Of a stretch of DNA of 37,305 bases, positions 1 through 37,305 are shown piece after piece. The position numbers and the translations under genes were made by a program. Each line of letters starts with the position of its first letter. Within the stretch, counting starts at the first letter, position 1. The notes under the pieces are model-generated. The model had not been told where the DNA came from, ran no database searches, and was given only the letters and a program-made list of their open reading frames with translations. The stretch comes from Chloroflexota bacterium (lineage in GTDB: Bacteria; Chloroflexota; Dormibacteria; Dormibacterales; Dormibacteraceae): assembly GCA_005889135.1 (NCBI GenBank), contig VBEK01000135.1:1-37305 (forward strand). Direction: 5' to 3'.

Positions 1-674
1 TCGAGGTGGATGAACTGAAAGCGCGGACCCAACCGCTCGCACTCCGCCTGCAGGGCGCCCCACAGCTCGCGGTCAGGAGTGTTGTTGTCGACCACCTGCA
101 CGATGAGGTCCGGGTAGTCGAGCTTGGCGAGGGCCGCGAGCGTCTCGGTCACGACCTCCATCGGCTCGCTGTAGGCCGGGACCTGGATCGCAACCTTGGG
201 CAGGTGCCTGGGGTCCGCGGCGTGCGCCGGCTCCGAGCGCCGGCTGAGCGTGTCGACGATCTCGAACAGGTAGGACATCGACAGCGTCAGCGCGGCCAGC
301 TCGAGCAGCAGGAGCAGCGAGGATGCCATCAGGTAGAGGGGACTGCGGGCGACGAGGTAGGTGAGCGCGCCTGCGTACACGAGGTAGGCCAGCGAACCCA
401 GGCCCGCCGCCGCGAACAGCTGCGCGCCAAGCCAGCTCCACCGGCGCATCGCGAGCCAGGTGGCGAAGGCAGCGAGGAGCGCCACGACCCCCAGGCCGTA
501 CTCGAGGGCCCGGATCCCGCCGAGGAGCTCCGCCGCTAGCGTCGTCGCGGCGACGACCACGGCGCCGGCAGGAAAGCCGAACCAGAGCCGGGCGCTGATC
601 ATGCGCGGCACGAAGGCCGCAAGCGTGGTCAGCCCGCTCAGGGCGCCGAAGTACAGCGCGACGTGAAGCAGCAC
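1..674 (-). CDS. Membrane glycosyltransferase, family 2 (N-terminal part, cut by window edge)
   Basis: The reverse strand is open from a GTG at 674 to the window edge (224 codons, no stop), so the C-terminal part lies outside. The first ~145 residues hold about four hydrophobic segments (roughly 3-22, 33-52, 60-76 and 84-140, the last probably two helices). A GT2 nucleotide-sugar fold then starts: a beta strand with VAIQVPAYSEP at ~161-171, and IVQVVDNNTPD at ~191-201, which is the usual place of the first conserved Asp. The family transfers sugars from activated donors to lipids or polysaccharides at the inner membrane face. The N-terminal multi-helix block ahead of the GT2 domain resembles cellulose-synthase-like or glucosylglycerolipid enzymes, but the substrate cannot be told. 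The start is uncertain: an in-frame TGA lies at 693-695 and no clear ribosome site is visible. Confidence 0.75.
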   Translation of the reverse strand, partial: MLLHVALYFGALSGLTTLAAFVPRMISARLWFGFPAGAVVVAATTLAAELLGGIRALEYGLGVVALLAAFATWLAMRRWSWLGAQLFAAAGLGSLAYLVYAGALTYLVARSPLYLMASSLLLLLELAALTLSMSYLFEIVDTLSRRSEPAHAADPRHLPKVAIQVPAYSEPMEVVTETLAALAKLDYPDLIVQVVDNNTPDRELWGALQAECERLGPRFQFIHL

Positions 675-756
675 GTCATCACAACGCCGTCGTCAGGCTA
701 GAGCCCCGTCGATTTACAGCGATTTATCGGAGAGTCGCGACTTTCCGAAGCACCCA

Positions 757-957
757 AGGATGCTGGTCAGTCGCGACTATCGCGCGGTTTGGGCGGCCAG
801 GATGCTGGTTAGTCGCGACTATCCGGCGCTTTGGCCGGCCAGGATGCTTGTTAGTCGCGACTATCGCGCGGTTTGGGCGGCCAGGATGCTGGTTAGTCGC
901 GACTATCGCGCGGTCTGGGCGGCGAGGATGTTGGTTAGCGCGACTATCCGGCCTTGG
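757..957. repeat. 42-bp tandem repeat array, left of sugar operon
   Basis: Four full units (757-798, 799-840, 841-882, 883-924) and a shorter, degenerate fifth (925-957, lacking one base of the palindrome) repeat with an exact 42-bp period. Each has the 12-bp palindrome TAGTCGCGACTA or a one-base variant. A weaker AGTCGCGACT at 733-742 lies 36 bp before the first. Read on the minus strand, the conserved core is ATAGTCGCGACTAACCAG followed by a 24-bp stretch that is nearly constant within this array. The same core occurs on the plus strand at 6720-6822 after the operon. A 42-bp period is four DNA helical turns, so the palindromes would face the same side of the helix. Function is unknown. Confidence 0.9.
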
Positions 958-970
958 CACCGTCCTTGCG

Positions 971-984
971 CGGGAGCGCTCTCA
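971..984. promoter_or_regulatory. CebR-like operator 1
   Basis: CGGGAGCGCTCTCA is an imperfect palindrome that differs at two positions from the published CebR/CelR box TGGGAGCGCTCCCA of actinomycetes. It lies just upstream of the -35 element of the lacI promoter. A mirror copy lies at 1029-1042; centre-to-centre distance is 58 bp. The likely ligand is the LacI-family regulator encoded immediately downstream. Confidence 0.75.
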
Positions 985-992
985 AGGGAGTC

Positions 993-1021
993 TTGACAAC
1001 CAGCCCGGAAACATGTACAAA
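993..1021 (+). promoter_or_regulatory. Sigma-70-type promoter of the sugar operon
   Basis: TTGACA (993-998), a 17-bp spacer and TACAAA (1016-1021) make a near-consensus housekeeping promoter. The expected transcription start is about 1027-1029, which coincides with the GTG at 1028, so the regulator mRNA is probably leaderless. The promoter is bracketed by two CebR-like boxes (971-984 and 1029-1042), which predicts repression by the product of the first gene. Confidence 0.75.
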
Positions 1022-1027
1022 CGCGGC

Positions 1028-2086
1028 GTGAGAGCGCTCCCACGAAATGGCGCTGCCGGCAACGGCAACCCGACGCTTGAGGAGGTCGCGCGCGTGGCCG
1101 GGGTCTCCCGCGCCACCGCCTCGCGCGTCTTCACCGCCAGCCCGAAAGTCAGCCCCAAGGCGCGCCGCGCCGTCGAGCGGGCGGCTGAGAAGCTGCGCTA
1201 CGTCCCCAACCGCGCGGCCCGCACTCTCGTCACCGGCCGCACCGACTCTGTCGGTCTGGTCATCCCGGAGCCAACGTCCTTCCTCTTCGGCGACCCGTTC
1301 TTCCCGCGCCTGGTGCGTGGCATCGGCGAAGTGCTGTCCAGGCGCCAGCTGCAGCTCGTCCTCCTGATGCCGCAGTCCAAAGAAGACGAGGCCAGGCTCG
1401 AGGGCTACCTCTCCGCCGGCCACGTCGACGGCGTGCTCATGGTCTCGCTGCACGGCAACGACCCACTGCCCGAGCGCGTGCACCGGCGGGGTACGCCGGT
1501 GGTGCTCGGCGGCAAGCCCAACGTCGACAGCCCGGTCAACTATGTCGACGTCGACAACGTGGGAGGCGCGAGGTCGGCGGTCGAGCACCTGATCAAGATC
1601 GGGCGGCGCCGGATCGCCACCGTCACCGGGCCGCTCGACATGGGCGCCGGGGTCGACCGGCTCCAGGGCTACCACGACGCGCTGCGACAGGCGGGGGCAC
1701 AGATCGACCCCGTGCTCCAGGAGTCCGGCGACTTTGGCCAGCCCCGCGGGGCGAAGGCGATGGAGGCCCTGCTCCACCGACGCCCCGACCTCGACGCCGT
1801 CTTCTGCGCCAGCGACGCGATGGCCGCGGGTGCGCTCGAGACGCTGCGCCGGCACAAGCGCCGCGTGCCCCAGGACGTCGCGGTCGTCGGCTTCGACGAC
1901 TCGACGATCGCGACCTCCACCGTCCCGCCTCTGTCCAGCGTGCGCCAGCCCATCGAGGAGATGGGTCGTGAGATGGCGCGCCTGCTCCTCGCCGGCCTCG
2001 ACTCCCCACCGTCGGGCGGGAAGCGGGTGATCCTGGCGACCGAGCTCGTCGTCCGCGCGTCGAGTGGCAAGGGGGGCAGGGAATAG
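1028..2086 (+). CDS. cebR: LacI-family transcriptional repressor, CebR-like
   Basis: This 352-residue protein has a LacI helix-turn-helix at ~14-40 (TLEEVARVAGVSRATASRVF), a hinge-helix region near 55-65, and a periplasmic-binding-protein-like effector domain (SVGLVIPEP, VDGVLMVSL, FCASDAMAAGAL, VAVVGFDDS). LacI regulators of this type bind a sugar and release the operator. Start choice: an ATG at 1013 is in frame but overlaps the -10 element of the promoter at 993-1021, so the GTG at 1028, at the predicted transcription start, is preferred; this implies leaderless translation. It is the first gene of an operon with a sugar ABC transporter and a beta-glucosidase. The two flanking boxes match the CebR consensus, which suggests cellobiose or cello-oligosaccharide as effector and autoregulation. 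The gene symbol is by context and operator match, not by alignment. Confidence 0.85.
   Translation: MRALPRNGAAGNGNPTLEEVARVAGVSRATASRVFTASPKVSPKARRAVERAAEKLRYVPNRAARTLVTGRTDSVGLVIPEPTSFLFGDPFFPRLVRGIGEVLSRRQLQLVLLMPQSKEDEARLEGYLSAGHVDGVLMVSLHGNDPLPERVHRRGTPVVLGGKPNVDSPVNYVDVDNVGGARSAVEHLIKIGRRRIATVTGPLDMGAGVDRLQGYHDALRQAGAQIDPVLQESGDFGQPRGAKAMEALLHRRPDLDAVFCASDAMAAGALETLRRHKRRVPQDVAVVGFDDSTIATSTVPPLSSVRQPIEEMGREMARLLLAGLDSPPSGGKRVILATELVVRASSGKGGRE
1029..1042. promoter_or_regulatory. CebR-like operator 2
   Basis: TGAGAGCGCTCCCA matches the actinomycete CebR box TGGGAGCGCTCCCA at 13 of 14 positions. It overlaps the probable transcription start and the first codons of the regulator gene, a position where bound repressor would block initiation. 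It pairs with operator 1 at 971-984 in mirror orientation. Confidence 0.8.
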
Positions 2087-2143
2087 GAAGGGAGATAGCA
2101 GCTCGCGGAGGGGGACTTGCGGAATCAGCACCAAGGTGCAACA

Positions 2144-2151
2144 AAGGAGGT
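2144..2151 (+). promoter_or_regulatory. Strong ribosome binding site of the binding-protein gene
   Basis: AAAGGAGG, 12 bases before the ATG at 2164, is the best Shine-Dalgarno sequence in the operon. This fits the high expression needed for a solute-binding protein relative to its permeases. Confidence 0.7.
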
Positions 2152-2163
2152 CATCTACAGGCC

Positions 2164-3435
2164 ATGAAGAATTTGAGGAGCGCGGGGCGCGTCCTCGGGG
2201 CGACGGTCGTCGCCGCCCTGGCGCTCGCCGCGTGCGCTTCGGGAAGCACCTCGAGCAACGCCGACAACGGTCCGATCACGCTCACGCTGGCCACCTTCAA
2301 CAAGTTCGGCTACAGCGACGAGATGCTCGCCCAGTACCACAAGCTCCACCCCAACGTCACGGTGGTCCAGAACATCGCGGCGACTTCGCAGGCAGCGCAG
2401 GACAACATGTTCACCAAGCTGGCCGCCGGCTCGGGCCTCGGCGACGTCGAAGCCGTCGAGGTCGACTGGATGCCCAAGCTCAAGCAGTACGCCAACCTCT
2501 TCGTCGACCTGACGACGCCCGAGACCAAGACACGCTGGCTGGACTGGAAGACCCAGGCGGCGACCGTCAACGGAAGGCTCATCGGCGCCGGCACCGATAT
2601 CGGCCCGGAGGCGATCTGCTACCGGTCCGACGCCTTCGCCAAGGCCGGCCTGCCGAGCGATCCCGCCGGCGTCGCCCAGCTGCTGACCGGCGACTGGAAC
2701 AACTACTACTCCGTCGGACAGCGATTCTCCGCCGCGCACACCGGCGTGGCGTGGTTCGACTCCGCCGGCGCCACCTACCAGGGCCTCGCCAACCAGTACC
2801 ACAACTTCTTCGAGGCGAGCGACGGCACCGTGGTCGCGACAACCAACCCGGACGTCAAGAATGCCTTCGTCTCGGTGCTCAACGCGAGCTCGACGAGCTC
2901 GGCCCACCTCCAGGAGTGGGGCACCGACTGGAACGCCGGCCTCGCCAACGGCGCGTGGGCGACGATGCTCTGCCCGTCGTGGATGCTCGGCGTGATCTCG
3001 GGCAACGGCCCCAAGATCAAGGACTGGAAGATCGCGAACGTCTTTCCGAACGGCGGCGGCAACTGGGGCGGCTCCTACCTGACCGTGCCCACGCAGGGCA
3101 AGCACACGGCCGCGGCCAAGGAGCTCGCCCTCTGGCTGACCGCGCCGGAGCAGCAGATCGCCGCCTTCGTCACCACTGGCAACTATCCGAGCCAGGTCGG
3201 CGCCTACAGCAACCCCGCGCTGACCGGGGCCACCAACCCGTACTTCGGCAACGCGCCGATCGGCCAGATCTTCGCCGACCGCGCCAAGGCCGTCAGCGTC
3301 ACGCCGTACAAGGGCGTGAAGTACGCGGCCATCATGCAGGCGGTGCAGGACGGCCTGACCCGCGTCGAGAGCAAGAAGCAGACCATCGACGCCTCGTGGG
3401 CGCAGGTGCTGTCCGACATCAAGGCTCTGAGCTGA
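2164..3435 (+). CDS. ABC transporter sugar-binding lipoprotein (CebE-like)
   Basis: The 423-residue product has a lipoprotein signal peptide: basic start MKNLRSAGR, hydrophobic core, and lipobox LAAC with the lipidated Cys at 24. The mature protein is a family 1 extracellular solute-binding protein (ITLTLATFNKFG near 38-49, then the alternating alpha/beta lobes). It captures a sugar outside the membrane and delivers it to the two permeases encoded next. It lies 77 bp after the LacI gene and is separated from the first permease by a stem-loop at 3443-3471. The CebR-like operators and the GH1 enzyme downstream suggest cellobiose or another beta-glucoside as ligand. No ATP-binding subunit is encoded in the window; actinomycete Ceb systems use a shared MsiK ATPase from elsewhere, and the same could hold here. 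Confidence 0.88.
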   Translation: MKNLRSAGRVLGATVVAALALAACASGSTSSNADNGPITLTLATFNKFGYSDEMLAQYHKLHPNVTVVQNIAATSQAAQDNMFTKLAAGSGLGDVEAVEVDWMPKLKQYANLFVDLTTPETKTRWLDWKTQAATVNGRLIGAGTDIGPEAICYRSDAFAKAGLPSDPAGVAQLLTGDWNNYYSVGQRFSAAHTGVAWFDSAGATYQGLANQYHNFFEASDGTVVATTNPDVKNAFVSVLNASSTSSAHLQEWGTDWNAGLANGAWATMLCPSWMLGVISGNGPKIKDWKIANVFPNGGGNWGGSYLTVPTQGKHTAAAKELALWLTAPEQQIAAFVTTGNYPSQVGAYSNPALTGATNPYFGNAPIGQIFADRAKAVSVTPYKGVKYAAIMQAVQDGLTRVESKKQTIDASWAQVLSDIKALS

Positions 3436-3442
3436 GCCCGAG

Positions 3443-3471
3443 GGACTGGGCCGGACCTTCCGGCCCAGTCC
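3443..3471 (+). terminator. Intercistronic stem-loop between binding protein and permease
   Basis: GGACTGGGCCGG (3443-3454), a five-base loop and CCGGCCCAGTCC (3460-3471) form a perfect 12-bp GC-rich stem. There is no T-tract, so it is more likely an mRNA-stabilising or partial-attenuation hairpin than a full terminator. Such elements after binding-protein genes are a known way to keep that transcript in excess over the permease part. Confidence 0.75.
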
Positions 3472-3499
3472 ACATTGCCACCCCACCGAGGAGCCTGTT

Positions 3500-4459
3500 G
3501 TGACAACCTCGACCCTCGTGGCCACGGAAGCGGCGCGCCGGGGCTTCGTCCTCCGGGAAAGCCTCGGCCGTTGGGACGTCAAGCTCTCGCCCTACCTGTT
3601 CATCTCGCCCTTCTTCGTCGTCTTCGCTCTCGTCGGGCTGTTCCCGCTCCTCTACACCGGCTGGGTCTCGGTGCACGCGTGGGACTTGCTCGGCGGCGAG
3701 CAAGGATGGGCGGGATCGGGCAACTTCGCCTTCGTGCTCGGCCAGCGCCAGTTCTGGGTCGCGCTGCGCAACACCCTCAGCATCTTTCTGCTCTCGGCGG
3801 TGCCCCAACTCCTGGTCGCGACGGCGATCGCGGCCGCGCTCGACACCAACCTGCGCAACAAGACCTTCTGGCGCATGAGCGTGCTCCTGCCTTTCGTCGT
3901 CATGCCGGTGGCGGTGACCCTGATCTTCGGCAGCATGTTCGGCGAGCGCTACGGCCTGGTGAACAGGACGCTGGCCGACATCGGGTTGGGCCCCATCCGC
4001 TGGCACACCGACCCGCTCGCGAGCCACATCGCGATCGCGACCATGGTCAACTTCCGCTGGACCGGCTACAACGCGTTGATCCTGCTGGCGGGCATGCAGG
4101 CCATCCCGCGCGATCTCTACGAGGCGGCGACGATCGACGGCGCGACCTGGCTGCGGAGGTTCTTCCGCATCACGGTCCCGCAGCTGCGACCGACGCTCAT
4201 CTTCGTCATCATCACCGCCACCATCGGCGGGCTCCAGATCTTCGACGAGCCGCGGCTGTACGACCAGAACGGCCTTGGCGGCGAAGACCAGCAGTGGATG
4301 ACGATGACCATCTACCTGTACAAGCTCGGCTGGACGCAGCTCAACTTTGGCCGCGCCGCCGCCGTGGCATGGCTGCTGTTCCTCGTCGTCGTCGCGATCG
4401 GGCTCGTCAACCTGGCGATCACGCGCCGAATCGCCACCAGCGAGGAGCGTGCGACGTGA
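3500..4459 (+). CDS. ABC transporter sugar permease, MalF/CebF type
   Basis: This 319-residue membrane protein has about six transmembrane helices, the first at ~34-54 (LFISPFFVVFALVGLFPLLY). The cytoplasmic EAA loop that contacts the ATPase is seen as YEAATIDGATWLRRFFRITVPQLRP, beginning near residue 207. It is the first of a permease pair that forms the membrane channel for the sugar bound by the lipoprotein encoded upstream. The GTG start at 3500 follows a GAGGAG ribosome site at 3488-3493. The stop overlaps the start of the second permease by four bases (GTGA), which indicates translational coupling and a 1:1 ratio. Confidence 0.9.
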   Translation: MTTSTLVATEAARRGFVLRESLGRWDVKLSPYLFISPFFVVFALVGLFPLLYTGWVSVHAWDLLGGEQGWAGSGNFAFVLGQRQFWVALRNTLSIFLLSAVPQLLVATAIAAALDTNLRNKTFWRMSVLLPFVVMPVAVTLIFGSMFGERYGLVNRTLADIGLGPIRWHTDPLASHIAIATMVNFRWTGYNALILLAGMQAIPRDLYEAATIDGATWLRRFFRITVPQLRPTLIFVIITATIGGLQIFDEPRLYDQNGLGGEDQQWMTMTIYLYKLGWTQLNFGRAAAVAWLLFLVVVAIGLVNLAITRRIATSEERAT

Positions 4460-5325
4460 GCGTGCTGGCGACCTTGAACCAGCGACGGGCGCAGGCGCGC
4501 ATCGAACAGCGTCCCGGCGCGGCGGTCTACGCGTTCCTGGCCGTGATCCTCGCCGCCTCGCTATTCCCGTTCTACTGGTCCTTCCTGATCGGCAGCGGCG
4601 ACGCGGGCACGCTGAGCGATACGGGGATGTCGTGGATCCCGGGAGGCAACTTCCTTGCCAACGCGCGCTCGGTGATGGACAACGAGAGCGTCAACTTCTG
4701 GCGCGCGCTCGGCAACAGCGTGGTCGTGTCGAGCGTCATCTCCATCTCGGTGGTCTTCTTCTCCACCCTCGCGGGGTTCGCGTTCGCCAAGCTCCGCTTC
4801 CGCGGCCAGCACGGTCTGCTGGTCTTCATCATCGGCACCATGTGCGTGCCGACGCAGCTGAGCGTCGTGCCGCTGTTCATCGCCATGTCCACGTTCGGCT
4901 GGACCGGCACGCTCGGCGCGGTCATCGTGCCGGGCCTCGTCACCGCCTTCGGCGTGTTCTGGATGACCCAGTACATCGCGCAGTCGCTGCCGGACGAGCT
5001 GGTCGAGGCCGCGCGGATCGACGGCGCGAGCCTGTTCCAGACCTTCTTGCACATCGCCGTGCCCGCGGCGCGCCCAGCCGCCGCGATGCTCGCCCTCTTC
5101 ACCTTCATCATGTCGTGGACCAACTTCTTCTGGCCGTTCATCGTCCTGAACCAGTCCAACCCGACCCTGCCCGTCGCCCTCGCCACGCTGCAGGCCAACT
5201 ATTTCGTCGACTACTCGATCGTTCTCGCCGGTGTGCTCCTCGCCACCGTGCCCTTGCTGGTCCTCTTCGTCTTCGCCGGCCGCCAGCTCATCGAGGGGAT
5301 CATGCGCGGCGCGATCAAGGGCTGA
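4456..5325 (+). CDS. ABC transporter sugar permease, MalG/CebG type
   Basis: The 289-residue product is the second channel subunit. It has about six helices and the EAA motif VEAARIDGASLFQTFLHIAVP in its cytoplasmic loop, and it ends in the IMRGAIKG tail typical of this family. The open frame extends further upstream, but the GTG at 4456 that overlaps the stop of the first permease (GTGA) is the natural start: the sequence from there (VSVLATLNQRRAQARIEQRPG) has the short cytoplasmic N-terminus expected before the first helix at ~25-43. It is followed 5 bp later by the beta-glucosidase. Confidence 0.9.
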   Translation: MSVLATLNQRRAQARIEQRPGAAVYAFLAVILAASLFPFYWSFLIGSGDAGTLSDTGMSWIPGGNFLANARSVMDNESVNFWRALGNSVVVSSVISISVVFFSTLAGFAFAKLRFRGQHGLLVFIIGTMCVPTQLSVVPLFIAMSTFGWTGTLGAVIVPGLVTAFGVFWMTQYIAQSLPDELVEAARIDGASLFQTFLHIAVPAARPAAAMLALFTFIMSWTNFFWPFIVLNQSNPTLPVALATLQANYFVDYSIVLAGVLLATVPLLVLFVFAGRQLIEGIMRGAIKG

Positions 5326-5330
5326 AGGCA

Positions 5331-6725
5331 GTGCCTTTTCCGGCCGGTTTTCTGTGGGGCACGGCGACCGCGGCCGCGCAGATCGAGGGCGGGGCCCACG
5401 AGGACGGCAAGGAGGATTCCATCTGGGACGCCTTCGCTCGCGTGCCCGACGCCATCGCGCACGGCGATACGCCCGAGGTCGCCTCCGACCACTACCACCG
5501 CATGCCTGAGGACGTGGCGCTGATGAAGCGCCTAGGCCTGAGCGCCTATCGCTTCTCCGTGAGCTGGGCGCGCGTCAAGCCTGGCGACCGGGAGGTCAAT
5601 GCCAGAGGCCTCGACTTCTACGACCGGCTCGTCGACGAGCTGCTCGAGGCCGGGATCACACCGTGGCTGACCCTCTACCACTGGGACATGCCGCAGGCGG
5701 TGCAGGACAGAGGAGGATGGGCCGGCCGCGACACGGCGTATCGCTTCCGCGAGTACGCTGGCGCGGTCTTCGCCCGGCTGGGCGACCGGGTCATGCACTG
5801 GACGACGTTCAACGAGCCGCTGTGCTCGTCGCTCATCGCCTACGCCAGCGGCGAGCACGCCCCGGGCCTGCGCGACCCGCGCGCCGCGCTCGCGGCCGTC
5901 CACCACCAGCACCTCGCCCACGGCTTGACGTTGCGGGCGCTGCGCGAGGGCGCCGCTCACAAGGTCGGGATCACGCTCAACCTGACCAACGCCATCCCCA
6001 ACAGTCCGCACGACCCGGTCGACGTCGAGGCAGCCCGCCGCGTCGACGCCTTGTTCAACCGCATGTACCTGGAACCGGTGCTGCTCGGGCGCTACCCCGG
6101 CGACCTGCTCGAGGACGTGCGCGAGTTCGGCCTGGCGGCGCTGGTCCGGGACGGCGACCTAGAGCTGATCGGCGCGCCGATCGACTTCCTGGGCGTGAAC
6201 TATTACCACGACGACAGCGTGTCCGGGCACCCGCTTCCCGCCGATGCGCACCGCAACATGACGCCCACGGTGCGGTCGAAGGCGTCCCCGTTCGTGGGCT
6301 CGGAGTACGTGACCTTCCCGTCGCGCGACCTGCCGCGGACGGCCATGGACTGGGAGGTCAACCCCGACGGCCTGCGCACCCTTCTCGTGCGCCTGGGCCG
6401 CGAGTACCCGAACCTGCCGCCGCTGTTCGTGACCGAGAACGGCGGCGCGTACGGCGGAGACGTGGTGGGCGAGGACGGCCGCGTGCGCGACCCCGAGCGC
6501 ACCGCGTACATCCTCCGTCACCTCGACGCCGTCGCGGGTGCGATCGCCGACGGAGCTGACGTGCGCGGCTACTTCCTCTGGTCTCTGCTCGACAACTTCG
6601 AGTGGGCGTGGGGATTTCAGAAGCGGTTCGGGATCGTCCACGTCGACTACGACACGCAGGCGCGGACGATCAAGGACAGCGGCTTCGCCTACGCGACGTA
6701 CATCCGCAACGGCGCGCACGGATAG
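5331..6725 (+). CDS. GH1 beta-glucosidase (BglC-like)
   Basis: The 464-residue protein is a full-length glycoside hydrolase family 1 enzyme. It opens with the family signature FPAGFLWGTATAAAQIEGG (residues ~3-21). The acid/base Glu is in TFNEP (E162) and the nucleophile in VTENGG (E369); HW and DNFEW substrate-site motifs are also present. There is no signal peptide, so it should act in the cytoplasm on beta-glucosides imported by the transporter encoded upstream, releasing glucose. The GTG start at 5331 lies 5 bp after the permease stop; upstream extension of the frame is an antisense-like artefact. Its TAG stop is formed by the first unit of the repeat array at 6720-6822. Confidence 0.93.
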   Translation: MPFPAGFLWGTATAAAQIEGGAHEDGKEDSIWDAFARVPDAIAHGDTPEVASDHYHRMPEDVALMKRLGLSAYRFSVSWARVKPGDREVNARGLDFYDRLVDELLEAGITPWLTLYHWDMPQAVQDRGGWAGRDTAYRFREYAGAVFARLGDRVMHWTTFNEPLCSSLIAYASGEHAPGLRDPRAALAAVHHQHLAHGLTLRALREGAAHKVGITLNLTNAIPNSPHDPVDVEAARRVDALFNRMYLEPVLLGRYPGDLLEDVREFGLAALVRDGDLELIGAPIDFLGVNYYHDDSVSGHPLPADAHRNMTPTVRSKASPFVGSEYVTFPSRDLPRTAMDWEVNPDGLRTLLVRLGREYPNLPPLFVTENGGAYGGDVVGEDGRVRDPERTAYILRHLDAVAGAIADGADVRGYFLWSLLDNFEWAWGFQKRFGIVHVDYDTQARTIKDSGFAYATYIRNGAHG

Positions 6726-6822
6726 TCGCGACTAACCAGGGTTTTGGGGCACGAGATGCACGGATAGTCGCGACTAACCAGGGTTTTGGGGCACGAGATG
6801 CACGGATAGTCGCGACTATCCG
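6720..6822. repeat. 42-bp tandem repeat array, right of sugar operon
   Basis: Two identical 42-bp units (6720-6761 and 6762-6803) and a partial third (6804-6822) each begin GGATAGTCGCGACTA. The plus-strand core ATAGTCGCGACTAACCAG is identical to the minus-strand core of the array at 757-957, while the remaining 24 bp differ between the two loci. The array starts inside the GH1 gene and supplies its stop codon, and it ends 18 bp before the stop of the convergent reductase gene. The third unit closes as a perfect 20-bp palindrome (6803-6822). Confidence 0.9.
6803..6822. repeat. Perfect 20-bp palindrome
   Basis: CGGATAGTCGCGACTATCCG is a perfect inverted repeat without a loop, an extension of the 12-bp palindrome found in all units of the arrays. 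It lies between two convergent genes. The absence of a loop and of a T-tract argues for a dimeric protein-binding site rather than a classical terminator. Confidence 0.7.
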
Positions 6823-6840
6823 TATTGGGCGGGCATGCGG

Positions 6841-7842
6841 TTAGATCGTGACCGCGAGCTTGGCCCGCGCGTGCCCCTCGCCGAGGTAGGCCATGGCCTG
6901 CCCGATGTCGGCGAAGTCGTAGCGCTTCTCGATCACCGGCTTCACCTGTCCTTTCTGCAGCAGCTCGCGCAGAAACTCCAGGTCCTCGTCCCGGACGGTG
7001 GCGATGAAGACGGCGATCTTCCGCCTGTCGCCGATCGCCGCCAGGCGCATGCCCACAAGGTGACTCACCGGTCCCAGCAGGACGTTGCGCGACGGCCCAC
7101 CGACCACGACCAGCCTCGCCTCCGGCTTCAACACCCTCTTGCACTCGCCCCATGACCTGCTGCCGGCGATGTCGATCAGGAGGTCGTACCGCTCGCCGGA
7201 GCGCGTGAAGTCCTCCTTCGCGTAGTCGAACACCCTCTCGGCGCCGAGCGAGCGCGCCATCTCCACGTTGCGCGCGCTGCACACGGCGGCGACCTCGGCG
7301 CCCATCGCCCTCGCGACCTGGACCGCAAAGGTACCGACGCCTCCGGAGGCGCCGTTGATGAGCACCTTCTCGCCTGCCCGGAGGCGGCCGTGAGTGCGGA
7401 GCGCCTGCACGGCCGTGATGCCGGCGACGCCCACGGTCCCCGCCTCCTCGAAGCTCACGTTGTCGGGCTTGGCGACGGCGCCGCGGTCCTCGGGCACGGA
7501 CACGTACTCGGCGAACGCCCCGGAGCGGGTCAGGCCGAACACCGCGTCGCCGGACTTGAACCGGCTGACGGCCGAGCCGACGGCCTCGACCGTGCCGGCG
7601 AAGTCGCCGCCGAGCATCTCGTCTTTGGGCCCGCGAAGCCCGAAGGCGATGCGCGCGACCAGCGGGGTGCCGGTCATGGTGTGCCAGTCCGCCTGGTTGA
7701 TGGAGGTGGCGCGGACCCGGACGAGCACGTCGGAGTCGCCGACCTCGGGCTTGTCGACCTCTTCGATCCTCAGCACCTCGGCCGTGCCGTATCTCCGGTA
7801 GACAGCCGCCTTCATCTTGCCGACTCGTTGAACCTCCGTCAT
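6841..7842 (-). CDS. Zinc-independent medium-chain reductase (quinone oxidoreductase-like)
   Basis: The 333-residue product belongs to the MDR superfamily. It has the N-terminal GroES-like fold (MKAAVYRRYG, residues 10-19; DVLVRVRATSINQADWH) and the NAD(P)-binding Rossmann glycine motif in INGASGGVGTFAVQVARAMGAEV near 150-172. Conserved catalytic zinc ligands are not apparent, which places it near zeta-crystallin or NAD(P)H:quinone reductases. The ATG at 7842 begins one base after the TGA of the Rieske oxygenase gene; an internal ATG at 7815 is possible. It is the last gene of a leftward operon and could reduce an alkenal or ketone product, or serve redox balance for the oxygenase; the actual substrate is unknown. 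Confidence 0.85.
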   Translation of the reverse strand: MTEVQRVGKMKAAVYRRYGTAEVLRIEEVDKPEVGDSDVLVRVRATSINQADWHTMTGTPLVARIAFGLRGPKDEMLGGDFAGTVEAVGSAVSRFKSGDAVFGLTRSGAFAEYVSVPEDRGAVAKPDNVSFEEAGTVGVAGITAVQALRTHGRLRAGEKVLINGASGGVGTFAVQVARAMGAEVAAVCSARNVEMARSLGAERVFDYAKEDFTRSGERYDLLIDIAGSRSWGECKRVLKPEARLVVVGGPSRNVLLGPVSHLVGMRLAAIGDRRKIAVFIATVRDEDLEFLRELLQKGQVKPVIEKRYDFADIGQAMAYLGEGHARAKLAVTI

Positions 7843-7843
7843 G

Positions 7844-8803
7844 TCAGTACGCCCCGGTGCGCACCCCAAGCTGGCGCAGCCAGCGGCGGTAGGCGATCGC
7901 GGTCCGGTCGCTCCGGACGTGCAGCTCGGCCTGCAGGTCGAGGGGCAGCAGCTCGGGCCGCTGCGACTCGAGGATGGGCCGGTCCTGGGCGAAGATCCGG
8001 TCCTGGAACTCGATCATCCCCGTCGCCGGCTCGTAGTTCATGGCCATCCACATCCAGGCGGTGCTGTCGATCGCGTCGTGGGGCGTGACTGACAGCAGCA
8101 TGCCGAACGAGTGCTCGCCGTGCTTGACGAAGGAGGCGGAGAGAGGCCGGTGGACGCGGTACGTGTAGGTGACGGTGGCGCCTTCGCCGGTGGCGTAAGG
8201 GTCGGGCTGGTAGACCTTGACGCCAGTGGCCAGCACCCCGTCGTCGGTGACGGTGGCTTCGTAGTCGGCGATCTCCGGCCGCGCCCGGTCGCCCAGGATG
8301 CCCTCGTGCACGAACGGGAAATGGCCGACGTCGAGGAAGTTTTCGACCACACGAGGGCCGCTGGCATGGACGCGATAAGGGCCCGACATCAGCACGTTGT
8401 GCGCGGGGTCATCGAGGAGCTCAAAGCGCGGTAGGTCGTTGGCGCCGGAGCCCAGCGTCACCCAGATCACGCCGTACTCGGCCCGTGCTTGGTAGACGGT
8501 CACGCACGCCTTCGCCGGCGGCTTCTGATCGGGGTGCGCCGGCATGAGCACGCACCGCCCATCTTCACCGTACGTCCAGCCGTGGTACGGGCACTCGAGC
8601 CGGTCGCCACCGACCACGTGGCCCAGCGACAGTCGCGTCCCGCGGTGCACGCACAGGTCACGCCACGCGTGGACCACGTCCCCGGACCGCCAGACGACGA
8701 TGTCCTCGCCCAGCAGCCGCGCGCCGACCGGTCCGCCGGACGCCAGGTCTTCGATCCGCGCGACCGGATGCCAGTCCTCGACCAGGACTGGATCGTCGAT
8801 CAT
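7844..8803 (-). CDS. Rieske non-haem iron oxygenase, terminal oxygenase subunit
   Basis: The 319-residue protein has an N-terminal Rieske [2Fe-2S] domain (C51-x-H53 and C71-x2-H74, in CVHRGT and CPYHGWTYGEDG) and a C-terminal catalytic domain with the mononuclear iron motif N155-x2-D158-x2-H161-x4-H166 (ENFLDVGHFPFVHEG). These enzymes hydroxylate or O/N-demethylate ring compounds using electrons from a separate reductase. At ~320 residues it is near the vanillate/phenoxybenzoate demethylase type. The ATG start at 8803 overlaps the stop of the cupin gene (ATGA). No ferredoxin or reductase gene is in the window, so the electron donor must be elsewhere, or the neighbouring reductase takes part. 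The substrate is not predictable from the sequence alone. Confidence 0.88.
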   Translation of the reverse strand: MIDDPVLVEDWHPVARIEDLASGGPVGARLLGEDIVVWRSGDVVHAWRDLCVHRGTRLSLGHVVGGDRLECPYHGWTYGEDGRCVLMPAHPDQKPPAKACVTVYQARAEYGVIWVTLGSGANDLPRFELLDDPAHNVLMSGPYRVHASGPRVVENFLDVGHFPFVHEGILGDRARPEIADYEATVTDDGVLATGVKVYQPDPYATGEGATVTYTYRVHRPLSASFVKHGEHSFGMLLSVTPHDAIDSTAWMWMAMNYEPATGMIEFQDRIFAQDRPILESQRPELLPLDLQAELHVRSDRTAIAYRRWLRQLGVRTGAY

Positions 8804-9372
8804 CCGGACCCGGGCACGGAGGCCGCGTAGGCCGGGTAGCGGGCTCGCAGGCCACGCATCCTCCCAATTCTCGCCAGCGCGGGAAACACCACGTCCTGCA
8901 CCCACAGAGGGGGGCTTGTGATCCGGACGAAGTCGGACACCTGCGTGAGCAGGACCGCGGCCTGGAGAATCCGCATGTCCCCGGACGGCAAGAGCTTGCG
9001 GTCGCGGCTCAAGCCGAAGTAGGTCTCGAAGAACAGCTCCGCCGACTCCAGCGCGGGCCTGTGCTCGTAGTAGATCCGCATGACTCCCGATCCTGCGTTC
9101 CACTGGCTGTGCGCAACGCCGACCGGGCAGACGACAGTCTCCCCGGTGTGCGCGACACCGGAACGGGCGCCGACCCGGTATCCGTACTCGCCCTCGAGGA
9201 CGACGAAACGCTCCTCCTGGCTGGGATGCAGGTGCGAGCGGACGACGTAAGAGCCAGGCTGCGCGATCAGCTCCGCCTGGAAGAGCTTTCCCCCCGAGGA
9301 GCGGGCGGTTGAGCGGATGATCAGCCGCTCGCCAGTTTGCGGGCTTTCGAGCTCCGTGCCGATGGGCAGCAT
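8800..9372 (-). CDS. Cupin-domain protein
   Basis: The 190-residue protein carries a single cupin barrel at ~35-105. Motif 1 is H47-x-H49-x3/4-E (SHLHPSQEERFVVLEGEYGYRVG), and motif 2 has the metal-binding His88 (VCPVGVAHSQWNAG). The C-terminal ~80 residues are helical and not recognised. Cupins of this size serve as dioxygenases, isomerases or binding proteins. It is co-transcribed with a SnoaL-like protein (10 bp upstream) and with the Rieske oxygenase, whose start it overlaps by four bases. This suggests a shared small-molecule pathway, but the reaction cannot be assigned. Confidence 0.8.
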   Translation of the reverse strand: MLPIGTELESPQTGERLIIRSTARSSGGKLFQAELIAQPGSYVVRSHLHPSQEERFVVLEGEYGYRVGARSGVAHTGETVVCPVGVAHSQWNAGSGVMRIYYEHRPALESAELFFETYFGLSRDRKLLPSGDMRILQAAVLLTQVSDFVRITSPPLWVQDVVFPALARIGRMRGLRARYPAYAASVPGSG

Positions 9373-9382
9373 CGCGGCCTCG

Positions 9383-9883
9383 CTAGCGCCGAAGAAGGGA
9401 GCGGACGAACGCGCGGCCGACGACCACCGGATGGTTCATCGCCGTCGCGATCTTGCCTCCGGTCGAGTTCGGATCGCGCGCGACCCCCAGCTGCCGCAGA
9501 GCCGTGCCGATGTCGAAGTACGTCCGCTCGCAGACCATCTCGTCACCGTCGAACTGGAACACGATGATGAGCGGAAAATCGACCTTGCGCCCGGTCGGTG
9601 GCAGGCCCCGCCACACGCCTTCGTGGGTGCCCGCGAAGCGTCCCTCGACGATCACTGCGTCGGCCGCGTGATGAAACGTCGACGGGTGAAATTGAAAGTC
9701 GGGGAAGCCCCGCATGTTCTCCTCCAGCAGGGCATTGACTCCCGAGTGGCCGTCCCAGACCTCGCCCGTGGCCATGATCTCGTAGCGCGGGTGTCCGAAC
9801 GCGGCGATGCAGCGCTCGAAATCGTGGGCGTTCTCGGCCTCCATGTGCTCACGGACAGTCGCCTGGCGGCGCTCGTCGATCAC
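9383..9883 (-). CDS. SnoaL-like / NTF2-fold protein
   Basis: The 166-residue product has the cone-shaped NTF2-like fold of SnoaL polyketide cyclases and ester cyclases. It shows an N-terminal helix with HMEAENAHDFERCIAAF, GVNALLEENMRGFPDFQF at ~49-66, and the strand motif VEGRFAGTHEGVWRGLPPTGRKVDF at ~80-104. The GTG at 9883 overlaps the TGA of the PPK2 gene (GTGA) and is preferred over longer starts that would run into PPK2. Members act as cyclases, hydrolases, isomerases or simple binding proteins. The sequence places it in an operon with cupin, Rieske and reductase genes. Confidence 0.82.
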   Translation of the reverse strand: MIDERRQATVREHMEAENAHDFERCIAAFGHPRYEIMATGEVWDGHSGVNALLEENMRGFPDFQFHPSTFHHAADAVIVEGRFAGTHEGVWRGLPPTGRKVDFPLIIVFQFDGDEMVCERTYFDIGTALRQLGVARDPNSTGGKIATAMNHPVVVGRAFVRSLLRR

Positions 9884-10740
9884 TCGACGTGGAACTTGGT
9901 GGGCACCATGCGCTGGGAGCTCTTCGGCGGGCGCACGTAGCTGCGCTTCTGGCGCGGAGGCAGCTTGATGTCGTCGTGGGGCACCACTTCGTACGGGATG
10001 AGGGATAGGAAGTGGCTGATCAGGTTCAGGTGCGCCGAGCGCTTGTTGTCGCTCTCGACCACGTACCACGGCGCCTCGGGGATGTCCGTGTACGAGAACA
10101 TCTGGTCCTTGGCCTCGGAGTAGTCGACCCAGCGCGCCCGCGCCTGAAGATCCATCGGGCTGAGCTTCCAGCGCTTGCTCGGGTCGTTGATGCGGCCGAG
10201 GAAGCGCCGCTCCTGCTCCTCATCGCTCACCGACAGCCAGTACTTGACCAGGATGATTCCCGAGCGCACGAGCATGCGCTCGAACTGCGGGCATGTGCGC
10301 ATGTACTCGTCGTACTCCTCGTCGGTGCAGAAGCCCATCACGCGCTCGACGCCTGCGCGGTTGTACCAGCTGCGGTCGAAGAACACGATCTCGCCCGCCG
10401 AAGGCAGGTGGGCGACGTAGCGCTGGAAGTACCACTGCGTCTTCTCTCGGTCGGTGGGCGCGGGCAGGGCGACGACGCGGGCGAAGCGAGGGTTCAGCAT
10501 GGCCGTGATGCGCTTGATGACGCCGCCCTTGCCGGCGGTGTCGCGGCCTTCGAAGATCGCCACCACCCTCAGGCCGCGATAGCGGACCCAGTCCTCGAGC
10601 TGGACGAGCTTCACCTGCAGCTCCCGAAGCTGCTTCTCGTACTCCTTCTTGGTCAGGGCGGTGGCCTTGCGCGGCTTCTCAGCCGTCCACTCGCCGTCCT
10701 TTTTCTTCCTCTTCTTGTCCTTCTTGGTGGCGACGGCCAT
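9880..10740 (-). CDS. ppk2: Polyphosphate kinase 2 (PPK2 family, class I-like)
   Basis: The 286-residue enzyme transfers phosphate between polyphosphate and nucleotides. Its Walker A motif is GRDTAGKGG (65-73), Walker B is EIVFFDRSWYNRAG (117-130), and the lid is FLGRINDPSKRWKLSP (180-195). It is a single-domain PPK2 of the length typical for polyP:NDP phosphotransferases. The N-terminus is unusually lysine-rich (KKDKKRKKK at 6-14). The ATG at 10740 lies 16 bp after the HAD gene stop; an upstream extension would overlap that gene. Its place in a secondary-metabolism-like operon is odd; it may regenerate NTPs from polyphosphate independently of the neighbours. Confidence 0.93.
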   Translation of the reverse strand: MAVATKKDKKRKKKDGEWTAEKPRKATALTKKEYEKQLRELQVKLVQLEDWVRYRGLRVVAIFEGRDTAGKGGVIKRITAMLNPRFARVVALPAPTDREKTQWYFQRYVAHLPSAGEIVFFDRSWYNRAGVERVMGFCTDEEYDEYMRTCPQFERMLVRSGIILVKYWLSVSDEEQERRFLGRINDPSKRWKLSPMDLQARARWVDYSEAKDQMFSYTDIPEAPWYVVESDNKRSAHLNLISHFLSLIPYEVVPHDDIKLPPRQKRSYVRPPKSSQRMVPTKFHVE

Positions 10741-10756
10741 CGCGGCGCTCAAGTTA

Positions 10757-11413
10757 TCACCAGCCGAGCGCGGCGTCTGGCACGTGAGCGAGGTCGGCCG
10801 CGAACCAGTCCGCACCGGCCAGCTCGGCGGCGCTGAACGAGCTCGTGATCGCCAGGCAGCGCATGCCCGCGGCGCGGGCCGCGGCCACCCCGCTGACCGC
10901 GTCCTCGATCACCAGGCAGGCGTCCGGCGGGAGCCCCAGTCGGCGCGCCGCCTCCCGGAAGATATCCGGCGCCGGCTTTTTGAGCTCGACCGCGTTGCCG
11001 TCCACCACCGTTCCGAACAGGGCTTCCGGCAGGCCGATCTCGTGCAGGTTCGCCACGACCTTGACGCGGTCGGCGCCGGAGGCGACCGCGATCGCCAATC
11101 GCCGCCGCCGGCACTCGTGGACCAGCTCGACCGCGCCCGGCAGAGGCCTCAACCGCCCCCGGATCACCCCCTCGTAGATCTCATACAGCCGCGTCTTGTC
11201 AGGCCCGAGGTCGAGCGGGACGCCTTTGCGCTCTGCCGCCCCGCCCAGGTAGCGGTCCTCGCCCATGCCGATGAAGGGCTTGAAGTCGTCGGCCGTCATC
11301 GCCACGCCTTTCTCAGCGAACAGCGCGATCGCGGCCTCGGCGAGAAGCGGCTCCGAGAACACCAGGACCCCGTCGAGGTCGAAAATCACTCCCCGCAGAT
11401 GGGTGCCTTTCAT
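10757..11413 (-). CDS. HAD-superfamily phosphatase, beta-phosphoglucomutase-like
   Basis: The 218-residue protein has the HAD subfamily IA motifs: nucleophile motif I VIFDLDGVLVFSEP (9-22), motif II AVASGADRVK with the Ser/Thr role near 115, motif III Lys in ELKKPAPDIF, and motif IV VIEDAVSGVAAARAAGM. It probably dephosphorylates, or isomerises within, a small sugar phosphate. The residue after DLDGVLV is Phe rather than the common Asp of beta-phosphoglucomutases, so a phosphatase is more likely. It is the first gene of the leftward operon. Its ATG at 11413 overlaps by 15 bp the start of a second, divergent HAD gene. Confidence 0.85.
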   Translation of the reverse strand: MKGTHLRGVIFDLDGVLVFSEPLLAEAAIALFAEKGVAMTADDFKPFIGMGEDRYLGGAAERKGVPLDLGPDKTRLYEIYEGVIRGRLRPLPGAVELVHECRRRRLAIAVASGADRVKVVANLHEIGLPEALFGTVVDGNAVELKKPAPDIFREAARRLGLPPDACLVIEDAVSGVAAARAAGMRCLAITSSFSAAELAGADWFAADLAHVPDAALGW

Positions 11414-12085
11414 GCGGCCGCGATCGTCTTCGACCTCGACGGCGTGCTCGTCGACACGATGCCGTCGATCCGCGCGACCTGGACGCGCTGGGCCACCGAG
11501 CGCGGGCTGCTGCCGGCCGAAGTGCTCGCGTCGATCCACATGACGGGCCTCGAGCTCGTGAGGCGCTTCGCGCCTGACGTCGACCCGCACGCCGAGGTGC
11601 GTCGGATCTCGGCTGGCCAGGCCCGCACCGAGACCGCGCTGGCGCGCTTCGACGGCGCGCTCGAGCTGCTGGAAAAGCTGCCGGCCGAACGCTGGGCGAT
11701 CGTCACCTCAGCCCGCCTCGAGCCCGCCATTCGCCACCTTGCGATGGCGGGCCTTCCGGTCCCGCACGTGCTTGTCACCGCCGAGCTCACCCCGCGTGGC
11801 AAACCCGATCCGGCCGGCTACCGCCTGGCCGCGGAGCGTCTGGGCGTGTCGCCGGACAGGTGCCTGGCGATCGAGGACAGCCCGGCCGGCCTGCGCGCCG
11901 CCATCGTCGCGGGCATGTTCGCGGTCGGCGTCACCAACACCCACGACCCGGCGGAGCTGACCGACGCCCGGCTTGTCATCCCCTCGCTGCTCGCGCTGAG
12001 CGTGGATCCACAGCCCGCCGGACTCAGTGTCCTCTGGGAGGATGCGATCACCGGTTCATCAGCGCCTTCAGCTGCGCCGGGCTGA
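11399..12085 (+). CDS. HAD-superfamily sugar phosphatase
   Basis: The 228-residue protein carries HAD-IA motifs: motif I IVFDLDGVLVDT (9-20), motif II IVTSAR at ~101-106, the motif III Lys in PRGKPDP, and motif IV AIEDSPAGLRAAIVAGM. The Asp after GVLV is kept, as in sugar phosphatases of the YfbT/GPP type. The ATG at 11399 is the only in-frame start close to motif I, and it overlaps the 5' end of the divergent HAD gene. The 3' end overlaps the convergent dehydratase gene by 38 bp (12048-12085). Confidence 0.85.
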   Translation: MGAFHAAAIVFDLDGVLVDTMPSIRATWTRWATERGLLPAEVLASIHMTGLELVRRFAPDVDPHAEVRRISAGQARTETALARFDGALELLEKLPAERWAIVTSARLEPAIRHLAMAGLPVPHVLVTAELTPRGKPDPAGYRLAAERLGVSPDRCLAIEDSPAGLRAAIVAGMFAVGVTNTHDPAELTDARLVIPSLLALSVDPQPAGLSVLWEDAITGSSAPSAAPG

Positions 12086-13013
12086 TGTTGCCACCGCTGC
12101 AGATCAAAGCCACGCGGCGGCCCTTCAGCCGGTGGCGCAGCCTCAGCGCCGCCGCCAGCGCGGCCGCACCCGCCGCTTCGACCAGCGTCCGCGTCTTCTC
12201 GATCATCACCGCCGTGGCGGCGTCGATCTCGTCGTCGGACACGAGGACGAAGTCGTCGAGCAGCCGGCGCAGGACCCGCTGCGGCAGCTCGAACGGCGTC
12301 GCCGTCGACAACCCTTCGACGCGCGTCCGGTTCGGCGACTCCTGGAGCTTGCCGCTCTTCCAGCTCACGTAGGCGGACTGCGCCGCGTCCGACTGCGCGC
12401 CGATGACCTCGATCGAGGGGTTGATCGCCTTCGCCGCGATGCACGCTCCCGCCGCGCCCGAACCGCCGCCGATGGGGACGACGACGGTGTCGATGCGCGG
12501 CTGCTCCTGCAAAGCCTCCAGCGTGTGCGTGCCCACGCCCGCGATGAGTAGCGGCTCGTCGCCCGAATGGATGTAGCGGTAACCGTGCTCGCGCGCCAGG
12601 CGCTCGGCGTTGTGCTTCGAGTCGTCGTAGCGCTCGCCTTCGAGGATCACCTCCGCGCCGAGGTCCTGCATCGCCTCGACCTTGACGGGGTTGGCGGCCG
12701 CGGGCGCGCAGATGATCGCGCTGACGCCGAACAGCCGCGCTGCGTACGCGACCGACTGGCCGTGGTTGCCGGTCGAGGCGGCGATCACCCCGCGCCGGCG
12801 CTCGTCCTCGCTCAGCCTGCTGACCAGGTTGACTCCGCCCCGCACCTTGAACGCGCCGGTCGGGTTGTGGTTTTCGTGCTTGACGTGGACCTCGGCGCCG
12901 ACCAGGCGGTCGAGCGCCGGATAGCGGCGCAGTGGCGTGGGCGAGAGGTAGGGGCGGATCTGCCTCGCCGCGTCGAGAACGTCGGCGAATGCCGGCTCTG
13001 GAAGCTCCCCCAT
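12048..13013 (-). CDS. PLP-dependent threonine/serine dehydratase or serine racemase
   Basis: The 321-residue enzyme is of fold type II. The PLP-binding lysine is K56 in NPTGAFKVRGG, the substrate loop is STGNHGQS (80-87), and the phosphate-binding glycine loop is GGGSGAAG (182-189). It lacks the C-terminal ACT regulatory domain of biosynthetic threonine deaminase, so it is the short catabolic or racemase type. It deaminates threonine or serine to the 2-oxoacid, or interconverts serine enantiomers. The ATG at 13013 was chosen because the upstream frame runs through the divergent lipoprotein gene. The gap of 63 bp to that gene should hold both promoters. Confidence 0.85.
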   Translation of the reverse strand: MGELPEPAFADVLDAARQIRPYLSPTPLRRYPALDRLVGAEVHVKHENHNPTGAFKVRGGVNLVSRLSEDERRRGVIAASTGNHGQSVAYAARLFGVSAIICAPAAANPVKVEAMQDLGAEVILEGERYDDSKHNAERLAREHGYRYIHSGDEPLLIAGVGTHTLEALQEQPRIDTVVVPIGGGSGAAGACIAAKAINPSIEVIGAQSDAAQSAYVSWKSGKLQESPNRTRVEGLSTATPFELPQRVLRRLLDDFVLVSDDEIDAATAVMIEKTRTLVEAAGAAALAAALRLRHRLKGRRVALICSGGNISPAQLKALMNR

Positions 13014-13076
13014 CGCCGTCAAGCCTAGCTGCGTAACAAGGCTAGAAATCGCTGCCGTTCCCGCAACATATCGGCC

Positions 13077-14009
13077 GTGCTGAAAACAGCCGCCCGCGCG
13101 CTCGTCGCCGTCGCCATCGTCCTGTCGACTGCCGCCTGCGGCTACGACGCGAGCGCGACGTTCAACCCCGACGGCTCGGTGGCCGTCGGCCTCAAGTTCC
13201 TGTTCCCCAGGTCGCTGATGAACGGGTCGAACGGGACGTCCGTCAGCGGGTTCACGCCGTCGGACATCGCCTCCGCCAACGCCCAGCTGCAGAAGCAGTA
13301 CCCCGGGAGCAAGGTCACGGCGGTCAGCGAGGGCGACGAGTCCGGGGCGCTGATCACGATCCCCTTCAAGAACGAGAAGGACGCGTTCGCGTTTCTCACC
13401 AAGCCCTCCGCGCTCAAGCCGCCCGCGGCGCAGTCGCCCGGCTCCAGCCTCGGCCTGAACCTGGGCAACACCGGCGGGATGTTCACGTCCGCGACCCACA
13501 CGTCTTCGGGCGGTGGCGACACCTACACATTCAAGACGGCGGCCGCCACGACGCAGCCGAGCTCGGCCGGCTCGCAGCAGGGCCTGACCGACGACGAGGT
13601 GCAGGCGATCTTCACCATCACCTTCGCGGTCACGCTGCCGCACGTGATCACCTCTGCGCCCGGCGCTCTGTTCACGTTGGACCGCAAGACCGCGATCTGG
13701 AAGCTGCGCTGGACGAAAGCCGAGACACTGACCGCGACCACCGGCGCCGACGCCGCGCTCGCGGGCAACGTCTCGCCGCTGCAGGACGCGCGTCTCTTGA
13801 TCGCCGTCGGGTTCATCGCCGTCGCGGTCGGGTTCCTGCTCGGGATGTTCCTGACCTGGCGCGGCCGGCTGCTTCATCGACAACCCGCCGGCGCCGTGGC
13901 AGCGCAGACGGTTCCGGTCGACCAGCCGTCCGCTGCGCCGCAGGCGACGGAAACACACACGGCCTGGCCGGGGCCCCCGCCGCAAGCGCCGCCGCCGACC
14001 GAGGTCTGA
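13077..14009 (+). CDS. Lipoprotein with C-terminal membrane helix (LppM-like architecture)
   Basis: The 310-residue product starts with a signal peptide and a probable lipobox (STAAC, Cys21). A beta-rich domain follows (CGYDASATFNPDGSVAVGL at 21-39), and a Ser/Thr/Gly-rich middle. Near the C-terminus there is one strong transmembrane helix (LLIAVGFIAVAVGFLLGMFLTW, ~241-262), then a basic and then a Pro/Ala-rich cytoplasmic tail. Lipidated N-terminus plus C-terminal helix resembles mycobacterial LppM, but the assignment rests on layout only. The start is GTG. It is a monocistronic gene between the divergent dehydratase and an LLM oxidoreductase 60 bp downstream. Function is unknown. Confidence 0.7.
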   Translation: MLKTAARALVAVAIVLSTAACGYDASATFNPDGSVAVGLKFLFPRSLMNGSNGTSVSGFTPSDIASANAQLQKQYPGSKVTAVSEGDESGALITIPFKNEKDAFAFLTKPSALKPPAAQSPGSSLGLNLGNTGGMFTSATHTSSGGGDTYTFKTAAATTQPSSAGSQQGLTDDEVQAIFTITFAVTLPHVITSAPGALFTLDRKTAIWKLRWTKAETLTATTGADAALAGNVSPLQDARLLIAVGFIAVAVGFLLGMFLTWRGRLLHRQPAGAVAAQTVPVDQPSAAPQATETHTAWPGPPPQAPPPTEV

Positions 14010-14069
14010 GCCCGCCGCTTCTCGATCGGCTGCGCGTGTCGTCGCTACATTTACGCCCATGGCCGCGAC

Positions 14070-15044
14070 ATGAAGTTCGGCGTGTTCGTGCCCCAGGGCT
14101 GGCGCATGGACCTCGCCGACATCCCCGACCCCGTCGAGAAATACGAGACCATGAGCCGCTGCGCCCTCGAGGCGGAGGCCGCCGGCTTCGACGCGGTCTT
14201 CGTCTACGACCACTTCCACACCGTGCCCGACCCTCACCTCGAGTCCGTGTTCGAGGCCTGGACGTCGATGGCCGCGCTCGCGCGCGACACCAGCACGATC
14301 CGCCTCGGCCAGATGGTCACGTGCAACGGCTACCGGCCGCCATCGCTGCTCGCCAAGATGGCGAGCTGCATCGACGTCATGAGCCACGGCCGGCTCATCC
14401 TGGGCATCGGCGCCGGCTGGTACGAGCACGAGTACCGCGCCTACGGCTACGAGTACCCCGAGACGCCCGAACGCTTGCGGATGTTGCGCGAGTCGCTGCA
14501 GGTCATCAAAGCGATGTGGACGCAGGATGAGGCGACCTTCGAGGGCCGGTTCTACTCCGTCCGCGGAGCGATCAACGAGCCCAAGCCGGTGCAGCGTCCC
14601 CACCCGCCCATCTGGATCGGAGGCGGCGGAGAGAAAGTCACCTTGAAGCTGGTCGCCCAGCACGGCGACGGCTGCAACCTGCGCGCGGACCTCGACACCG
14701 TCCGGCACAAGCTCGACGTGCTGCGCGAGCACTGCCGGAACGTGGGTCGCGATTACGACTCGATCCTGAAGACGTTTGAGTTCTACGCCGTCGTGGGCGA
14801 CGAGCGCGAGGTCAAGCGCGTCGTCAGGGAAACCGCGCGCCGAACGGGCAAGGACGAGGATTTCGTCCGCACCTGGAACGAGTTCCAGGGCGACCCGGAC
14901 GGCATCGCCGCCAGCATCCAGGACTACGCCGCCGCCGGCATCGACTACTTCATCGTCAACCTCCCGAACGCCGCCGAAGAGGGCGCGATCAAGAGCTTCG
15001 CCGAGGAGGTGTTCCCCAGGGTGGGGTTGCGGGTCGCCTCCTAG
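14070..15044 (+). CDS. F420-dependent LLM-class oxidoreductase (Rv1855c-like family)
   Basis: The 324-residue protein is a luciferase-like monooxygenase-fold enzyme. It starts MKFGVFVPQGW and contains GFDAVFVYDHFHT (38-50), TIRLGQMVTCNGYRPPSLLAKM at ~79-100, the family signature SHGRLILGIGAGWYEHEYRAYGYEYP at ~106-131, and PVQRPHPPIWIGGGGEK at ~174-190. Proteins with this pattern in actinobacteria and Chloroflexota bind coenzyme F420 and carry out hydride transfer on various substrates. The substrate is not known. The ATG start is clear, 60 bp after the lipoprotein gene. Confidence 0.88.
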   Translation: MKFGVFVPQGWRMDLADIPDPVEKYETMSRCALEAEAAGFDAVFVYDHFHTVPDPHLESVFEAWTSMAALARDTSTIRLGQMVTCNGYRPPSLLAKMASCIDVMSHGRLILGIGAGWYEHEYRAYGYEYPETPERLRMLRESLQVIKAMWTQDEATFEGRFYSVRGAINEPKPVQRPHPPIWIGGGGEKVTLKLVAQHGDGCNLRADLDTVRHKLDVLREHCRNVGRDYDSILKTFEFYAVVGDEREVKRVVRETARRTGKDEDFVRTWNEFQGDPDGIAASIQDYAAAGIDYFIVNLPNAAEEGAIKSFAEEVFPRVGLRVAS

Positions 15045-15064
15045 GCGCCCACAATCCCGCTAGC

Positions 15065-16459
15065 GTGACCCCCCGCCGCGCCCGCGCCATAGCATGGATC
15101 TGCTTCGGCCTGACCGTGCTCTCGATCCCGGTCAGCGTCTTCATCCTGCTCCGGCTGGCGCACACCCAGCTGACGACGCAGGACTTCTGGAACGTGGTGG
15201 GCTCTTTCACCGGGGCGGTGGCGTTCTCCGCCATGGGCGCGCTCATCCTGGGGCGGCACCCGCGCCACGCCATCGGCTGGACGTTCAGCCTTTCCGGCCT
15301 GGCCACCTCGATGGCGGTGCTCTTGCTGGCGTATGGCGAGCTCGCCAGGACGCCCGGGTTTTACCTGCCCGCTGGAGATTTCGTCTCCCGCCTTTCGTCC
15401 GTTCTCATCCAGAGCGGGATATTCGTTCCCCTGACGCTCGGCCTGCTTCTGTTTCCTGACGGCCGGCTCCTGTCGCGCCGCTGGTGGCCGGCTGTCGCGA
15501 CCTCTCTGCTCGGACTCGTGCTTCGTCTGCTCAGCGAGAATATCGACCCCAGCGGCAAGGACCCGCTCTGGGACGGCGTCAACACAGCCGGGGTCCTGCT
15601 CACCATCGGGTCTACGATCGCCGGTCTTGCCGCCTTGACGCTGCGCTGGCGAAACGCCGGCAGCATCCTCCGCCAGCAGCTGAAATGGATGACCGCGGCC
15701 GCCACGGTCGTCGTCGTCGCCTTCGTCGCCGACATCGTGGGCAATGTGTGGAACCAGCAGGCCATAAGGCCGTTCGAGTTCCTGGTCTTCATCGTCTCGT
15801 ACACGTCCATCCCCCTGGCCGCCGCGATGTCGATCCTCCGATACGGGCTGTACGAGATCGACTTCATCATCAACCGCGCGATCGTCTACGTCTCCCTGAC
15901 GGCGATCCTGGCCGGCGTGTACGCGGGCTTCACGGCGAGCCTGCAAAAGCTGTTCATCGCCCTGACCGGCCAGTCGTCAGACGCCGCGATCATCATCACC
16001 GTCGCCCTGATAGCGACGCTGTTCACGCCGGTCCGCAACTCCCTGCAGCGGCTGGTCGACAGCCGGTTCAAGGACAGAAAGGACCTCGAGCGACTCCTCA
16101 CCTCGCTGGAAGCAGACGTCGGCGCGGTGGTCGACGTGATCTACGGACCGAGGCTCGCCGAGCGCCTGGTCAAGACCGCCCAGGAGGGCGCGGGGGCGAC
16201 CGGCGCGGCCATGTTCCTGGACGGGGCGACGGACGGCTCGCCGAGCTTCACCGCCGGCGACTGGACCGGTGAAGCGGAGCTGGTGGTGCCGCTCCGCGCC
16301 GGCGACCAGGAGCTGGGCCGGATCGCGCTCACTGCGCGCCGCCACGGCGCGCCGTACACACAGCGTGAGCGGGAACGTCTACAGCGTGCGGCGGACTTGG
16401 TCGCGATCGGTCTCTCGCTGGCTCGCGAGCGCCGTCCTCTCGAACCGGCCGTCACGTGA
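15065..16459 (+). CDS. Multi-pass membrane sensor with C-terminal GAF-like domain, no kinase domain
   Basis: The 464-residue protein has about eight to nine transmembrane helices in residues 1-310. The region includes the ILRYGLYEIDFIINRAIVYVSLTAILAGVYAGF stretch that is typical of the membrane part of Chloroflexota/actinobacterial histidine kinases. A linker follows (PVRNSLQRLVDSRFKDRKDLERLL, ~319-342), then a GAF-like region (~375-455: ELVVPLRAGDQELGRIALTARRHGAPYTQRERERLQRAADLVAIGLSLA). There is no DHp or ATPase domain, and no kinase gene follows. It overlaps the next membrane protein by four bases (GTGA). It may act with a kinase or cyclase encoded elsewhere. The GTG start is at 15065. Confidence 0.75.
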   Translation: MTPRRARAIAWICFGLTVLSIPVSVFILLRLAHTQLTTQDFWNVVGSFTGAVAFSAMGALILGRHPRHAIGWTFSLSGLATSMAVLLLAYGELARTPGFYLPAGDFVSRLSSVLIQSGIFVPLTLGLLLFPDGRLLSRRWWPAVATSLLGLVLRLLSENIDPSGKDPLWDGVNTAGVLLTIGSTIAGLAALTLRWRNAGSILRQQLKWMTAAATVVVVAFVADIVGNVWNQQAIRPFEFLVFIVSYTSIPLAAAMSILRYGLYEIDFIINRAIVYVSLTAILAGVYAGFTASLQKLFIALTGQSSDAAIIITVALIATLFTPVRNSLQRLVDSRFKDRKDLERLLTSLEADVGAVVDVIYGPRLAERLVKTAQEGAGATGAAMFLDGATDGSPSFTAGDWTGEAELVVPLRAGDQELGRIALTARRHGAPYTQRERERLQRAADLVAIGLSLARERRPLEPAVT

Positions 16460-17061
16460 CGAGCCGGCGGTTCGCGGGATGGTGGGGGATCGCTTTCGTC
16501 GTCCTGCTGTTCGTCAGCGCCGCGATGGCGTCCCTGCCTACCTCGGCCGACTCCGACGCCGCGATCAGCGCGTTCTACCGCGACCATGCGGCGGTCGTGG
16601 TCCTCCAGCAGGTCGTCGGCGCGCTCGCGCTCGCGCCGTTCGTGCTCTTCGCCCTCTCATTGCAGCCGAACCGATGGCTGCGGCCGGCCGTCTTCCTCTT
16701 CGTTGCCGTGGAGCTGGTTACGAACGTGATTCCGCTCTTGATCGTGGTCTTGCCCGGCGCGGCCCGTCCGCTCACGCTGGTGGAGGACGTCGCCGACGCC
16801 GCGCTCTTCCTCGCCGTCGCGCTGTTCGTCGCCGTAGCCACGCTGCGGCAGCCTCTGTGGCTGCGGCTGGCGGCCTACCTGGTCGCCGCGCTCTGCGTGA
16901 TCCGCGCGCTCGCCAGCCCGCTCCACGCCGACTTCCTCGACCTGGTGGCCCCGCTGGTCTTCATCGCCTTCGTGCTGCTTATGAGCATCCGGGCGATCGC
17001 CACGCCGTCGGGCGTTATAGGGGCGAGTGCTGGTTCCGATTCTGGCCCTGGTGGCCTGTGA
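16456..17061 (+). CDS. Six-helix membrane protein of unknown function
   Basis: The 201-residue protein has about six hydrophobic helices (near 8-28, 45-68, 74-98, 105-126, 132-150 and 158-180). The short extracytoplasmic loop after helix 1 contains TSADSDAAISAFYRDHAA. The family is not recognised beyond similarity in layout to small actinobacterial integral membrane proteins. The GTG start overlaps the stop of the sensor gene by four bases, so the two are translationally coupled and may work together. It overlaps the next small membrane protein by 35 bp. Confidence 0.7.
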   Translation: MTSRRFAGWWGIAFVVLLFVSAAMASLPTSADSDAAISAFYRDHAAVVVLQQVVGALALAPFVLFALSLQPNRWLRPAVFLFVAVELVTNVIPLLIVVLPGAARPLTLVEDVADAALFLAVALFVAVATLRQPLWLRLAAYLVAALCVIRALASPLHADFLDLVAPLVFIAFVLLMSIRAIATPSGVIGASAGSDSGPGGL

Positions 17062-17374
17062 GGTCGATCTCACCCTGACCGCCGGGGCGATCGGCATCGG
17101 CATGCGCCGCTCGAGCCTGGCGGCCACCGTCGCGGCGACCGGTTTGATCTCGTCCGTGTTCGCGGCGGCGATCTTCCTGGTCTGGATCCTGTGGTTCGTC
17201 GCGCCGGCATGCGTCGCCGGGGGCACCTGCCCAGGGCAGTCCGAGCTCAGCCGCCCGTACGCCTACCTCGCCGCCGGGGCGGTGGCGCAGTGGGGATGGA
17301 TGCTCGCCGTCGCGCTGGCGACCCGGCGGCAGACCCGCGAGCGCCGGCGCATGCGAGTCTCCACCGAGGTCTAG
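17027..17374 (+). CDS. Small three-helix membrane protein of unknown function
   Basis: The 115-residue product shows three hydrophobic segments (~3-24, 31-62 and 80-97) and a basic C-terminus (RRQTRERRRMR). The GTG start lies within the end of the preceding gene, 35 bp of overlap, which is longer than the usual coupling overlaps here; a later start is possible. It is the last gene of the sensor group and is followed by an imperfect hairpin at 17379-17407. Confidence 0.55.
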   Translation: MLVPILALVACEVDLTLTAGAIGIGMRRSSLAATVAATGLISSVFAAAIFLVWILWFVAPACVAGGTCPGQSELSRPYAYLAAGAVAQWGWMLAVALATRRQTRERRRMRVSTEV

Positions 17375-17378
17375 GCCC

Positions 17379-17407
17379 GCGAGGGTTAGCGCTTCGGCAA
17401 TCCTCGC
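17379..17407 (+). terminator. Possible stem-loop after the sensor operon
   Basis: GCGAGGGTT and AATCCTCGC (one G-T pair) form a 9-bp stem with an 11-base loop directly after the last gene of the group. There is no T-tract, so termination is uncertain. Confidence 0.4.
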
Positions 17408-17421
17408 CCCTCGGCGCGAAA

Positions 17422-17497
17422 GCGCCAATTGCCGGCGAAGGCATCAATCAGGCGTTGCGGATTGCACCCATCGCCGGCAAATGCACCAATCGCGGCA
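17422..17497. repeat. Two imperfect direct repeats with 42-bp spacing in a 250-bp intergenic region
   Basis: A 28-bp segment starting GCGCCAATTGCCGGCG at 17422 recurs at 17464 (starting GCACCCATCGCCGGCA) with 22 of 28 positions equal. The spacing of 42 bp is the same period as in the two arrays that flank the sugar operon, but the sequence is unrelated. The rest of 17375-17624 holds no convincing gene; weak promoter-like elements (TTGCCG at 17530, TAATTC at 17551) precede the SPFH gene. Confidence 0.5.
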
Positions 17498-17624
17498 GGA
17501 CGCGCGAAACCGCAAAAACCTGCGCATGGTTGCCGCTGAAACTGGGTAAGTAATTCTCTAATCGCCCCGTCTGGGCGCACCCTCGCATGAAGGGCAAGGA
17601 TCGAGCCCTTTGGAGGCAGGACAG

Positions 17625-19577
17625 ATGAGTGTTCTGCTCGAGTCCCTCCTGGCGTTTGCGGCCGTCTTCGCGCTGTACGCGCTGCTGCGCTCGATCGTCC
17701 AGATCGGCCCCGCCGAGGTCGGCCTGGTGATCAAGCGCGTTTCGACCAAGCACAACACCACCGACGGGCCCATCGCCTTCCACGGCGAGGCCGGCTACCA
17801 GGCCGAGCTGCTGATGCCCGGCGTCCGCTTCAAGCTCTGGCCCACGTACGCGGTCATGCGCTACCCGTGGGTCCAGGTCCCGGCGGGGGAGATCGGCGTC
17901 GTGATCTCGCAGATCGGCGAGCCGCTGCCCACGGGCGCCAAGTCGGCGGTGTACAAGCCGTCGTTCGGCAACTTCACCGACCTGGCCGCCTTCATCGGCG
18001 GCATGGGCCAGAAGGGCGTGCAGCGCCAGGTCCTGGCGCCCGGCACGCTGGCGCCGATTCATCCGGTCGCGTTTCTCGTCGTCACCGCGACCAAGGCCTA
18101 CGGCCTGCCGGTCGACCGCCAGATCGTGGCCAAGGGCCCGCTCTCGCCGACCTCCTTCGGGCTCCACCCCGACCAGTTCCGCGTGACCGTCATCGCCCCC
18201 AAGGGCGACCAGGACATGGTCGGCATCGTGACCACACTCGAGGGCGATCCCCTCGCGCCGGCGGACATCGCCTGCCGGATCGGCGGCTTCAGCGACATCG
18301 AGGCGCTCGAGCACCAGCCCGACGTGAGCGACTCGGAGCTCATCGAGGCTCTGCTGGGCAAGAAGAACGAGCTGCACAACAACTATCAGGACTTCCAGGC
18401 GTTCCTGGACAACGGCGGCCGGATCGGACTGCAGCACGACCCGCTGCTCTACGGCGCCTACCTGCTGAACCCCTTCCTCGTCCGGGTCGAGCCGGCCCCG
18501 ATGCTGGTCGTCAACCAGGGCGAGGTCGCGGTCATCAAGGGTTACGTCGGGCTGCCGACACTCGACACGTCCGGCCCCGAGTTCAAGTTCGGCTCTATCG
18601 TCCAGCCGGGCCACCGCGGCATCTGGCGCGAGGCGCTGCGTACCGGCAAGTACCCACTGAACCCGCGGATCTACGCGGCCGAGAAGGTGCCGACGTTCAT
18701 CCTTACCCTCAACTGGGCGGAGGCGAGCTCGATCGCCCACAACCTGGACGCGCAGCTCAGCCCGATCGAGGGCAAGAGTCGCGAGGGCTTCGTGTTCAAA
18801 ATCGACCTGCAGGTCCAGATCCACGTGCCCGACACCAAGGCGCCCAAGGTGATCTCGATGGTCGGGTCGATGCAGAACCTGGTCAACGAGGTGCTGCAGG
18901 CGGCGGTGGGCAACCACTTCCGCAACACCCTGCAGGGCCTGGAGGCGGTGCGCTTCATCGAGACCCGCGACCAGGTGCAGTCGGCGGCGCTGGAGGCGAT
19001 CTCCCGCTACCTCGCCGCCTACGAGGTGGAGACGCGCGGCGTCTACATCCAGGACGTCGCGTTCCCGCAGGAGCTGGTCGCCGTGCTCACGCGCCGGGAG
19101 ATCGCCAACCAGGAGAAGGCCACCTTCCAGGAGCAGCGCGATGCGCAGACGGTGCGCATCGACCTGGAGAAGGCGCGCGGGACCGCCGACATGCAGGCCG
19201 AGCTGGCCAAGGCGCAGGTGTCCGTCGACATCAACCGCGCCCGCGCCAACGCGCGCAAGGCGGAGGCGGACGGCGAGGCTGCTTACGTCCGGGTGACCGG
19301 CGAGGCCGAAGGCTCGCGCCGTCGGGCGATCGGACTCGGCGACGCAGCGGCCGTCGAGGCGCTCGGCCTGGCCAAGGCCAAGGGCTACGAGGCCCAGGTC
19401 GCGAGCCTGGGCTCGACGCCCACGGCGGCGGTCGCCATCGCGAACGCGCTCTCGGAGGGCAAGCTCGACGTCGTTCCCGAGGTGCTTGTCACGGGCGGAG
19501 GCGGCGCGCTCGAAGGCCTGGCCGCCACCTTTATGCGGTCGCTCAACGGCCACGGTGAGCCGAAAACCGAGAAGTAA
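17625..19577 (+). CDS. Large flotillin-like SPFH-domain membrane protein
   Basis: The 650-residue protein has an N-terminal hydrophobic segment (~6-25), then SPFH/band-7 sequence (IGPAEVGLVIKRVST at ~27-41; VNQGEVAVIKGYVG near 297-310; and LQVQIHVPDTKAPKVISMVGSMQNLVNEVLQAAVGNHFRN near 395-435). An Ala/Glu/Arg-rich coiled-coil region spans ~490-590 (EKATFQEQRDAQTVRIDLEKARG onwards). It is longer than typical flotillins (~450-520). Such proteins form oligomeric rings or scaffolds at membrane microdomains. The ATG at 17625 has an ideal GGAGG site at 17612-17616 and is preferred over an in-frame TTG at 17610. It is followed by a strong intrinsic terminator, so it appears monocistronic. Confidence 0.88.
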   Translation: MSVLLESLLAFAAVFALYALLRSIVQIGPAEVGLVIKRVSTKHNTTDGPIAFHGEAGYQAELLMPGVRFKLWPTYAVMRYPWVQVPAGEIGVVISQIGEPLPTGAKSAVYKPSFGNFTDLAAFIGGMGQKGVQRQVLAPGTLAPIHPVAFLVVTATKAYGLPVDRQIVAKGPLSPTSFGLHPDQFRVTVIAPKGDQDMVGIVTTLEGDPLAPADIACRIGGFSDIEALEHQPDVSDSELIEALLGKKNELHNNYQDFQAFLDNGGRIGLQHDPLLYGAYLLNPFLVRVEPAPMLVVNQGEVAVIKGYVGLPTLDTSGPEFKFGSIVQPGHRGIWREALRTGKYPLNPRIYAAEKVPTFILTLNWAEASSIAHNLDAQLSPIEGKSREGFVFKIDLQVQIHVPDTKAPKVISMVGSMQNLVNEVLQAAVGNHFRNTLQGLEAVRFIETRDQVQSAALEAISRYLAAYEVETRGVYIQDVAFPQELVAVLTRREIANQEKATFQEQRDAQTVRIDLEKARGTADMQAELAKAQVSVDINRARANARKAEADGEAAYVRVTGEAEGSRRRAIGLGDAAAVEALGLAKAKGYEAQVASLGSTPTAAVAIANALSEGKLDVVPEVLVTGGGGALEGLAATFMRSLNGHGEPKTEK

Positions 19578-19587
19578 ACAGACGAGG

Positions 19588-19616
19588 AGGGCCGGTTCAC
19601 CGGCCCTTCTTTTTTT
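19588..19616 (+). terminator. Rho-independent terminator of the SPFH gene
   Basis: AGGGCCGG, a TTCA tetraloop and CCGGCCCT form an 8-bp stem at 19588-19607, followed by a T-rich tract (TCTTTTTTT). It is the clearest intrinsic terminator in the window and lies 10 bp after the stop. Confidence 0.92.
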
Positions 19617-19676
19617 GAGGACATGCCCGGGGCCGCGCAAGTAAGCTGCGCACGCCCAGTTGGCCACAACACCACG

Positions 19677-21788
19677 ATGAAGAGATCTCCGTGGGCCTCC
19701 CTCGCGCCGGCGGGGATTCTCCTTTTCTCGCTTTCGTTCACCGCCCTGCAGGTCTTCGCCGCCCCCTCGGGCTGGCTCAACGTCGACGGCAACATCCAGT
19801 TCGCGGGCGGCGGCGGCACCGTCGACTGGGCCAACTCCGGCCCTGCCGGCGCCGCCTGCGCGAACGGCGGCGTCAACATCACCGGCTCCGGCGGCCTCTT
19901 CAACTGCGGCGTCGCCGGGGTGGGCGGCAATCCGCCCACGGCGCCCACCCTGACGCCGGCCGCCGCGGCCGACCCCACCATCATCTCCGCCACATTCATC
20001 GTCGACCCGATCTCCGGCGACACCGCTGGGTGTGGCGGCGACGACCCCACGACGCTGTCCGGCGGCGGGCCGAAGAACGGCGACGCCATCAACTCCTACA
20101 CGGTCAGCGCGGGCACGGTGCCGGCGAAAACGGAGCTCAGCAACATCTACGCCGTGGCTCACACCAAGGCCGACGGCCATCCCGAGCTCTACTTCGGCGC
20201 GGAGCGCTTGGTGAACAACGGCGACAGCCATATGGACTTCGAGTTCCTGCAGAGCACGACGACGCGCACCGCCGCGTGCGGCGGCGGTTTCATCGGCAAC
20301 CGCAGCGAGGGCGACCTGCTCGTCGCCGTCGACTTCACGAACGGTGGGGCGCTCGCGGGCTTCTCCGTGTGGCAGTGGCACTGCGCCGCCGAGCCGGGGC
20401 CGCAGCCGGCCGATGGCACGGTGTGCAACCCGACCGGGGTGCCGCACTACGAGCAGAACCTCACGCCCGCCTTCGCCGCGCTCACCGTCAACGCCGCCAC
20501 CATCGCGTGTGGCGGTTGGGTGTGTCGCGACGAGGTCACAGGCAACGCCACCCAGGTCGCGGCCAACGACTTCCTCGAGGGAGGCGTCGACCTCGAGGGC
20601 ATCCCCTTCACTGGCTGCTTCCGCTCCTTCCTTCCGCACACGCGCACCGCGCAGTCCTTCACCTCGGTGCTGAAGGACTTCGCGGGCCCCGTCGACTTTC
20701 ACTCCTGCAAGGACCCGGCGACCACCAGCACCAGCTCGCCCACGGGCGGCGGCGTGCCGGCGGGCTCGACCGCGACCGACACCGTGACAGTCACCAACGG
20801 AGGCGCGGGCCTCAACCCGACGGGGACCATGACGTTCTTCATCTGCAACCCCGGCCAGGTCGCCGCCGGCGGCTGCGTCTCCGGCGGGACGCAGGTCGGG
20901 GCGGTCAAGGCGGTCGTCGCCGGCTCCGCGACCTCCGACGCCACCGCGCCGCTGCAGTTCAACGGCAAGTACTGCTGGCGCACTCTCTATACGCCCGATC
21001 CATCGCTGGCCGGCGTGTACGAGCCGGCCACGCACACGAACGCGACGACGGAGTGCCTCACCGTCTCCGGCGGGGTCGACCTCCCGAACACCGGGGTCCC
21101 CGACCTGCCTCTGGTCCGCGCCGCGGTACCGCTGGCGGGTGTGCTGGTGGTGCCGCTCTTGCTGCTCGCGCTCTACTGGAGCCGAGGCCGGGCCGTGACG
21201 GCGCTGGTGATCGCGGGCCTGGTCGCGGGCGCGAGCCCGGCTCCTGCCCGCGAGGCGCCGCCGGCGCATCCCGCGACGGCCGGCCAAGCGACGGCAGCGC
21301 CCTCGGCAAGCTCGCCCGCGCCGTCAAGCGTGCGGCTCGACACCGTAAGGGCGAGGGTGGGCGGATGGCGGCTTGTCATCCCGCGCCTTGGCGTCGATGC
21401 GGTGATCGAGCCGGTCGGCGTCGACTCGGCAGGGGCCATGGCATCGCCCGCGGGGCTCGACACAGTCGGCTGGTTCAACCGTGCCGCTTCGCCGGGCGAC
21501 CCCGGTGACGCGGTGATCGCCGGGCACTACGGCGCCGGCGAGCCCGGCGTATTCCGCAAGCTGCGCTTCCTGCGCCCGGGCGACCAGATCGACGTCGTCT
21601 GGCCAAGCGGCCGCACCGTCTCGTTCGAGGTTGCCTCCTCGCAGACCGTTTCCGCGAGCGCCCACCCGGCCGGACTGTTCTCGCGCGCCGGCCCGGCACG
21701 CCTAAGCCTCATCACGTGCTCGGGCGCCTGGCTCCAGGGACCGGCCACCTACAGCGACCGCCTGATCGTCACTGCCATGCTTGCCTAG
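19677..21788 (+). CDS. Secreted surface protein with LPNTG sorting signal fused to a sortase domain
   Basis: The 703-residue frame has an N-terminal signal peptide (~1-28, ends VFAA), a Cys-rich extracellular region (~30-340), and an Ig-like domain (~355-462, with TGTMTFFICNPG and YCWRTLYTPDP). Next come LPNTG (469-473), a transmembrane helix (~478-502) and the basic SRGR. After a second hydrophobic stretch (~507-520) and a Pro/Ala/Ser linker, a sortase domain (~550-703) carries the catalytic triad: His617 in IAGHYGAG, Cys681 in LITCSG and Arg695 in YSDRLIV. Sortases cleave at LPxTG and join the protein to a cell-surface amine; here substrate and enzyme are one polypeptide. A separate sortase starting at a GTG near 21195 would need no stop codon in between and cannot be excluded. 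The SDR gene follows 4 bp later. Confidence 0.82.
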   Translation: MKRSPWASLAPAGILLFSLSFTALQVFAAPSGWLNVDGNIQFAGGGGTVDWANSGPAGAACANGGVNITGSGGLFNCGVAGVGGNPPTAPTLTPAAAADPTIISATFIVDPISGDTAGCGGDDPTTLSGGGPKNGDAINSYTVSAGTVPAKTELSNIYAVAHTKADGHPELYFGAERLVNNGDSHMDFEFLQSTTTRTAACGGGFIGNRSEGDLLVAVDFTNGGALAGFSVWQWHCAAEPGPQPADGTVCNPTGVPHYEQNLTPAFAALTVNAATIACGGWVCRDEVTGNATQVAANDFLEGGVDLEGIPFTGCFRSFLPHTRTAQSFTSVLKDFAGPVDFHSCKDPATTSTSSPTGGGVPAGSTATDTVTVTNGGAGLNPTGTMTFFICNPGQVAAGGCVSGGTQVGAVKAVVAGSATSDATAPLQFNGKYCWRTLYTPDPSLAGVYEPATHTNATTECLTVSGGVDLPNTGVPDLPLVRAAVPLAGVLVVPLLLLALYWSRGRAVTALVIAGLVAGASPAPAREAPPAHPATAGQATAAPSASSPAPSSVRLDTVRARVGGWRLVIPRLGVDAVIEPVGVDSAGAMASPAGLDTVGWFNRAASPGDPGDAVIAGHYGAGEPGVFRKLRFLRPGDQIDVVWPSGRTVSFEVASSQTVSASAHPAGLFSRAGPARLSLITCSGAWLQGPATYSDRLIVTAMLA

Positions 21789-21792
21789 CCCC

Positions 21793-22575
21793 ATGGACCT
21801 CGGTCTGACCGGTCGCGTCGTCATCGTCACGGGCGGCGCGTCCAACCTCGGCCGCGCGATCACGCTCGGCTTTGCGGCCGAGGGCGCGCGCGTGGTGATC
21901 GCGGACGTCGACGACGCCCAATCGAAGAAGGTGGCAGGCGAGGCGCCCTCGGGCACCATCGTCGCCCGCCACACCGACGTGACCGATTGGGAGTCCGTGA
22001 AGTCGACCGTGGAGTTCGTCAAAAGCTCGATGGGCGCCGTCGACGTGCTCGTCAACTGCGCCGGCTGGACCATCGACCGCCTGTTCCTGGAGAAGCCGCG
22101 CGACGAGTGGGAGCGCGAGATCGCGATCGACATGTGGGGCTTCATCAACTGCACCCGCGCCGTGCTCGACGTGATGGTCGAGCGCCGCTACGGCCGCATC
22201 GTCTCCATCGGCAGCGACGCCGGCCGCATGGGCGAGTGGCGCGAGGCCGTGTACAGCGGCACCAAGGCCGGCGTGATCGCGATGTCGAAGGCGATCGCGC
22301 GCGAGGTGGGGAAGTATGGAATCACGCTCAACGTCGTCTGTCCCGGCCTCACGCCCGGGAAGCCCGAGACCTCTGGCCGCGAGTCGGTGTGGTCCGGCGA
22401 CCAGGCCGCGAACTTCACGGGGGAGGTCCTGGAGAAAGCCGCCAAGGCCTATCCGCTGCGCCGCGTCGGCACGCCGGAGGACGTCGTCCCCGCGGTGCTG
22501 CTGCTCGCCTCCGACCGCGCGTCCTACATCACCGGGCAGACGCTGTCGGTCAGCGGCGGCTACACGATGATCTGA
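21793..22575 (+). CDS. Short-chain dehydrogenase/reductase (SDR)
   Basis: The 260-residue enzyme has the classical SDR layout: cofactor motif TGGASNLG (13-20), an acidic residue in VVIADVDD (34-41) that favours NAD over NADP, NCAG (88-91), catalytic Ser near 138-141 and Y154-x3-K158 (YSGTK), and the C-terminal TGQTLSVSGGYTMI. The NVVCPG and C-terminal pattern resembles 2-hydroxycyclohexanecarboxyl-CoA and 3-oxoacyl dehydrogenases. The ATG at 21793 lies 4 bp after the sortase fusion gene. The 3' end overlaps the convergent LLM gene by 16 bp. By its proximity it may oxidise an intermediate of the CoA-ligase operon on the other strand, but that is inference. Confidence 0.88.
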   Translation: MDLGLTGRVVIVTGGASNLGRAITLGFAAEGARVVIADVDDAQSKKVAGEAPSGTIVARHTDVTDWESVKSTVEFVKSSMGAVDVLVNCAGWTIDRLFLEKPRDEWEREIAIDMWGFINCTRAVLDVMVERRYGRIVSIGSDAGRMGEWREAVYSGTKAGVIAMSKAIAREVGKYGITLNVVCPGLTPGKPETSGRESVWSGDQAANFTGEVLEKAAKAYPLRRVGTPEDVVPAVLLLASDRASYITGQTLSVSGGYTMI

Positions 22576-23468
22576 CTCAGGATCCCGTCGCGAATCCTTT
22601 TCCATCGCTCGACTCGGTCCCGCCCGGCGAGGGGAAAGATGAACGTGTCGACGCCGGCCTCGCGCAGCGCCCGCAAGCGCGCCGCGCACTCCTCGGCGTT
22701 GCCCACCACCGCCAGCGCGCGCACCAGCTCGTCCGACACCGCGGTGCTGTGGTCCGCGCGCCGTGAGAGGTGCTCCGCGTAGTCGTACGTCTCCGCGCTG
22801 CGCTCGATCTCGGCGGCGAATCGCGAAAGGCTGGGTGACAGCTCTTTGTGGTGGGAGAGGAGGCGCGCCTGCGTCGAGGCCCACGAGCGCACGTCCTCGA
22901 GGTCGGTCGACGTTGGGGCGATCAACGCGATCTCGAAGCTCTCTGGGGGACCACCGGATCTGATCCACTCGACCTGACGGACGACCATGTCCGGCTGCGC
23001 AGGACCCATTACGATCGCGCCGTCCGCGACGCGCCCCGCGAGCTGGCACATCCGCCGCTGGCTGACGGCCAGGTAGATCGGAATCCCGGCCGCCTTCTCA
23101 CGAAAGAACGCGATCGCCTCCTCGACCTCGGCGACCTTCTGCGGCTTGAGACCGATTCCGTACAGAGCCGAGTCGCCCGCGCCCAGACCGAGCACAGCGC
23201 GGCCGTGCGAGATCTCCTGCACCGCCGCGATCGCGTTGGCGGTCACGGTCGGGTGCCGCGTCACCGCGTTGGTGACGCCGGTGCCGAGACCGATTCGCGT
23301 CGTGTTGAGCGCCGCCACCATCAGCCCCGCGTACAGGTCCTTCATCGCGAGCTGGGAGTCGATGACCCACAGCCGGCGAACCCCCTCCGCCTCCAGGCCG
23401 GCAGCGAACTTCGCCCAGCTGTCGAACGACTGCCGCGGGCTGACGCCGGCGCTGACGTCGAAATTCAT
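22560..23468 (-). CDS. F420-dependent LLM-class oxidoreductase (Mer-like)
   Basis: The 302-residue protein has the bacterial-luciferase fold of the 5,10-methylene-tetrahydromethanopterin reductase-like group. Signature segments are RIGLGTGVTNAVTRHPTVTANAIAAVQEISHGRAVLGLGAGDSAL (~58-102) and KAAGIPIYLAVSQRRMCQLAG (~125-146). It is likely to use F420 for hydride transfer. The ATG at 23468 overlaps the stop of the crotonase gene (ATGA). It is the last gene of the leftward five-gene operon, which suggests a redox step in that pathway. The TAG stop overlaps the SDR gene end. Confidence 0.85.
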   Translation of the reverse strand: MNFDVSAGVSPRQSFDSWAKFAAGLEAEGVRRLWVIDSQLAMKDLYAGLMVAALNTTRIGLGTGVTNAVTRHPTVTANAIAAVQEISHGRAVLGLGAGDSALYGIGLKPQKVAEVEEAIAFFREKAAGIPIYLAVSQRRMCQLAGRVADGAIVMGPAQPDMVVRQVEWIRSGGPPESFEIALIAPTSTDLEDVRSWASTQARLLSHHKELSPSLSRFAAEIERSAETYDYAEHLSRRADHSTAVSDELVRALAVVGNAEECAARLRALREAGVDTFIFPLAGRDRVERWKRIRDGILSQIIV

Positions 23469-24211
23469 CGCTTCCGGCGTCGACTCAACGCCTGCTGACG
23501 CTCGGGGCTCGACGCCGCGGTCGCGCGGAGCAGGTGCGCCCGCTGCAGGTCGCCCGCATCGACCGCGCGCGTCACGAGCAGGTTGAGGCTCGCCTTGGTG
23601 CCGCCGACCGCCGAACGCGGCGAGGTCGCGAGCTTCTCCGCGAGGGCCCGAACACGCGCGTCGAGCTGCGAGGCCTCGCATCGCTCGCTCAACAATCCCC
23701 ACGCGTCAGCCTCGCCGGAGTCGAGCTCGCGCCTCCCCAGCAGCAGGGACGACGCCCGCGCCAGCCCGCACATGAGCACGAGTCGGGCCACGAACTCATA
23801 CCGATAGACGACCCCCAACCCGACGGCCGGCACCGACATGCGCAGCGTCGGCGCGGCGACCCTGAGGTCGCAGGTGAGCGCAAGCTCGACGCCCGCGCCG
23901 TGGCAGTGGCCGGCCAGGCGCGCGATCACCGGGGCGGGACTGTCGCGGATCGCCGCCACCGCCTCGCCGATGAAGCGATCGGCCTCGAGGTCGTCGGCGG
24001 TCCCCGTCAGTCGCGACAGGTCGTAGCCCGCGCAGAACGCCTCGTCCCCGGCGCCGCGCAGGATGACCGCGCCCGCACGCCCAGCGTCGGCGCGCAGGGC
24101 CTCCGCCAGAGCGGACAGAAGCTCCGGGTCGACGGCGTTGCGGCGGTCGGGCCGGTTGATGGTCAGCGTGAGGACGTCGTGCTCGCCCCACTCGCGAAGC
24201 AGTGTCTCCAT
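23465..24211 (-). CDS. Crotonase-fold protein (enoyl-CoA hydratase/isomerase family), divergent active site
   Basis: The 248-residue protein has the crotonase core: TINRPDRRNAVD (17-28), oxyanion-hole segment RGAGDEAFCAGYDLS (52-66) and second oxyanion-hole segment ARLAGHCHGAGVELALTCDLRVA (97-119). The position of the first hydratase glutamate reads VPAVGLGV (Ala129), and the second is replaced by Ser/Leu near 154-157. A classical hydratase reaction is therefore unlikely; isomerase, thioesterase, decarboxylase or C-C hydrolase activities of the fold remain possible. It directly abuts the hydrolase gene (TAA then ATG) and overlaps the LLM gene by four bases. Confidence 0.85.
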   Translation of the reverse strand: METLLREWGEHDVLTLTINRPDRRNAVDPELLSALAEALRADAGRAGAVILRGAGDEAFCAGYDLSRLTGTADDLEADRFIGEAVAAIRDSPAPVIARLAGHCHGAGVELALTCDLRVAAPTLRMSVPAVGLGVVYRYEFVARLVLMCGLARASSLLLGRRELDSGEADAWGLLSERCEASQLDARVRALAEKLATSPRSAVGGTKASLNLLVTRAVDAGDLQRAHLLRATAASSPERQQALSRRRKR

Positions 24212-24994
24212 TTAGCTGAAGAACTTGTTGATCGCAGCTGCCAGCTCGCGCGGACGCTCTACCGGGATCGCGTGCCCGGCGCCCTTGAGGATCTCGATCC
24301 TGCTGCCCGGGATGCCGGACTGGATGATCTCCGCCGCCTTCGGCGGGCAGTGCCGGTCGAGGTCGGAGGCGACGATCAGCGCCGGCGCCTTGATCTGCCC
24401 GAGCTCGGGGTCGAGCGGCGCCTCGGAAAGCGCCGCCATGGCGGCGCAGGCGTTGCCGTAACCGCGCGGGTCGGCGGTCGACTGGCGGCGGATGAGCAGC
24501 CCCTCCTCAAGCTCGTTCGGCGCCTGGGCGTAGACCTCGGCGGTGTCTCGGTCCAGCGTCTCCCGCAGCCAGGAGTCCTCGTGCTCGACCATCGCCCGGC
24601 GCTCCCGGTACCAGCCCGCCGCCGAGCGGCCGACCCGGCTGGAGGTCGCCACCAGGACGAGCCGCTCGACACGCTCGGGATGGTCGATGCCCACCCGCAT
24701 CGCGATCGTGCCGCCCAGCGAGAACCCCGCGATGCGCGCACGCTCGACGTCGAGCGCGTCCAGCAGCGCCACCAGATCTTGCCCGAGCTGCCGCAAAGAC
24801 CCGTCGGGCTTGCCGAGCGTGGTCTGTCCGTGCCCGCGCAGGTCATAGAGAAGGACGCGATGCCGCAGCATCAGGTCCGGGACCGCGCGCCGCCAGGCGC
24901 GGTGGTCGTCGCCCAGCCCGTGGACCAGCACCAGGGGGTCGCCGCGCCCGGCCTCGAACCACGCCACGTCGACGTCGTCACACCGCGCGTGCAT
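24212..24994 (-). CDS. Alpha/beta hydrolase
   Basis: The 260-residue enzyme has the alpha/beta-hydrolase motifs: oxyanion HGLGDDHRAW (25-34), nucleophile elbow GFSLGG (Ser92), acid in VASDLDRHCPP (~Asp212-214) and catalytic His in GAGHAIPVERP (His241). It resembles 3-oxoadipate enol-lactonase and related carboxylic ester or C-C bond hydrolases. The 5' end overlaps the ligase gene by 17 bp, and the crotonase gene follows without a gap, so it belongs to the same operon. A role in opening a ring or lactone intermediate would fit but is inference. Confidence 0.88.
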   Translation of the reverse strand: MHARCDDVDVAWFEAGRGDPLVLVHGLGDDHRAWRRAVPDLMLRHRVLLYDLRGHGQTTLGKPDGSLRQLGQDLVALLDALDVERARIAGFSLGGTIAMRVGIDHPERVERLVLVATSSRVGRSAAGWYRERRAMVEHEDSWLRETLDRDTAEVYAQAPNELEEGLLIRRQSTADPRGYGNACAAMAALSEAPLDPELGQIKAPALIVASDLDRHCPPKAAEIIQSGIPGSRIEILKGAGHAIPVERPRELAAAINKFFS

Positions 24995-26384
24995 CGGCCA
25001 TCTCCCGCAGCGCGCTGCGGTTCACCTTGCCCGGTCCGGAGAGTGGAAGCTCGTCGACGGCGTGCACCGCCACTGGCCACTTGTAGTGCGCCAGGCCGCG
25101 CCGCCCGAGAAACGCGTCCAGCTCGTCCTTGCCGGCGTCGCCGACGATGAATGCGACCGGCACCTCGCCCAGCTCGGGGTGCGCCCGCCCGACGACGCAC
25201 GCGTCGCGCACCGACGGGTGAAGCCGCAGGACCGACTCGACCTCGTATGGATTGATGTTGGCGCCGCCGCGGATGATGATGTCCTTCACCCGGCCCACGA
25301 CGTGCAGATAGCCGTCGCCGTCGACGAACCCCAGGTCGCCCATGTGCGCCCACCCATCGGCGGCGCACGGGCCGAAGTCCTCGCCCCAGTAGCGCTGCTG
25401 TACGAGGTCGCCGCGCATGCAGACCTCGCCGACCTGCCCGGTGGCGACCGGCCCCCCGGCCGGGTCGAGGATCTTCCACTCGGCGATGTCGTGAGGCCGC
25501 CCGACGGTCGTCCACCTCTTGTCCTGGGGGTCTGCAGGCGTCGCCACCGCGAGCTGACCCGCGTCCATCGAGCCGTAGAAGCTCGAGATCGGGATCCCGG
25601 TCGTCGTCTCCCAGCGCTCCGCGATCTCGGGCGGGAGCGGCGCGCCTGCCACGGCGACGGCGCGCGCATCGGGCAGAGAGATGGAGTGGTGAAGCATCCG
25701 GATCACGTTCGTCGGCACGCCGACCAGAACGGTAGCCCTGGAGCGGCGCGCCACGTCGAGGCAGTGCTCGGGCGTCCAGTGCGGCTCGCGGAGCATCACG
25801 AGCGCCGCGCCGCGGCGCAGGCAGTAGAGGCACATGCCGCCGATGCCCTGCGTCAGCGGCGTCATCGGCAGCACGCGGTCGTCCTCGTTGATGCTGAGCC
25901 TGCCCGTGAACGCTTCGAAGGTGACCTGCTTCAGCCGCGCGGACAGCGACGCAAGCTTGGGCAGGCCGGTCGTGCCGGACGTCATCGCGATCTCGACTAT
26001 GCGATCCGGGTCGGCGCCGGCGCGAGGCGGCTCGTCCCCGGTCGAATCGAGCACCAGCTCCTCGTCGATCACGAGTCGGGCCCGCGTCTTCTCGATCGCC
26101 TGCCGCATCTCGTGCTCGCCGAGGCCAAGCGGGAGCGGAAGGATCACGGCGCCGATGTCGGGAAGCGCAAGCTCCAGCGCCACGTAGTGCCACACGTTCG
26201 GCAGCCGCACTCCGACCACGTCCCCCGGCCTGACCCCTCGCGCCGCCAGCCCACGCCGATATGCCCGCACCCCCGTGAGCAGCTCGTCGAAGGAGATGTC
26301 GCGCCTGTCCCACACCGCGGAAGCTTGTGGCCGCCGGCCGGCGTTCGCCTCGAGGTAGCTGACGGGGCGGTACGGCTCAGGCAC
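24978..26384 (-). CDS. AMP-dependent acyl-CoA ligase
   Basis: The 468-residue protein is an ANL-superfamily adenylating enzyme. Its phosphate loop is MTSGTTGLPK (134-143), a variant A5 motif is FYGSMDAG, the hinge is GRVKDIIIRGGANINPYEVE (~384-403), and the catalytic Lys453 is in LSGPGKVNRSAL. It is shorter than the usual 500-550 residues, mainly in the N-terminal region. It activates a carboxylic acid with ATP and CoA. The GTG start at 26384 overlaps the end of the CoxL-like gene by 8 bp. The acid is unknown; an aromatic or heterocyclic acid is plausible because a molybdenum hydroxylase is the first gene of the operon. Confidence 0.9.
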   Translation of the reverse strand: MPEPYRPVSYLEANAGRRPQASAVWDRRDISFDELLTGVRAYRRGLAARGVRPGDVVGVRLPNVWHYVALELALPDIGAVILPLPLGLGEHEMRQAIEKTRARLVIDEELVLDSTGDEPPRAGADPDRIVEIAMTSGTTGLPKLASLSARLKQVTFEAFTGRLSINEDDRVLPMTPLTQGIGGMCLYCLRRGAALVMLREPHWTPEHCLDVARRSRATVLVGVPTNVIRMLHHSISLPDARAVAVAGAPLPPEIAERWETTTGIPISSFYGSMDAGQLAVATPADPQDKRWTTVGRPHDIAEWKILDPAGGPVATGQVGEVCMRGDLVQQRYWGEDFGPCAADGWAHMGDLGFVDGDGYLHVVGRVKDIIIRGGANINPYEVESVLRLHPSVRDACVVGRAHPELGEVPVAFIVGDAGKDELDAFLGRRGLAHYKWPVAVHAVDELPLSGPGKVNRSALREMADARAV

Positions 26385-28494
26385 GGTGCAGCCGCTCGGG
26401 GGTGAGGGGGAGGGCCAGGTCGGAAAGGGAAAGCGCGTCGGCGACGGCGTTGGCGATCGCGGCGGTGGAGCCGATGGTGCCGCCTTCGCCGGCGCCCTTG
26501 GTGCCGAGCTCGTGCACGGTCGACGGCGTGCTCAGATGCACGATCTCGACCGAGGGCGCCTCGCCTGCGCTCGGCACGAGGTAGTCGATGAACGTCGAGG
26601 TGAGCAGCTGCCCGTCGGCGCCGTACACGACCTCCTCCAGCAGCGCGGCCGCCGCGCCCTGGGCCACTCCACCTACGACCTGGCCCGCGACGACCATCGG
26701 GTTGATGAGCACGCCGCAGTCCTCGGCGACCACGTAGCGCAGGACCTGGGCGGCGCCGGTCTCGCGGTCGACCTCGACCAGGCACGCGTGCGTGGCGTAC
26801 GGGTGCGCCGCCTGGGCGGCGTCGTAGGTCACCGTGACGTCCAGCTCTCCGTTCTCGGCCTGGAGCTCCTTCAACAACGTGGCGGCACGGAAGACGCCGG
26901 TGGCCGCCGTCACGGAGCCGCGACTCATGAACGAACCGGTTCCGGGGCCCACGGCCGCGGTGTCGGTCTGCTCCACGACGATGGCGTCCGGCTCCACGCC
27001 CAGGGCCTGGGCCGCGACCTGCGCCAGCGTCGTGTGTGTGCCCTGGCCCATGGCCGGACAGCTGGTCTGCACGTGCACCTGACCGTCGCCCGCCACCCAG
27101 ACGCGGGCCGTGTCGACGCCGGGGATGTCGTCCATGCCCCGGCCCTGGAATGTCGAAGAGCCGGCGCCCGTGTACTCGACGTAAGAAGCCACGCCGACGC
27201 CAGCGAGCCTGCCCTCGGCTCGCGCGCGGTCTCGCTGAGCGCGAAGCTCCGCATGGTCGATGGCGGATAGCGCGGCGGCGTAGTCCCCGTTCTCGTATGG
27301 ATGACCGGTGACCGAGCGGTAGGGCATCTGCTCGCGCCGGATGAAGTTGATGCGCCTGACCTCCAGCGGGTCGAGCCCCAGCCGTGCGGCGACGAGGTCC
27401 ATCAGGCGCTCGTGCGCGAGCACCGCGGTCACCATGCCGACACCCCGGTACGGGCCCTCGGGCGACTTGTTCGTCGCCACGGCGTAGGTCGTGTACTCGT
27501 AGTCGCGGATGTCATACGGCCCGGTCATGAGTCCTGCCGTGCCCAGGGGATCCAGCAGCGGTCCGAAAGGCCTGATGCCGTACGCGCCGATGCTCGACCA
27601 CACCGTGGCACGCAGCCCGAGCACTCGGCCGTCCTTGCGCACCGCGGCGGAGAACCGCACACGCTGGTCGCGGGCGTGGCTCGCGGCCTGCATGTGCTCG
27701 GAGCGCGTCTCCGTCCACTTGACCGCCTTGCCCAGTCGCCGCGCGATCCACGCGAGCAGGACCTCCTCGGGGTAGACCTGGGCTTTGACGCCGAAGGCGC
27801 CGCCGACGTCGGTCGCGATGACGCGCACCAACCGGCGATCGAGGTCGAGGCACTCGGCGACCGCGTCGGCGACGAGGTGGGGGACCTGGGTCGACGTCCA
27901 CACGGTCACGCCGTGGCCGTCAGGCTGAGCGAGCACGCCGCGCGGCTCGATGGGCGCCGCGGCGACGCGGGGATGCGTCACCTCGCCCTCGACGACAAGG
28001 TCGGCGCCGTGAAACGCCGCGTCCAGGTCGCCGTATGAGCGATGGCCGGCGAAGTACAGGTTCCCGTGCACGTCGCCGTGCACCAGCGGCGCGCCTTCCG
28101 CCAGCGCGTCTTCGAACGTGATGACCGCCGGCAGCGGCTCGATGTCCGGCGAGACACCCTGCGCCGCGTCGGCCGCCTCATACCTGGTCGGGGCGACGAC
28201 GGCGGCCATCATCTCGCCCACGAAGCGGACGCGGTCGCGGGCGAGGATGGGCCGCGGCGGCGAGACGGCGCCGGGCGTGGTCAGGTGGACCGCCAGCGGC
28301 CGGCACGAGCCCTCGAGGTCCGCGGCCACGATGCCGCCCTCGACTGCCCGGATTCGCCCACTCGCCACCGGGCTGCGCACGAAGGCGACGTGCATGCAGC
28401 CCTCGGGCCGCAGGTCGTCGACGAACTGTCCCTCACCCCTCAACAGCCGAGGGTCCTCGAGCCGCCTGAGGCTCCGGCCAATCGCCCCTGACAT
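26377..28494 (-). CDS. CoxL-like molybdenum hydroxylase large subunit without adjacent partner subunits
   Basis: The 705-residue protein belongs to the xanthine oxidase/CO dehydrogenase large-subunit family. It begins IGRSLRRLEDPRLLRGEGQFVDDL (5-28), as in CoxL-type proteins. It carries the molybdopterin motif TDVGGAFGVK (~228-237), an active-site loop GPYRGVGM (347-354, like form II AYRGAGR and not form I AYxCSFR), and the catalytic Glu670 in GTKGAGEGG. It is somewhat short (relatives ~750-800). No FAD or Fe-S subunit gene is in its operon; the nearest are those of the divergent purine operon. It heads five overlapping genes and has a GGAG site 11 bases before the ATG. CO oxidation is unlikely; hydroxylation of an aldehyde or N-heterocycle is likely. 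Confidence 0.85.
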   Translation of the reverse strand: MSGAIGRSLRRLEDPRLLRGEGQFVDDLRPEGCMHVAFVRSPVASGRIRAVEGGIVAADLEGSCRPLAVHLTTPGAVSPPRPILARDRVRFVGEMMAAVVAPTRYEAADAAQGVSPDIEPLPAVITFEDALAEGAPLVHGDVHGNLYFAGHRSYGDLDAAFHGADLVVEGEVTHPRVAAAPIEPRGVLAQPDGHGVTVWTSTQVPHLVADAVAECLDLDRRLVRVIATDVGGAFGVKAQVYPEEVLLAWIARRLGKAVKWTETRSEHMQAASHARDQRVRFSAAVRKDGRVLGLRATVWSSIGAYGIRPFGPLLDPLGTAGLMTGPYDIRDYEYTTYAVATNKSPEGPYRGVGMVTAVLAHERLMDLVAARLGLDPLEVRRINFIRREQMPYRSVTGHPYENGDYAAALSAIDHAELRAQRDRARAEGRLAGVGVASYVEYTGAGSSTFQGRGMDDIPGVDTARVWVAGDGQVHVQTSCPAMGQGTHTTLAQVAAQALGVEPDAIVVEQTDTAAVGPGTGSFMSRGSVTAATGVFRAATLLKELQAENGELDVTVTYDAAQAAHPYATHACLVEVDRETGAAQVLRYVVAEDCGVLINPMVVAGQVVGGVAQGAAAALLEEVVYGADGQLLTSTFIDYLVPSAGEAPSVEIVHLSTPSTVHELGTKGAGEGGTIGSTAAIANAVADALSLSDLALPLTPERLHRA

Positions 28495-28527
28495 GTCGCT
28501 AAAGTCTCCGTCATCGACGCACACTGG
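28495..28527. promoter_or_regulatory. 33-bp divergent start region of two catabolic operons
   Basis: Only 33 bp separate the ATG of the leftward CoxL-like operon from the ATG of the rightward purine operon. A GGAG ribosome site serves the leftward gene; none is seen for the rightward one, which may be leaderless or start differently. Promoter elements must overlap each other or lie within the opposite coding region, so the two operons may be co-regulated. Confidence 0.5.
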
Positions 28528-30198
28528 ATGGCGGTCGCGCGAGGTGACGAGCCGGCCGACCTCGTGCTGTCCGGCGGCCACGTTCTCTCGGTCTTCACCA
28601 AGGAGTGGCTGGACGTGGACGTCGCCGTCAAGGACGGCCACGTCGTCGGACTCGGCCGCTACGAGGGACGCGAGAAGCTCGACGTCAATGGCACGTACCT
28701 GGTTCCGGGCTTCATCGACGCCCACATGCACATCGAGTCCTCCAAGCTGATGGTCGACGAGTTCGCGCGCGCCGTCCTCGCCCACGGCACGACCGCCGTC
28801 GTCGCCGACCCGCACGAGATCGCCAACGTGCTCGGCACCGACGGCATCCACTGGCTGCTCGACTGCTGCGAAGACCTGCCGCTCGACGTCTTCGTCATGG
28901 CTTCGTCGTGCGTGCCGGCTTCACGCTTTGAGTCGCCGCGCCGCCCCTTCACCACCGGCGACATCGAGAGTCTTCTTCGCCGCAGCCGCACGATCGGGAT
29001 CGCCGAGATGATGAACTTCCCCGGCGTCATCGCCGGCTCGCCCTCCGAGCTGGCCAAGCTCGAGACCGGCCTGACCGACCACGTCGACGGCCACGCCCCG
29101 GGTGTGCGCGGCCCGGCCCTCAATGCGTACATCTCGGCCGGCATCAGCACCGACCACGAGGCTTTCACTCTCGAGGAGGCGTTGGAGAAGCGCCGCCTGG
29201 GGATGTGGGTGCTGCTGCGCGAGGCCTCGATCGCGCGCAACCTTCGCGACCTGCTGCCGCTCGTCAAGAAGCACGGCACCGAGCGCTGCGCCTTCTGCAC
29301 CGACGACCGCGAGCCGGACTTCATCGTCGAGCACGGCCACATCAACCAGATGGTCCGCGTCGCGGTGGAGGAGGGCATCAGCCCCGAGGACGCGGTCGTC
29401 ATGGCGACGATCAACGCGGCGACCTGCCACCGCCTGTGGCGGCTGGGCGCCATCGCGCCCGGCTACCAGGCGGACATCCTGGTCCTCGAGGACCTGAAGA
29501 CTTTCCGGCCTCGCTCGGTGTTGAAGCGGGGCGCGGCGCCGAAGTTCGTGAAGCTCGAGGCGCCCGAGTGGGTGCGGCAGACGGTCAGCCTCGCACCCGT
29601 CGACGCGAGCTCGTTCCACGTCCCCAGCGGCCCGAAGAACATCCGCGTGATGCGGGTCATCCCCGCCCAGCTCATCACCGGCGTCGAGACCGTGGAGCCG
29701 AAGATCGAAGGGAGCTGCGTCGTGGCCGACCCCGCCCGCGACCTGGTCAAGATCGCGGTCGTCGAGCGCCACCACGCCAGCGGCCGCATCGGCCTCGGCT
29801 TCGCCACCAACGTCGGCCTGAAGCGAGGCGCGTTCGCGTCGACGGTGGCGCACGACGCGCACAACATCGTCGTCCTCGGCGTCGACGACGCCGATATGGC
29901 CGCCTGCGTCACGCGCCTCGCGGAGATAGGCGGCGGCATCGTCATCGCCGAAGGCGGGCGGGCCGTCGAGGAGCTCCCGCTGCCCATCGCCGGCCTGATG
30001 AGCGACCGCCCGCTGGCCGAGGTCGACCAGCGCCTGCGCTCGATGGAGAGGCGCCTGAACGCCATGGGCGTGACCATGGCCGCCCCCTTCATGACCCTGA
30101 GCTTCCTCGCCCTCTCGGTGATCCCCGAGCTGAAGATCACAGATCGAGGGCTCGTCGATGTGGGCCGTTTCGAGCTGGTGCCGCTGGGGATTGAGTGA
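28528..30198 (+). CDS. ade: Adenine deaminase
   Basis: The 556-residue amidohydrolase converts adenine to hypoxanthine and ammonia. The metal site motif is GFIDAHMHIESSKL (61-74), followed by VVADPHEIANVLG (91-103) and the adenine deaminase-specific stretches IAEMMNFPGVI (~157-167), STDHEAFTLEEALEK (~211-225) and FCTDDREPD (~256-264). The C-terminal adenine deaminase domain is complete (GFATNVGLKRGAFASTVAHDAHNIVVLG). The length is typical. It is the first gene of the purine operon, and its stop overlaps the OHCU decarboxylase start. The ATG at 28528 has no obvious ribosome site. Confidence 0.95.
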   Translation: MAVARGDEPADLVLSGGHVLSVFTKEWLDVDVAVKDGHVVGLGRYEGREKLDVNGTYLVPGFIDAHMHIESSKLMVDEFARAVLAHGTTAVVADPHEIANVLGTDGIHWLLDCCEDLPLDVFVMASSCVPASRFESPRRPFTTGDIESLLRRSRTIGIAEMMNFPGVIAGSPSELAKLETGLTDHVDGHAPGVRGPALNAYISAGISTDHEAFTLEEALEKRRLGMWVLLREASIARNLRDLLPLVKKHGTERCAFCTDDREPDFIVEHGHINQMVRVAVEEGISPEDAVVMATINAATCHRLWRLGAIAPGYQADILVLEDLKTFRPRSVLKRGAAPKFVKLEAPEWVRQTVSLAPVDASSFHVPSGPKNIRVMRVIPAQLITGVETVEPKIEGSCVVADPARDLVKIAVVERHHASGRIGLGFATNVGLKRGAFASTVAHDAHNIVVLGVDDADMAACVTRLAEIGGGIVIAEGGRAVEELPLPIAGLMSDRPLAEVDQRLRSMERRLNAMGVTMAAPFMTLSFLALSVIPELKITDRGLVDVGRFELVPLGIE

Positions 30199-30625
30199 CG
30201 ACCTCGAGGCGCGGCTATACAAGTGTCTTGCGAACCGGCGGTGGGCCCGCGAGGTCGCAGCACGCGGGTTCGAGGCGGCCGACCACGCCATGGACGCCCT
30301 GACCGACGAGGAATGGCTCGAGGCGATGAAGGCCCACCCGCGCATCGGCGACCGGGGTGGCGACGCCCCCGCGAGCTCGGACCGGGAGCAGGAGCGCGCC
30401 ATGCAGGCTTCGGCCCCGACGCTGTCCGAGCTGGCCGCCGAAAATCGACGGTATGAGCAGAAGTTCGGCCACGTCTTTCTCATCTATGCGAGCGGCCGGA
30501 GCGCCGAGGAGATCCTGGGCGAGCTGCGACGGCGAATGAGCAACGACCCCGTGGCCGAGCTCCAGGAGGCCAAGCGCGAGCTGCGGAAGATCGCCCTGCT
30601 CCGCCTCGCGAAACTGAAGTCGTGA
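30191..30625 (+). CDS. uraD: OHCU decarboxylase (2-oxo-4-hydroxy-4-carboxy-5-ureidoimidazoline decarboxylase)
   Basis: The 144-residue enzyme converts OHCU to S-allantoin, the last step of urate breakdown. The active-site His49 lies in KAHPRIGD (47-54). The conserved ENRRYEQKFGHVFLIYASGRSAEEIL stretch (84-109) and the C-terminal NDPVAELQEAKRELRKIALLRL complete the family pattern. The TTG at 30191 overlaps the adenine deaminase stop by 8 bp and gives the expected N-terminus (LYKCLANRRWA); an ATG at 30158 would add eleven residues that are out of the family pattern. The next gene overlaps by four bases. Confidence 0.9.
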   Translation: MSDDLEARLYKCLANRRWAREVAARGFEAADHAMDALTDEEWLEAMKAHPRIGDRGGDAPASSDREQERAMQASAPTLSELAAENRRYEQKFGHVFLIYASGRSAEEILGELRRRMSNDPVAELQEAKRELRKIALLRLAKLKS

Positions 30626-30951
30626 GCATCTCCACCCATGTGCTCGACACCATGCGCGGCACGCCCGCCGCCGGCCTGGCGGTGAGGCTGCACCGCCGCG
30701 AGCCCGACGGCGACTGGAAGGAAGTGGCCGAGGCGACGACCGACGCGGACGGGCGCGTGCGCTCGCTGTCCGACGGGGACCTGGATCCCTCCGAGTACCG
30801 CCTCGAGTTCGACACGAGGCCCTACTTCGAGCGCTCGGGCCTCGGCGTCTTCTATCCCGCCGTGACCGTCGTCTTCACGTTCGAGGGCGGCCACCTCCAC
30901 GTCCCCCTGCTGCTCAGCCCATTCGGATACACCACGTACAGAGGCACTTGA
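30622..30951 (+). CDS. uraH: 5-hydroxyisourate hydrolase (transthyretin-like)
   Basis: The 109-residue protein hydrolyses 5-hydroxyisourate to OHCU. It has the N-terminal signature STHVLDTMRGTPAAGLAVRL (4-23) and ends in YRGT (106-109), one residue away from the usual YRGS. The length is typical of the family. The GTG start overlaps the preceding stop (GTGA), and the urate oxidase starts in its own stop codon (TTGA). It is encoded directly between the enzymes that use its product and make its substrate. Confidence 0.95.
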   Translation: MSISTHVLDTMRGTPAAGLAVRLHRREPDGDWKEVAEATTDADGRVRSLSDGDLDPSEYRLEFDTRPYFERSGLGVFYPAVTVVFTFEGGHLHVPLLLSPFGYTTYRGT

Positions 30952-31802
30952 GCAAGATCGTCCTCGGCGACAACCAGTACGGGAAGTCGGAGACGCACGT
31001 CGTCCGCGTCACCAGGCAAGGCGCGCGGCATGAGATCAAGGACCTCAACGTGAGCGTGGCCCTCGCCGGCGACTTCTCCGACACACACCTCACCGGCGAT
31101 AACAGCAAGGTCCTGCCGACCGATACGCAGAAGAACACCGTCTTCGCCTTCGCCCACGACGGGGTCGGCGAGATCGAGGATTTCGCCATCCGCCTGGCGA
31201 GGCATTTCGTGAGCGAGTTCGCGCCCGTCTATCGCGCGCGCGTCCACGTAGAGGAGTTCGGCTGGCAGCGGATCCACGACCACGCTTTCGTCCGCGCGGG
31301 CACCGAGAAGCGCCTCGCCATGGTCACGTGCTCCGACGACGGCACCTGGGTGGTCGCCGGCGTCTCCGACCTCGTGGTCCTCAAGTCGACAGGCTCCGAG
31401 TTCCACGGCTACATCAAGGACCGGTACACGACCCTGCCCGAGACACACGACCGGATCATGGCCACCTCGCTCACCGCCCGGTGGCGCTTCCACGACGCGC
31501 AGGCAGACTGGGCGAGGTCGTACGCGGAGGTCCGCCGCCTGCTCCTCGACACGTTCGCGGCAAAGCACAGCCTGTCCCTGCAGCAGACGCTCTACGCGAT
31601 GGGCGCGGCGGTCCTCGAGGCGCGGCCCGAGGTGGTGGAGGTCAGGATCTCGATGCCGAACAAGCACCACTTCGTGGTCGACCTCTCGCCGTTCGGCTTG
31701 GAGAACCCCAACGAGGTCTTCTACGCGTCGGACCGCCCGTACGGCCAGATCGAGGGTGCGGTGTCGCGCGAAGACGCTCCCGACGCCGGCCTGGCCTGGT
31801 AG
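30948..31802 (+). CDS. uox: Urate oxidase (uricase)
   Basis: The 284-residue cofactor-free enzyme oxidises urate with O2 to 5-hydroxyisourate and H2O2. Key motifs are YGKSE with the catalytic Lys (~13), PTDTQKNTV with the catalytic Thr (T58), FHGYIKDRYTTLPET (~153-167) and SMPNKHHF with the third triad residue. Length and order match uricases. The start is a TTG at 30948 that overlaps the HIU hydrolase stop (TTGA). The xanthine dehydrogenase FAD subunit follows after 2 bp. Confidence 0.95.
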   Translation: MSKIVLGDNQYGKSETHVVRVTRQGARHEIKDLNVSVALAGDFSDTHLTGDNSKVLPTDTQKNTVFAFAHDGVGEIEDFAIRLARHFVSEFAPVYRARVHVEEFGWQRIHDHAFVRAGTEKRLAMVTCSDDGTWVVAGVSDLVVLKSTGSEFHGYIKDRYTTLPETHDRIMATSLTARWRFHDAQADWARSYAEVRRLLLDTFAAKHSLSLQQTLYAMGAAVLEARPEVVEVRISMPNKHHFVVDLSPFGLENPNEVFYASDRPYGQIEGAVSREDAPDAGLAW

Positions 31803-31804
31803 CG

Positions 31805-32644
31805 ATGGAGTTCCTTCAGCCCTCGACCTGGGCCGAGGCGCTGGACATGAAGGCCGCCCACCCCGAGACCACGCCGATCGCGGGCGGCACCGACGTCATG
31901 GTCGAGCTCAACCTCGACCACGGCCGGCCGGCGTCGATCATGGACCTCACCCGGATCAAGGACCTGACGGAGTGGGGAACGGACGACGGCCTGCTGCGCA
32001 TCGGCGCGGGAGTCACCTATACACGTCTGATCGAGGAACTGGGCGATCGGCTGCCTGGCCTGGCGATGGCCTCGCGCACCGTCGGGTCGCCGCAGATCCG
32101 CAACCGCGGCACGGTCGGCGGCAACCTCGGCACCTCCTCGCCGGCGGGTGACGCGCATCCGCCGCTGCTCGCGGCGGACGCGCAGGTCGAGGTGCACTCG
32201 AAGGCCGGCGTTCGACGCATCCCGGTGCGCGAGTTCTTCACCGGGCCGAAGAAGAACGCGATGCTCAAGGACGAGCTCATCGCCGCCTTCCTCGTCGCGC
32301 CCGCGCCCGGTCCGCAGCAGTTCTCCAAGGTGGGCACGCGCAACGCCATGGTCATCGCCGTGTGCTCGTTCGCGCTCGAGCTCGACCCCGCCCACCGGCG
32401 GGTGGGCACCGGCATCGGCTCCGCGGGGCCCACCCCGCTGCGGGCGGTCCAGGCCGAGGAGTTCATCCAGGGCGAGCTCGAGTGGGAGAACCGACGCCCG
32501 CCCAGCGACGCCGCGATGGGGAGGTTCGGCGAGCTCGTCGCCGCGGCGGCGAAGCCAATCGATGATGTGCGCGGCTCCGCCGCCTATCGCCGGCACGCCC
32601 TGGCGGTGATGGCGCGACGATGTCTGCAGTGGTGCTGGACGTGA
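31805..32644 (+). CDS. Xanthine dehydrogenase FAD-binding (medium) subunit
   Basis: The 279-residue subunit binds FAD and passes electrons from the Fe-S subunit to NAD or another acceptor. FAD contacts are in PIAGGTDVMVEL (24-35) and RNRGTVGGNLGTSSPAGDAHP (99-119). It corresponds to CoxM/XdhB. The ATG at 31805 lies 2 bp after the urate oxidase stop. The gene order medium-small-large is that of cox-type operons, and the position between uricase and purine deaminase genes supports purine use. Confidence 0.92.
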   Translation: MEFLQPSTWAEALDMKAAHPETTPIAGGTDVMVELNLDHGRPASIMDLTRIKDLTEWGTDDGLLRIGAGVTYTRLIEELGDRLPGLAMASRTVGSPQIRNRGTVGGNLGTSSPAGDAHPPLLAADAQVEVHSKAGVRRIPVREFFTGPKKNAMLKDELIAAFLVAPAPGPQQFSKVGTRNAMVIAVCSFALELDPAHRRVGTGIGSAGPTPLRAVQAEEFIQGELEWENRRPPSDAAMGRFGELVAAAAKPIDDVRGSAAYRRHALAVMARRCLQWCWT

Positions 32645-33087
32645 GGATCGAAACCACGATCAACGGCGAGCCGCGCGTGGCCGAGGACGTCTGGCCGGGT
32701 GAGAGCCTCCTCTACGTGCTGCGCGAACGCTTCGGCCTGTACGGCTCCAAGAACGCCTGCGAGCAGGGCGAGTGCGGCTCGTGCTCCGTCTACCTCGACG
32801 GCGCGCTCGTGTGCGCGTGCCTCGTCCTCGGCGGCCAGGCCGGCGGCCGCTCCGTCACCACGGTCGAAGGCGTGGACGCCGATGCGGTGCAGAAAGCCTT
32901 CGTCGAGGCCGGAGCCGTGCAGTGCGGCTTCTGCACGCCGGGCCTGGTCGTCGCCGCCCACGAGCTCCTTCAACGCGTCCCGCATCCCACCGACGGGGAG
33001 ATCCGCGAGGCCCTCGCGGGCAACGTCTGCCGCTGCACGGGCTACGGCACGATCATCGCGGCGGTGCACATGGCGGCCGGAAGATGA
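32620..33087 (+). CDS. Xanthine dehydrogenase [2Fe-2S] (small) subunit
   Basis: The 155-residue subunit carries two [2Fe-2S] clusters. The plant-type set is C47-x4-C52-x2-C55-x11-C67, and the second set is C102-x2-C105 with C137-x-C139 (CGFCTPG and CRCTGY). It relays electrons from molybdenum to FAD. The ATG at 32620 overlaps the FAD-subunit gene by 25 bp. A GTG at 32641 would give the four-base GTGA overlap that is usual in this operon and a 148-residue protein, and may be the true start. The large subunit starts in its stop (ATGA). Confidence 0.93.
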   Translation: MSAVVLDVRIETTINGEPRVAEDVWPGESLLYVLRERFGLYGSKNACEQGECGSCSVYLDGALVCACLVLGGQAGGRSVTTVEGVDADAVQKAFVEAGAVQCGFCTPGLVVAAHELLQRVPHPTDGEIREALAGNVCRCTGYGTIIAAVHMAAGR

Positions 33088-35300
33088 AGGTGGGGGAGAG
33101 CGTCAGGCGCCCGGACGCCCCGCCGAAGGTCCGCGGCACGTTCGTTTACTCGTCCGACCTGCGCGCGGAGGGGATGCTGTGGGGCGCGACGGTGCGCAGC
33201 CCTCACCCGCATGCGCGGATCCGCTCGATCGACGCGTCCGAGGCTCGCGCCATGCCTGGCGTGCATGCCGTGCTCACGCACGAGGACGTGCCAGGCAAAA
33301 AGGTCTACGGCCTTGAGATCGCCGACCAGCCCGTGCTGGCCTTCGAATTCGTCCGCTACTGGGGCGAGGCGGTGGCCGTCGTCGCCGCCGACCACCCCGA
33401 GCAGGCCCGCCGGGCCGCCGGGAAGGTCCGCGTCGACTACGAGGTGCTTCCGCCGGTGACGCGGGCCGAGGACGGCAAGGTGCTGCGCCACGTGAAGATC
33501 CGCCACGGCGACCAGTCGGCGCGCGCCGACGTCGTGGTGAAGGGCGAGTACGAGATCGGCATGCAGGACCAGGCGCCTCTCGGCCCCGAGTCCGGGCTTG
33601 CCATCCCCGACGGCGAGGGCGGCGTCGACCTGCACATCGCGACCCAATGGCTGCACGTCGACCAGCAGCAGCTGGCCGGCATCCTGGGCCTGCCGAAAGA
33701 GAAGGTACGGCTGACGATGGCCGGCATCGGCGGCGCGTTCGGCGCGCGGGAGGACCTCTCGATGCAGGCGCACGCTTGCCTCCTCGCGCTGAAGACGGGC
33801 CGGCCGGTGAAGATCTCCTACTCGCGCCCGGAGTCGTTCGTCGGCCACGTGCACCGTCACCCGGGGACGCTGAGCTACGAGCATGGCGCCAACCGAGACG
33901 GAACGCTGGTCTACGTCCGAGCGCGCATCCTGCTCGACGGCGGCGCGTACGCCTCGAGCTCGACCGCGGTGATCGCGAACGCGACCTGCTTCGCGTGCGG
34001 GCCGTATCGCGTGCCCAACGCGACGATCGACGGCATCGTCGTGTACAGCAACAACCCGCCGTGTGGAGCGATGCGCGGGTTCGGCTCGGTCCAGAACTGC
34101 TACGCGCACGAGGCGCAGATGGACAAGCTGGCCACCGCCCTGGGGATGGATCCAGTCGAGCTCCGGATCAAGAACGCGCTCGAGACGGGAGACCGCGCGA
34201 TCACCGGGCAGGCGATCGACGGCCCCGTCCCCGTCGCCGAGCTTTTGCGCCGGGTACGCAGCTTCCCTCTCCCCCTCGGGGAAGAGGGTGAGGGTGAGGG
34301 GCGAGAGCTGTTTCTTCCCGGAGGGGTGTCGAACACCACCCATGGCGAAGGCGTCAAGCGTGGCGTCGGCTACGCCGCGGGCTTCAAAAACATCGGCTAC
34401 TCCGAAGGCTTCGACGACTACTCCACGGCCCGCGTCCGCCTGTTCGTGCACCACGGCAAGCCACGAGTCGAGGTCCACACCGCCGCCGCCGAGGTGGGGC
34501 AGGGTGTCGCCCTCGTCCAGGCCCAGGTCGCGGGCAGCGAGCTCGGCGTAACCGACGTCGTCGTGCTGAACGCCGACACCCGCGTCGGCTCCGCCGGCTC
34601 GTCGTCCGCCTCGCGCCAGACCTACATCACCGGCGGCGCGGTCAAGGCCGCGTCAGAAGCCGTTTGCCGGCGCGTGCTGGACCTCGCGGAGTCGGAGCTG
34701 CACCCAGGGAGCGAGCTGCGGATCGAGAACGACTCCATCGTCGATGCCGGCGGCAAGCCGATGGTCTCCCTCGCGACGCTGCTCGGCGACGCGGTGATCG
34801 AGGAGACACGCGAGTTCCGGCCGCGCAAGACCCATCACCTCGACCCGGACACCGGCCAGTCCGACGCCCACATGCAGTTTGCCTTCGCCGCCCACCGCGC
34901 CGTGGTCGACGTCGACACCGAGCTCGGCCTCGTCAAGGTCGTCGAGCTCGCGACCGCCCAGGACGTGGGCAAGGCGATCAACCCGCTCGCGGTGCAGGGT
35001 CAGCTCGAGGGCGGCGCCGCGCAGGGCCTCGGCCTGGCGGTGATGGAGGAGATCCAGGTCAAAGACGGCGTGATCAAGAACGCGTCCTTCACCGACTACC
35101 TGCTGCCGACGATCCTCGACATGCCGCCGGTGAAGATGGACATCCTCGAGCTCGGCGACCCGAACTCGCCCTACGGGCTCAAGGGCGTCGGAGAGCCGCC
35201 GACCATCTCCTCGGGTCCGGCCATCGTCGCGGCCATCCGCGCCGCCACCGGCCGCGCGATCGACCGCGTGCCCGTCCGTCCGCAAGACCTGACCTTGTGA
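33084..35300 (+). CDS. Xanthine dehydrogenase molybdenum-binding (large) subunit
   Basis: The 738-residue catalytic subunit oxidises hypoxanthine and xanthine to urate. Motifs are GIGGAFGARED (molybdopterin, near 213-223), GAMRGFGSVQN with an active-site-loop Arg (~330-340), HGEGVKRGVGYAAGFKNIGYSEGFDD (~417-442) and the catalytic Glu704 in LKGVGEPP. The linker at ~393-408 is encoded by a G-rich palindromic repeat (34265-34301) that keeps the frame open. It is the last of the three subunits and overlaps both neighbours by four bases. Substrate assignment rests on the operon (adenine deaminase, uricase). Confidence 0.92.
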   Translation: MKVGESVRRPDAPPKVRGTFVYSSDLRAEGMLWGATVRSPHPHARIRSIDASEARAMPGVHAVLTHEDVPGKKVYGLEIADQPVLAFEFVRYWGEAVAVVAADHPEQARRAAGKVRVDYEVLPPVTRAEDGKVLRHVKIRHGDQSARADVVVKGEYEIGMQDQAPLGPESGLAIPDGEGGVDLHIATQWLHVDQQQLAGILGLPKEKVRLTMAGIGGAFGAREDLSMQAHACLLALKTGRPVKISYSRPESFVGHVHRHPGTLSYEHGANRDGTLVYVRARILLDGGAYASSSTAVIANATCFACGPYRVPNATIDGIVVYSNNPPCGAMRGFGSVQNCYAHEAQMDKLATALGMDPVELRIKNALETGDRAITGQAIDGPVPVAELLRRVRSFPLPLGEEGEGEGRELFLPGGVSNTTHGEGVKRGVGYAAGFKNIGYSEGFDDYSTARVRLFVHHGKPRVEVHTAAAEVGQGVALVQAQVAGSELGVTDVVVLNADTRVGSAGSSSASRQTYITGGAVKAASEAVCRRVLDLAESELHPGSELRIENDSIVDAGGKPMVSLATLLGDAVIEETREFRPRKTHHLDPDTGQSDAHMQFAFAAHRAVVDVDTELGLVKVVELATAQDVGKAINPLAVQGQLEGGAAQGLGLAVMEEIQVKDGVIKNASFTDYLLPTILDMPPVKMDILELGDPNSPYGLKGVGEPPTISSGPAIVAAIRAATGRAIDRVPVRPQDLTL
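34265..34301. repeat. G-rich palindromic interspersed-repeat-like sequence inside the large-subunit gene
   Basis: CCCTCTCCCC (34265-34274), a 3-base loop and GGGGAAGAGGG (34278-34288, one bulged A) form a stem, followed by two TGAGGG direct repeats and a final G. This pattern is known from short intergenic palindromic repeats in many bacterial genomes. Here it lies within a coding region and reads PLPLGEEGEGEG in the protein, in frame. Confidence 0.65.
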
Positions 35301-36631
35301 CGCTGCTCCTCAAGGCGGGGCTGCTCTGGACCGGCGTCCGCGAGATCGAGGACGGCTGGTTGCTGGTCCGGGACGGGTTCGTCGACCAGATCGGTTCGGG
35401 GGCGGCGCCACACGCCGACGAGGTCGTCGACGAGCCCAGCTGCGTCGCCATGCCGGGCCTCGTCAACGCCCACGACCACATGTACCAGTGGGCGACGCGC
35501 GGCTACGTGCCCGACGGGACGCTGTTCGAGTGGCTGCGGGCCCTTTACCCGGTATGGGCGCGCATGGACGCCGAGGTGGTGCGGGCCGCCGCCCGCGCGG
35601 CGATGGCGAAGCTGCTGCTGTCCGGCTGCACGCTGTCGACCGACCACCACTACGTCTTTCCGCGCGGCAAGCCCGGCCTGTTCGAAGCCCTGGTCGAAAC
35701 AGCGCGCGGGCTCGGCCTGCGCTTCCATCCCTGCCGCGGCTCGATGTCGCTGGGTGAGTCGAAGGGCGGGCTGCCGCCAGACACCGTGGTCGAGGAGCAC
35801 GACGCGATCCTCGCCCACACCGAGGAGATGATCGAGCGTTTCCACGACCCGAACCCTGGATCCATGTGCCGGGTGGTGGTCGCGCCGTGCTCGCCGTTTT
35901 CCGTCACGCCCGAGCTGATGCGCGACTCGGCCGCCCTGGCCCGCAAGCACAGGCTGCGTCTCCACACCCACCTCGCCGAGACGCTCGACGAAGAGCGGTT
36001 CTGCGTCGAGAGGCTCGGCGTCCGACCCTTCGAGCTGATGGAGGAGCTGGGCTGGACAGGCGACGACGTCTGGTACGCGCACGGCATCCACCTGAGCGAC
36101 GCCGAGGTCGACCGCGTGGCGGAGGTGAAGACGGGAATCGCCCACTGTCCCTCGAGCAACATGCGCCTGGGCGCCGGAACCTGCCGCGTGGAGGAGCTTG
36201 TGCGTGCCGGGGCGCGCGTGGGTCTGGGGGTGGACGGCGCGGCGAGCAACGAGGACGCCAACCTGGCGATGGAGGCGCACCAGGCGCTGCTCCTGGCCCG
36301 GGTGCGCAACGCGTCGCCGCAGGCGCTGGACGCGCGCACCGCATGGCGCCTGGCCACGAAGGGCGGCGCGGACTGCCTCGGCCGCGACGACTGCGGCGAG
36401 CTCGCGCCGGGCAGGTGCGCCGATGTCGCGTGCTTCCGCGTCGACGACCTGGCCCACGCCGGGATCAAAGACCCGCTTGCCGGCCTGGCCCTTGCGCCGC
36501 CGGCGCGGGCTCAGACCGTGCTCGTCAACGGCCGGGTCGTGGTGAAGGATGGGAGGCTGCTCACCGCCGACGAAGGGGAGGTCGCCCGGGAGATTGGCGC
36601 CGTCAGCACCCGGCTTAGGAGGAGCGAATGA
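35297..36631 (+). CDS. 8-oxoguanine deaminase-like amidohydrolase
   Basis: The 444-residue enzyme belongs to the AtzB/TrzN-like branch of amidohydrolases. Metal ligands are H59 and H61 (NAHDHMYQ), H225 with E228 (LHTHLAET), H262 (AHGIHLSD) and D313 (GVDGAASNED). The stretch STDHHYVFPRG (114-124) and HPCRGSMSLGESKGGLPPD (144-162) match the 8-oxoguanine deaminase group, which makes urate from 8-oxoguanine; guanine-like purines are another option. Its product would enter the operon at the urate or xanthine level. The GTG at 35297 overlaps the large-subunit stop (GTGA) and the next gene overlaps its stop (ATGA). Confidence 0.85.
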   Translation: MTLLLKAGLLWTGVREIEDGWLLVRDGFVDQIGSGAAPHADEVVDEPSCVAMPGLVNAHDHMYQWATRGYVPDGTLFEWLRALYPVWARMDAEVVRAAARAAMAKLLLSGCTLSTDHHYVFPRGKPGLFEALVETARGLGLRFHPCRGSMSLGESKGGLPPDTVVEEHDAILAHTEEMIERFHDPNPGSMCRVVVAPCSPFSVTPELMRDSAALARKHRLRLHTHLAETLDEERFCVERLGVRPFELMEELGWTGDDVWYAHGIHLSDAEVDRVAEVKTGIAHCPSSNMRLGAGTCRVEELVRAGARVGLGVDGAASNEDANLAMEAHQALLLARVRNASPQALDARTAWRLATKGGADCLGRDDCGELAPGRCADVACFRVDDLAHAGIKDPLAGLALAPPARAQTVLVNGRVVVKDGRLLTADEGEVAREIGAVSTRLRRSE

Positions 36632-36954
36632 GCGAGATGGCCGTCCTGGTGATCAGGATCAGAAAAGAGCAGGCGGGAGAGTATGAGCGCCTGTTTCAGC
36701 AGGAGGAGCTGCCCCGATGGCGCGACTACCACCAACGTGGGCTCTTCAAGAGTGCGCGAATCTTTCGCTCCGCCTTCGGCAGCAGCGAAAGCGACGACAT
36801 CGCCAATTACGTGATCGCGGTGGAGTCAGAGGGAGAAGGCCACCACGAGCATGACAACGACCCTGGTTTCCGGTCCTTCAACGAGCGGGCCGATGCGTTT
36901 CAACCGGAGGATCCGTTGGTCTTCGGAGGCGAGCCCCTCTTCAGCGTCGGCTGA
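36628..36954 (+). CDS. Small protein with dimeric alpha/beta-barrel-like pattern, unknown function
   Basis: The 108-residue protein has the alternating strand-helix pattern of EthD/ABM-like ferredoxin-fold domains (MAVLVIRIRKEQAGEYERLFQQ at 4-25; NYVIAVESEGEG at ~60-71). A His/Asp-rich loop HHEHDNDPGF (72-81) could bind a metal. No family is recognised with certainty. Its ATG overlaps the stop of the amidohydrolase gene (ATGA), so it is the last gene of the purine operon. A role linked to a purine intermediate is possible but unproven. Confidence 0.7.
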   Translation: MSEMAVLVIRIRKEQAGEYERLFQQEELPRWRDYHQRGLFKSARIFRSAFGSSESDDIANYVIAVESEGEGHHEHDNDPGFRSFNERADAFQPEDPLVFGGEPLFSVG

Positions 36955-37176
36955 CCCCCGAGGCGCAGCCGCTACTCGAGCTGTCTCGGCTTCCAGCTCC
37001 GCGACAAGCGGTCCCAGTGCGCGTGCAGATTTGCGGATTGATCTCCGAGCGCGAACCGTCGCGAGGCGCTTGCGAACACAAACCTTGCCAACGACATCAT
37101 CCAGCGCATCTCGACCTCAACCAACCGCTGGGCGACGCGGCTTATTCTGCGGGTCGGGGACGATCCTGTCTGGTCA
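36955..37176. other. Intergenic region between convergent purine genes
   Basis: This 222-bp stretch has no recognisable gene on either strand. A weak 6-bp stem (GAGCTG and CAGCTC, around 36973-36995) is the only hairpin noted, without a T-tract. Short open frames cross it but show no family motif and are probably chance frames in GC-rich DNA. Confidence 0.5.
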
Positions 37177-37305
37177 TCACCAGGCGGGGCGTATGTGCTC
37201 GCCCCTGGAGGGCTCGAGGCCGCGCATGAGCGTCTTCACGGTCCGGCCTCGGATGCGCTGTCCCTCGTGGGCGCTGAACTGATTCTTGTAAAGCAGGTCC
37301 TCGCG
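37177..37305 (-). CDS. Amidohydrolase C-terminal end, probably allantoinase (cut by window edge)
   Basis: On the reverse strand the window edge enters an open frame that ends with TGA at 37177-37179 (42 residues seen). The visible part, EDLLYKNQFSAHEGQRIRGR followed by TVKTLMRG, matches the C-terminal beta-barrel segment of allantoinases and dihydropyrimidinases, where the chain returns to the small beta-sandwich (a Y/H-x-G then RGR-V-x-T-x-x-RG pattern). Allantoinase opens the ring of allantoin, the product of the neighbouring operon, so this is the most likely identity. Only the tail is present, so the active site cannot be checked. Confidence 0.65.
   Translation of the reverse strand, partial: REDLLYKNQFSAHEGQRIRGRTVKTLMRGLEPSRGEHIRPAW

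Follow-up and report, generated by a model that had tools for sequence, protein, structure and literature searches.

The window analysed here, a stretch of 37,305 nucleotides of contig VBEK01000135.1 from a Chloroflexota bacterium (GCA_005889135.1, a MAG of 221 contigs), carries on its plus strand a frame that, when translated from the ATG at 19677, encodes a protein of 703 amino acids without internal stop (19677..21788). The stop-free stretch around this gene extends from 19578 to 21785, and an in-frame alternative ATG at 19623 would add 18 residues to the N-terminus. A terminator-like hairpin with a T run, recognised by eye on the plus strand (19589..19616), separates the fusion gene from an SPFH gene upstream of it. 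A minus-strand frame of 1279 amino acids (17448-21287) was taken, by assumption, as a by-product of high G+C content.

All the features of the encoded protein lie on the plus strand. A signal peptide (residues 1-28, 19677..19760; by eye, with predicted cleavage after VFA) is followed by a Cys-rich N-terminal surface domain without Pfam match (residues 29-345, 19761..20711), an Ig-like beta domain (346-465, 20712..21071) and the sorting motif LPNTG (469-473, 21081..21095), present also in the relatives G006, G031 and G033. Hydropathy places a first membrane helix right after the motif (about residues 483-501, 21123..21179), then a short basic turn, SRGR, predicted to be cytoplasmic (503-506, 21183..21194), and a second hydrophobic segment (about 507-523, 21195..21245) that starts at an internal GTG at 21195. 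A Pro/Ala-rich linker modelled with low pLDDT (524-562, 21246..21362) leads to a class F-like sortase domain (563-703, 21363..21785).

Homologues of the Cys-rich domain were found in Chloroflexi MAGs and in one Acidimicrobiaceae MAG. The window's genome holds a second copy of the N-terminal domain (L033:6290-9286, G000:C30), followed by repeat domains in a frame cut by the contig end. The full-length AlphaFold model had a mean pLDDT of only 56.8 and was unusable for the geometry of motif and enzyme; within it, residues 341-460 were modelled confidently as a beta domain (block pLDDT 80-93), the first membrane helix appeared with low confidence at residues 488-501, and the PDB matches were mostly generic Ig folds.

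Sortase domain and predicted membrane hairpin

The sole Pfam match of the whole protein at E values up to 0.1 was Sortase (PF04203), at residues 566-702 (E 4.9e-19; 68.7 bits against a cut-off of 26.6; profile positions 1-124 of 125). The best-matching sortase class of NCBIfam was class F (NF033748), with an E value of 2.9e-29, followed by class GN (8.2e-07); as the class F score of 101.7 bits is below the curated cut-off of 166, the enzyme is called class F-like only. A separate model of residues 500-703 reached a mean pLDDT of 72.9, the ten-residue blocks of the sortase lying mostly at 77-97 with one at 64. The residues that we take to be catalytic are His617 (21525..21527), invariant in the alignment of relatives, and Cys681 (21717..21719) and Arg695 (21759..21761), each kept in all six of the seven alignment rows that reach it.

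LPNTG, the helix and the basic SRGR fit the layout of an LPXTG sorting signal, except that this one is internal, with 230 residues after the motif, rather than C-terminal. From residue composition alone, the chance of an LPxTG in a given stretch of 100 amino acids is about 0.6%. The NCBIfam model LPXTG_anchor (TIGR01167) gave no match to the whole window protein at E up to 1, nor was this protein among the nine matches in its own genome at E up to 10; the motif stretch (searched with a query one letter off) and the two relatives with the same frame did not match either. This model is too short for selectivity over the genus, with matches in all 14 control genomes.

The two hydrophobic segments are predicted to form a two-helix hairpin; with its basic turn inside, LPNTG and the sortase would both lie outside the membrane. 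An earlier note, made from the window alone, had read on one frame the order of elements described above and a complete sortase domain with His617, Cys681 and Arg695, and both readings were confirmed. The structure prediction that it had proposed for the enzyme points the same way: in Foldseek, the model of residues 500-703 had 50 listed matches, all of them solved sortases (best E 1.2e-10). The note's placing of cleavage site and enzyme on the same outer side agrees with the topology, as far as a predicted topology goes.

Conservation of the fusion and related gene arrangements

The search set consisted of 101 genomes, the window's own (G000) and 100 relatives. The frame is also open in G006, of the same genus (L035, 66% identical, on a contig that begins at window residue 46), and in G031, of another genus (L036, 59% identical). 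None of the three genomes has a hidden stop or frameshift between LPNTG and the sortase, an outcome that the earlier note had named as fatal to its reading. Pairwise dN/dS was 0.19-0.57 in all segments, one value not being computable, except in the second hydrophobic segment of 19 codons, where it was 0.20 against G006 and about 1 against G031; identity to G031 in this segment is only 16-21%. In the linker, synonymous changes are near saturation in the comparison with G031. LPNTG is identical in the three genomes, in a surrounding segment that is only 47-57% identical. Downstream, synteny with G006 covers SDR, luciferase-like and enoyl-CoA hydratase genes. The fusion is patchy in the genus, being present in 2 of 17 genomes, whose assemblies are incomplete. 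These results confirm that the fusion is real and conserved. Scaffold names of the relatives' MAGs give depths in cm, which we read as soil.

The N-terminal domain was followed through 19 loci, 18 fetched and the window itself; weak matches to the Ig region in G095:C292, G019 and G005 were left out. N-terminal part and sortase share one frame in ten of them, namely the window, L035, L036, L041 and six frames of family f3 from five genomes. Contig ends cut six of these ten frames; among partial frames, nothing but the Ig end is visible in L044, L046 and L047, and the sortase is incomplete in L038 and L040. Each of the other loci is either unfused or interrupted by a contig end; one of them, L043, shares its genome with the fused, contig-cut L044. 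Separate genes were seen at 1 of the 19 loci, and the homologues thus do not consistently show the two separate genes that would have told against the earlier note. L041 keeps LPNTG with no helix ahead of the sortase, and the six f3 frames join the N-domain, or its Ig end, to a sortase with neither LPxTG nor helix. Cis-processing is therefore not universal to the fusion, and a role of fused sortases that needs no motif is a real rival.

Other substrates are joined to sortases on the same plan. Four repeat proteins found in the same class (L065, L066, L067 and L071) end in LPNTS, a helix, a basic stretch, a second helix and a sortase, and Pfam confirmed DUF11 in L065 and L067. Spacing from motif to sortase is steady within each type, 84-88 residues in the window type and 125-129 in the LPNTS type. 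Counterparts in family f3 (L068, L050 and L214) carry LPGPPNGG on sortase fusion proteins; L050 (G067), a DUF11-type fusion, was counted for its motif only, because its assembly-shortened frame ends ahead of any catalytic Cys. In the f3 hairpin sortase fusions L214, L216 and L219, LPGPPNGG stands in the place of LPxTG and is a candidate for a changed sorting motif.

A DUF11-type hairpin-sortase query matched at least 185 of 400 Chloroflexota genomes at E up to 1e-8, mostly via the sortase alone. Among 20 loci fetched from that search, L169 and L171 have a motif without helix (two LPNTG and YPNTG, respectively) and L172 (DUF4397) has the hairpin with a decayed motif. The frame of L169 (G258:C277), of 1212 amino acids and open at the contig start, runs from carboxypeptidase-regulatory-like domains and the two LPNTG to the sortase with no intervening helix. 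Five further Chloroflexota loci (L170, L173, L174, L175 and L184) were judged by eye to have extracellular domains and then a sortase, with no motif. Within Actinomycetota, to which the Acidimicrobiaceae MAG (L063) belongs, class F matched in at least 77 of 346 genomes, and 20 long sortase frames were fetched, 19 of them from these listed matches, selected by length and not at random. One of the 20 (L198) has no LPxTG but combines DUF4397 with a hairpin and a sortase, another (L194) has repeats ahead of the sortase and no hairpin, and no substrate of this kind was seen in the other 18; by eye, most of their long upstream parts appear to be spurious frame extension. All the fusion counts are lower bounds, among the matches listed. 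The domain order seen in the window thus recurs in G006 and G031, and with other substrates too, although some homologues lack the helix and six of f3 lack both helix and motif.

The same partners also occur as neighbouring genes. At L037 (G023), a gene for an LPNTG-helix-basic substrate precedes a sortase gene and overlaps it as GTGA, and L099 and L100 have an LPNTG substrate gene directly 5' of a stand-alone sortase. At L165, L166 and L167 (G263, G277 and G221, of one genus in another family), an LP[ANH]TG substrate and a sortase share one frame, apart from a single TGA between them. Loss of such an intergenic stop is the simplest route to a fusion, and the fusion is likely to descend from neighbouring substrate and sortase genes whose separating stop codon was lost.

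In a tree of 77 sortase domains, those of the window, G006 and G031 group together (100/99) inside a weakly resolved group of 20 that includes many stand-alone sortases, and the f3 fusions group elsewhere with the DUF11 fusions (86/91). AU tests rejected a single clade of the window and f3 types (p 0.011), of these two with L041 (p 0.032) and of the window type with the four DUF11 types (p 0.004), and did not reject one of the window type with L041 (p 0.34); these p-values are only a guide, since the groups were named after the tree had been seen and the bootstrap had not quite settled. As the grouping of window and f3 types was rejected, the same kind of N-domain has probably been joined to sortases at least twice.

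Distribution of the sorting motif and processing of the chain

In the window's genome, 14 sites of LP[NDSG]TG type (F allowed in the first position) were read, and only that of the window protein precedes a convincing helix. A looser threshold added two weak hydrophobic stretches, an unconvincing 76-residue tail and a GTGKT nucleotide-binding loop in a protein that is cytoplasmic by eye. Such sites (14) do not outnumber those of the reversed pattern used as control (20), so that their counts carry little weight and the helix context does; the test in this genome was limited to sites of this type, and the assemblies are incomplete. LPNTG itself was found at 12 sites in five genomes, against 6 in the control. 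In G000, G006, G031 and G033, no LPNTG but the fused one has a plausible surface-protein setting; it is the only one with a helix in G006 and G031, and the only LPNTG at all in G031 and G033. In G023, where the pair is unfused, the adjacent substrate carries LPNTG with a helix, and there are two more FPNTG tails. These two FPNTG-helix tails (L223 and L231) are similar and of 47 residues each.

The variants gave a comparable picture. LPNTS (Ser as TCN) occurred at 21 sites in the four genomes of that type, against 5 in the control, 17 of them in frames long enough; four sites, one per genome, precede a helix, each on the fused chain. LPGPPNGG-type sites numbered 8 in the 18 f3 genomes (control 4; 7 shown), and the three that precede a helix are all on fused chains. 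Across the genomes and variants checked, a motif in a convincing sorting context occurs only on the chain of the sortase itself or, where the pair is unfused, in the neighbouring gene and the two FPNTG tails. Within this range the motif is essentially private to its enzyme's chain, which favours self-processing.

The explanation that we favour, at somewhat better than even odds, is that a dedicated pair of one enzyme and one substrate has been fused into a chain that cuts its own LPNTG, the sortase staying in the membrane. The signal peptide would export the chain, and the two-helix hairpin, with its basic turn inside, would hold it in the membrane. Outside, LPNTG would stand about ten residues above the first helix and the sortase at the end of a linker of about 40 residues, so that the two could face each other. 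Cys681 would cut at LPNT/G, either in its own chain or in an adjacent copy; the N-terminal Cys-rich/Ig protein, bound as an acyl-enzyme, would then pass to a cell-wall amine, and the sortase would be retained with the hairpin. The earlier note had proposed release and attachment of the N-terminal partner in cis; the privacy of the motif speaks for this, and the f3 fusions deny it generality. A wider reading, which we offer tentatively and at slightly less than even odds, is that of a natural self-anchoring protein: private anchoring in cis would leave a free, membrane-held enzyme, and the plan would have arisen several times in Chloroflexota by stop loss, motif and enzyme diverging together (LPNTG, LPNTS and LPGPPNGG).

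The same arrangement might serve processing in trans, the fusion ensuring one enzyme per substrate and their co-localisation and the cut being made by another copy or by a stand-alone sortase. The unfused neighbours at L037, L099 and L100 must act in this way, and the window's genome does have a second sortase, the only other one found, about 9 kb from a LAATG-helix-basic repeat protein (L034:1-870, G000:C215). A similar tail was read also in G008, and in at least six others of the genus (G001, G004, G005, G012, G014 and G016) a full-length match, at the same profile positions, lies 7-9 kb from a listed sortase. The contig of the second sortase thus offers a substrate of LAATG and not of LPNTG type; with the motif confined to the fused chain in the genomes checked and the predicted hairpin setting it beside its enzyme, we regard processing in trans as unlikely.

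We think it rather unlikely, too, that the motif is a relic and that a membrane-held multidomain sortase acts on other proteins, its N-terminal domains serving for positioning. The f3 fusions without motif and helix and the five motif-free sortases behind other extracellular domains would suit such a role, and sortases with long N-terminal parts are already in print, as a class E sortase of 792 residues has its sortase domain at 575-775 (PMC13251363). Against a relic stand the unchanged LPNTG of G000, G006 and G031 in their diverged surroundings, the LPNTG kept even without a helix in L041 and L169, and the LPNTS kept in all four DUF11 fusions read.

The internal start that the earlier note had pointed to near 21195 could allow the gene to yield a separate sortase as well as the long chain. 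A GTG does open the second hydrophobic segment there, with GAGG about 7 bases upstream (by eye), and in the unfused sortase of L037 a GTG occupies a comparable place, where it overlaps the stop of the substrate gene. This start is poorly kept, since G006 and G031 have start codons nearby with no clear ribosome-binding site by eye, and production of a second protein is accordingly quite improbable. That an assembly or sequencing error joined two genes has a negligible chance and can be set aside, even for a MAG of many contigs and with gene pairs separated by a single in-frame stop elsewhere (L165-L167), given the same open join in three assemblies, mostly under purifying selection and in one relative with synteny, and the further fusions built on the same plan.

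Comparison with known sortase systems

Sortases are textbook trans-acting enzymes, mostly with many substrates each. Fusion to a substrate would, if the favoured explanation is true, make the pairing of substrate and enzyme readable from single genes, so that the specificity of motif and enzyme could be compared across lineages.

Dedicated systems, in which a single sorting enzyme is encoded next to its one target, have been described for LPXTG and for GlyGly-CTERM (PMC3237569). The dedicated LPXTG/sortase cassettes (e.g. TIGR03784; same source) resemble the window in that one enzyme and one signal protein are encoded together, and differ in being adjacent genes, whereas the window has one chain with an internal signal. 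The physiological role of class F sortases is unknown and neighbouring genes are suspected to encode their substrates, according to PMC13251363. Class F (NF033748) is the best-matching family of the window enzyme, which shares the sortase fold and the catalytic residues and differs in scoring below the cut-off and in carrying a substrate at its own N-terminus; a defined substrate for these poorly understood enzymes would follow if the favoured explanation holds. The motif-free multidomain sortases (L170, L173, L174, L175 and L184) likewise have extracellular domains N-terminal to the sortase, but no LPxTG-helix unit ahead of it.

Open-access titles and abstracts, a scope outside which most subscription journals fall, yielded no report of a naturally occurring fusion between a sortase and its sorting signal. 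Parallels come from the laboratory, where engineered single chains of LPETG and sortase cleave themselves, partly even during synthesis (PMC2901362; PMC11561820). In BISOP (PMC2901362) and STEPL (PMC11561820), as in the window, sortase and sorting motif share one chain, and STEPL releases its target protein from the fusion. These constructs differ from the window in being man-made for purification or labelling, with no membrane hairpin and no cell-wall acceptor, and in BISOP the sortase comes first. If it cuts itself as proposed, the window protein would be a natural counterpart of these self-cleaving sortase fusions.
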